Shown here piece after piece: positions 1 to 43,312 of a stretch of DNA of 43,312 nt (the stretch's first letter is position 1; the number at the start of each line of letters is the position of its first letter). The position numbers were made by a program, and so were the translations under genes. The notes under the pieces were generated by a model. That model did no database searches and was not told where the DNA came from. It saw only the letters and a list, made by a program, of their open reading frames with translations. The stretch is from the NCBI GenBank assembly GCA_029975295.1, contig JARKPK010000174.1, positions 1 through 43,312 of the forward strand. The letters are read 5' to 3'. This DNA comes from Thermoguttaceae bacterium. Lineage in GTDB: Bacteria > Planctomycetota > Planctomycetia > Pirellulales > Thermoguttaceae.

Positions 1-892
1 CGAGGAAGACGACTTTTCGACTTCCCGGCTCGGCTAAGTCGATCAGGCGTGCGGCGAGTTTACGGTGTTCCGCGTTGACCAGCGGCACGTTCAGCAAAAA
101 CGATCCATTGGCAACGAGAACCAGTCGGTTCGTTCCGAAGGGGATGCAACTGACTATCGCGTCGTCGCCCGAGGCCAGAAGAATCTTCGCATCATCGCGC
201 GGAACAATCCGCCGGCCCAAACGAATCTCCAGCCGGCTCTGGTCGAGGCCCTCGATCCATTCACGTCGGCCGCTCAATGGCCCGAGCGCGCGATTCGGGG
301 GGGCGTCTTCGAGTTCGAACCATACGAATTCGCCGGCCTCGGCCGATTGGCGGCGCAACGAATAGAACTCGGCAAGGCCGTCTCGAATCGCCTCGTACTG
401 CTTTCGCTGCTTGGGTTCGACCGAGGGCAGAATCTTATCGAAGTAAACGGAGGCCGCGTCGAAATCTCGCCCGACGTAGATCAATAGCCGGTTATCGTCG
501 AGCGTCAACCATTCAGTCAGCCGAGAGCGAACGGGTTCCGGCGGTCCGGCGAAATCGTCGGGAAACCAGACGATGCAGTCCGTCTTTTCGAGCCAATCGC
601 CCAACGCCGATCGTGATTGAACTGTGTGGCCGCGCTGGGCGAACATGGCAGCAAAGACGGCCGTGCCGTTAATGCTTTTCGACGCCCCGGGCGCGACCCG
701 CCGCCCGTAGGCGGTTTGCAGTTCTTCTGGACCGCAGCCGGCCAGGCACGCCAAGAAGATTGCCCCGAGAATCCGCAGCCAAGCGCCGGGCCCAAGGTTG
801 CTCGGGCGCGCGGCCGGCGCGGCGCCGTCGCCGAGCCTGCGTCGCTGGGCAGGGGCAACGGAAGCGAATTTCCGACGCTGGTTGCACTTCAT
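1..892 (-). CDS. DUF4350-like lipoprotein/membrane protein, 3' end off the window
   Basis: An open frame starts at ATG 892-890 and runs off the left edge, giving about 297 visible residues. After an Arg-rich start there is a hydrophobic segment ending in LACLAGCG (about residues 42-54), which looks like a lipobox or a single membrane anchor. The following domain has the feel of DUF4350 (GATase-like fold): a SINGTAVFAAMFAQRGH stretch, then DCIVWFPDDF and LLIYVGRDFD strands. The start overlaps the stop of the upstream gene as ATGA, so the two are probably translationally coupled. DUF4350 proteins commonly sit beside DUF4129, MoxR and DUF58 genes, and the neighbours here fit. Function is not established; a role in envelope-complex assembly is inferred from context. 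The missing C-terminus leaves the domain call moderate. Confidence 0.75.
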   Translation of the reverse strand, partial: MKCNQRRKFASVAPAQRRRLGDGAAPAARPSNLGPGAWLRILGAIFLACLAGCGPEELQTAYGRRVAPGASKSINGTAVFAAMFAQRGHTVQSRSALGDWLEKTDCIVWFPDDFAGPPEPVRSRLTEWLTLDDNRLLIYVGRDFDAASVYFDKILPSVEPKQRKQYEAIRDGLAEFYSLRRQSAEAGEFVWFELEDAPPNRALGPLSGRREWIEGLDQSRLEIRLGRRIVPRDDAKILLASGDDAIVSCIPFGTNRLVLVANGSFLLNVPLVNAEHRKLAARLIDLAEPGSRKVVFL

Positions 893-1665
893 GATACGGG
901 GGCGTGCTCGGGTTCGAACATCGCTTCTATGAGTTGCCACTGGCGCCAACACCACTGGAACCGATCGGGTTCGATCGGATGGTGGCCGAAGTAGGCGTCT
1001 TCAAACGCGCCGACAATCACCTCCATTGCCGCCCGCATGGCCGGATCGCCGACGTCGCGAAGATACTGGCGATTGGTTTTGCCGCGGGCCAAACGCAATA
1101 GCTGCCGTTCGTTCATTTCCGTCAGCACGTGAGCGTAGAGGTAGACAATGGCTCGTTCAAACCGGCCGGCGCGGCTTTCGCGCAGGCAACGGTCGAGATA
1201 GTCGCCCGGGGCGTCATCGTCGAGAAATCCCAGATGTTCGATGCGGCCACGACGACTGGTCTTAACGGATGCCGTGTTCGCCCATCGCCGTTTCGAGAGG
1301 CCGATGGCCAGGGCCGCCAGCAGCCCGACTGCCGCAACGATCAACAGGGCCCAAACAACCGGCCGCAGCCAATCCACCTGGGGCGGAGCTTCGCGCGGCC
1401 GCTGCGTTTCCGGATCGGGCAGGTCGACCGGGCGAAGCGCGTCGTTGGCGGGGTCGTACCAGGGAAACCTTTGCGCGCGGCGCAGCGCCTTTTGTCCGCC
1501 GGAAACGGCCTCTTGATCGGCAGCGTCGGTTGCGGCTGCGGCCGAAGCCGTTGCCGCCTGGGTGAAGCTCGGAACGCACCATCCCAGAACGATTGCCGCG
1601 CAAAGAACCCCGACTCGTGCGGTTCGACGAGCGAACGCGGCCGTGTTTTCCATCGCGTGAACCAT
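889..1665 (-). CDS. DUF4129-like membrane protein
   Basis: 258 residues. There is an N-terminal signal-like hydrophobic stretch (about 15-37), a FPWYDPANDALRPV motif at 67-80, one transmembrane helix (about 101-123) and a cytosolic helical C-terminal domain containing YLYAHVLTEMNERQLLRLARGKTNRQYLRD. That last region is the typical DUF4129 signature, and the FPWYD motif precedes it in related proteins. A second possible start is Met5. The gene lies 1 bp after the stop of the upstream membrane protein and shares ATGA with the downstream DUF4350-like gene, so the three form an operon. The molecular function of DUF4129 is not known; clusters of this kind carry MoxR ATPases and are thought to act in envelope or metal-insertion chaperoning. 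Confidence 0.8.
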   Translation of the reverse strand: MVHAMENTAAFARRTARVGVLCAAIVLGWCVPSFTQAATASAAAATDAADQEAVSGGQKALRRAQRFPWYDPANDALRPVDLPDPETQRPREAPPQVDWLRPVVWALLIVAAVGLLAALAIGLSKRRWANTASVKTSRRGRIEHLGFLDDDAPGDYLDRCLRESRAGRFERAIVYLYAHVLTEMNERQLLRLARGKTNRQYLRDVGDPAMRAAMEVIVGAFEDAYFGHHPIEPDRFQWCWRQWQLIEAMFEPEHAPVS

Positions 1666-1666
1666 G

Positions 1667-2539
1667 TTAGTACGACATGCGTCGAGCGATTCGGTCGCCC
1701 TCGGCCCGAAGAAGCAGTTCTACCTCCCAGCCCTCGCGTCGGATGCGGAGGTCGAGATAGCTGAGGAACCGCACCACGGCGAAGAATCCGGTGGTTAGAG
1801 CCAAGCTGCACGGGTAGAACACTAGAAAGTCCCAGAACACTTCGGTCGGCCCGAACAGAACCTGACAGACAACTCGCAACGAAAGCCAAAACGCGACCGT
1901 CAGAATCGACGCGGCAACGGCCGCAACAAGCCAACGGGCGAACAGCGTTCCGAACCAGTAGCCGTGCAGCCCGACGATTCGCTGGGGCGTCGAAATTCGC
2001 CCCGGAGCGGCCCGCCACGGATTGCGTTCGAGCAAGATCACTTCGGCTGCGTAGGCCCGCATCGCCGCCGGCACCACAACGCCGGCGACGGTCAGCATCC
2101 ACAGGCCGCGCCGCAACACGCTTTCGGCTAACAATTGAGGAAGCGAACGGATCCACTCGCCCGCCACGGCGCGGAACGAAGGGCGGTCTTCGAACAGCAG
2201 CTTTCCCAAAACGAGCGTTAGCGGCGAAGAGGCCAACGGGGCGGTCCAATACACGGCCACAGCCAAAAAGAACACGTAGCTCGGCACGCCGCCCCCCTCG
2301 GGCGAATCGATCCAGCGGAAGAAATACTGAGCATTGGTCGGCGCGATGGTGTTTCCTGCGGAAAATATGCCGCTCCACAGCCCGATAAGCACCGCCCACA
2401 ACGCCGTCAGCGGCAGCACGCCGCATGCCCACGCGGCCGTCAGCGGGCCGAGGTGCATTCGGGCGACGCGCATCGCCAAATCGAGCAACTGCATAAAGTC
2501 GCGTTCTCGAACGACGATGCGGCATCGATCTAGTTGCAT
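1667..2539 (-). CDS. multi-pass membrane protein, unknown function
   Basis: 290 residues with at least five hydrophobic segments (for example around residues 36-58, 95-115, 150-172, 195-220 and 230-258). I recognise no catalytic motif. The N-terminal phrase CRIVVRERDF followed by a helix ending ARMHLGPL resembles uncharacterised planctomycete membrane proteins that sit immediately before DUF4129 genes. The start could be Met1 at 2539 or Met16 at 2494; I keep 2539 because the CRIVVRERDF segment looks conserved. Neither start has a strong ribosome binding site. It ends 1 bp before the DUF4129-like start, implying cotranscription. A partner or scaffold role in the cluster is inference only. Confidence 0.7.
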   Translation of the reverse strand: MQLDRCRIVVRERDFMQLLDLAMRVARMHLGPLTAAWACGVLPLTALWAVLIGLWSGIFSAGNTIAPTNAQYFFRWIDSPEGGGVPSYVFFLAVAVYWTAPLASSPLTLVLGKLLFEDRPSFRAVAGEWIRSLPQLLAESVLRRGLWMLTVAGVVVPAAMRAYAAEVILLERNPWRAAPGRISTPQRIVGLHGYWFGTLFARWLVAAVAASILTVAFWLSLRVVCQVLFGPTEVFWDFLVFYPCSLALTTGFFAVVRFLSYLDLRIRREGWEVELLLRAEGDRIARRMSY

Positions 2540-2958
2540 AGAGCCCGACGGCGTCGAAAAGGTCTTTCTTCGCCTCTAATCCTGTTCTCTTGGGGATTGC
2601 TGGACTGTGGCGGCAAGGGTTCTTTAGCGACGGCTCCTCGTTCAGCCGGCGCGGAATGCATCTGTCGGGTGTCGGCACAGAACGGACGCCCGCAACGGTC
2701 GTCGCTCGGTTCCCGGCCGCCCTTATCTTACTGCAACCGCCGCAAAGCGGAACCCGCACCGGATCCTTGCTTGCCGGACCGCGGCCGAGCGTCTATTCGG
2801 CGATCTCGGCAAAAAGCGATGATCGGTTCCTGTTGATCCCACTGCTTCCGGCGCGGCCGCGTCCTTCTCTCGATACGGCAGCCGATGGTCATTCCGTATG
2901 GCCGCTCGGCTTGTCATGAGGGACTGCACCACTTGCGGACGGCTTTTCCCCGCCTGAT
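2540..2958. other. intergenic gap inside the minus-strand cluster
   Basis: 419 bp between the SpoIIM-like gene and the membrane protein. Short open frames exist on both strands, but they are Arg/Pro-rich, have no recognisable domain and look like products of high GC. The gap may hold a promoter for the three downstream genes; I see no convincing -35/-10 pair or hairpin. Confidence 0.5.
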
Positions 2959-3945
2959 TCACGTTCGTTCTCCAGCGTCGTCGCCGAGCCATCGGGGCAG
3001 GATCAGGTAGGCCGCCAGCATTACGGCCGTGCCTGCGCCCACCGACGCCTTGAGCAGCGGCGACACATCGGCGGGCGAAACGAAGGCTTCGATCATCGCG
3101 GCCCCGACGAACAACAACACGGCCAAGCCGACCATCGGCATGGCCAGCCGCCCGGCAAGCCGCAGGGAGTCGGTTCGGGAATAGCCTTGCGTGAATACCA
3201 GCGAAAACCCCAAACGCATTCCGGCGGCCGCGCTGAGCACCACGGCCGTCAGTTCGAACGCGCTATGGCCGGCGACGAACTCGAAGAAGTTCTTTGCGTT
3301 TTCACTGGCAGCCATGTGCCCGAAAACGGCGCCGAGGACGATGGCGTTGAACATCGTTTCATACAGTCCGCCCACGCCCCAAAACAGCCCAAACACGAAA
3401 CAGCGGAGCCCGATCGTCGCATTATTGAACACGTAGAAGCCGGCCATGCCGACGTCGATGGTGAAGTCGCGTCCGCGAGGAGCGTCGGAAAAGCTGCTTT
3501 CGATGCCGGTGAGATGGTCGGCGCCAACCACCTCGCGGGCGAAGTCGGGATTCACAAATCCGCCGAAGGCCGACAGCAAGAACACCCCGAAGAACAGCGC
3601 GAAGGCGAGCCACAAGATGCGGTCGGCCGCCAACCGTCTGGGCAAGACCACGAACAGCTCGACGAACCACGCCCGCACATCGAACGATTTGGCCCGATAC
3701 AACTGGTTGTGCGCGCGGCCCACCAATTGGTGCAAGTAGCGCACCGTTTCGGGCGGAAAGTGATAAGCGTCTGCCAAGGCCAGATCGGCGCAGGCGGCTC
3801 GGTAGAGCGACGAGAAGCGAATGATCGTTTCCGCCGGCAGCGATCGGCGGCGAATGGGGTTGGCCAGCGCCGCGCAAAGCCGGTCGAGCTCTTGCCACAG
3901 TGGCCGTTTGGCTGCAAGGATCTTGGTCAATTCCACGCGCGGCAT
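2959..3945 (-). CDS. SpoIIM / DUF95 family membrane protein
   Basis: 328 residues. An N-terminal soluble helical region (1-105) is followed by about six transmembrane segments (near 110-130, 168-192, 196-212, 228-250, 270-290 and 300-317). The GHSAFEL motif at 226-232 in front of a small-residue-rich helix (AVVLSAAAG) is the hallmark of the SpoIIM/DUF95 family. In Bacillus SpoIIM takes part in engulfment with a peptidoglycan hydrolase complex, but in non-sporulating bacteria the family occurs with RDD, MoxR and DUF58 genes and its role is undefined. The RDD gene lies 39 bp upstream on the same strand, so the two are probably cotranscribed. There is no sign of other sporulation genes, so a sporulation role is not implied. 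Confidence 0.85.
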   Translation of the reverse strand: MPRVELTKILAAKRPLWQELDRLCAALANPIRRRSLPAETIIRFSSLYRAACADLALADAYHFPPETVRYLHQLVGRAHNQLYRAKSFDVRAWFVELFVVLPRRLAADRILWLAFALFFGVFLLSAFGGFVNPDFAREVVGADHLTGIESSFSDAPRGRDFTIDVGMAGFYVFNNATIGLRCFVFGLFWGVGGLYETMFNAIVLGAVFGHMAASENAKNFFEFVAGHSAFELTAVVLSAAAGMRLGFSLVFTQGYSRTDSLRLAGRLAMPMVGLAVLLFVGAAMIEAFVSPADVSPLLKASVGAGTAVMLAAYLILPRWLGDDAGERT

Positions 3946-3984
3946 CTCCCGGCCGGCACCGGCGGCAAGCGGCTGCGTTGCCCG

Positions 3985-4797
3985 CTATGCCGCGTGCGAC
4001 GCGGCCTGGTTTTCCACCCTTTCGCCGAACCAGCGTTGGTAGGCGGCGCACAACAGAACGTCGGGCGGCACGTCGGCCGACAACTGCAACACGCCCCGCA
4101 ACGGTTCGGCCAAGTGTTGGGCCAACTCGTTCCGACGCTGAGGCGAGAACTGCCCCCGGCGCTCGACATAGGCCATCAGCGCCCGGGCCAACGAACGCCC
4201 CGGCAGATAGTTCGGCGGAATCGCGGCCGCGATTTCCAACACCTGCGGGGCGGTGAACCGCGCCACCGCGGCGATGGCCGCGCGCTCCTCCACCACAACC
4301 ATAGTGCCGCAAACAAGATCGCCCAGCCGTTGGAATCGGCCGTTGCTGATCATCGTCCACAGCCCGACCTGATAAAGCCCCAGCAAACCGACCTCGGCGA
4401 ACAGAAACGGGAGCATGTCGGCCATGCGCAAGATATTCCGCAAAACCGCCTGCACACCGTTGATCGGACGGCCGTCGATGGTCAGCACGCGAATGCCCAC
4501 GAGCCGTTTGCCGGGCGTTTGACCGTTCCAGTAGGCCTCGAACACCCCGCCGTAGAAAAACGCCAGCACAAACCAGCCGGCCAGTGTGACGCCTACGCCG
4601 AAGCCGCCCAGTCCGATTACGCCGAAGGTTGCCGCCGCGCCGATCGCCAACCCGATAGCCGCACCAAGTCGGATGGCCAAGTCGATGCCGTACGCCCGCA
4701 ACCGCGAAAACGGACCGGCCAGCGCGTAGCGGAAAGCGATGTTCTCCGGTGTGACGATCTCGACGGCCGTGTCCAGTTGTTCCGCAACATCTGCCAT
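3985..4797 (-). CDS. RDD family membrane protein
   Basis: 270 residues from ATG 4797-4795; the frame stays open upstream, but that part is Arg/Pro-rich and not protein-like. The RDD domain occupies about residues 22-170: FRYALAGPFSRLRAYGIDLAIR carries the Arg/Asp pair, followed by two hydrophobic helices (43-62, 68-84), the GQTPGKRLVGIRVL motif at 92-105 and QRLGDLVCGT at 156-164. The remaining 100 residues are a soluble C-terminal extension with no recognised domain. It heads the minus-strand cluster with SpoIIM next. RDD proteins are small membrane proteins of mostly unknown activity; some have been linked to ion transport. Its position beside SpoIIM and DUF4129 fits the recurrent MoxR-associated gene set. 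Confidence 0.87.
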   Translation of the reverse strand: MADVAEQLDTAVEIVTPENIAFRYALAGPFSRLRAYGIDLAIRLGAAIGLAIGAAATFGVIGLGGFGVGVTLAGWFVLAFFYGGVFEAYWNGQTPGKRLVGIRVLTIDGRPINGVQAVLRNILRMADMLPFLFAEVGLLGLYQVGLWTMISNGRFQRLGDLVCGTMVVVEERAAIAAVARFTAPQVLEIAAAIPPNYLPGRSLARALMAYVERRGQFSPQRRNELAQHLAEPLRGVLQLSADVPPDVLLCAAYQRWFGERVENQAASHAA

Positions 4798-5172
4798 GCC
4801 GACATTATTCTCGCCTCGGGCGGCGTTTGCAACCGACGTCGGAAATGGGAAACGAGGGCCCATTTCCTCGATTGCAGGCCGCGCCCGGGCTTGCCAACGA
4901 CCAAATGATGGCCCTATGCTTGCTCTGGGGCCGGTCATCCTTCCCTTCCGATCGGCCCGCCGCCGCCGGCGCGAATGGGGCGGCGCCGACTGCCGGGCTT
5001 CCGCGGCGCCTCGGGCCATTGTCGCCATCGAGGCAGCCGCGCGCCAAACAAGGTCAACACAACCGGAGAGCCGGCACGCGCTGTGCCGCGGCCGATCGAG
5101 TGTTGCGCCTGCTTGAGCCGCTTTTCATGCTTCGCAGTCGTATTCCGCTCTTTTCCTTGAGGAATAGCCCGC
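4798..5172. other. divergent intergenic region
   Basis: 375 bp separating the minus-strand RDD gene from the plus-strand amidotransferase. It must carry outward promoters for both. The only clear signal is TTGAGGAA about 10 nt before the amidotransferase ATG, which acts as its ribosome binding site. No RNA gene or repeat was recognised. Confidence 0.5.
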
Positions 5173-5865
5173 ATGCGCATCCACTGTTTGCAACATGTTC
5201 CTTTTGAAGATGCCGCGAACATCGCCCTATGGGCCCAGCGGCGACGGTTTTCGCTGGTCCTTGGGCTCATGGGCCAAACACCCCTGCCGGCGCACGATGA
5301 ATACGACTTTCTGGCGATCATGGGCGGACCGATGAACATCTACGAGCACGACCGCTTCCCCTGGCTCGCCGAAGAAAAGGCGTTTATTCGTCAGGCGATC
5401 GATGGCGGGAAGATCGTCTTGGGCGTGTGCCTCGGCGCGCAGTTGATTTCCGATGTGCTGGGCGGCCCGGTCACTCGGAATCGCCACCGTGAAATCGGCT
5501 GGTTTCCGGTGCGGCTGACCGAGGCGGCGCGGCAATCGCCGCTGGCCGCCTGGCCCGACGAAGTGCTCGCCTTTCATTGGCATGGCGACACGTTCGCCAT
5601 TGCGCCCGGGGCCCGCTTGCTGGCTTCGAGCGACGCGTGCCCCCACCAGGCCTTCCTTTGGGGCGATCGCGTCGTAGGACTGCAATTTCACATCGAATAC
5701 AGTCGCGAATCGATCGAACGGATGATCGCCCACTGTGCCGATGAATTGCAGCCCGGACCGTTCGTTCAGTCGGCCGACGAGCTGCTTCCGTCGGTCGCAG
5801 CGGCCCGCCGCACCGAGGAGCTTCTCGCAAAATTCCTCGACGCGCTGGTTCAGCGCGCACATTGA
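5173..5865 (+). CDS. class I glutamine amidotransferase (GMP synthase-like)
   Basis: 230 residues. The GATase1 fold is complete: the oxyanion region IMGGPMNIYE at 49-58, the nucleophile elbow GVCLGAQL with Cys86, and the LQFHIEYS motif with His173 and Glu175 complete the Cys-His-Glu triad. A short FHWHGDTF motif at 134-141 is typical of stand-alone amidotransferases of this subgroup. Such proteins hydrolyse glutamine-type amides, often gamma-glutamyl compounds, and many are labelled GMP synthase-like although they lack the synthetase half; that half is absent here too. The start has a GAGGA ribosome binding site 10 nt upstream. The next gene converges from the other strand. The substrate cannot be deduced. 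Confidence 0.9.
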   Translation: MRIHCLQHVPFEDAANIALWAQRRRFSLVLGLMGQTPLPAHDEYDFLAIMGGPMNIYEHDRFPWLAEEKAFIRQAIDGGKIVLGVCLGAQLISDVLGGPVTRNRHREIGWFPVRLTEAARQSPLAAWPDEVLAFHWHGDTFAIAPGARLLASSDACPHQAFLWGDRVVGLQFHIEYSRESIERMIAHCADELQPGPFVQSADELLPSVAAARRTEELLAKFLDALVQRAH

Positions 5866-5896
5866 TTGCGTTGCTCGCAGCAATGGCTTCCCGAGA

Positions 5897-6385
5897 CTAC
5901 TGCGCCTGTTCGTATTGGCCGGGATGGTTGAATTCTCGCTTTCGTCCGGGGAAGGAATCGAACAAGGCCCGATGGCGACGAAGGCCGTACTCGTCGTCGC
6001 GGGTTTCGTAACTGCGAACCCAAGCGATCAGCATTTGCAGATGTTGGTTCTGTTCGGCCGGCGTATCGAATTTCTCCGGTTCCCAGGGCCGTGCACGGCA
6101 ATGGGCAACGCATGTTTCGACCCCGGGGTTGAGAAAAATCAGTTCCTCGCAGTCTTCGAGAATCGGTTCGATGATGTCTGCATAGCAGCCTTCAATAATC
6201 CAGCTTTCGTTCTCCGCAATGAAACGCTTGGCATCAGCGATGCTTTCTTCTATCGGCCGACGTTCCGTGCCGCCGGCAAACGCAACTTGATCAAGCGACA
6301 GTCGGGCGGCGGGCTGACGGGCGAGAAGTTTTTTGGCCAGGGTGCTCTTTCCGGCCCCGGCGTTTCCCAGAAGGATCACTCGCAT
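5897..6385 (-). CDS. P-loop NTPase, shikimate/adenylate-kinase-like
   Basis: 162 residues from ATG 6385-6383, which has GGAG about 8 nt upstream; the frame continues upstream without protein-like character. The Walker A motif GNAGAGKST sits at residues 7-15. An LSLDQVAFAGG segment follows at about 33-43, and WIIEGCYADI near 61-70 resembles the lid/base-binding regions of small kinases related to FlaR, shikimate and adenylate kinases. It ends in TAG, an ordinary terminator here. It is convergent with the amidotransferase, 31 bp apart. It probably phosphorylates a small molecule or nucleotide; the substrate is unknown. Confidence 0.8.
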   Translation of the reverse strand: MRVILLGNAGAGKSTLAKKLLARQPAARLSLDQVAFAGGTERRPIEESIADAKRFIAENESWIIEGCYADIIEPILEDCEELIFLNPGVETCVAHCRARPWEPEKFDTPAEQNQHLQMLIAWVRSYETRDDEYGLRRHRALFDSFPGRKREFNHPGQYEQAQ

Positions 6386-6658
6386 GGCGTTTCTCCGTGT
6401 TCTTCGTTCTTCTTCGCTCAGATCAATGCTGCGATCGACGCGACGGGCGCGACACCGGTTGGTCGAGAAAACGGACTTGCTTTGCGTGTTCGGGGCGAGT
6501 CGATGGCGACGCTGCCGCGCCGGGGCTGTGAGTTCCTTCGGGCCGCGAGTTAACAATGCCGCGACGAACGAATAACGGCCCAGGCGGCGGAATCGGCGCC
6601 GGCGGCATGCGCGCGAACGATGCCAGCCGCGATCCCAACGGCGCGGCCGTGTTGCGGC

Positions 6659-7144
6659 CTATCGTATTTGGCGTTTAACCTGCCGGACAAACGCCTCGAA
6701 GTCTTCGCTGGTGTTGCCGGCGCCGGCGATGTCGAGAGCGATTCGGCCCGACCGGTCGAGAAACCTCGCGAAACGGATGCGCCGATTCCGGTGAGTGAGC
6801 GCCAGCAACGCGGCGCCGACTCCGACGACTGCCAACGCCACATAGCCGATCGGTTGCAGCCAAGCGATGTCGCCGTAGTAGTGGCAGGCGGCAAAAATCA
6901 AGGCGCCGACGGCCAGCACCCAGCCGGCATAGCGGTGGATGCGATAGCGGACCACGGTTTCACGAACCTCGCCCGTCAAATCGGCGAGCTTCACAGCGTG
7001 TTCAAACCGACGACCGCTCCACCAACGAGCCCGCACGACGATCCGGTCGGGATACAGCAGAAACTCGCGCTGCACTTCCATCAACCGATCGGAGTAGGCC
7101 GACAACGGCGGCCGGCCGCCTTCCCCATGTTCTTGATCGGACAT
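6659..7144 (-). CDS. small membrane protein, unknown function
   Basis: 161 residues from ATG 7144-7142 (MSDQEHGEGG). Residues about 20-65 form a soluble beta-rich segment (YSDRLMEVQREFLLYPDRIVV, then FEHAVKLADL) that resembles a small PH-like domain describing how a cell maps lengths; it is followed by two hydrophobic helices (about 72-89 and 96-114) and a cytosolic tail predicted to be helical (FEAFVRQVKRQIR). No catalytic residues are evident and I do not recognise a named family. The gene lies between convergent and divergent neighbours and appears to be monocistronic. A longer start 51 nt upstream (MPVARRS) is possible but less protein-like. Confidence 0.65.
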   Translation of the reverse strand: MSDQEHGEGGRPPLSAYSDRLMEVQREFLLYPDRIVVRARWWSGRRFEHAVKLADLTGEVRETVVRYRIHRYAGWVLAVGALIFAACHYYGDIAWLQPIGYVALAVVGVGAALLALTHRNRRIRFARFLDRSGRIALDIAGAGNTSEDFEAFVRQVKRQIR

Positions 7145-7472
7145 CGACCGATTTCCCCCCAATGGGCGTTTTGCCGATCGTCGAGCGACCGGCATAACCG
7201 CCGGATCTCTAGTCCTTCAGTAGAAACATGTTGTTCGTCGGGCGGTTGGCCCGAATTGTCGTCCCGTGCATCAATAGGGGCGGGATTGCCGCCGTGGAGC
7301 GTTCGGCGTATTATCGCAGTGCGGCGTGGAGTTGTCGATCTTTCGGCTGAACGTCGATATTTGGGAGGAGCATCGCGGCAGCGGCGCGGAACGGCCCCAA
7401 TTTTCAGCCGCTCGTTTCCCTTTTTTGCCGCGGAATGGTTCCCAGCGCCGCCCCAGGCTGCCGCTCGTGAAT
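7145..7472. other. divergent intergenic region
   Basis: 328 bp between the small membrane protein (minus) and the regulator gene (plus). The frame of the regulator remains open through part of it, but the residues are Arg/Pro-rich. No convincing promoter, repeat or RNA gene was seen. Confidence 0.45.
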
Positions 7473-9197
7473 ATGCCCAATCGCCGCCGTCCTTTTGCCG
7501 GATTGCTTCGGGTGTTGCAGAACGCCGCGGAGCCAGTGTATGTGCTCGACGAGCAACGGCGGATCGCATTCGCCAACGACGCCTGTTTGGCCTGGGTCGG
7601 ACTGCCGTGGGACGAGCTGTTCGGCCGAACCTGCCTCTATCAAACGCCGGCAGAGCCCTCGGGGCCCGAGGCGATCGCCGCCGCGCTGGCCGCTCCGCCC
7701 CGCACCGAGCGAGGCGAGTCGGCCGAAGATCTGATTTGCCTGCCGAGCGATTTGCCGCGGCCGCGACGGGCGGCGTTCCTTCCCTTGCGCTGGGGGGCCG
7801 GCTCGGCCGGCCGCGAAACCCGTCCGGCCGGCGTGCTGGTCGTGGTCGAACCGGCCGATCCACCGGAGCAAACAGAATCGCCGGTGCTGCCGCTTGATTC
7901 GGCGGCCCAACCCGACGACGCCCAATGGCACCTTTGGGTGCAGCGCGCCGTCCGCGAGGCGGCAACTGGTCATGGGGTGGCGCGGCTCATCGGGCGCAGT
8001 CCGGCCATGCGGTGGACGATTCGGCAGGTGGAGGCGGCGAAGGCGTCGAGGGCCAACGTGTTGTTTGTCGGTCCGATCGGATCGCAGACGGACCAGATCG
8101 CCTCGGCCGTTCACTTCGGCATCGAACCCGACGCGGCCGGCGCCTTGGTGCCTGTTGATTGCGCCGTGCTCGACGACGACATGATCCGGTCGAGCATTCG
8201 GGCCATGGCGGCTGGGGCAGCGGTTGGTCGATCGACTGGGCGAAGCACGCTGCTGCTTCTGCGAATTGATCTGCTTTCCGAACCGTGGCAAAAGACCCTT
8301 CTGGAAGAGATCGGCAAACCGCGGTTTCCCCTGCGCGTGATGGCCACCGTCGAGCGCCCCCGTGCCGCGGAGACCTTCGAACAGTTGGTCTTGCCGGAAC
8401 TCTTGGCCGCCACCGCGGCCATCGTCGTCAACATCCCGCCGCTGGCCCAGCGGCGTGAAGACATTCCGCTGCTGGCTCAATTCTTTCTCGAACAGTGCAA
8501 TTCCGCTGGGAAAAAGCAGGTCGAGCGATTCTCGGCCGAAGCGATCGATTTGCTCGATCACTACCATTGGCCGGGCGACATGGCCGAGATGGAGCGATTC
8601 GTGCGTCAAGCCCATGCCAACGCGGAGGGGGCCGTCGTGCTGCCGGCCGACCTGCCGCGGCGCATCCACTGGACGCTCGATGCCCATCGACGTCGCCCAA
8701 GGCAGCCGCGGATTCATCTCGATTCGTTCCTTCGCCAAGTCGAAAAGGAACTGATCATCCGCGCGCTGCGACAGGCCCGCGGCAATCGGGCCAAGGCCTC
8801 GCGGCTCTTGGGCATCAGTCGTCCCCGGCTTTACCGACGAATGATGTTGCTGGGGTTGGCCGGCTCGGGCGAAATGGACGAATCCCCCGCTTCGCAATCG
8901 CCGTCGAGCGGCACAGTGCGCACTGCGACGGAAGACGCTTTGCCGGATGCGGCAGAAAAGGCGTTGGGCAAACGGCGGCCGAGTCGAACCGGTCGTCGGG
9001 CCGCGCCGCTGAGCGAGTGTTCTCAAGCCCAGTCGCCGCGAGCGCAAAGCGATTCGCCCGCGCCGGCGGCCGAAAGCGATGCCGAGCCAAGGCTGGAAAC
9101 GAGCGGAAGCGACGATGCCGCGCCGCCGGACGCGACATGGGACAACGCCATGCCGGTGTTCGAAGAAGCGGAACCGCCGATGGAGCCGGAGGAATGA
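7473..9197 (+). CDS. sigma-54-activator-like regulator with degenerate ATPase core (PAS, AAA-like, Fis HTH)
   Basis: 574 residues from ATG 7473. A PAS-like domain (about 10-60: FAGLLRVLQNAAEPVYVLDE..RIAFANDACLAWVG) precedes a region with the layout of a sigma-54 activator: LIGRSPAMRWTIRQVE at 172-187, IPPLAQRREDIPLLAQFFLEQ at 321-341 and HWPGDMAEMERFV at 365-377. A Fis-type helix-turn-helix follows (RALRQARGNRAKASRLLGISRPRLYRR, about 430-456), then a 110-residue low-complexity tail. The ATPase signatures are lost: the Walker A place reads GPIGSQTDQ (200-208), there is no GAFTGA loop, and the Walker B place reads LLLLRID. It should therefore bind DNA but not open sigma-54 promoters. Its stop overlaps the next start as ATGA. 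Calling it a regulator is safe; its mode of action is not known. Confidence 0.85.
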   Translation: MPNRRRPFAGLLRVLQNAAEPVYVLDEQRRIAFANDACLAWVGLPWDELFGRTCLYQTPAEPSGPEAIAAALAAPPRTERGESAEDLICLPSDLPRPRRAAFLPLRWGAGSAGRETRPAGVLVVVEPADPPEQTESPVLPLDSAAQPDDAQWHLWVQRAVREAATGHGVARLIGRSPAMRWTIRQVEAAKASRANVLFVGPIGSQTDQIASAVHFGIEPDAAGALVPVDCAVLDDDMIRSSIRAMAAGAAVGRSTGRSTLLLLRIDLLSEPWQKTLLEEIGKPRFPLRVMATVERPRAAETFEQLVLPELLAATAAIVVNIPPLAQRREDIPLLAQFFLEQCNSAGKKQVERFSAEAIDLLDHYHWPGDMAEMERFVRQAHANAEGAVVLPADLPRRIHWTLDAHRRRPRQPRIHLDSFLRQVEKELIIRALRQARGNRAKASRLLGISRPRLYRRMMLLGLAGSGEMDESPASQSPSSGTVRTATEDALPDAAEKALGKRRPSRTGRRAAPLSECSQAQSPRAQSDSPAPAAESDAEPRLETSGSDDAAPPDATWDNAMPVFEEAEPPMEPEE

Positions 9198-9889
9198 CCG
9201 AACGCAACCGTCGCCCCGCGCCGCCCGACGCAACGCATAAGGCCGCCTCGGCCGATGCGATCGAGAAGGAGAGCGACCATCGGGCCGTCGTTCCGGTCGA
9301 TGCCGGCCTGCCGCTTGGGGCCGCCTTGGCATTGAGCGAGCGCGACGAGTTGCTGCGACCCATCTCATCGGGCAGCTTGCTGGTGAAGGTAGATGACCCG
9401 TTATGGCATGTTGTTCTGCGGCGGAGTTGGGTGGACGCGTTCGCAGATGGGACATCGCCGCTATTGCGCTGGCGGCGCGTGGCGTTTGTCGAACAGTTGG
9501 CCGAGTGTTTGGCCACGCAGCCCGCCGCCATGGTGTGCGTTGAATACACGCAGCCCGACGCGAGACGCATTCTCGATTTATTGATCGCCCTGCGTCGGCA
9601 CTGCCCGGCGGCGCGGTGCGTGGTGGTTGGTTCGCGCCGCTGGGCATCGCGCGAGTGGGGGCTTCGGCAGGCGGGGGCCACGCTCTGTTGCTGGTCGCCG
9701 CGGCAGGCGGGGGCGCTGGCCGGCCTGTGGCGACGCCATGCCCGACTGTCGCCGGTCTTGAAGCTGTCGCCATGGAAGAAAGTGGCCGCGCGGATGCCCT
9801 GGCCGCCGCTTGAGGTCGCCGGAGACGATCGGCCGCGAAGCGATAGCGACCACCCCAACAGCCCGCCTTCCGCCGACGCGATTTGCTGA
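9194..9889 (+). CDS. unknown protein coupled to the degenerate regulator
   Basis: 231 residues. The ATG at 9194 overlaps the TGA of the regulator (ATGA) and has GGAGGA just upstream, so it is translated with it. Residues about 50-75 (SSGSLLVKVDDPLWHVVLRRSW) and 86-165 look like a small alpha/beta domain: an AMVCVEYTQPDARRILDLLIALRRHCPAARCVVVGSRRW segment resembles the beta4-alpha4-beta5 part of a receiver-like fold, without acidic or Lys markers. Both ends are low complexity. I do not recognise a family. The coupling suggests a stoichiometric partner of the regulator; this is inference. Confidence 0.7.
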   Translation: MTERNRRPAPPDATHKAASADAIEKESDHRAVVPVDAGLPLGAALALSERDELLRPISSGSLLVKVDDPLWHVVLRRSWVDAFADGTSPLLRWRRVAFVEQLAECLATQPAAMVCVEYTQPDARRILDLLIALRRHCPAARCVVVGSRRWASREWGLRQAGATLCCWSPRQAGALAGLWRRHARLSPVLKLSPWKKVAARMPWPPLEVAGDDRPRSDSDHPNSPPSADAIC

Positions 9890-9933
9890 GTATCGTAAGG
9901 GTTCCTTGAGCGTAAGTGCGAGGTGAACATCGA

Positions 9934-11175
9934 ATGTCACGGACATCGAACTTGCCGACAGCGAAAGCTCCTCCTCGCGTCCGTGAATTGCGGGTAAGGA
10001 ACTTCCGCGCGTTGCGCGATGTGGAAATCAAAGATGTTACGCCTTTGACTGTGCTGTTGGGGCCGAACGGTAGCGGGAAATCCACGATCTTCGACGTGTT
10101 CGCATTCTTGGCGGAATGCTTTGAAGTTGGGCTACGGGGTGCCTGGGACAAGCGAGGGCGTGCCAAGGAACTGAAGACTCGCGGCGTTTCGGAGCCGATA
10201 ACGATCGAGATCAAGTACAAAGAAGCAAACTATCCGACAATCACTTATCATCTTTCCGTCAATGAAGAGAGCGGGCGCCCGGTGGTTGTGGAAGAGTGGC
10301 TTCAATGGCGGCGAATGCAACGGGGAAAACCGTTCCGCTTCTTGGAATACCGCGAGGGCAAGGGACGGGCGGTGAGTGGCGAATTGCCCGACGCCCAGGA
10401 TCGACGCGTCGATATTCCGCTAAAAAGCGCGGATCTGCTGGCCGTCAATGCTTTGGGACAATTCGAGGAGCATCCCCGCGTTGCGGCGCTGCGCGAGTTC
10501 ATCACCGGTTGGCATGTTACCTACCTGTCGGCCGAGTCAGCCCGGGGCCAACCCGAAGCCGGCCCGCAAGAGAGGCTCTCGCGAACCGGCGACAACTTGG
10601 CCAATGTGATCCAATACTTGGCGGAACAGCATCCGAAACGTTTGCAACGGATTTATCGGGTGCTTGGCGAACGCGTTCCCCGCGTCGAGCGCGTGCTGGC
10701 CGAGCCGATGCCCGACGGCCGACTCCTGTTGCAAATCAAAGACGCGCCCTTCTCGCAGCCGATCCTGGCGAAGTTCTCTTCCGACGGAACATTGAAGATG
10801 CTTGCGTATTTGACGGTCTTGTACGATCCTGCGCCGCCGCCGTTCATCGGCATTGAAGAACCCGAGAACTTTTTGCATCCGCGATTGCTGCCGGGTTTGG
10901 CCGAGGAATGTAGGCAGTCCTCCGAGCGAACCCAAATACTGGCGACCACCCATTCCCCGTTCTTTCTCAACGGGTTGCGGCCCGAAGAAGTGCGCGTGCT
11001 GTGGCGCGATCGAGATGGGCATACGCGAACGGAATGCGTCGGCAAGATTGCAAAGGTGCGCGAGCTTGTCGCGCAAGGGGCGGCATTGGGCGATTTATGG
11101 ATGGAAGGTTTCTTCGGCTCGGGCGACCCGTTGGTCAATCAGGGCGAGCCGGTGCGTCAATCGTCCGTGAACTAG
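9934..11175 (+). CDS. OLD/RecF-like AAA ATPase (AAA_15/AAA_21), partner of DUF4276 protein
   Basis: 413 residues from ATG 9934, with AGGTG 9 nt upstream; a GTG at 9916 is an alternative. The ABC/SMC-type ATPase is complete: [14 protein letters not shown] at 19-32, Walker [10 protein letters not shown] at 43-51, signature-like SSDGT at 282-286, Walker [10 protein letters not shown] at 304-312 and H-loop TTHSPFF at 338-344. There is no C-terminal TOPRIM domain; that activity appears to be supplied by the TOPRIM-like protein encoded 6 bp downstream. Split ATPase plus TOPRIM pairs include anti-phage systems such as PARIS, and fused versions include OLD and Gabija GajA. The gene is poorer in GC than its flanks (about 40% in line 10201), suggesting transfer. 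It ends with TAG. Confidence 0.9.
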
Positions 11176-11181
11176 CCGCCG

Positions 11182-11799
11182 ATGACCTCGCATTTGGTGT
11201 TTTTCGTGGAAGAGCAATCGATGGAGGCGTTTTTGCGCGCCGTCCTGCCGAAGTTGTTGCCCGGACGCGTTTTTTGGGACATCCACGCTTTTCAAGGCAA
11301 GCAAGACCTGTTGCGAAAACTTCCGAATCGGTTGCGCGGTCTTGCTCGGGTACTGGCTCCGACTTCGAAGATCGTTGTACTGGTCGATCGAGATGATGAC
11401 GATTGCCGCCGATTGAAGAAGGAAGTTGAAAGCATTGCGGCTCAAGCCGGGCTCAGAGCAGGGAGTGCCCAGCTCTCCGATCGGGAGATGATCAATAGAA
11501 TCGTCGTCGAGGAACTAGAAGCCTGGTACTTCGGCGATTGGGAAGCGGTACGCGAAATCTTTCCTAAGGTGTCATCGAACGTTCCGTCGAAGAAGCAGTT
11601 CCGCGATCCCGACGCCATCGCCGGAGGAACTTGGGAGACGTTGGAGCGCCTTTTGCAAAGGGCAGGGTATTACAAAACCGGCATCGCCAAGATTGCATTG
11701 GCTCAATCCGTCGGATCGAGATTCGATCCCAATCGCTGTACGAGTCGCAGTTTTCGTTGTTTTCGTGATGCATTGCGTGAAGTCGTTTCCGAGGGTTGA
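11182..11799 (+). CDS. DUF4276 family, TOPRIM-like putative nuclease
   Basis: 205 residues, starting 6 bp after the ATPase stop. The N-terminal strand carries a FFVEEQSM motif with Glu10/Glu11, and IVVLVDRDDDDCRRLKKE at 64-81 carries an acidic cluster (Asp69, Asp71-74); together they match the Glu and DxD metal-binding layout of TOPRIM folds. Residues 107-119 (IVVEELEAWYFGD) are the conserved EExEAW segment of DUF4276, and the C-terminus has FRDPDAIAGGTWETLERLLQRAGYY, also familiar from that family. DUF4276 genes are commonly found just downstream of AAA_21-type ATPases. A nuclease activated by the ATPase partner is inferred from the TOPRIM resemblance; it has not been shown here. Confidence 0.85.
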   Translation: MTSHLVFFVEEQSMEAFLRAVLPKLLPGRVFWDIHAFQGKQDLLRKLPNRLRGLARVLAPTSKIVVLVDRDDDDCRRLKKEVESIAAQAGLRAGSAQLSDREMINRIVVEELEAWYFGDWEAVREIFPKVSSNVPSKKQFRDPDAIAGGTWETLERLLQRAGYYKTGIAKIALAQSVGSRFDPNRCTSRSFRCFRDALREVVSEG

Positions 11800-11940
11800 A
11801 GAATTGCAAGCGACAGAGGAGTCCGTTAAGACCGAAGGACCGACTGCACGCCGGTATTGCGGAACAAGCTTCTCAAGGATACATCATGGCAAGACAACAA
11901 TCTCTTGACGCATTTGATTCGCCCAACGACGGAGCACCCG

Positions 11941-13020
11941 ATGGCTGCAACGCCCTTCCGTGAAGAAATCGTCCGCGAGGTTCTCGCTTCGTTCGCCGAT
12001 CCCGAGTCGGGCCGAAGCATCGTGCAGATGGAGCAGGTGCATCGGCTCGCCTGCGAAGGCGATCGCCTCGAAGTCGTGCTCGGGCTGACCACCCACAGCG
12101 CGCCGATCTGGAACGAAACCCGCGACGAACTGCTGGCGCTGCTGCGCGGCAAGTTTCCCGACAAAACGATCAACGTCGTCGTCGAACGCCACGAGCGCAA
12201 GCCCGAAAAGCTCGGCGAAATCGGGCTGACGGCCAAGACCGTGCTGGCCGTCGGCGCCGGCAAAGGCGGCGTGGGGAAAAGCTCGGTGGCCGCCTACTTG
12301 GCCTATGGGCTGGCCCGGGCGGGCTGTGCGGTGGGGTTGATGGATGCCGATGTCTATGGCCCGAGCATCCCGCACCTGCTGGGCACCTCCGAGCGACCGG
12401 TGCTCGTGGGCGATCGCATCCAACCGATCGTCGTCGATGGCCTGCGGGTGATGTCGATGGGCCTGCTCATCCCGCCCGGCGAACCGGTGGCGTGGCGCGG
12501 GCCGATGCTGCATAAGTACCTTGCCCAATTCCTCGGCGACACCGCCTGGGGCGATCTCGATTACCTGGTGATCGACATGCCGCCGGGCACGGGCGACGTG
12601 GCCCTTTCGCTTTCGCAATTGCTGCCGCTGAGCGGGGCAGTGGTCGTGTGTACGCCGCAGCAGGTGGCGCTGCTCGACGCCGTCCGCGCCGTGGGCATGT
12701 TCCGCAAGGTGAACATCGAAGTTCACGGCATGGTCGAAAACATGAGCTTCTTCCTCTGCCCGAATTGCAGCAGCCGGCACGAACTGTTCGGCTCGGGCGG
12801 TGCGCGGCGCGCGGCGGCCGAGTTGCAGGTTCCCTTCCTCGGCGAACTGCCGCTGGTGCCGCAACTGCGGCAATGGGCCGACGAAGGCCGAATCGGCAAA
12901 AGCTTCGACGATCCGACGGCCCGGCCCTATCTGGAAGCGATCGTCTTGCGGTTGGTTCGCAACCTGGCGGCCAAACAGCGTCGCGAGCCGACCCTGCCGC
13001 CGCTGAACATCTTGCATTGA
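11941..13020 (+). CDS. mrp: Mrp/ApbC (NBP35-like) iron-sulfur cluster carrier ATPase
   Basis: 359 residues from ATG 11941, with GGAG 7 nt upstream. An N-terminal MIP18/DUF59 domain (about 6-85) precedes the ParA/MinD-like ATPase with the deviant Walker A GKGGVGKSS at 108-116, DADVYGPSIPHLLG at 135-148, and DMPPGTGDVALSLSQ at 212-226. The FLCPNC motif (Cys273, Cys276) is the cluster-bridging CxxC. Members bind a labile Fe-S cluster at the dimer interface and hand it to apo-proteins in the cytosol. Length and domain order are normal for bacterial Mrp. It lies 141 bp after the ATPase/DUF4276 pair and is not obviously part of it. Confidence 0.95.
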   Translation: MAATPFREEIVREVLASFADPESGRSIVQMEQVHRLACEGDRLEVVLGLTTHSAPIWNETRDELLALLRGKFPDKTINVVVERHERKPEKLGEIGLTAKTVLAVGAGKGGVGKSSVAAYLAYGLARAGCAVGLMDADVYGPSIPHLLGTSERPVLVGDRIQPIVVDGLRVMSMGLLIPPGEPVAWRGPMLHKYLAQFLGDTAWGDLDYLVIDMPPGTGDVALSLSQLLPLSGAVVVCTPQQVALLDAVRAVGMFRKVNIEVHGMVENMSFFLCPNCSSRHELFGSGGARRAAAELQVPFLGELPLVPQLRQWADEGRIGKSFDDPTARPYLEAIVLRLVRNLAAKQRREPTLPPLNILH

Positions 13021-13351
13021 AATCGAATAGATCCGCTCGCCGGCAGATGTGGCCATCGGCTCAGCGACGCGGCCGAACGGCGTGTTCCGCCCAGCGGAGT
13101 GGCCAGCCGTCCTCGTCGGTTCGATTCGGTTGCCGGCGCGGGCGATGCGTACGGGTTGCTCTCGTTTGAAATCCCGGGTTCGCGGTCGTATGATGCGCTT
13201 CTGGCTGCGCCTGCGACCGACCGTTGCCGCCGGCGCAGCGAAGGGGCGGGCTCCAAGAGTTGCCCGTTCAGGCCGCTTTCCGTTTGCTGCGGTTTTGCAA
13301 GTGTTCTACGAACCACTACGGCCTCTGTTGTTCAGCGCAAAGGGCGGACCA
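13021..13351. other. intergenic region before FAD oxidoreductase
   Basis: 331 bp. The frame of the oxidoreductase is open through it, but the residues are Arg-rich and lie before the Tat signal. Only an AGGGCGG ribosome binding site at the right end is evident. Confidence 0.45.
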
Positions 13352-14857
13352 ATGAACGACGAACGATCGCCATCGACACGTCGAGCTTTTCTGGGCACCG
13401 GAGCGTTCGCCCTGGCTGCCGCGGCCGCAGGGGCGGGCGTGCATGGCGCCGAGTCGCCGGCCGGCGGCGCCGCGCAATCTGCTGCGGCCGATCCGTTGCC
13501 AACGGCGCCTTCTTCGAACGGGCCGGCCGCAGAGGGGCCGAGCTTCGTCGAGCCGGCGCGCCGGGTGCCGCTTATTGAAGATTGCGATGTGATCGTTTGC
13601 GGGGCAGGCCCGGCTGGGGTGTCGGCCGCGATTGCTGCGGCGCGCTGCGGGGCGAAAACCCGTCTGATCGAGGTTCGTGGCTGCCTGGGCGGCGTGTGGA
13701 CCGCGGGACTGCTCAGTTGGATTCTCGACTGGAAGAACAAGTCGGGCTTCATGGCCGAATTGCGGCAACGGCTGCTCGACGGCAAGGCCGCGACCGTGTA
13801 CGACAACGACCTCGGCTATGCGCCCGAAAAGATGAAGCTGATTCTCGAACAGCTTTGCACCGAGGCGGGCGTCGTCGTGCAGTTGCACACGCGGGTTTCG
13901 GCCGCCTACTGCGAGCAGGGCCGACTGACGACGATCGTTGCCGACTCGAAGTCGGGCCGCGAGGCCTTCCGGGCCCGAGTGTTCGTCGATGCCACCGGCG
14001 ACGGCGACTTGGCCGCCCAGGCCGGTTGCACCTTCGCCGTCGGTCGGCAGGGAAGCCGGCAAACGCAGCCGATGAGCATGATCGCCATGCTCGTCGGGCT
14101 CGATCCGAAGGCGGTGGCGCGCTTCGTCCGCGGACTGGCCGAACCGCTGGGCGAAATGCGTCCGAAGATGCGGCTGTACGAAGAAATGCAACGGGCAGGC
14201 GTTGCGCCTTCGTATGCCCAGCCCACGCTGTTCTACATTCGCGATGGGCTGTTCTGCCTGATGGCCAACCATGAATACGGGGTTTCGGCCTTCAGCGCGG
14301 CCGACATCACGGCCGCCACGCTCCGCTCGCGGGCCGAAGTGCATCGGCTGGTCGATGCCCTGCGCTCGCTCGGCGATCCGTGGAGCAACGTGCAAATCGT
14401 CGCCACCAACGAGCATATCGGAGTGCGCGAGGGCCGGCGGATCAAAGGCCTGTACGAGGTGAATATCGACGATCTTCGCCACAGCAAGGAACACGAAGAC
14501 GCTGTCTGCCGCGTTACGTTTCCCATCGACGTTCATGCCACCGACCCGAATAAAGAGAAGGGGATCGAACGCGCCGAATTCCGCGTGAAGTTCTACGATG
14601 TTCCCTACCGCGCGCTGGTGGCCAAAGACGTGCAGGGCCTGCTCACCGCCGGGCGGTGCATCAGCGGCGACTTCATCGCCCATTCCAGCTACCGGGTGAC
14701 GGGCAACTCCGTGCCGATGGGCGAAACGGCCGGCGTGGCGGCCGCCCTGGCCGCCCAAAGCAACCGCTTGCCCGCGGAACTCCCCTGGGCCGAAATCCAC
14801 GCCCGGCGCGAAGAGCTGCGCGCGCTTCGCCCCCGCGCGTTGAAGGCGGACTTCTGA
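13352..14857 (+). CDS. Tat-exported FAD-dependent oxidoreductase (FAD_oxidored family)
   Basis: 501 residues from ATG 13352, with AGGGCGG upstream. The N-terminus is a Tat signal: STRRAFLGTG with twin Arg10-Arg11 and an Ala-rich hydrophobic region to about 32. The FAD-binding Rossmann motif is DVIVCGAGPAGVSAAIAAARCG at 79-100 (GxGxxG 84-89), followed by EVRGCLGGVWTAGLLSW at 107-123, typical of the FAD_oxidored (PF12831) family. Later VFVDATGDGDLAAQAG and LLTAGRCISGD segments complete the two FAD contacts. Such proteins are abundant in Planctomycetes and presumed to oxidise sugars or other periplasmic substrates after folding with cofactor in the cytosol. The substrate is unknown. It is convergent with the DUF169 gene. 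Confidence 0.9.
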   Translation: MNDERSPSTRRAFLGTGAFALAAAAAGAGVHGAESPAGGAAQSAAADPLPTAPSSNGPAAEGPSFVEPARRVPLIEDCDVIVCGAGPAGVSAAIAAARCGAKTRLIEVRGCLGGVWTAGLLSWILDWKNKSGFMAELRQRLLDGKAATVYDNDLGYAPEKMKLILEQLCTEAGVVVQLHTRVSAAYCEQGRLTTIVADSKSGREAFRARVFVDATGDGDLAAQAGCTFAVGRQGSRQTQPMSMIAMLVGLDPKAVARFVRGLAEPLGEMRPKMRLYEEMQRAGVAPSYAQPTLFYIRDGLFCLMANHEYGVSAFSAADITAATLRSRAEVHRLVDALRSLGDPWSNVQIVATNEHIGVREGRRIKGLYEVNIDDLRHSKEHEDAVCRVTFPIDVHATDPNKEKGIERAEFRVKFYDVPYRALVAKDVQGLLTAGRCISGDFIAHSSYRVTGNSVPMGETAGVAAALAAQSNRLPAELPWAEIHARREELRALRPRALKADF

Positions 14858-14899
14858 CGAGGGAAACTGCGGCGGCCGAACGATCGCCGAGTTGCGAGA

Positions 14900-15739
14900 T
14901 CATGGGCTTGCAGTTGGCGATTGCCCCGTCGCATCGAGCAGGCTTTTCCAAGTTGCCCGTTCGAGAAAGCTGCCCGGCACGTCGGCCTCCATTCGCCGAA
15001 ACATCGCCGGCGCGACGGAGAACGAAAAAACATCCCGCCCCAACTGCCGTCGCAGGTTCTTTCGCGCCGAAAGGTCCACCAGGCCGACCACGGCCCGAGG
15101 CTCGTCGCGGCGGGCTTCGGCGAACGTGCAGATACCCACGCTCTGGCACCCGGCAGCGAAGGGAATGATCACGCTCTGATTGTGCGCACTGCCGTAGTTG
15201 GCCAGCACGACCAGCGCGGCCAACTGGTCGGGATTGACGAAGAAGGTGATGCTTTGCACGTCGTCTTCGGCCGCCACGTCGCGCAGCGGTTTGATCACCA
15301 CGTAGCGGGTCGGGATGTCGATGATCGGCAATTCGGCGATGAATTGCCGCACCAACTCGGGCGTTTTCAGATATCGTTCGCCCAACAAGAAGTCTTCCGC
15401 CATGGCGGCCGCGCCCGAGGCGGCCATCCCCCGGCCGATTGCTTCGCCCGGCTCGCTGCCCGCGTTGCCGCACGAAAGGAACCGGCAGAAGCACTCTTCG
15501 CCGCCGGGGAAATGGACATATTGGTTGCCGAATCCCAGGCCCACCCCGCCGCCAAAACACCCGAATGAGTCGCGACCGGCTGCGGCCGTCTTCCCTTTTG
15601 CCGCCGCCGCTAGCAGGAAGAGCACACAGCCCCATTTGCCGGGGGCGAACTCCAACGCCTGCGGGGGCTTCTCGTCGGCCCAGATCAAGGCCACCGGCTC
15701 GAACGTCAGTCCGATGGCTGTGGCAATCGTAGAGTGCAT
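14900..15739 (-). CDS. DUF169 family protein
   Basis: 279 residues, with GAGGAGG upstream of ATG 15739. The pattern VALIWADEKPPQALEFAPGKWGCVLFLLAAAAKGKTAAAGRDSFGCFGGGVGLGFG is the DUF169 N-terminal signature, with a Cys-containing glycine-rich loop (about 55-75); PTRYVVIKPLRD near 143-154 and FFVNPDQLAALVVLANY near 166-182 also match. The protein is Cys-rich (FGCFGGG, CFCRFLSCG), which may reflect metal or redox chemistry, though no activity is established for the family. It is soluble, without a signal peptide. It is isolated, with convergent neighbours on the left and a tRNA gene on the far side. Confidence 0.85.
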   Translation of the reverse strand: MHSTIATAIGLTFEPVALIWADEKPPQALEFAPGKWGCVLFLLAAAAKGKTAAAGRDSFGCFGGGVGLGFGNQYVHFPGGEECFCRFLSCGNAGSEPGEAIGRGMAASGAAAMAEDFLLGERYLKTPELVRQFIAELPIIDIPTRYVVIKPLRDVAAEDDVQSITFFVNPDQLAALVVLANYGSAHNQSVIIPFAAGCQSVGICTFAEARRDEPRAVVGLVDLSARKNLRRQLGRDVFSFSVAPAMFRRMEADVPGSFLERATWKSLLDATGQSPTASP

Positions 15740-16176
15740 CGGTTCCTCCTCGCGCGGACCAATCTGCCCACGTCCATTCGAACAAGCTTGCCTCTGGGCC
15801 GGTTTTTTCGGGATATTCCGAATCCCGACGGCACATTAGCGGCACGGGCACAAAACCAGGGGAAGACATCGCAAGAGCAAGCCCCAATGTACCGGCTGCC
15901 GTTTCCAGACGGAACCGGCGGCATCTGCCGAAGCCGATTCCCGCGGCACGCTGCGCGAAGTCTTCGTTTCGCTCTTCGGTGTTCGGCTGCGGGCGAATGC
16001 CTTGATTTCGGCCGAGACCACTCCTCTTGCAGAATCCGGGTGAAGTGCGTAGGATGAGCAGTCGCTGCCGTACAGGGCAAGGCTGTCGTAAAGGACAAGT
16101 TTGTTTCGTCTTTTCGGCCCCCTTGTCTATCCGCGTCCGCAACGGCCGCAACGGTCCGGGCAGTCGGGCGCAGCTC
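15740..16176. other. intergenic region between DUF169 gene and tRNA-Gln
   Basis: 437 bp. No protein-like frame was recognised. TTGTTT at 16101-16106 followed 19 nt later by TCTATC may be a weak tRNA promoter, but spacing and match are poor. Confidence 0.4.
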
Positions 16177-16247
16177 TACCCGGTGGTGTAATGGTAACAC
16201 TAGGGATTTTGGTTCCCTCATTCCAGGTTCGAGTCCTGGCCGGGTAG
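16177..16247 (+). tRNA. tRNA-Gln (anticodon TTG)
   Basis: A full cloverleaf can be drawn. The acceptor stem pairs TACCCGG (16177-16183) with CCGGGTA (16240-16246), followed by discriminator G at 16247. The D stem is GTGT/ACAC with an AATGGTA loop; the anticodon stem AGGGA/TCCCT holds the loop TTTTGGT with anticodon TTG; the T arm is CCAGG-TTCGAGT-CCTGG. Anticodon TTG reads CAA/CAG, so it charges glutamine. CCA is not encoded (GCTT follows). It is a solitary tRNA, 71 nt long. Confidence 0.95.
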
Positions 16248-16495
16248 CTTTGGCGGCAACGCCTTTGGGCAGAATCGAGTTTTACGGCCGGCTGCGACCG
16301 GCTCAGACGCTGATTTCGGGCTGCGATGGCGCCCGCCATCGGTTCGAGCAGCGGCGATTCGCCGCGCCCTTTCTGCCGCGTATTTTCGCCTTGAGACGGT
16401 GGTTTGCGGCGCATTGGCCACCGGTGCGAATTCGGCCGTTCTTGCGAAATCACGCGTTGTTTCTCGCGGCCGATCGCACGAATTGCCCGCACAGC

Positions 16496-16520
16496 GCCTC
16501 CCCATGTTTTATGGGCGGGC
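16496..16520 (-). terminator. imperfect stem-loop after glgC
   Basis: Just 3 nt beyond the glgC stop, the minus strand reads GCCCGCCCAT-AAAAC-ATGGGGAGGC. Eight of ten positions pair around an AAAAC loop. No U-tract follows, so this may be a pause or mRNA-end structure rather than a classical intrinsic terminator. Confidence 0.3.
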
Positions 16521-16523
16521 GAT

Positions 16524-17768
16524 TCAGCGTTGAGCGAAGCGTTCCAGGCCGTCGGTTTTCGCAATCACAGTCACCCCTTTCTCCGTGACGGTGAATCCCA
16601 TGGCGCGGTCGCGTTCGTGATCGAGGCCGACCCGCATCCCTTGCGGGATCACCACGCCCTTGTCGATGATCGCGCGGCGGACATAGGCATGGCGTCCGAC
16701 ATCGACGCCTTCGAAGAGGATCGAATCTTCGACGCGCGAGTAGCTGTTGATCCGCACGTTTGGTCCGATGATCGATCGTTCCACCTGGCCGCCGGAGATG
16801 ATCGCCCCCTGGCAGACGATGCTGTCGAGCGCCTCGCCGCGGCGCGCGGTCGGTCCGCCCGACTCGGCAAAGACGAACTTCGGCGGGGGCAGGTTCGGTT
16901 GATGCGTTCGCACGGGCCAGCGCCCATCGTACAGGTTCAACTGCGGATCGACCGAGATCAGGTCTTGATTGGCTTCGTAGTAGGCGTCGAGCGTGCCGAC
17001 ATCGCGCCAATAGGCCTCGGTCTTCTTGTTTTCATCCATGAAGGGGTAGGCGAACACGCGGTGCGTGTTGATGATCGCCGGAATGACATCGCGGCCGAAA
17101 TCGTGCTTGCTGCCCGGCCGAGTGGCGTCGAGGCAAAGCTGCTCGAAGAGGAATCGGGCGTTGAAGACATAGATGCCCATCGATGCCAGGGCGTGCGCCG
17201 GATCGTCGGGGATCGGTTTCGGCTGAGGCGGCTTTTCCTCGAACCCGACGACGCGCATTTCGCCGTCGACCTGCATTACGCCGAACTGCACGGCGTCGGC
17301 CAAGCGGACGCGGAGGGCGGCCACGGTCATATCCGCCTGTTTCGATTCGTGCGCCTCGACCAGTTTCGAGTAATCCATCTTGTAGATGTGATCGCCGGCG
17401 AGCACCACGATCAACTGCGGACGCTCCTTCTCGATGGTGTAGATGTTCTGATAGACGGCGTCGGCCGTGCCCTGATACCAATGCTCGTCGATGCGTTGTT
17501 GGGGTGGAACAACGTCGATGAATTCGCCCAATTCGCGGCAAAAGTAGTCGCGCCAGCCCAGGCTGATATGCCGGTCGAGGCTCATCGCTTTGTACTGCGT
17601 GAGCACGAGCATCTTGCGAATGCCGCTGTTCAGGCAGTTCGACAAGGTGAAATCGATGATGCGGTAAACGCCCCCGAACGGAACGGCGGGCTTGGCGCGA
17701 TCGCGGGTCAGCGGATCCAACCGCGATCCTTTTCCGCCGGCGAGGATGACGGCCAACACGTCTTTCAT
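16524..17768 (-). CDS. glgC: glucose-1-phosphate adenylyltransferase (ADP-glucose pyrophosphorylase)
   Basis: 414 residues from ATG 17768-17766, with AGGAGGG upstream; eight codons further upstream are open but not needed. The nucleotidyltransferase signature AVILAGGKGSRLDPLTRDRAKPAVPFGGVYRIIDF (residues 6-40) is intact, with LAGDHIYKMDY at 123-133 and WRDVGTLDAYYEAN further on. The C-terminal third is a left-handed beta-helix (SIVCQGAIISGG, RSIIGPNVRINS, VRRAIIDKGVVIP). The enzyme makes ADP-glucose from ATP and glucose-1-phosphate, the committed step of bacterial glycogen synthesis, normally controlled allosterically. Length is close to E. coli GlgC (431). No other glg gene is in the window. 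Confidence 0.97.
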   Translation of the reverse strand: MKDVLAVILAGGKGSRLDPLTRDRAKPAVPFGGVYRIIDFTLSNCLNSGIRKMLVLTQYKAMSLDRHISLGWRDYFCRELGEFIDVVPPQQRIDEHWYQGTADAVYQNIYTIEKERPQLIVVLAGDHIYKMDYSKLVEAHESKQADMTVAALRVRLADAVQFGVMQVDGEMRVVGFEEKPPQPKPIPDDPAHALASMGIYVFNARFLFEQLCLDATRPGSKHDFGRDVIPAIINTHRVFAYPFMDENKKTEAYWRDVGTLDAYYEANQDLISVDPQLNLYDGRWPVRTHQPNLPPPKFVFAESGGPTARRGEALDSIVCQGAIISGGQVERSIIGPNVRINSYSRVEDSILFEGVDVGRHAYVRRAIIDKGVVIPQGMRVGLDHERDRAMGFTVTEKGVTVIAKTDGLERFAQR

Positions 17769-18017
17769 CGCGACTACCCTCCTGGTGATCACGAACTATT
17801 CTAAAGTAAACCGTTCCCGATCGAAAGCGACAATTTGCCGTCTCGCGGCGCAATCGACGGCGATTCGCCTGAATCATCGTCGCTGCCGGCAAGGGCAAGC
17901 CGCCCAAACCGATTCGTCGCCCCGAAGCGCTGACAGCGCAAGCCGATCGGCCGAAAAGACGCCGGATTCCGTTGCCCAGGACAAGGCGAACACGGCGCCG
18001 CTTTCCGATTCGGCCGA

Positions 18018-20192
18018 TCAATGCGGCCGTTGCAGGCCGAGCAATGCGGAGTTGCGCCACCAAAGCTCCAGCACCAACAGGGTCCAAAGCCGATGGCTAT
18101 GGTCGGCCATTGCCGAGACATGCTCATCATACAGCCGTCGCACGGCCGACGGGGCGAAAACATCGCGCCACCCGGCCGACGGGGCGAAAAGAACATCTTG
18201 CATCATCCCCTGCCAGGGGCCCCGCATCCAGGAAGCGATCGGCACGCCGAAGCCCATCTTTCGCCGCCGTGCCACGGCCGGAGGCAGCAGATCGGAGAAG
18301 GCCTCGCGGACAATTCGCTTGCCGCGACCCCAACGAAAGCTCAATCGGGTCGGCACGTGCCGGGCGACGGCCGCCACGGCAGGGTCGAGCCATGGGCAGC
18401 GGCATTCGATCGAGTGCGCCATCGACGCCCGATCGGTCTTCGTTATCAGATCGCAGGGCAGGTACGACGCCAAATCCACCCAGGCCGCCCGACGGACGGC
18501 GCGAAGGGCCGGCGATTCCGTCGGGCGATCCGGCAGGGGAGCTTCGGCCGCGGCACTCGCTGCCCAAAGCGCGGCGATCCAATCGCTGCCGGCTGCGAAC
18601 CGAGCGGTCGGCAGCGTCTCGTCCGAGCCGTCGAGGCTGTCGGGATCGTCGGGCGTTTGTCCCGGCCAAATCGCTTCGCGCATCGGGACGGTGTAGAGAG
18701 CGGCGCGCTGCTCGATCGAGAACACTTCCATCCAGCGGGCGTAACGCGCGCCGGCCGGCAAAGGCAGGCCGGCGACGAACCGGCGGAACCGGCGAATCCG
18801 TCCGCGCTGCCCCATCGCCCCGGGCAGCCCCCAACGGCTGAACACGGCGAGCAGGTTTTGCAACCAGCGCGAGCGGCCGACGATCTGTTCGGCCAACCAC
18901 ATGGCCGTGTAGCGCGGGTAGCCGAAGAACAGCTCGTCGCCTCCCTCGCCGCTGAGAGCCACGCGGATGTCGGAACCGGCCATCTCGGCCAAGCGCCAAG
19001 CGGCGGCCAACGAGCTGTCGGCCATCGGTTCGTCGCAGGCGGCGATGATTTCGGGCAACCGGTCGGCCATGCCCGCATCGAGCCGCAACACATGGTGCTC
19101 TGCGCCGAAGGCGCTGGCCGCCAACTCCGCGTAGCGGCTTTCGTCGTATCGCGGATCGTCGAACCCGATCGAGTAAGATCGCAGCGGAGCAACCCCGAGC
19201 CGGTGCATCAACCCGGCGATCACGGTCGAATCGATTCCTCCGGAAAGAAATACGCCCAGGGGGGCATCGCTGCGCAATCGCAGTTCTACCGATCGAGTCA
19301 GCGCCGTGCGCAGCGCCTCGGCCGGACGCGACTCGATCTCTTTCGGCAGAAGGCCATCGGGCGGCCAAGGCGCCAACTCTCCCGCCGCTGCGGCGTCGCC
19401 TCGGGCGGCCGTTTCAGAACCGGGGGCCTGGGCCGAACCGGCGCCGGCGCCAACGAGCGTTCCGCCGACAACGGGGCTGAACAAAGTCCATCCCTCTCCC
19501 GCAGACGGCAGGGGTTGAGCGAATCGGCTGATCGACCACCGGCCCGCCGCAAACGTGGCGCAGCAACCGGGCGGCAATTTGCGGACCCCTTCGATGATCG
19601 TTCTCGGATGCGGGACGTACTGCAAGGCAAGGTATTGATCGAGCGCGAGCCGATCGATCGTCCGCGGCGTTTCAGGATGCGCCAACAGGGCCGTCAACGT
19701 GCTGGCGAAGACCAACCCCGCGCCGCCCAGATAGTAAACAAGCGGCTTCTTGCCGTAGCGGTCGCGGGCCAAGAGCAGACGGCGGCGGCGGGCGTCCCAG
19801 AGGGCCAATGCGAACATCCCTCGCAGTCGGGCGAGCATGGCCGCGCCTTCAAGTCGGTAGAGCCCGAGGATCACCTCGGCGTCGCCGGAAGTGCGCGGGG
19901 GAATGCCGGCGGCAGCCAACTGATCGCGAAGCTCGCGGTAGTTGTAGATCATGCCGTTGAAGGCGACGACGGCGTCTTCGGCGGCGTCGGTCATCGGTTG
20001 GCGGTTGCCTGCCCGATCGATGATGGCCAAGCGGCGGTGGCCCAGCGCGCAGCCGGGCAGCCCTTCGCGGCTTTGCCAAAAGCCTTCCCCGTCGGGGCCT
20101 CGGCGCGCCAGCGATGCGGTCATGCCGCGCAGTGTGTCGGGCGAAACCGCGCCGGAAGCCTCCGTCCACACTGCGCCGACAATTCCGCACAT
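18018..20192 (-). CDS. asnB: asparagine synthase (glutamine-hydrolysing), AsnB-like
   Basis: 724 residues from ATG 20192-20190, so that Cys2 of MCGIVGA becomes the N-terminal nucleophile. The class II amidotransferase domain (1-210) has RRGPDGEG at 30-37 and FNGMIYNYRELR at 78-89. The synthetase domain has the PP-loop FLSGGIDSTV at 315-324, GEGGDELFFGYPRY and, near the end, EAFSDLLPPAVARRRKMGFGVP. Residues about 228-292 are a low-complexity insertion (Pro/Ala/Gly-rich, beginning PLPSAGEG) between the domains. Near the C-terminus a 17-bp direct repeat makes a duplicated VFAPSA-type segment. The enzyme transfers ammonia from glutamine to aspartate; relatives of this length often act in exopolysaccharide loci, but none is evident here. 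Confidence 0.93.
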   Translation of the reverse strand: MCGIVGAVWTEASGAVSPDTLRGMTASLARRGPDGEGFWQSREGLPGCALGHRRLAIIDRAGNRQPMTDAAEDAVVAFNGMIYNYRELRDQLAAAGIPPRTSGDAEVILGLYRLEGAAMLARLRGMFALALWDARRRRLLLARDRYGKKPLVYYLGGAGLVFASTLTALLAHPETPRTIDRLALDQYLALQYVPHPRTIIEGVRKLPPGCCATFAAGRWSISRFAQPLPSAGEGWTLFSPVVGGTLVGAGAGSAQAPGSETAARGDAAAAGELAPWPPDGLLPKEIESRPAEALRTALTRSVELRLRSDAPLGVFLSGGIDSTVIAGLMHRLGVAPLRSYSIGFDDPRYDESRYAELAASAFGAEHHVLRLDAGMADRLPEIIAACDEPMADSSLAAAWRLAEMAGSDIRVALSGEGGDELFFGYPRYTAMWLAEQIVGRSRWLQNLLAVFSRWGLPGAMGQRGRIRRFRRFVAGLPLPAGARYARWMEVFSIEQRAALYTVPMREAIWPGQTPDDPDSLDGSDETLPTARFAAGSDWIAALWAASAAAEAPLPDRPTESPALRAVRRAAWVDLASYLPCDLITKTDRASMAHSIECRCPWLDPAVAAVARHVPTRLSFRWGRGKRIVREAFSDLLPPAVARRRKMGFGVPIASWMRGPWQGMMQDVLFAPSAGWRDVFAPSAVRRLYDEHVSAMADHSHRLWTLLVLELWWRNSALLGLQRPH
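18144..18190. repeat. 17-bp direct repeat, 30-bp period, inside asnB
   Basis: GGCCGACGGGGCGAAAA occurs at 18144-18160 and again at 18174-18190. The 30-bp period keeps frame and gives two similar ten-residue units (LFAPSAGWRD and VFAPSAVRRL) in the C-terminal part of the asparagine synthase. This is probably a small in-frame tandem duplication. Confidence 0.8.
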
Positions 20193-20467
20193 GGTCCCGT
20201 GCCGCCTGCTGGTTCCACCCTGGCGCCGCTGCCGGAATCCGGCCGGACGCAACGTTTACGCCCTGGAAAACACGTTCGTACAAGGGGGCCCGCAAAAGGC
20301 CCGACTTCGCGGGCGAAACGGCGACCATCCGCGCATCGCGTTTCTATCGGCCGAACTGGGCGCGGGAGAACGCCAATCGTGCGGGGGTTCTGCAAACCGC
20401 GAACGTCGCATCGCTGCGGCCCGGAAGGGCCCGTTTCCGCGGACCACGATGAGCCGTTGCCGCTTGC

Positions 20468-21139
20468 TTACGGGCTATCATCGTTGCCGGCCGGAATTCC
20501 CGCAAGCAGCTCGACGCGGCGGGCGGCAATCATTTTTCGGGCTTCGGGCAGCAGTTGCGCGAATTCGTCGGGCAGGGCCGGCAGTCCCACCCGCTTCATC
20601 ACCTGATTGAGCCGAAACATCAAGCGGCCGTCGTCCAGGTAATCGAAGATGATGCGCTGCCGGCGGAATCCCTCGATCATTGCCGCCAAATGGAGCGGCG
20701 GGCGGGCGGCGAATCGCTCAACGGCGTGTTCCACCTGGGCCGGATCGATTTCGTCGAGCACGGCGAAAAATCGCTCCAATTCCCGGGGATGCTCGGCGGC
20801 CAAGTCTGCGTCGAGCAGCACTTCGGTCAGCAGATGGCCGAGGAACCCGGGCCGAAACCCCTCGTCGCCCGCGAGCCGGTCGCGCGCAGCGGCCGTCAGC
20901 GACCACTGGCATTCGGCAAATGCCCGCGTTGCGTGGAAATGGGCGTCGTCGCGCAGGTGCTGAACGACGCCGCGGGCCAAGGCCGCAACCTCGGCCGACG
21001 GGTCGTCGACAAACGGCCCTACCGACCGATGCCGCAACCGCAGGCGGCGATCGACCACCGTGAGCCAATCGGGCACGCAGACGCCGGCGGCGACGTAGGG
21101 GGCGTTGAGAAAGGGCATTGCGTGGGCAAAGTAGTTCAC
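20468..21139 (-). CDS. AcpH-like (ACP phosphodiesterase-related) helical protein
   Basis: 223 residues, starting with GTG at 21139 (GAGGAACAATC just upstream). The N-terminus MNYFAHAMPFLNAPYVAAGVCVPDWL resembles that of acyl-carrier-protein phosphodiesterase (MNFLAHLHLA type), with Asp/His residues scattered as in that HD-like all-helical fold: RHRSVGPFVDD, HFHATRAF and FLGHLLTEVLLDADL. AcpH removes phosphopantetheine from ACP in gamma-proteobacteria; here homology is distant and the activity is uncertain. The protein is soluble and has no signal peptide. It lies 275 bp upstream of asnB on the same strand. Confidence 0.6.
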   Translation of the reverse strand: MNYFAHAMPFLNAPYVAAGVCVPDWLTVVDRRLRLRHRSVGPFVDDPSAEVAALARGVVQHLRDDAHFHATRAFAECQWSLTAAARDRLAGDEGFRPGFLGHLLTEVLLDADLAAEHPRELERFFAVLDEIDPAQVEHAVERFAARPPLHLAAMIEGFRRQRIIFDYLDDGRLMFRLNQVMKRVGLPALPDEFAQLLPEARKMIAARRVELLAGIPAGNDDSP

Positions 21140-21301
21140 GATTGTTCCTCACGCAAGCGACCCATCGACGCAGACCGGCCGAAAGGCGATCCGGCAGAAC
21201 GAGCGTCTGCGCAGTTCCCACTTTTTTGCTTGAGGAACAATCAACCGCCACACACACAACACCCCGCGCCGCTGCCTCGCCACCGAGCGCCGGCGCCGCG
21301 C

Positions 21302-22468
21302 TTACGCGGGGATTTCCACCCAGCGACCCTCGCGCGCGCTTTGCAAAATGCATTCGCAAACGCGCTGGGTGCGCAACGCCGATCGCATCGTCGGCTCGAA
21401 CTTCGGCCCGCCTTCCAGACTCGCCAAAAAGTCGGCAAAACTGTTGATGAAGGTGTGTTCGTAACCGATCGTGCAGCCGGGCACCCACCAGTTCTTCATG
21501 TAGGGGTGCTCGAAATTGGTCACGTGGATTCGCTGCCAGCCGGTGAGATGATCTTCGATCTTCTTGCCGGTGGTCGGATCGGCATAGCGGAAGTATTGGA
21601 GGATGTGCGGATCTTCCAGATCGAAGAACACCGCGCCGTTCTCGCCGTTCAATTCGAACGTATTGTAGTTCTTTCGTCCGCGAGCGTAGCGGGTGCTTTC
21701 GAAGGTGCCGATCGATCCGTTGGCGAACACCGCCAAGAACATGCAGGCGTCGTCGATGGTGACCGGTTCGAGTTTGCCCGTCTCGGCGTGTTTCCGCTGT
21801 TTGATGAACGTTTCCGTGTACGCGACCAACTTGACGATCGGGCCATTGAGCCATTCGGCCGTGTCGATCGAGTGAGCCAGAAGGTCGCCGGTCACGCCCG
21901 AGCCGGCCACCTTGGCGTCCAACCGCCAAAGGGCCATGCCGCCCTGGGGCACATCGGCCGAAATCGTATAGTCTTGATTGTAGGTGGCGCGGTAGTGGAA
22001 CGGCTTGCCGATGCGGCCTTCGTCGATCACCTGCTTGGCCAGCGAAATCGCCGGCACGCGGCGGTAGTTGAACGAAACCATGTTGGGCACGCCGGCCTTC
22101 TCGACGGCCGCCACCATCGCTTCGCCCTCGGCCAAGTTCATCGCCAGCGGCTTCTCGCATACGATCATTTTGCCCGCCTTGGCGGCCTCGATCACGACAT
22201 CGTGATGCATGTTGTTCGGCAGGCAAACGTCGATCAAATCGACGTCATCGCGATGAATCGCCTTGCGCCAATCGAGTTCGATCGACTCATAGCCCCATGC
22301 CTTGGCGAACTTCTCCAGCTTCTCCTTTTCTTCCGGCCGAGCGACGGCCACCTTGAGCACCGGGGTATGCTCGCGGGGGAAGAAGTGGTTCACTTGCAGC
22401 CAAGCGTTCGAGTGGGCGCGGCCCATAAACCCGCAGCCTAAAACGGCGATCCGCAGCGGTTTCGACAT
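21302..22468 (-). CDS. Gfo/Idh/MocA family oxidoreductase
   Basis: 388 residues, with AAGGAGAG before ATG 22468. The NAD(P)-binding start [18 protein letters not shown] (6-23) has GxGxxG at 11-16, and [11 protein letters not shown] (101-111) carries the EKP motif. The catalytic-domain phrase [20 protein letters not shown] holds the conserved Gly-Asp-x-x-x-His-x-x-Asp. These enzymes oxidise or reduce sugars, inositols and their derivatives. It is the last gene of a minus-strand set with a cupin and a TIM-barrel isomerase, 278 bp after the latter, each gene having its own ribosome binding site. Cytosolic, no Tat signal. The exact sugar is not evident. Confidence 0.93.
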
Positions 22469-22746
22469 GACGGCACTCTCCTTGCGATTCGATGTTCTTA
22501 CGCCAATTTCAAGTCAGTTCACGGTTCGACGGTATTCCAACCCTGCGACAATCAAGGCGACATTTGCAGGAGATCGCGATCGTTCCGACGTTCGAAGGCG
22601 ATCGGCCCGTGTTTGCCCGTCTCCGGTGTCTCAATTCCTCGGCTGAGTTGTCTCGACCGAGCCCGTCGTGTGCGTCGCCGGCGTCGGCAGCAGGCGGCGA
22701 CGCAGCCGGAACGCGCCAGCCGCTTCGGCAGACGGGCCGTCAAGGT

Positions 22747-23808
<1,062 letters not shown>

Positions 23809-23956
23809 GATTCGTCCTCGAGTTGTTTTGCAACAGACGACAACGAGTGGGAAAAAGCCCGCGCCGGCCGAAGCGGGCGCCCGACCGCGCGCGGCCCGAC
23901 CAAAGGCCGTCCGAACGGCCGCCGCCGGGCGCAGATGCGGCCCGGGCTACAACGCC

Positions 23957-25207
23957 CTACTGCTTGCGGTGGTCGCCGATGCTGGGCATCTTCTTGTGGA
24001 CGTTCGGGCCGAAGTACCGCAACCCGACCAGCGGTTCTTTGCCGATGTTTTCGATCTCGATGCCGCGGGTGGCCGCTTCGTGGCTGATGAACACTTCGTC
24101 CCAGGTCTCTTCGCCGAACCGGATCATCGCCGGGGTTTGCAGCATGAGCTTGCCCATGCGGCCGGTTCCTTGCATCGTAATCCAGCCCGAGGCCCCGGGG
24201 TCTTTCAGCACGCACTTGCAGCCGGGCTCGATGGTCAGTTCCTTGGCGGAAACGAGCTGCTCGCCGTCGAAATGCCCGTAGTCGATCCAGCGATCGGTGT
24301 AGCCGGGGCCGGAGCAATCGGGATCGACGATCGGCTCGACATAGTTGTGCTCCTTGAAGTACGGATCGACGTTCTTCTCCCAGTCGAGCTGGTCGATGAT
24401 GAAGTCGAGATCCTGATGTTTCTCTTGGGGCACGTCTTTGACGAGCAGGTCCCAGGGCACGGCGCGGCCTTCGACCAGCGATTGATACATGCCGAACACG
24501 TCGCTGCCCCATTGCGGTTCGTAGGTGCACATCGAACCGGGGGCGTGCAGCACGCCGGCGGGAATCATCCAGCCGGTGCCCGGCTTCAGCCGGTAGGCCT
24601 TCGAAAGGTCGAGAATGCCGTTATCGCCTTTGTTCCAGTTCTCCAGGCAGCGGCGGACGTCGCCTTTGGTGGTGCCGGGTTCGAGCCCCATGAAGGTGTA
24701 GTCGAAATGGTTTTCCGCGTTGTTCAGTTGCGGCGGGAAGTAATAGCACTCGGGCTTCCCTTGCTGCTTGGTCAGAGCGGCGTGCTCGTGCCGCTGATGC
24801 ATGTGGTGGGGAATAGGCCCCATGTTGTCGAAGAACTTCGAATAGACCGGCCAGCGTTGGTACTTTTCCCAAATCGCCGAGCCGATCAATCGCGGGCCGG
24901 CTTCGGCCACGGCGTCGCGCAACAGAAAGCGTTGGCCTTCGAAAACGCACCACGACAGACCTTCGTCCCAGGCGCGGTTGTCGTTGGCCGCTTCGGTTGT
25001 GCTGGCGAACCAGCGTTCGTCAATGCCGCCGCGATGAGTGCCCAGGGCGTACCAGTCGGTCGGCGCCAGCTTGATCCGCTTGCCCGGCTGGAGAAAACTG
25101 CGCGGCACCCAGGTCGGCGTCAGCCGCAAGACGCCTTCACCGGCGTCCAGCGCCCGTTGAACGATCGCGCCCACGTTGTCCGACTTGACGATGGCAGATG
25201 CACACAT
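23957..25207 (-). CDS. large cupin protein, mannose-6-phosphate-isomerase-like
   Basis: 416 residues, with GGAG upstream of ATG 25207. A His-rich segment GPIPHHMHQRHEHA at 130-143 (His134, 135, 137, 140, 142) and a later KPGTGWMIPAGVLHAPGS segment look like the two metal-binding motifs of a type I mannose-6-phosphate isomerase-type cupin. A second, C-terminal beta-barrel half (VSAKELTIEPGCKCVLKDPGASGWITMQGTGRMG) suggests a bicupin. It is the first gene of the operon with the TIM-barrel isomerase (148 bp downstream) and the dehydrogenase. An aldose-ketose isomerase or a sugar-responsive cupin are both possible; the operon context favours a catabolic enzyme. Confidence 0.8.
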   Translation of the reverse strand: MCASAIVKSDNVGAIVQRALDAGEGVLRLTPTWVPRSFLQPGKRIKLAPTDWYALGTHRGGIDERWFASTTEAANDNRAWDEGLSWCVFEGQRFLLRDAVAEAGPRLIGSAIWEKYQRWPVYSKFFDNMGPIPHHMHQRHEHAALTKQQGKPECYYFPPQLNNAENHFDYTFMGLEPGTTKGDVRRCLENWNKGDNGILDLSKAYRLKPGTGWMIPAGVLHAPGSMCTYEPQWGSDVFGMYQSLVEGRAVPWDLLVKDVPQEKHQDLDFIIDQLDWEKNVDPYFKEHNYVEPIVDPDCSGPGYTDRWIDYGHFDGEQLVSAKELTIEPGCKCVLKDPGASGWITMQGTGRMGKLMLQTPAMIRFGEETWDEVFISHEAATRGIEIENIGKEPLVGLRYFGPNVHKKMPSIGDHRKQ

Positions 25208-25521
25208 GGTTCGAGCACTCCGCTGGCTGTAGAGAGGGACGGCGATGTGGACTCACAACGGCATTCGGCGAGGTAAGAACCGCGCCGGCGATGCTTTGTT
25301 TTACGGCTTGACTGAGCCGTTGGCAAGTGCCGCGCGTTGGGCATTGCGGTCTGTCCAGGCTCGGGTTTCCGCCGCAGACGCCTGCCGCTTTTTCGCCCGC
25401 GACCCGATCGAACCGGTTGGGCGAACCCTGCGGGCAAAGGGAACCGGAGAACTGCGGCCCCGTTCCTTGCCCGGCCCGTTGTTTGCGGCGGCCAAACGCG
25501 CTAAGATATGGTAGCAGCGGA
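25208..25521. other. divergent intergenic region
   Basis: 314 bp between the carbohydrate operon (minus) and the PAS-GAF protein (plus). It must hold outward promoters; the plus-side candidate is listed separately. No operator-like palindrome was recognised. Confidence 0.5.
25479..25507 (+). promoter_or_regulatory. possible sigma-70-type promoter for the PAS-GAF gene
   Basis: TTGTTT (25479-25484) and TAAGAT (25502-25507) are spaced by exactly 17 nt and lie just before the gene. Transcription would start near 25514, leaving a very short leader of about 8 nt before ATG 25522. Both boxes match four of six consensus positions. Confidence 0.35.
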
Positions 25522-27297
25522 ATGATGATTGCAGGCGTGCAGCGTTGGAGCGCCCCGTTGACGGAACACGCAAAACAGAAACTCCTGGTTGTTTGCGATT
25601 CGGCGGAAGACGTTTCGGGTTTGTTGCCGCCGATGCCTGGCGGCGCCGAATTGGTGGTCGTGCAAAGCCCCGTTCGCGGCCTGGCGATGATTGCCCGCGA
25701 GCACTTCGACGGGGTGTTCATCAGCGCCAAGCATCTTAAGCAGGCCATCAACCTGGGCCGGCTGGTTCAGAACGAGCGCGTGCTCGAGGGCATGCCCGAC
25801 GGCGTCGTCCTGCTCGATCAAGACAATCAGATCATCTACAGCAACGGGCGGCTGTGCGAATGGTGCAAGCAGGACCAAGTGGTCGGGCAGAACTTCTTCA
25901 GCGTGCTCGACAGCCCGGAAATCCTCGGCCCCGACTTCTGCCCGTTCCGCACCGCGCTGGCCACTGGGCAAAGCACCGGATCGACGCTGCGGACCGCCAA
26001 CAATCACTACTTCCGCATTCATGCCGCGCCGCTGCTGATGGATTCGGGTCCGCTCACGCACTTGGTGGTGACCCTCCGCGACGTTACCGACGAGGTTCAC
26101 CAGCAGCAGAAACTGGCCGCCATCCACCAAGCGGGCGCGGAGCTTGCCGACCTGACGCCCGAGGAGCTGCTTCAGATGTCGGCGCGCGACCGCGTCGAGC
26201 TGCTCAAATCGAACATCATTCACTTCACCAAAGACCTGCTGAATTTCGAGGTGATCGAGATTCGGCTTCTCGACCCGAAAACGCGCCGGCTGATGCCCTT
26301 GCTCAACGTGGGCATGACTCCCGAGGCCGCGCAGCGCGAACTTCACGCGCTGCCGCAAAAGAATGGCGTGACCGGATTCGTCGCCGCCACCGGCAAAAGC
26401 TACCTCTGCGAAGACACGACGGAAGACCCCTTGTACCTGGAGGGGATTCGCGGCGCGAAAAGCTCGCTCACCGTCCCGCTGATCCTTCACAATCAGGTGA
26501 TCGGCACATTCAACGTCGAGAGCCACGAACCGCACGCGTTTTCCGAAAGCGACTTGCAGTTTTTGGAAATCTTCGGACGCAACGTGGCCGTGGCGCTGAA
26601 CACGCTGGAACTGCTGGCGGCCGAACAGGGGCGCGTGACGGCCGAAGCCGTCGAGGTGATTCACAGCGCCGTGGCGTTGCCGGTCGATGAGATCCTCAAC
26701 GAGGCGGTCAACGTCATGGAACGCTACATCGGGCACGATCCCGACGTGGTCGATCGCCTCAAGCGGATTTTGCGCAATGCCCGCGACATCAAACAGCTCA
26801 TCCAGCAGGTGGGGCGGCGGATGGCCCCGGTCGAGGCGCACCCGCAGGCGGTTCGCGAGAACCCCTACCCCAAGCTCGTCGGGCTGCACATTTTGGTGGT
26901 GGACGACGACGAGACCGTGCGAATCGACTCGCACAATCTGCTCGAACGATACGGCTGCGTGGTAGAGACGGCTCACGACGGCGCCGAGGCCGTTTCGATG
27001 ATGCGCGGGCTGGGCGAAGAAGCTTACGACATCGTAATCACGGCGTTCTATCTGCCCGACATGACGGCCTACGACTTGCTCCTGAAGTTGCAGGAATTTG
27101 CCAAACCCACGCGGCTGATTTTGATGAGCGGCTATGGTTACGACGCGGGCCATGTGTTGGTCAAGTGCCGCCGCGCCGGGTTGCCCCCGGGGGCAATTCT
27201 GGTGAAACCGTTCCGTCCCGCCCAGTTGCTCAGCGTCGTTCAGGCGTTTGCCGATCCGTCCTCTGCGAGCGGCGGGACGGCCGAGCCCGAGGCCTGA
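25522..27297 (+). CDS. PAS-GAF protein with two receiver-like domains lacking the phospho-acceptor Asp
   Basis: 591 residues from ATG 25522 (ATG 25525 also possible). Domains in order: an N-terminal receiver-like region (about 18-75: KLLVVCDSAED then HFDGVFISAK) with Ser68 where Asp is expected; a PAS domain (about 84-190: VLEGMPDGVVLLDQDNQIIYSNGRL); a GAF domain (about 200-365); a helical region (378-435); and a C-terminal receiver (453-575). The last keeps the acidic pocket Asp461-463, Ser536 and Lys562, but the phospho-acceptor site reads VITAFYLPDM with Ala508. No histidine-kinase ATPase, GGDEF or DNA-binding domain is present. It is probably a signal-sensing scaffold not controlled by classical phosphorylation. 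The gene is divergent from the carbohydrate operon. Confidence 0.85.
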   Translation: MMIAGVQRWSAPLTEHAKQKLLVVCDSAEDVSGLLPPMPGGAELVVVQSPVRGLAMIAREHFDGVFISAKHLKQAINLGRLVQNERVLEGMPDGVVLLDQDNQIIYSNGRLCEWCKQDQVVGQNFFSVLDSPEILGPDFCPFRTALATGQSTGSTLRTANNHYFRIHAAPLLMDSGPLTHLVVTLRDVTDEVHQQQKLAAIHQAGAELADLTPEELLQMSARDRVELLKSNIIHFTKDLLNFEVIEIRLLDPKTRRLMPLLNVGMTPEAAQRELHALPQKNGVTGFVAATGKSYLCEDTTEDPLYLEGIRGAKSSLTVPLILHNQVIGTFNVESHEPHAFSESDLQFLEIFGRNVAVALNTLELLAAEQGRVTAEAVEVIHSAVALPVDEILNEAVNVMERYIGHDPDVVDRLKRILRNARDIKQLIQQVGRRMAPVEAHPQAVRENPYPKLVGLHILVVDDDETVRIDSHNLLERYGCVVETAHDGAEAVSMMRGLGEEAYDIVITAFYLPDMTAYDLLLKLQEFAKPTRLILMSGYGYDAGHVLVKCRRAGLPPGAILVKPFRPAQLLSVVQAFADPSSASGGTAEPEA

Positions 27298-27395
27298 AAC
27301 ACCTGCGAAGCCGGCTGCGGTCGGCCCCGCCAGACGCCGTATTCTGCGCAACCGGATCAGCTTGTTTGCGGCCGACAAATTCTTGCGAACACCTG

Positions 27396-27425
27396 TTGCC
27401 ACCGCTCCCGCACAGGTGGTATGCT
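27396..27425 (+). promoter_or_regulatory. likely promoter of the RRM gene
   Basis: TTGCCA (27396-27401) matches the -35 consensus at five of six positions; after 18 nt TATGCT (27420-27425) serves as -10. Transcription would begin near 27433 and give a leader of about 120 nt that contains the hairpin at 27516-27535. Confidence 0.5.
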
Positions 27426-27515
27426 AGCCGGCGTTGCGGCGACCGCCGGGGTCGTCGGCGGGGACAAGGGCCTCGTATGGGTTCCAAGGCTTCGCGTTCA
27501 GTTTCTTTTGTGGAA

Positions 27516-27535
27516 GGGCGCTCGCATTAGCGCCC
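27516..27535 (+). promoter_or_regulatory. leader hairpin just before the RRM ribosome binding site
   Basis: GGGCGCT (27516-27522) pairs perfectly with AGCGCCC (27529-27535) around a six-base loop. It ends 5 nt before the GGAG that starts translation of the RRM protein at 27553. This is a natural place for translational control, perhaps by temperature or by the protein itself; both ideas are inference. Confidence 0.55.
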
Positions 27536-27552
27536 GTGGCGGAGTTTTCGTG

Positions 27553-27888
27553 ATGGCGAAGAAATTGTTTGTTGGTGGGTTGAGCTGGGGGACGACGGAC
27601 GACGGCTTGCATGCCGCATTCTCTCGGTTTGGCGAGATCGTTGAGGCCAAGGTGATCCTCGACCGCGACACGAACCGTTCGCGCGGCTTTGGTTTCGTGA
27701 CCTTCGCCGACGACAGCGCGGCGCTGTCGGCCGTGAACGAGATGAACAACTCGAAACTCGACGGCCGAACGATTCGGGTGAATGAAGCCGACAATCAGCA
27801 GCGCGGCGGCGGAGGTGGCGGCGGCGGACGCGGCGGCTACGGCGGACGCGAGCGAGCCGGCCGACGCGGCGGCTACGGCGACGAATAA
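27553..27888 (+). CDS. RRM-domain glycine-rich RNA-binding protein
   Basis: 111 residues from ATG 27553, with GGAG at 27541-27544; the frame is open upstream but not protein-like. A single RRM spans 3-79 with RNP2 LFVGGL at 5-10 and RNP1 RGFGFVTF at 44-51, including the aromatic residues that stack on RNA. The tail (84-111) is a glycine/arginine/tyrosine-rich segment with GGRGGYGG units. It resembles the cyanobacterial Rbp and plant glycine-rich RNA-binding proteins, which are often cold-induced. The protein is cytosolic and would bind single-stranded RNA. The gene is monocistronic, with its own promoter and a structured leader. Confidence 0.95.
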
Positions 27889-28453
27889 CTCCCCCCACCA
27901 GGACGCAACCTCCAGATTCCCGGCTCAATCAGTTTGGCCTTTCCCAACGACCCGGAATCGGATTCTCCGCTTAGTGGTGGCTTTGGCGCTGAGGTTCTGA
28001 AGGTTGCTCGCATCGGCGCACTTCGCGCGCGATAGAACGAAGGATCGGCATTCCACTGCTCCTTTTGGAGCGGTGAACAGGCGGCCATAAACGGCTCCGC
28101 GGAAAACAGCGGACTCCACCGTCGCGGGCGTTTTTCCTGACTTGCCGGGCGATCGCTCCCGCCAATAACGGCGGGCGGCGCCCGGCGGGCGCGGCGAAAC
28201 AGGCCAATGGCCGCAGTTCTCTCTTACGACCGCGCACAACCTGCGCCATGCCTCTGTCGCTCGTCTTCGACCGATGGAGCCGGGCGCGGGTTGTGCGCGT
28301 CGGCGGGAGACTCTTTGAACCGTGCCTCCCAAAAATGATCGATGCGGCGCTGTTCGGCGGGCCGCAATCGGGTCACCATTCTGCATGCCGCGGGCTTGAC
28401 GGCAACGACTAGCTTGGGCAATCTCAGCGAGTCGGCCGCTGCGGAGCGAAGCG
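27889..28453. other. long intergenic region, no gene recognised
   Basis: 565 bp between the ends of the RRM gene (plus) and the deacetylase gene (minus). Short open frames on both strands are Arg/Pro-rich with no domain. I see no tRNA, no obvious conserved RNA and no clear repeat. It is the longest gene-free stretch of the window. Confidence 0.5.
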
Positions 28454-29407
28454 TCAGGCCGACGGCCTCTTCGGCTGCCGACGAAGCATCGTTTCCAGAT
28501 GCACGGCCACCGCATCGGCCAGCAACTTCGGATCGTAGCCGCCTTCCAGAGCGCTGACCACGCGCCCCTGGGCATGCACGTCGGCGATGTCGAAGACCAT
28601 CTCGGTCAAGGTGATAAAGTCTTCCGTTTCGTGGCCGAGTCCGCCCACCGGATCGAGCCGATGCGTGTCGAAGCCCGCGCTGATCAACACGAGCTCCGGG
28701 CGGATGCGGTCGGCGAACTGTTCGAGCTCGCGGCGGAAGCGATCGAGATAGGTGCGCCGCGGAGTGTCGTACGCGAACGGCAGATTGCGCGTGGCGCCCA
28801 GCCCGTCGCCCTCGCCGGTTTCGTCTTCGTCGCCGGTGCCGGGATAGAACGGGGCGCGATGGGCGGAGAAGAATCCCACGCGAGGGTCTTCCCAAAACGC
28901 CGCCTGAGTGCCGTTGCCATGATGCACGTCCCAATCGACGATGAGCACCCGTCCGACGCCCAGTTCGTCCACCGCCGCCCGAGCCGCGACGGCCACGTTG
29001 TTGAACAGGCAGAAGCCCATCGCCCGCCGCATCAGTGCGTGGTGTCCGGGCGGCCGGACCAGGCACAGGGCCGACGCATCTTCGCCGCGGAGCACGCGCT
29101 CGACCGCGTCGCACGCCGCCCCGGCGGCGTGCAGAGCGACTTCGTAGCTTTGCGGGCTGACGACCGTATCGGCCTCGATATGACCTCCGCCCGATTTGGC
29201 AAAGGCCCAAAGCTCGTCGATGTAGCCGCGGGTGTGAATCCGGCCCAGTCGCCGCCGGTCGACTTCGGGAGCCGGCACGATTGTGCACTGCGCCAAAAGG
29301 CCCAACTTCTCCAGATGAGCGGGAATGCCCCGAATGCGCTCCGCCGATTCGGGGTGGTCGCCCGTCTCGTGCGCCAAAAACAAATCGTCACGGTAAAGCA
29401 GCGTCAT
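28454..29407 (-). CDS. class II histone-deacetylase-like enzyme (AcuC/acetylpolyamine amidohydrolase family)
   Basis: 317 residues from ATG 29407-29405 (MTLLYRDD). Family signatures are complete: ETGDHPESAERIRGI at 14-28, RPPGHHA at 118-124 with catalytic His122/His123, GFCLFNNVAV at 131-140, VDWDVHHGNGTQ at 157-168 with Zn ligands Asp160 and His162, FFSAHRAPFYPGTG at 179-192, SAGFDTH at 243-249 with Asp247 as third ligand, and EGGYD at 288-292 with the transition-state Tyr291. Bacterial members deacetylate acetylated lysines, acetylpolyamines or acetyl-CoA synthetase. No acetoin or polyamine gene is adjacent, so the substrate is open. Confidence 0.94.
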   Translation of the reverse strand: MTLLYRDDLFLAHETGDHPESAERIRGIPAHLEKLGLLAQCTIVPAPEVDRRRLGRIHTRGYIDELWAFAKSGGGHIEADTVVSPQSYEVALHAAGAACDAVERVLRGEDASALCLVRPPGHHALMRRAMGFCLFNNVAVAARAAVDELGVGRVLIVDWDVHHGNGTQAAFWEDPRVGFFSAHRAPFYPGTGDEDETGEGDGLGATRNLPFAYDTPRRTYLDRFRRELEQFADRIRPELVLISAGFDTHRLDPVGGLGHETEDFITLTEMVFDIADVHAQGRVVSALEGGYDPKLLADAVAVHLETMLRRQPKRPSA

Positions 29408-29500
29408 GGCGGATGCTTTCGTCAGTGGTGTCGGGCGGGCGGCCGGCATTCGCCGCACCGCGAGTGCCCGTCGAGGGCACGCGATCGCCGGACGACGGGA

Positions 29501-30658
29501 TCAGGCCGACCATTCGGGATCGGGCGAACGAACGATCTCCGGCGGCAAATCGCCCTGCAAGGCGGCAATTTCGGCGGCGGCTGCCTCGACTGACTCGGCG
29601 CCGGAAAGCCCCTCGATTTGAATTTCGAACACGCGCGAATCGCCGGGCGAAAGGGCATCGACTCGGCCGCGGCTGTGTTCGAACGACCGCGGGTTGGGAA
29701 AGTTGATGCAGGGCTCCAGTCCGGTGACGTAACCGTCTTCGGCCGGCAATCGGTTCTTCCAAAGGGTGAAGTAGGGCAGTTGGCGTCGGTTGAAACGCAG
29801 CCGGCAGGCCCGCCCTCCGTCGGCGCTTCTGAGCATGGCTTGCGTGCGGTCCTCGGCATCGCCGCGAAGCGAGCAGAAAAAGACCGCCTCGGGCGCCCCG
29901 GGGGTTTCGGGGCCGTACACGTCCCACTCGGGCAGATTGCCCTCGGCCACTTCGTCGCGCGGGCAAAGCCGATCGAGCGGCAGAATCACCTTGGCCCCCG
30001 GCGAAAGGAGCGGCACGCCCAGATTGATGTGGTAGAGCAATTCCAACTCGCTGTCGATCGTCGAAAGATTCGAGACCGTGTCGGAGACTACGATCACCGG
30101 CGAGTCCGGTTGCAAAGCGATCGTCGCGGTCAGCCGCAACTTGTTGCCGAACAGTCGTGCCTCGTCCACGACGCCCGAAACCGTCAGCCGGCCGGTTTCG
30201 CTGTCGGCGTGAATCTCCACTCGATGCGCGGGCGTGTTGGCGATTCGACCGTGCAGCGGGTAACGCAGCATCCCATTGGGATGGAACTCGGGCGCGCCGT
30301 TGCTTTCCAGTCCGCAGCGAACGAAGAACTCGTCAAATCCGTCGAGCCAGCCGATGCCGCTGGGCTCCCACAAACGCACCAGGCTGGGATGAACCGGCCC
30401 GTGGACGGGCGACTTCCATCGCAGCGGCACGCCGTTGCTTTCGGCGCGCCAAATGCCCATCCCGCGCGTGGGCACGACCACGCAATGGGCCGCACCCGAG
30501 GAAACCTCGATCACATCGACGCCGCGCCGCACTCCCACCTGCAACGTCCGTTTCACCACCGAGCAATTGGGAAGCCCCAATTCGCTCGCCCCCAGCGCGC
30601 AATGATCGACGGAGATTCCATGCTCGGAGTCGGCCAACACCCAGGTTTTGCTCGGCAT
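29501..30658 (-). CDS. DUF4432 family protein (aldose-1-epimerase-like fold)
   Basis: 385 residues from ATG 30658-30656, with AGGAAAG upstream; the frame upstream is open but not protein-like. The sequence shows CVVVPTRGMGIWRAESNGVPLRWKSPV, HPNGMLRYPLHGRIANTPAHRVEI and LELLYHINLGVPLLSPGA, which fit DUF4432/galactose-mutarotase-like beta-sandwich proteins; His residues in PLHGRIAN and YHINLG correspond to the usual mutarotase catalytic positions. The family is thought to bind or epimerise sugars. No signal peptide. It lies 82 bp downstream of the kinase stop on the same strand and may be cotranscribed with it. Confidence 0.82.
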   Translation of the reverse strand: MPSKTWVLADSEHGISVDHCALGASELGLPNCSVVKRTLQVGVRRGVDVIEVSSGAAHCVVVPTRGMGIWRAESNGVPLRWKSPVHGPVHPSLVRLWEPSGIGWLDGFDEFFVRCGLESNGAPEFHPNGMLRYPLHGRIANTPAHRVEIHADSETGRLTVSGVVDEARLFGNKLRLTATIALQPDSPVIVVSDTVSNLSTIDSELELLYHINLGVPLLSPGAKVILPLDRLCPRDEVAEGNLPEWDVYGPETPGAPEAVFFCSLRGDAEDRTQAMLRSADGGRACRLRFNRRQLPYFTLWKNRLPAEDGYVTGLEPCINFPNPRSFEHSRGRVDALSPGDSRVFEIQIEGLSGAESVEAAAAEIAALQGDLPPEIVRSPDPEWSA

Positions 30659-30740
30659 CGCTGTTGTTCTTTCCTGAAATCGAAGTTCTTCGGCGGCCGG
30701 CCGATCAGCCGGGGGCCGATCCGGCCCGCACCGCACTTGT

Positions 30741-32312
30741 TCAACCGTTGGGCGGGGTTTGTTCATCCAACCATCGTTTCCATTTCACGCCTTCGGCTCC
30801 CATGGCCTCCGCCCCGCGGCGCAACTCGGCCGAAAGCAATCGTTTCATCGCGGCATGCTGAAGCGATTGGCGCAGCGGCCAAAGCCGGGCCAGGGCCGCT
30901 TCCGCTTCGGCGGTTCGGCCCTGCTGAACCGCGACCAGATAGCAGCCGGCAAAACCGAAGGCCGACAGTTCGCGTTGCGTTTGTCCGGAGTCGGCCAGTT
31001 CCTCGAAAAGCCGTCTCGCTTCGTCCAAGTTCTTCTCTTGCAGGCAGGCGAGGGCCAACTGCTGTTTGGCGCGGTCGACGTAGTATCGCTGATCGGGGAA
31101 GTGTTCGATGACGCTCCGCCACGCCTCGGGCGTTCCCTCTTGAGTGGCCAAATACCATTGCCGCATGACGTTCGATTGCACGGGAACGCGGGGGGCGGGC
31201 TCCAAAGCGTCGGCAAGCAACGGCCGTCGCTCGAACACCCTGAGCCCGACCGCCAGGCTCAACAGCACGGTGGCCGCCATCGCGGCGATCCACATCGCCC
31301 GCCGTCGCGACTTCCGCCGTTGCCGCAGCGCTTGCGTGGCCATCAAGCGGCCCAACTCTTGCGTGGCGGCCAAACGGGCGTCCACCTGTTCGGGGTTGCC
31401 CAACGCTTCCAGCGGCGGCAGTTCGTCGGGCCAGGCGCCGCCGCAACACTCGCGTTCCAACCGCCGCAACTCGCGCAGCACGGCGCGGGCCGACCCGGGC
31501 CGCTGCTGCGGCGCTTTGGCCAACAGACCGTGCACCAGCCGGCACAAGGGCGGCGGCAAATCGGGGCGAACGGCCTCGAGCGGTTTCGCCTCGTTCCGCA
31601 GGTGCTGCACCGCCACGCCCAACGCGGTTTCGCCGCTAAAGGGCGGCTGACCGGCCAGCAGATGGTAGCAGGTGACGCCGAATGAATACAAATCGCTGCG
31701 GTGATCGAGCGGCTTGCCCTCGACCTGCTCCGGGCTCATGTAGAGCGGAGTGCCGACGGTGATGCCCGCCTGAGTCAAATGGGTTTGCTGGTTCTCGCGC
31801 GTGAAATGAGCCAGCCCGAAATCGGCCACTTTCACTTCGCCCTGACGGGTGATCAGGATGTTCTCCGGCTTGATGTCGCGATGGACGATGCCGGCCTCGC
31901 CCGCTTTGGCCAGCGCCGCCGCCGTTTGGCACATGATCGACAGGGCGTGGGGCAAATCGGGAGGTCCGTGCCGAATCAGCCAATCCCGCAGATTGGCGCC
32001 CTCGACATATTCTTGCGCAATGTAATGCAAATCGCCCTGGCGGCCCACCTCGTAAATTTGCACGATATTGGCATGGACCAGCGCGGCGGCCGCCTGCGCT
32101 TCGCGTTCGAACCGCCGGATGTAATTCGTGTCTTGCGCAAACTCCGGTTTCAACACTTTCACGGCCACGCGGCGGCGGAGCTGCTGCTGCTCGGCCAGAT
32201 AGACCTCGGCCATCGCGCCTTGGCCCACGCGGCGCAACAGTTGAAAGTCGCCGATCTTTCGGCCGGACAGGTCGGCCCCAAGCGAAAGCGTGGTCGGCGT
32301 GGAATCGGTCAT
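30741..32312 (-). CDS. Ser/Thr protein kinase with a transmembrane helix and helical sensor region
   Basis: 523 residues. The Hanks-type kinase domain (about 21-285) has GQGAMAEVYLAE at 30-41, Lys52 in VAVKVLKPE, Glu71 in the C-helix, HRDIKPENI at 144-152, DFGLAHF at 164-170 and APE-equivalent SPEQVEG at 193-199. All residues needed for catalysis are present. One transmembrane helix (about 338-358) follows, then an extracytoplasmic helical region (about 375-515) with TPR-like pairs (AKQQLALACLQEKNLDEARRLFEELAD). This layout is common in planctomycete kinases. It probably phosphorylates cytosolic proteins in response to an external cue; targets are unknown. Confidence 0.95.
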   Translation of the reverse strand: MTDSTPTTLSLGADLSGRKIGDFQLLRRVGQGAMAEVYLAEQQQLRRRVAVKVLKPEFAQDTNYIRRFEREAQAAAALVHANIVQIYEVGRQGDLHYIAQEYVEGANLRDWLIRHGPPDLPHALSIMCQTAAALAKAGEAGIVHRDIKPENILITRQGEVKVADFGLAHFTRENQQTHLTQAGITVGTPLYMSPEQVEGKPLDHRSDLYSFGVTCYHLLAGQPPFSGETALGVAVQHLRNEAKPLEAVRPDLPPPLCRLVHGLLAKAPQQRPGSARAVLRELRRLERECCGGAWPDELPPLEALGNPEQVDARLAATQELGRLMATQALRQRRKSRRRAMWIAAMAATVLLSLAVGLRVFERRPLLADALEPAPRVPVQSNVMRQWYLATQEGTPEAWRSVIEHFPDQRYYVDRAKQQLALACLQEKNLDEARRLFEELADSGQTQRELSAFGFAGCYLVAVQQGRTAEAEAALARLWPLRQSLQHAAMKRLLSAELRRGAEAMGAEGVKWKRWLDEQTPPNG

Positions 32313-32480
32313 CGGCGGCGATTATCGAACAAAGCGGTGTTTGCCGTTGCAGGTCTTCATGGTAGTATGAACCGGCTGCGGCGATTGTTCAACAGCCTCG
32401 TCCAAGCAATGCCCGCGCCGCGGTGTTTGAAGGCGGGGGCTATTCCCTTTTTTGCCGGCTCCGAACTGCGCAACCCTTGT

Positions 32481-32744
32481 ATGGCCGATCGCACACCGTA
32501 TCAAGACCGCATCATCCGCAACTACTACCAGAACCTCGACGCCATTCTGGTGCAACGGCTCGGCGAACTGGTGACCGACCTTTACTTGGCCGAGGGGCAG
32601 AAACGCGTTCGCCTCTGGAAACGCGTGGACGAGGCCATGGATAAATTGAAGGTTCCGCCCCAGCGACGGAAGCACATTGTCGAAAGCGGCGATCCGGCCT
32701 TGGTGGCCCAACTGCTCAAAGAATTGCTCGACAAAGTGCGCTAA
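32481..32744 (+). CDS. small conserved helical protein, unknown
   Basis: 87 residues from ATG 32481. The sequence is all-helical and charged: DRIIRNYYQNLDAILVQRLGELVTDLYLAEG, then WKRVDEAMDKLKVPPQRRKHIVESGDPALVAQLLKELL. I believe such short proteins occur in other Planctomycetes as hypothetical proteins, but have no name for them. There is no clear ribosome binding site; the frame extends upstream to ATG 32367 with less convincing residues. The gene is divergent from the kinase and convergent with the PIN-TRAM gene, so it is monocistronic. The high helix and charge content suggest a protein-interaction role. Confidence 0.65.
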   Translation: MADRTPYQDRIIRNYYQNLDAILVQRLGELVTDLYLAEGQKRVRLWKRVDEAMDKLKVPPQRRKHIVESGDPALVAQLLKELLDKVR

Positions 32745-32762
32745 CCCCTGCCGCGCCGTGGA

Positions 32763-32807
32763 GCCGGCAAGCCGGCCAAACGTTGCGGTCTTGCCCCGGC
32801 GCGCCGG
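32763..32807. terminator. palindromic sequences between convergent genes
   Basis: Between the stops of the small protein and the PIN-TRAM gene are two dyads: GCCGG-CAAG-CCGGC (32763-32776) and the perfect palindrome CCGGCGCGCCGG (32796-32807). They may act as a bidirectional terminator region, though no T-run accompanies them. Confidence 0.35.
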
Positions 32808-32811
32808 TCTC

Positions 32812-33828
32812 TTACGCCCGCGAGCTTTCCAGACGGGCGAAGACCATCCGCCCCGCGCTCTTCTGCAACACGCTGGTTACTTCGACCGGCACGGTCTGAT
32901 TGACGAAATCGCGGCCGCCCTCGACGACGATCATCGTGCCGTCTTCCAGATAGCCTACCCCTTGCCCCGGCTCCTCGCCCGGTTTGACGATTCGCACCTC
33001 GATGTGTTCGCCGGGGACGAACAACGGCTTCAGCGCGTTGGCCAAGTCGTTCAGATTCACCACCGGAACGCCGTGCAGGCGGGCGATTTTGTTGAGATTG
33101 TAGTCGTTGGTCACCAATTTGCCGCCGAGGTGTTTGGCCAGCGCGACCAACTGCAAATCGACCGACTGGCCCTGCAATTCGGGCAAGTCGCGGTCGAAGA
33201 TTTCGATGGCGATGTTCGGATTCGAGCGCAGGCGGCTGAGGATGTCGAGCCCGCGACGGCCGCGGCTGCGCCGGATGCGGTCGCCGCTGTCGGCGATGTT
33301 CTGCAGCTCGCGAATAATGAACTGCGGCATGACGAGTCGGCTGTCGATCACGCCGGTTTCCAGCACGTCGGCCAGCCGGCCGTCGATCACCGTGCTGGTG
33401 TCGAGAATCAGCGGACGCAAACCCTTGATATCGCGGGCGAACTCCACGTAGGGAATCACGAAGCGGAAATCGTTGCGCGTTTGCATCAGAAGGCTGATGC
33501 AGGTGTAGCATAGCACCAACCCGAGAATCAGTTGCAGCGCGTCGCGGTGTTTGGGAACGAGTTGCAACGGGGTAAGCGCCAGGCTGAGGATGTACGTCAT
33601 AAACAGCCCGACAAGCAGGCCGAAGTAAACGGCCGAAATCGTGTCCAGCCGTTTGCGGCGCAGCGCGGCGTCGATGGCGATTACGCCCGCGCTGAGCAAC
33701 ACCATGCCGCCCAGGCTGGCCCATTGCATCCACGCGCTGTCGCGCGGGACCAGCCCGGAGGAGACAAACGTCACCCCCAGGCCGACGGCCACCATGACGA
33801 ACACCAACCGCAGAATGACCAGTTCCAT
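32812..33828 (-). CDS. membrane PIN-TRAM domain protein
   Basis: 338 residues from ATG 33828-33826, with GGGAATACG upstream. Four hydrophobic segments (about 4-26, 36-53, 66-88, 97-116) form an N-terminal membrane region. A PIN nuclease domain follows (about 138-262) with acidic residues Asp143 in LILDTSTVIDGR, Glu174 in FIIRELQNI, Asp224 in SVDLQLVALAKH and Asp242 in LVTNDYNLN. A TRAM RNA-binding domain closes the protein (about 272-335: PGEHIEVRIVKPGEEPGQGVGYLEDGTMIVVEGG). This matches the YacL/PilT-like PIN-TRAM family, presumed membrane-bound RNases; the cellular RNA target is not known. The gene is convergent with the small helical protein gene. Confidence 0.93.
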   Translation of the reverse strand: MELVILRLVFVMVAVGLGVTFVSSGLVPRDSAWMQWASLGGMVLLSAGVIAIDAALRRKRLDTISAVYFGLLVGLFMTYILSLALTPLQLVPKHRDALQLILGLVLCYTCISLLMQTRNDFRFVIPYVEFARDIKGLRPLILDTSTVIDGRLADVLETGVIDSRLVMPQFIIRELQNIADSGDRIRRSRGRRGLDILSRLRSNPNIAIEIFDRDLPELQGQSVDLQLVALAKHLGGKLVTNDYNLNKIARLHGVPVVNLNDLANALKPLFVPGEHIEVRIVKPGEEPGQGVGYLEDGTMIVVEGGRDFVNQTVPVEVTSVLQKSAGRMVFARLESSRA

Positions 33829-34111
33829 CGTATTCCCGCGACACAGGGAAGCGCAGCCCGGCGGGCTCCTCCCTTTGTTGCTGCTTGGAAAGGCAATCGC
33901 ACAAGGCCGAGCGAAACAAGGCAGGTCGTTGTCGGCCGGTTCTTGCGACAGAGCGGCGCGCGGTTGACCGAAAGAACGGAAACCACCCGCGCCCTGCAAT
34001 GCAATGATAACACCCACCATCGGGGTGCGGAAGCCATCGGCCGAGCGAGTGGTCGCGCGGAGCAGGCGGTTTTGTCGAGCGAGCGGCCTTTGCTCGCGGG
34101 GAAAGCGGAAC

Positions 34112-34861
34112 TTACAGGTACTCTTGATAAGCCGGCACGACGACCAATTCCGGCACGATCACCCGCGGCGGCAGTTGCGCCAGAAAAGCCACCAGCGCGC
34201 CGAGGTCGTCGGGCTGAAGCATCTCGGCCAATCGCTCCGGCGGCACGGGCTCGGGGCGCTGTTCGAGGATCGGAGTGTTCACTTCGCCCGGATAAATGGT
34301 GGTGATGCGAATGCCGCGGCCGCGTTCTTCGGCGGCGGTGGCCAGGCCCAACGCCGAAACGCCGAACTTCGCCGCGCAGTAGCCCGGCCCGGCCAGCGGC
34401 AACGCGCGTTTGCCGGCGACCGAACAGATGTTGACGATCAAACCCTTGCCGCGAGGACGCATGATTGTCAGGGCCGCTTGCATGCAATGGAACACGCCGT
34501 CGAGATTGATCCGCACTAGTTGTTCCCATGCCTCGGGAGCGAGTTCCGCCATCCGCCGCGCTCGAACATTGGCCCCGGCGCTGTTTACGAGGATGTCCAC
34601 CGGGCCCCACTGTGCCGAAACCGTGTTGAACAGCCGCTCGACTTCGTCGCGGCGGGTGACATCGCAGGGCAACGTTTTCACCGGTTCGCGCGCGGCGATG
34701 CCCTCGGCTGCGCGGCGAAGCCGGTCTTCGTTGCGTCCGGTGATGGCCACTCGACAGCCCGCCGCGGCCAGCGACCGCGCAATTCCGAGTCCGATGCCGC
34801 TGCCGCCTCCGGTGATCACGGCGATTTGCCCAGTCAGAGAATTCGCAGCCGATTCGGTCAT
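34112..34861 (-). CDS. short-chain dehydrogenase/reductase
   Basis: 249 residues. The classical SDR motifs are present: TGGGSGIG at 17-24 for the cofactor, NSAGA at 93-97, Ser147 in VNICSVAG, and YCAAK at 161-165 with Tyr161 and Lys165 forming the active site. The PGEVNTP motif follows the active site. The TGRN segment after beta2 suggests a preference for NADP(H), an inference. These enzymes reduce or oxidise ketone or alcohol groups of varied metabolites. Upstream lies GGGAATCC as a ribosome binding site. The neighbours give no clue to the substrate. Confidence 0.95.
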   Translation of the reverse strand: MTESAANSLTGQIAVITGGGSGIGLGIARSLAAAGCRVAITGRNEDRLRRAAEGIAAREPVKTLPCDVTRRDEVERLFNTVSAQWGPVDILVNSAGANVRARRMAELAPEAWEQLVRINLDGVFHCMQAALTIMRPRGKGLIVNICSVAGKRALPLAGPGYCAAKFGVSALGLATAAEERGRGIRITTIYPGEVNTPILEQRPEPVPPERLAEMLQPDDLGALVAFLAQLPPRVIVPELVVVPAYQEYL

Positions 34862-35085
34862 GGCAGATGGATTCCCGCAGAAAATCGATGCTGATCACAC
34901 GTGAGGCAACGCAAACCGATTGCACTTGCCGCCCGCGCCGCATGGTGCAACGCATGGGGCGATCCGTCCCTGAGACGAACCGCAAATGCCCAACGCCGAG
35001 CGCGCCGCAACATCAACCAAGCCCGCGCCGCAATCCGCAGCGGCTGCGGCAAACGCACCTGTCCGCTCCGCGGCCGCCCCAACGC

Positions 35086-36342
35086 TCATCGCGATTCCAG
35101 CGCCACGCAGGCCGCCTCGCGGCCGATTCGGATGAACAGGTGATGCCGACTGACGGCCGGATGGGCGACAAGATCGACATCGGCCGGCGCGATCCGTAGG
35201 CGGCCCAGAAGGCGTTTTTCGGTTGCCGCGGCGCCATAGAGCAACAGCTCGCCGCGGGTGGCAATCGCCAGCACCCGATCGGCCGAAGCGATCAAGCCGG
35301 TATATTGCTCGTACACTTCGTCGTCGTCCACCCAAATCTGTTCCAAACTCGCTGCGTCGAGGCAGTACAGTCCGTTCCAGCAGCCGAACACTCGGCCACT
35401 CGCAACCACGGGCGTGCTCGTATCGGGGGCGAGGTCGTCATGGCGCGCGATGGGCGCGGGCTTAATTGCACCGCTTTCGGCAAAGCCGTAGATTCGCGTT
35501 CCGTTGTTCTCCGAGGTCAAGAGAAGCCGGTCGCCCAAGGAAATCGGGGTGGGCACATGAAAGTCGCCCTTGTGCTTGGGCGCCAGCGTCCAAAGGCGCC
35601 GGCCGGTTTGCGGATCGAGCGCGAAGGCGGTCAGGCTGTCGAACCCCACAACCTGATCGACTCCCGCGAATCGTCCGGCGATGAACGACGCATAGGCTGC
35701 CGGCCCACCGGGCGCCTTCCAAACCAGCTCGCCGGTTTCCGCATCGAGTGCGACGACCGAGGCCGCCGGCGCTCCGGGATTGACAATCAGCTTCCCGTCA
35801 ACGATCAGCGGCGACGAGCACATGCCCCAAGTCGGCAGCTTTGCGCCGAATTGCTTCAGCAGATTGGTTTTCCAGAGCACGCGGCCATCGGCGAGCGACA
35901 CGCAATGCAAGTCGCCCATAGCCCCCAGCGTGTACACTCTGTCGCCATGCACCAGCGGAGTGGCCCGGGGCGAGTTGCCGTAGTCGAGCTTTCCAGCAGC
36001 GGGATAGGAGAGCTCCCAGACAGGCTTGCCGCCGGCGGCGTCGAGGCAACGAAACACGTCGTTGGTGTCGAGCGGATCGCGATCGGGCACAATCACGTAG
36101 CGGTCTGTCGCGGCAAATCCGCCCAAACCCATTCCTCCCAACGGAGTGCGCCACACCCATCGGGGCTCGGCGGGAAGAACGTCGGGCAGCCAAGGCGTCG
36201 TTCCATCGCGATTCGGTCCGCGCCAGCCCGGCCACGAATCCGCCCGGTCGGTTTCCGCATTTTTCTTCGCGGCAGCATCGGCTGCGGCCGACAGCGGTTG
36301 AGCCGTGGGCGATTCGGCCCCGGCGCGGCCGGGATTCGTTCT
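35086..36342 (-). CDS. PQQ-like (BamB-type) beta-propeller lacking its own start, in frame after TAG of the PhnD-like gene
   Basis: The frame following the TAG at 36345-36343 codes for a 418-residue segment with no ATG, GTG or TTG until GTG at 36156, which is already inside the domain. The conserved opening WPGWRGPNRDGTTPW lies before that GTG, so the GTG start would cut off the first blade. After the TAG comes a linker rich in Ala/Glu/Lys (about residues 1-30), then a PQQ-like propeller with repeats such as GGKPVWEL, DGRVLWKT, TGELVWKA and TGRRLWTL. It has no signal peptide of its own, although this family is exported. The simplest reading is that it is the C-terminal half of one secreted fusion with the upstream PhnD-like domain, interrupted by a nonsense codon. 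It could also be expressed from GTG as a truncated protein. Confidence 0.8.
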   Translation of the reverse strand, partial: RTNPGRAGAESPTAQPLSAAADAAAKKNAETDRADSWPGWRGPNRDGTTPWLPDVLPAEPRWVWRTPLGGMGLGGFAATDRYVIVPDRDPLDTNDVFRCLDAAGGKPVWELSYPAAGKLDYGNSPRATPLVHGDRVYTLGAMGDLHCVSLADGRVLWKTNLLKQFGAKLPTWGMCSSPLIVDGKLIVNPGAPAASVVALDAETGELVWKAPGGPAAYASFIAGRFAGVDQVVGFDSLTAFALDPQTGRRLWTLAPKHKGDFHVPTPISLGDRLLLTSENNGTRIYGFAESGAIKPAPIARHDDLAPDTSTPVVASGRVFGCWNGLYCLDAASLEQIWVDDDEVYEQYTGLIASADRVLAIATRGELLLYGAAATEKRLLGRLRIAPADVDLVAHPAVSRHHLFIRIGREAACVALESR

Positions 36343-37209
36343 CTACGCCGGTTCGGGAATCTTGACGAAACCGCTTAACGACTCGATAGCCGTAAGCACG
36401 TCGGCATCGCGCCATTCGAGCAACGCCTTGGTCATCTGCGCGGCGAGCGCGTCGCCCGCGGCTTCCGTTGCGAAGACTGTAATGAACGGAACGGGCGCAG
36501 TTTTGCCGACCACGCGGAGTGCGCCCTTGTCGATGGTGCCGCAGCCTTCGAGCGTGGCCACTGCGTAACTGCTGATGACCGCCGCCGCCGGTTCAGGGTG
36601 CTCCAATGCCGCCAGGGCTGCGTCGGTGCAGCCGGTGCGAACCTCGGGCTGGGCGGGCGGATCGACTCCGGCCGCCTTCATCGCCAGCAACGCCGCACCG
36701 TGCTTCTCGACCGAATCCTCGGGGCCGAAAAAGATCGTATAGCCCTTCAAATCGGCCAGGGTCTTCGCCGGGTCGGCCTGCCGAACGCAGAACAGCCCGT
36801 GCAGGGTGGTGTCGCCCGTCTTGTCGGTCAGCAGGCAAAGGGGGGTGATTTTCAGACGCAATTCGGCGGCGTCCGACCGCACGACCGACTGCTTGCCGAC
36901 GACGAAGTGCAAACCGCCCCGAGACGCTTCGGCCGCAGCCAAACGGGCCAAGTCTTCGCCATACACCACCCGAACCCGCCGGGCCAACGGCTTTTCCAAG
37001 TAGGCCGCCAATCGGCCGTAATCGCGCTGAGCGTAGCCCTTCACGCAATCGCAGGAAAGCGGCGCGGCCAAGGGGTCCATCACCGCCAGGGTAATGGCCT
37101 CGGCTTTCGGCGGCGGATCGGAGGCGTCTGCCGCCCAAGCCGCGGTCGAAACAACGGCAGCCATCAATAGCGACAGCAGGGACACAGAGAGACGCAGAGT
37201 TCGTTGCAT
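36343..37209 (-). CDS. PhnD/phosphate-phosphonate-type periplasmic binding protein domain
   Basis: 288 residues from ATG 37209-37207. A signal peptide covers about 1-26 (hydrophobic LRLSVSLLSLLMAAVV, then AWA cleavage). The body matches the PhnD/SsuA-type binding fold: a YGRLAAYLEKPLARRVRVVYGEDLARL segment, LADLKGYTIFFGPEDSVEKHGAALLAMKAAGVDP, and AVISSYAVATLEGCG. A cysteine pair (CDC) lies near the N-terminus. No ABC permease or ATPase gene is adjacent, so classical uptake is unlikely. It stops at TAG, and the same frame continues into a propeller without a start (see the next entry downstream); a two-domain secreted protein split by this codon is likely. An upstream TTG start at 37242 is less attractive because it would put 11 residues before the signal. 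Confidence 0.85.
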   Translation of the reverse strand: MQRTLRLSVSLLSLLMAAVVSTAAWAADASDPPPKAEAITLAVMDPLAAPLSCDCVKGYAQRDYGRLAAYLEKPLARRVRVVYGEDLARLAAAEASRGGLHFVVGKQSVVRSDAAELRLKITPLCLLTDKTGDTTLHGLFCVRQADPAKTLADLKGYTIFFGPEDSVEKHGAALLAMKAAGVDPPAQPEVRTGCTDAALAALEHPEPAAAVISSYAVATLEGCGTIDKGALRVVGKTAPVPFITVFATEAAGDALAAQMTKALLEWRDADVLTAIESLSGFVKIPEPA

Positions 37210-37335
37210 CGTGAGGCTTTCAAAAAGGAAATCGCGGAACAACTAGCGGCGCGAACGGGCGAAACATGCGATCGCCCGCTGCGCTGCGCCCATCAGCCGC
37301 TTTCCTCATTGCGCGGACCTATTGGACCGATTGAG

Positions 37336-39996
37336 TCATTCGGCGCTTTTGGCGGACTTGGCCGATAACACGCAGATGCGGTTCTTTCCCAGGTCCATCA
37401 CGTAGCAGCGCATTCCGTCGGGGCTAAGATCGACCGCCACGTTCTTGCAGCCGCCCTCAACGGTCGCCATTCCCACCAAACCCAGCAGTTGCCCCGCGGG
37501 AGAATACCGCTTCAGTCGGCCCAGCGAAGCCTCTGAGGTGATCAGCTCGCCGGCGGCGTTGAATCGCAGATTCATCGGATTGCAGCAACTGCCGAACCCC
37601 TCCAATCCCCCGCGTTGCGACTCGCCCCAGGCGGCCGCCTGCTTGCCGTCGCGATCGTACACGACCACGCGTTTCCTCGCGTTTTCGGCAACGAAGACTT
37701 GATCGCCGCGCGCCTGAATGTCCATCTGCCCGCAGCAACCGCGCAGGCCCTCGGCAATCAGCCGGCCTTCGCCGAAGGCGTGATCGGTTCGCCAGATGGC
37801 GAACCCGAACCCTTTGGCCATCGGACAGGCAATGAACAAGTCCGTGTCGCCGACCGCCACGGCGCTGATCGATCGCTGGCGCATCTGGGCGGCGCGCGCT
37901 TGCAGGGCTTTGGTGCGCGGCGTCTGGGCCGCCTCGTTCATCGCCGCCGATTGTTCGGTGAACTCGCGCAACAGCTCGGCGTATTCCTTTTGCAGCGCCT
38001 CGCGCTTCGCGGCATCGCCGGCCGCGGCCCGCAACTGGGCCATCTTTTCGACTAACGCCTTTTGAGCTGCATCGCGGGCTTCCTTTGCGGCCGACAATCG
38101 CTCGGCCCGAGCCTTTTGCTCTTCCGCGCTCAAGGGCTTTTCCGGAGGAGGAATTTCGGGCAGCGCCGGCAGTTCGCGGACGTGCGGCGCATCGGCCGAG
38201 CGTAGCGGCTTGCCCTCGAAATCGTAATGCACCAAACGCCCTTCGCCCGCAACGATCACACCGCCGCTAATGGCCGCCAGCGCCTGGGGGGTGAAATCGA
38301 GGCTCCAAGTCTTTTGCAGCGTTCCGCCGGCGTCGAAAACTCGAATCTCCGCCGCCGGGCCGCGGCTCGCCGCGCCTGACCCGTCGGCTCCTTCGGACGC
38401 CATCGCGGGCGCAAATCGCCCGCAGGCGGCGTACAATCGCCCGTCGCTGCCGATGCAAAACGTGTTCAATTGCGTTGGCTGCTCGCCGCCGGAAAAATCG
38501 ATGGTCGCCGTCTGTTCATGCGTGGGCGTCGAACGCTTGTCGGCGAATACGTAAATCGATTGCTCGCCCGTGTTCAGCAGGTAAACCTCGCTTTCGTCCG
38601 GACTGGCGGCCACGGTGACTCGAACGCAGCCCGATGCGTACTCGGGCAAAGCCACCACGCCGAGCAACTTGCCCGCGGGATCGAACCGCTTGACGACCAC
38701 CGGCGGCCCCGACTCGGCCGTGTAGATCGATCCGTCGCCGGCAATCCGCATGTTCTTCGGTTCGCAGCATCCGCCGAAGCCCTCGGCCTTTTTTCGATCG
38801 CGCTTTCCGAATTTGAGCAACTCCTTGCCGTCGCGATCGTAGCACTTCACTTTGTGCTCGCCGTTCACCGGTATCCAAAGCCGTTCGCCTTCCGCCTGAA
38901 TGTCCATTTGGCCGCAACAGCCCCGCAGGTCTTTCACAATCAGTTGCGGGTTCTGTAGGTCGTGATCCAACCGCCAAACGGAGTAGCCGAAGCCCTCGGG
39001 CATGCCGCCGCAAACGAACACGTCCGCATCGTTGGCCGTTAGGCCGGTCACTTCACGAGCGCGGTGCTTCTGCCAGGCGGCCATGGCCGCCTGTTCCTCA
39101 GCCGACGATTGTTCGGCCGATCCGCCCAGCCCGAAGGCGCGGAGCAGCGCTTTTCCGATCTTGCCCGACTTCTTCTCTTTGGAATCTGCCGCCGCGTCCT
39201 CTTTGCCCTCTTCCTTTTCAGCCTTCGCCTTCTCCGCTTTTTCTTGCTCGGCCTTCTGTTTGGCCACTTCCGCCTCGTGCAGGGCGACCAGCCCGGGGGT
39301 GTCGGCCACAGCCAGCACTTTGCCTTCCGGCGAGAGCTTGGCGATTCGGCCATCGCCGCCAACGAAGATCGTTCCGTCCGGCGCAACGCACACGGCCGAC
39401 GGCATCACGTCGAGCTTCCACGAAGCCAGTTGTTTGCCGTCGGGCGAGATGATCCGCAGCCATGCCGCCTTGAATGCTCGTTGAGGAAGGTCGGTCGCAT
39501 GCAGCTCGTCGGGCCGATCGGCCGGCTGATAGCAACCGGCCAATATCCGCCCTTGGCCGTCGATGCTGAACGTTTCGAGCACTTCGCCGGCCTTTGGATC
39601 GCAGGGCCGGATCACGCGCACTTTTTCGTGCGACGGCTTCCAGGCCGGATCCTCCTTCAGGGCCGCCAGATCCTTTCGCCGCTCTTCCTCCATGCGGCGC
39701 ATCAACTCCTCGATCTGCTTTTGGTCGGGCGACTCGGGCTCTTCGCCGCAGGGCTCGGACGGCGCCGGCCCTTCCGGGTTGTCCGGCTTTGCCGCCGCCG
39801 TTTTCTCCACCACTTCTGCCGCTGCCGGCGCTGCGAACAGGTCGGTGCCAGCGTCAGCTCGGGCGGCCTCGGCCGCAAACGCCGCCCGTTCGATCGCCGG
39901 CGCGAGAAACCACGCCAACAACACCCCCAAGGCTGCCGAACAACCCCGGACTGCCGACGACGTGCGACGCCGTTTGCCGCTGTTCTGTGAATCCAT
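37336..39996 (-). CDS. secreted NHL-like beta-propeller with duplicated double-cysteine module
   Basis: 886 residues from ATG 39996-39994, with AAGGA about 10 nt upstream. A signal or anchor helix lies at about 20-42. A charged stretch (88-115) precedes propeller blades starting near 126. The module at about 326-484 is repeated at 718-876, 394 residues later: both contain RGCCGQMDIQA (Cys360-361 and Cys754-755), GFGG/SCC (Cys410-411 and Cys804-805) and a single Cys (457 and 850). Two Lys/Glu/Ala-rich, probably coiled-coil, segments separate blades (235-275, 623-705). The cysteine pairs could bind metal or form disulfides outside the cytoplasm. No enzyme motif is recognised; substrate binding is suggested by the propeller only. 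Confidence 0.85.
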   Translation of the reverse strand: MDSQNSGKRRRTSSAVRGCSAALGVLLAWFLAPAIERAAFAAEAARADAGTDLFAAPAAAEVVEKTAAAKPDNPEGPAPSEPCGEEPESPDQKQIEELMRRMEEERRKDLAALKEDPAWKPSHEKVRVIRPCDPKAGEVLETFSIDGQGRILAGCYQPADRPDELHATDLPQRAFKAAWLRIISPDGKQLASWKLDVMPSAVCVAPDGTIFVGGDGRIAKLSPEGKVLAVADTPGLVALHEAEVAKQKAEQEKAEKAKAEKEEGKEDAAADSKEKKSGKIGKALLRAFGLGGSAEQSSAEEQAAMAAWQKHRAREVTGLTANDADVFVCGGMPEGFGYSVWRLDHDLQNPQLIVKDLRGCCGQMDIQAEGERLWIPVNGEHKVKCYDRDGKELLKFGKRDRKKAEGFGGCCEPKNMRIAGDGSIYTAESGPPVVVKRFDPAGKLLGVVALPEYASGCVRVTVAASPDESEVYLLNTGEQSIYVFADKRSTPTHEQTATIDFSGGEQPTQLNTFCIGSDGRLYAACGRFAPAMASEGADGSGAASRGPAAEIRVFDAGGTLQKTWSLDFTPQALAAISGGVIVAGEGRLVHYDFEGKPLRSADAPHVRELPALPEIPPPEKPLSAEEQKARAERLSAAKEARDAAQKALVEKMAQLRAAAGDAAKREALQKEYAELLREFTEQSAAMNEAAQTPRTKALQARAAQMRQRSISAVAVGDTDLFIACPMAKGFGFAIWRTDHAFGEGRLIAEGLRGCCGQMDIQARGDQVFVAENARKRVVVYDRDGKQAAAWGESQRGGLEGFGSCCNPMNLRFNAAGELITSEASLGRLKRYSPAGQLLGLVGMATVEGGCKNVAVDLSPDGMRCYVMDLGKNRICVLSAKSAKSAE

Positions 39997-40070
39997 GTGG
40001 ATCAATCCTTCTTGAAAAGGCGCGAAAACCCGTTCTCTGTTCTTTCTAACGCCATGCTTGCCCGCGCCCG

Positions 40071-40748
40071 CTACGCTGATGTTTTGCGAGGGCGGCCGCG
40101 GGGCCGAAGTGTACTTTCCAAGCCAAGACGAGCGGCGGTGGCTTCGATCCAGGCGGCCGGACCGAAGGGAACCCCGCGGGCGATGCTCCGTCGCAGCGAG
40201 GCCAACTCCGCTTCGGACGCCGGCGTGTTCACGTGCTCCACCCAATTCGCCGCTCGCGGCAAAGGCCAAGCCGAAAGCAAGGCTTTCTCAGCCGTTGTTC
40301 CCCGCGACCAGCGGTAAAGACTCCCCCAACGCCAAGCCTCGGCCCGCTTCACCAAGTTGGCCCGAACCGCGTTTCGCTCGACAAAGCGCACCACCGCATG
40401 CAGGTGTTCGTCGTCGGCGACGGGAAACGATTTGAAACGGCCCTGATACAGACGCCCGCGCTCGATCGTCGCGCGCTGGGCGCGCCGGCGCTGGGTGTGG
40501 GTCAGCGCCAGCCAGCCGACAAATCGCGACAGTTCGCCATCGACTCGGGGCCAAACGACCAGATGCCAATGATTCGGCATCAGACAATAGGCCAAAAGCC
40601 GGGCGCCGCTGCGGGCGACGGCCTCTTCCATCACCTGCTCGAAGGCCGCGTAATCATCCGGTTCCTCGAAAACCAACCGCCCGGCGTTGGCGCGGTTCAG
40701 CACATGGTACACGTAGCCGCCGACAGCCGATCGCAAGGGTCGTCCCAT
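40071..40748 (-). CDS. REP-associated tyrosine transposase-like protein (Y1/IS200-type), probably inactive
   Basis: 225 residues from ATG 40748-40746. The Y1 transposase fold is recognisable: HVLNRANAGRLVFEE at 15-29, the HUH motif MPNHWHLVVWP with His60 and His62, GRLYQGRFKSFPV at 98-110 and RFVERNAVRANLV at 121-133. In relatives the last segment reads RYVERNPVRAxLV, with the Tyr that attacks DNA; here Phe122 occupies that place. The C-terminal extension resembles other RAYT proteins. No terminal repeats or REP palindromes were found on either side, only one 8-base inverted pair (AACCCGTT/AACGGGTT). The protein may be a domesticated or dead copy. Confidence 0.85.
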   Translation of the reverse strand: MGRPLRSAVGGYVYHVLNRANAGRLVFEEPDDYAAFEQVMEEAVARSGARLLAYCLMPNHWHLVVWPRVDGELSRFVGWLALTHTQRRRAQRATIERGRLYQGRFKSFPVADDEHLHAVVRFVERNAVRANLVKRAEAWRWGSLYRWSRGTTAEKALLSAWPLPRAANWVEHVNTPASEAELASLRRSIARGVPFGPAAWIEATAARLGLESTLRPRGRPRKTSA

Positions 40749-40889
40749 GCCCGCTAATGTAGCCGGGCCCAACACCCGCGGCAAGCAACAAAACCGGTTC
40801 CCAAGAAACGGGTTCTTATTGATCGCCTGCAACGCAACCTTGGAAGATCGGGTTGGCGGCAAACGGCGGCCTTCGCCGGCCTCATCGGA

Positions 40890-41477
40890 TTATTGTTCGT
40901 CGGGTCCTCGCTTCAGTGCGCGAATTCTCGCTGCGCGCTGCTCCAACGCCTCGGCCTCAGAATCACGATTTGTGCGACGATACAATTTAGCAAGGTTCTC
41001 AAGGCTCGCCGCCACTTGGGGACGGTCGGGGCCGAAGGCCTTTTCCAGAATCGCCAACGAACGCTTGAAAAGCGGCTCCGCCTTGGCATGCTCGCCTTTT
41101 TCGAAATAGAGAATGGCTAGGTTGTTTAGGCTCGTCGCCACATCGGGATGATCGGAGCCGAGAGCCTTCCCCCCAATCGCCGGTGAGCGTTTGTAGAGCG
41201 GCTCCGCCTCGGCATACTTGCCCAGCTTTTGATAGAGACCGGCCAGATTGTGCAGGCTCGTCGCTACGTTGAGATGGTCGGGCCCGGGATTCTGTTCCGC
41301 GACCCGCAGGGCCTTCTGCGCGACTTCAACCGCACGGTCATACTTGCCAGCACGGTAAAACTCTTCCGCTTCTTGGTTGAGGGTGTTCCACTCACGACCG
41401 TCGCATTGGCCACGCACGACCGAGGGCATGCTGCCGATTAAGGCAAGCGCAGGGATAACGAGCTGTAAGTACTTCAT
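40890..41477 (-). CDS. secreted TPR protein with kinesin-light-chain-type repeats
   Basis: 195 residues from ATG 41477-41475, with GGGAG upstream. A signal peptide covers about 1-23 ([23 protein letters not shown]). Four TPR units follow; three are 42-residue repeats of the kinesin-light-chain type with the pattern [37 protein letters not shown] (here SPAI in the first copy). Such arrays bind protein partners. There is no catalytic domain, so it is shorter than the usual effector or signalling proteins that carry this repeat; it may be a truncated member. The gene is downstream of the RHS/immunity pair on the same strand, 305 bp away. Confidence 0.88.
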   Translation of the reverse strand: [195 protein letters not shown]

Positions 41478-41782
41478 TTGGTCTCCCTTCGTGGGGGACT
41501 GCGAAAGAAAACCGTGTCTTTTACCCCGCGGAGGCCGACGCGCGGTCGGCGCGCTGCGCCGCCGGTCGCATTGGGTGATAATGCGAAGATAGTCCGCGAA
41601 CGTCGTGCGCGCCAGCACACCCGAACCAACCCTCTTCGTAACGACTCTCGGCATCGCCTGATTGCGCAACCTATTACGAGAGAAACACTTGCTGTGTTCG
41701 CGTGCCTTCCGAGGCAAAGCAACATCAGCTCTTTTGAAGACTCCCCCCTCCTGTCGGCATTACGACCATCCATTTTTCGCAT
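41478..41782. other. intergenic region between the immunity gene and the TPR gene
   Basis: 305 bp, lower in GC than most of the window except for a GC-rich stretch near 41526-41570 with dyads. No protein-like frame was recognised. It should hold the promoter of the TPR gene. Confidence 0.4.
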
Positions 41783-42346
41783 TCAGATGGATGCGTCTGC
41801 CGCGGTTGTTTCAATCCATCGCAGAAAGTCACGAATTCCACATCGACACGTTTCTATTGAACCAACTTCGACAGGCAATGAGATATTTAGCATTGCCGCC
41901 AAACGTTTGCGATCGTCACTGGAAAGCGATGACGGCGAACTACTAGACCAAACGAATGGTGTAGCGAGTTGGCATTGCATTAACCAATCGGTACCAGTAG
42001 ATCGATCGTAGACTAAACGACATGCGAACTGGCGCTGTAAGAACTCTACGGCCCTCTCCGATGGAAACTCTACGGCTTCTGTTGTTCCCAGCAGAATGCG
42101 TTCGAGGTCATCCAAAAAGACATGGAGCATTGAGAGCGGTCCTCCGAATAGTACCTCACCGGCGAACCCGCCACCGACAAAATGAATCTTCAGCCCGACT
42201 TGGTTGTTGGGATCATTGCCGAGGCGTGGCCATGCGATGCTGTCGGGTGTGATGGTGAGTTGGCCACCAATACCTGCAACCGTGAACGAAAACCCTTCAA
42301 ATGCCCAAGCGCCAGAAGGGAGTTTGTACCCAAATCCTTCGCTCAT
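41783..42346 (-). CDS. probable immunity protein for the RHS toxin
   Basis: 187 residues. ATG 42346-42344 overlaps the TGA of the RHS gene as ATGA, the arrangement expected of a polymorphic toxin followed by its immunity protein. The sequence has a beta-rich first half (FSFTVAGIGGQLTITPDSIAWPRLG, then VGLKIHFVGGGFAGEVLFGGPLSMLHVFLDDLERILLG) and a charged helical C-terminus. No known domain is recognised and there is no signal peptide, so it would act in the cytosol. Counted lines here are about 50% GC, below the bulk of the window. The role is inferred from position and composition only; it could also be an RHS-associated protein of other function. Confidence 0.6.
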   Translation of the reverse strand: MSEGFGYKLPSGAWAFEGFSFTVAGIGGQLTITPDSIAWPRLGNDPNNQVGLKIHFVGGGFAGEVLFGGPLSMLHVFLDDLERILLGTTEAVEFPSERAVEFLQRQFACRLVYDRSTGTDWLMQCQLATPFVWSSSSPSSLSSDDRKRLAAMLNISLPVEVGSIETCRCGIRDFLRWIETTAADASI

Positions 42347-43312
42347 TTAGAGTAATCTCCCGTCTTGTTGCCACCGGGCAAGTGCGGTGCCCCCTGTCCT
42401 CCGGGAGTTCCAAAAGGTTTGGCGTAACCGGCATAGACACCTGACGTTGTATCACAACATGGACATGTAAATACGCTCACCATGTCCTTTCCCGTGACCC
42501 AGACTCCGAGGCGCGAAGTTATCAGAGCCTTGCAATGGAATGTAAGAGATGGGAAAGCACCACAGATGGCGTTTGGGCCGGGAATCAACTGCACTGGATT
42601 GCAGTTTACTGGTTCTAAGCCTACTGTGTACGGAACGATTCCAAGGAACTGGAGATCTGCAAAGAATCGCTGCGCGACTTCCTTGACCGACTCATCCAAC
42701 GTCATGCCAGGCTTAGGGCAGGGTTTCGACAGTAAATCATTTCGGCAGTCGGCGCGAAATTCTCGCCAACATCGTTTTGCATAATCCTCCCATTCTTTAG
42801 TACCAGGCAAAGGCTCCAGCCAAGGCCCAGTTCCCTTCGGATAACCTGGCGGCAAAGGAGTGGGATAGGGAAACGGCAGAGACGGCGGCGAGCTAGATGG
42901 TCCGGAACTTCCCGACGGAGGCCAGTGCGGTTGCGGTTGTTGCCCTGGGCGCCCGGGACGGACTGGAGGGCGGCCAGGAATCACCGGTGGCCGCGGAGGA
43001 GTGATGGGCGGGCGGACTGGCGGTGCTATTGGCCCGCGTAGCCCATAGGGATCTCCGCCGGATGTTGGAGAACCGTTGGCGTACAAGTACAGGTTCAAGT
43101 AGCCCGCGATATAACCTACAGGATCTTGCTGCAGCCACCTACCCAACGCGCTATTCAATATCCTAAATCTAACTAAATAGCTCCACGGTGCGAGCGTAGC
43201 GCTGGGCGGGGAGGTTTGTCGACCGGGAAGTTTGCCGCAAAATCCCTCTGGAAATGAGAACAGGCTTGGCTCTAAGGTAGTTGTTGTTGGTGTGAGTGTC
43301 ATGCAACAACTG
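42343..43312 (-). CDS. RHS repeat C-terminal tip with Pro-rich linker and Cys-rich putative toxin domain, 5' end off the window
   Basis: The frame is open at the right edge; from the first ATG (43302) 319 residues remain. Residues 53-64 (LGRWLQQDPVGY) and 70-88 (NLYLYANGSPTSGGDPYGL) are the end of the RHS core, where the toxin is cut from the shell. Then comes a 65-residue proline-rich linker (90-155) and a C-terminal domain (158-319) with nine cysteines, including a CPCC cluster at 280-283. This tip resembles no toxin family I know. RHS proteins deliver variable C-terminal toxins through secretion systems, and the immunity gene normally follows, as here. The N-terminal part in the window (1-45) is weakly RHS-like, so the gene may be a truncated tip or continue beyond the window. 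Confidence 0.8.
   Translation of the reverse strand, partial: SCCMTLTPTTTTLEPSLFSFPEGFCGKLPGRQTSPPSATLAPWSYLVRFRILNSALGRWLQQDPVGYIAGYLNLYLYANGSPTSGGDPYGLRGPIAPPVRPPITPPRPPVIPGRPPVRPGRPGQQPQPHWPPSGSSGPSSSPPSLPFPYPTPLPPGYPKGTGPWLEPLPGTKEWEDYAKRCWREFRADCRNDLLSKPCPKPGMTLDESVKEVAQRFFADLQFLGIVPYTVGLEPVNCNPVQLIPGPNAICGAFPSLTFHCKALITSRLGVWVTGKDMVSVFTCPCCDTTSGVYAGYAKPFGTPGGQGAPHLPGGNKTGDYSK

Follow-up and report, generated by a model that had tools for sequence, protein, structure and literature searches.

Our analysis of a 43,312-nucleotide stretch of DNA from a Thermoguttaceae bacterium (hereafter, the window) leads us to regard two adjacent genes, A and B, as quite probably a HEC-01 defence module, that is, a split OLD system of an ATPase sensor and a TOPRIM effector, whose action would probably be abortive. 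Gene A (9934-11175, plus strand; 413 aa, with a GTG at 9916 as an alternative start) encodes an ABC ATPase of the SMC/Rad50/OLD type that carries no nuclease domain (HEC-01A in PADLOC), as judged from Pfam (AAA_21/AAA_15), PADLOC and an AlphaFold2 model. Gene B (11182-11799, plus strand; 205 aa) encodes a DUF4276 protein (HEC-01B in PADLOC), which from PF14103, PADLOC and its model is a predicted nuclease with a free-standing OLD-like TOPRIM and a helical domain. The stop of A and the start of B are separated by a 6-bp gap (11176-11181), while many relatives show a 4-bp or 1-bp overlap there. The original prediction, which was made from the letters of the window, described two genes 6 bp apart that are lower in GC than their flanks and lie between unrelated genes, and this gene-pair observation is confirmed. 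The GC content is 0.586 in A and 0.537 in B, against 0.681 in ORF X upstream and 0.660 in Mrp downstream, and the flanking genes are unrelated ones, since they encode a sigma-54-type regulator, ORF X, an Mrp/ApbC protein and an FAD oxidoreductase. Over its own length the pair has a GC content of 0.571, compared with a sliding-window mean of 0.635; equally low values occur in 25 of 829 sliding windows of the same length, including those overlapping the pair. B is the sole DUF4276 match in the host genome (E<=0.001), and profile searches for HSDR_N and PglZ found no match in that genome, so that the pair stands alone here.

With regard to known systems in PADLOC-DB 2.0.0, A matched the HEC-01A model PDLC04182 (E=1.5e-156, residues 14-398) and B matched the HEC-01B model PDLC04202 (E=3.4e-80, residues 4-203), far above the models of other systems; the best match of A outside HEC-01 was AriA (1.7e-28). 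The HEC-01B model was also matched by all 65 aligned B proteins (E<=0.01). Models with the opposite labels were matched as well (A to PDLC04144 'HEC-01B', 2.4e-112; B to PDLC04143 'HEC-01A', 1.4e-30), which looks like a labelling matter. The two adjacent genes on the same strand, 6 bp apart, correspond to the HEC-01 arrangement and the gene order is as in relatives, though the copy in the window lies alone between the regulator with ORF X and mrp. Because HEC-01 is already in PADLOC, the pair belongs, by its sequence matches, to a candidate system that had been listed before and is not a new candidate. HEC-01 is reportedly the Hma-embedded candidate of a 2024 preprint by Payne et al. Several of the HECs (Hma-embedded candidates) are described as active in parts of two papers (PMC12988326, PMC12111858), and HECs are also mentioned in passages of two others (PMC11411939, PMC12755874). 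Our literature search, in papers other than bioRxiv preprints and in texts without supplementary files, returned no paper with DUF4276 or PF14103, nor one with HEC-01 together with PADLOC.

The protein encoded by A scored well above the Pfam cut-offs for AAA_21 (103 bits; cut-off 27) and AAA_15 (65.2 bits; cut-off 32.1). The residues of the ATP-binding loop (G43, N45, G46, G48, K49 and T51) are invariant in 64 of 64 aligned rows, the window included, and so are S283-G285, E308-N312 and H340-P342, in agreement with the complete SMC/OLD-type ATPase of the original prediction. The AlphaFold2 model of A (pLDDT 89.6) has an SMC/Rad50-type head. Among the best 50 matches listed by VIA-align, SMC and Rad50 heads and PtuA came best (Z 19.4-21.6), and Foldseek placed PtuA of Septu and retrons first and Thermus OLD at rank 36. 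As had been claimed, the ATPase has no TOPRIM of its own as far as Pfam detects one in A; with a TOPRIM-like B beside it, the pair looks like a split OLD.

As for B, the expected match to DUF4276 (PF14103) was obtained with 107.8 bits (cut-off 30.2; E=1e-30), and Pfam gave no other match at E<=0.1. The other half of that expectation, a match to TOPRIM, did not come out at the sequence level: no TOPRIM chain was found among PDB sequences by phmmer (E<=1) or by a 65-row profile (E<=10). The TOPRIM assignment of B is thus a structural one. The AlphaFold2 model, built with 65 sequences (mean pLDDT 91.8, pTM 0.89), runs strand-helix-strand-helix-strand-helix; strand 1 is followed by E10/E11 and strand 3 by D69-x-D71. 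The sole Foldseek match at E<=0.001 was the C-terminal region of Burkholderia OLD (6nk8_A, E=3.5e-4). The top four matches in VIA-align were all OLD C-terminal regions (Z 10.0-10.7 over 164-172 residues, rmsd 3.8-4.2; 6nk8_A, Z 10.7), followed by the uncharacterised PH0156 (Z 9.7, a tie). Chains of two PARIS complexes, taken as AriB by their length and fold, matched with Z 8.5 (8ux9_A; 162 residues, rmsd 4.5) and Z 7.9 (8v46_D), the latter slightly below the caution line of 8, and unrelated folds start at Z 6.8. The OLD C-terminal regions and the PARIS chains are among the seven best matches. The TOPRIM fold anticipated for B is therefore present in the predicted structure, with OLD first and PARIS next, which also supports the proposed split version of the OLD/Gabija layout and the parallel to PARIS.

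The predicted Toprim glutamate region of B (E10/E11/E15; 11209-11226, plus strand) follows strand 1 of the model, and E10 is conserved in 65, E11 in 62 and E15 in 58 of 65 rows. The DxD motif (D69/D71; 11386-11394, plus strand) follows strand 3, and both of its aspartates are conserved in all 65 rows; the glutamate and acidic cluster noticed at the outset agree with E10, D69 and D71. E111 (64/65), E113 (65/65) and K170 (62/65) are further near-invariant residues. In the Bp OLD protein, E400, E404, D455, D457, T506 and E508 are reported to bind metal, and K562 belongs to the helical domain (PMC6755086, in part). The E, DxD, E, K set of B appears to correspond in order and rough spacing to E400, D455, D457, T506, E508 and K562, a comparison made short of residue-level superposition, in which E10, E11 and E15 are not matched singly to E400 or E404. 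On account of the near-invariant Glu, DxD, Glu and Lys positions, B is probably a free-standing two-metal nuclease, as far as the model goes.

The segment that holds the pair (9890-11943) lies between ORF X (9194-9889, plus strand; 231 aa), which gave no Pfam match, and mrp, which starts at 11944. ORF X comes after the sigma-54-type regulator and was matched beside Mrp in 19 of 29 relatives. To compare the site with close genomes, we took the loci of the best 30 Mrp matches among 61 genomes, 29 of them other than that of the window. In the DNA fetched around Mrp, neither A nor B was matched in any of the 29 family loci. ORF X was matched in 19 of them when a small set of loci was searched and in 16 when all loci were searched, and in those 16 ORF X and Mrp are side by side without the pair, their match ends being -16 to 219 bp apart. 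That members of the same family have the flanking genes together but not the pair points to an insertion at the X-mrp site, as had been supposed. The absence from the 29 loci means either a gain at this site or a loss in every one of them, and the low GC of the pair and its broad distribution speak for gain. A target-site duplication at the insertion was considered and rejected: none of the 20 largest of 22 families of direct repeats (9 nt or longer) joins the two flanks. A DUF4276 match was present in 58 of 147 kin genomes, the host of the window included, and in 27 of the 29 other loci taken from the best matches an A-like ATPase is present in the short stretch of DNA fetched.

Other features of the window may be mentioned here. 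Two minus-strand frames, 42343-43302 and 41783-42346, overlap by 4 bp, and the first has a divergent tail in a GC-poor end (0.535-0.56). Neither gave a Pfam match at E<=1. The first starts with a stretch that we take to resemble the end of an Rhs core, and the two are candidates for a toxin tip and its immunity gene. Moreover, 40071-40862 (minus strand) encodes a protein with a Y1_Tnp (IS200-like) transposase domain (E=2.4e-12), which we presume may be REP-associated.

A profile search of GTDB genomes gave at least 80 loci, and in the best 80 A is 62-78% identical. The pairing is strongly conserved among these: a B match lies directly downstream on the same strand in 76 of the 80, and B is of full length in 61. 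The 19 loci failing the full-length filter include three in which the contig ends less than 600 bases from A (L088, L118, L128); in the remaining 16 of the 80, A has beside it no B, or a B that is truncated, broken up or fused. These losses beside a kept A were not counted for the preferred explanation, because the loci were picked by similarity to A, which favours an intact A. Of the four loci without a B match, one has a BREX PglZ directly after A (L124). Another has A, then a second, distant HEC-01A-like ATPase and then a 271-aa protein without a PADLOC match at E<=1e-6 (L117:11485-13511, plus strand). A third retains, in our reading, only the start of B (L092), and the last has a shortened A followed by other genes (L130). 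The ATPase is kept in two BREX loci on the plus strand with pglZ next to it, B being gone in one (L124:9863-13740) and a fragment in the other (L097:4380-8361). No natural fusion of A and B was found in the open frames of the best 80 genome loci; a long A frame in L081 was rejected as a fusion and read by us as a spurious upstream extension. In L131 (9423-10565, plus strand), the first part of B, up to and including the DRD motif, is fused in frame with a Macro domain (PF01661, E=2.5e-19).

The identities of A and B are correlated over 56 rows including the window (r=0.89; none of 1000 permutations as high), as expected for genes inherited together, and B changes faster than A (mean identity 0.53 versus 0.67). 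A quick tree of 79 of the 80 best loci (L138 left out) plus the window covers 17 named phyla, with two rows bearing no phylum name, and the phylum label changes 28 times on it. Two rows are archaeal (L130 and L140), and misbinning is possible for them because they are metagenome-assembled contigs. Judging from these sequences, the pair has spread widely by horizontal transfer. Plasmid records gave nine B matches and phage records gave none at E<=1e-3, while 14 loci on viral contigs carry a relative of A, with a B match also in L141, L142, L144 and L147.

Clustering of the neighbouring genes in 87 loci (80 genome and 7 viral) brought out HsdR, HsdS, HsdM, PglZ, BrxL and PglX. Type I R-M genes are present in 20 of the 80 best genome loci as well as in the viral contig L141, and BREX genes in 6, so that about a third (26/80) have R-M or BREX next to the pair, and all of these matches are on the strand of A. 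In 15 of the 80 the pair is flanked by an upstream hsdS and a downstream hsdR, from which other genes may separate it; in L068, L071, L072 and viral L141 the neighbouring genes abut or almost abut it on either side. The weaker R-M cases are a short HsdR piece only (L065, L069) and HsdM alone (L111, L118); in L130 HsdM and HsdS are downstream. HSDR_N was matched by 17 of 17 scanned HsdR proteins (16 genome loci plus L141, leaving out L064, a twin of L063), and the few HsdM and HsdS proteins scanned all matched. HsdR occurs in 17 of the 80 best loci compared with 0.8 expected in 1.29 Mb of locus DNA, an expectation derived from 149 HSDR_N matches in about 235 Mb, the sum of 50 genomes that we selected from the 80 hosts, which ignores the clustering of defence genes in islands and the L063/L064 twins. 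With regard to BREX, the order is pglX-A-B-pglZ-brxL in L103, and likewise in L097 and L124 with B reduced or gone; it is pglZ-A-B-brxL in L119, L106 opens with A-B-pglZ-brxL at its contig start, and L139 also begins at a contig start. The survey suggested with the original prediction thus found the pair recurring near defence genes. As the pair is also missing from the same site in its relatives and B has a predicted TOPRIM fold, neither of the outcomes named as refuting the prediction came about, and its interpretation is supported, the action against phage being presumed.

On the quick tree the R-M label changes 14 times, at least 10 of these forced by starred branches, whereas shuffled labels change 17.8 times on average and as few as 14 times in 11 of 500 shuffles. 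The label is thus clustered on the tree and the 20 R-M loci are not independent. To go by these sequences, the R-M setting is somewhat inherited yet often changed, gain and loss being indistinguishable. Neither R-M nor BREX was found in the DNA fetched for the other 54 loci, many of them on short contigs; as HSDR_N and PglZ are likewise unmatched in the host genome, the pair must be capable of working in the absence of both systems. Other settings were also seen. On the Meiothermus plasmid pMtWR-220 (L155:793-12650, plus strand), one operon on a single strand holds genes for a methyltransferase, DUF262, hsdS, DUF4433, a macro domain, A, B and hsdR. On a Rahnella plasmid, a distant pair of AAA_21 and DUF4276 lies between a phage antitermination gene and, past three short genes, lysis genes. 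The pair on Synechocystis pSYSM is near toxin-antitoxin genes and a phosphorothioation-linked gene, and that on a Pseudanabaena plasmid has no named defence neighbour.

These placements suggest a narrower form of the defence reading, namely that the module guards restriction: it would answer anti-restriction proteins (Ocr-like DNA mimics) or a disabled type I R-M or BREX system and then kill or stall the cell, like PARIS and PrrC. The prrC gene is located between hsdS and hsdR, as are many of our pairs, and T7 is the Ocr phage. According to parts of the literature, Ocr blocks R-M and BREX and triggers PARIS (PMC9122126), and prrC, embedded in a type IC operon, is unleashed by an anti-restriction peptide (PMC3874165, PMC2610378). 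The same idea is in print for TOPRIM-linked OLD-ABC pairs in BREX, which parts of a 2026 survey describe as backup effectors and propose to answer Ocr-like proteins (PMC12839542). Besides the type I R-M neighbours and the hsdS-pair-hsdR order with its touching or nearly touching ends, the BREX-embedded orders of L103, L097, L124 and L119 agree with it. On the other hand, the host genome of the window lacks HSDR_N and PglZ matches, neither system turned up in the DNA fetched for 54 of the 80 loci, and the fused ATPase-TOPRIM protein HEC-04 is reported in part of one paper to act on T4 and T5 but not on T7 (PMC12111858). We consider this narrower form possible but rather doubtful.

Alternatively, the pair could be a selfish addiction module like a toxin-antitoxin system, in which B is toxic, A restrains it, and mobile elements retain both for their stability and not for defence. 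The plasmid and prophage-like settings and the near-complete pairing would suit it, as would the 16 loci in which B is lost or damaged; same-strand R-M or BREX genes in 26 of the 80 best loci would be unexpected for a plain addiction module, and addiction and defence are not mutually exclusive. As a full explanation we think it improbable. Least probable of all, and in our judgement very unlikely, is an enzyme of DNA repair or chromosome maintenance, in which an SMC/Rad50-like ATPase and its nuclease partner process DNA ends with no defence role: SMC and Rad50 heads are indeed among the best fold matches of A, and Cran1, an OLD-family protein with a reported cell-cycle role, shows that a housekeeping role is possible for an ATPase-nuclease of this family, which counts against the defence reading (PMC12796447, in part), but the spread over 17 named phyla, in which the phylum label shifts 28 times on the tree, the absence of the pair at the same site in relatives, its plasmid copies and its placement in R-M and BREX operons do not fit such an enzyme.

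The preferred reading of a HEC-01 module for defence is favoured by the PADLOC matches, the predicted fold of B with its near-invariant putative catalytic residues, the conserved pairing, the wide spread, the pair-free site in relatives and the R-M and BREX settings. Besides Cran1, it has against it the 54 loci and the host genome in which neither R-M nor BREX turned up, the non-independence of the 20 R-M loci, the failure to link B with a solved TOPRIM by sequence, and the loci in which B is missing or damaged. On this reading we infer an A-B complex and a nuclease activity released on infection, as follows. A would be the sensor and regulator, an ABC-type ATPase, probably multimeric, that holds or controls B and probably restrains it in the complex. 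B would act as its effector, a TOPRIM nuclease in a chain of its own whose two-metal site is like that of OLD. When a phage infects the cell, A may sense a phage product as the trigger and free or activate B, which would then cut nucleic acid as its substrate, either DNA, in the manner of OLD/Gabija, or tRNA, in the manner of PARIS. The phage would be stopped, probably at the cost of the cell, giving the presumed defence phenotype.

A more general idea, which we put forward tentatively and hold to be somewhat unlikely as it stands, is that DUF4276/HEC-01 pairs are a general restriction guard made from a split OLD nuclease. They would be mobile cassettes of about 1.9 kb that settle repeatedly in the hsdS-hsdR interval of type I R-M operons and amid the pglX, pglZ and brxL genes of BREX; the ATPase would sense anti-restriction proteins and release the TOPRIM nuclease, and copies that stand alone, that of the window among them, would look out for these phage proteins with no R-M partner at hand. 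The guard logic at the hsdS-hsdR place is our extension, by analogy, of the published idea for BREX. Our analysis adds to this the location within type I R-M operons, the recurrent shifts of setting over the tree and a predicted set of OLD-like catalytic residues in DUF4276, a family that thereby gains a likely biochemical identity, on the strength of the model, as a free-standing OLD-type TOPRIM nuclease. The repeated hsdS-hsdR and BREX placement turns the catalogue entry HEC-01 into a testable model and makes anti-restriction proteins the first triggers to try.

Finally, the pair can be compared with systems of known or proposed function. OLD and the GajA protein of Gabija resemble it in having an ATPase plus a TOPRIM-helical nuclease, the putative catalytic residues of B appearing to be similarly placed, and in the structural comparison B came closest to OLD C-terminal regions (Z 10.0-10.7); they carry ATPase and TOPRIM in one polypeptide, whereas the pair has separate genes. 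No GajB-like UvrD helicase was found beside the pair, where the neighbours are the regulator, ORF X, Mrp and the FAD oxidoreductase. HEC-04 and IbfA also combine ATPase and TOPRIM and are described as phage defence in part of one paper (PMC12111858); they are fused single proteins, unlike the pair. The TOPRIM-linked OLD-ABC pairs of BREX resemble HEC-01 as an OLD-type ATPase with a TOPRIM nuclease within BREX loci, though the text of that survey names neither DUF4276 nor HEC-01 (PMC12839542).

PARIS (AriA and AriB) has the same two-gene plan of an SMC/OLD-type ATPase and a separate TOPRIM protein, and its chains match B with Z 7.9-8.5, though B is about 100 residues shorter than these chains and structurally closer to the OLD C-terminal regions. 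The PARIS detection rule, as given in part of its source, asks for AAA_15/AAA_21 at 32/27 bits and DUF4435 (PF14491) at 27 bits or more (PMC9122126). A exceeds both ATPase thresholds (65.2 and 103 bits) and the model of B has the AriB-like TOPRIM fold (8ux9_A, Z 8.5), but a Pfam scan at E<=0.1 found no DUF4435 in B. We therefore rejected B as a PARIS AriB and kept the analogy. In PARIS, AriA senses Ocr and AriB cuts tRNA, according to parts of two papers (PMC12409363, PMC9122126). PrrC and RloC, like HEC-01, link an ATPase to a nuclease within type I R-M operons, and HEC-01 relatives often lie between hsdS and hsdR; they are single proteins with HEPN nucleases instead of TOPRIM, and the pair of the window lies outside an R-M operon, in a host genome without an HSDR_N match, such a setting being found in its relatives only. 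By analogy, PARIS may be regarded as the nearest worked-out parallel of mechanism and PrrC as the nearest parallel of place.
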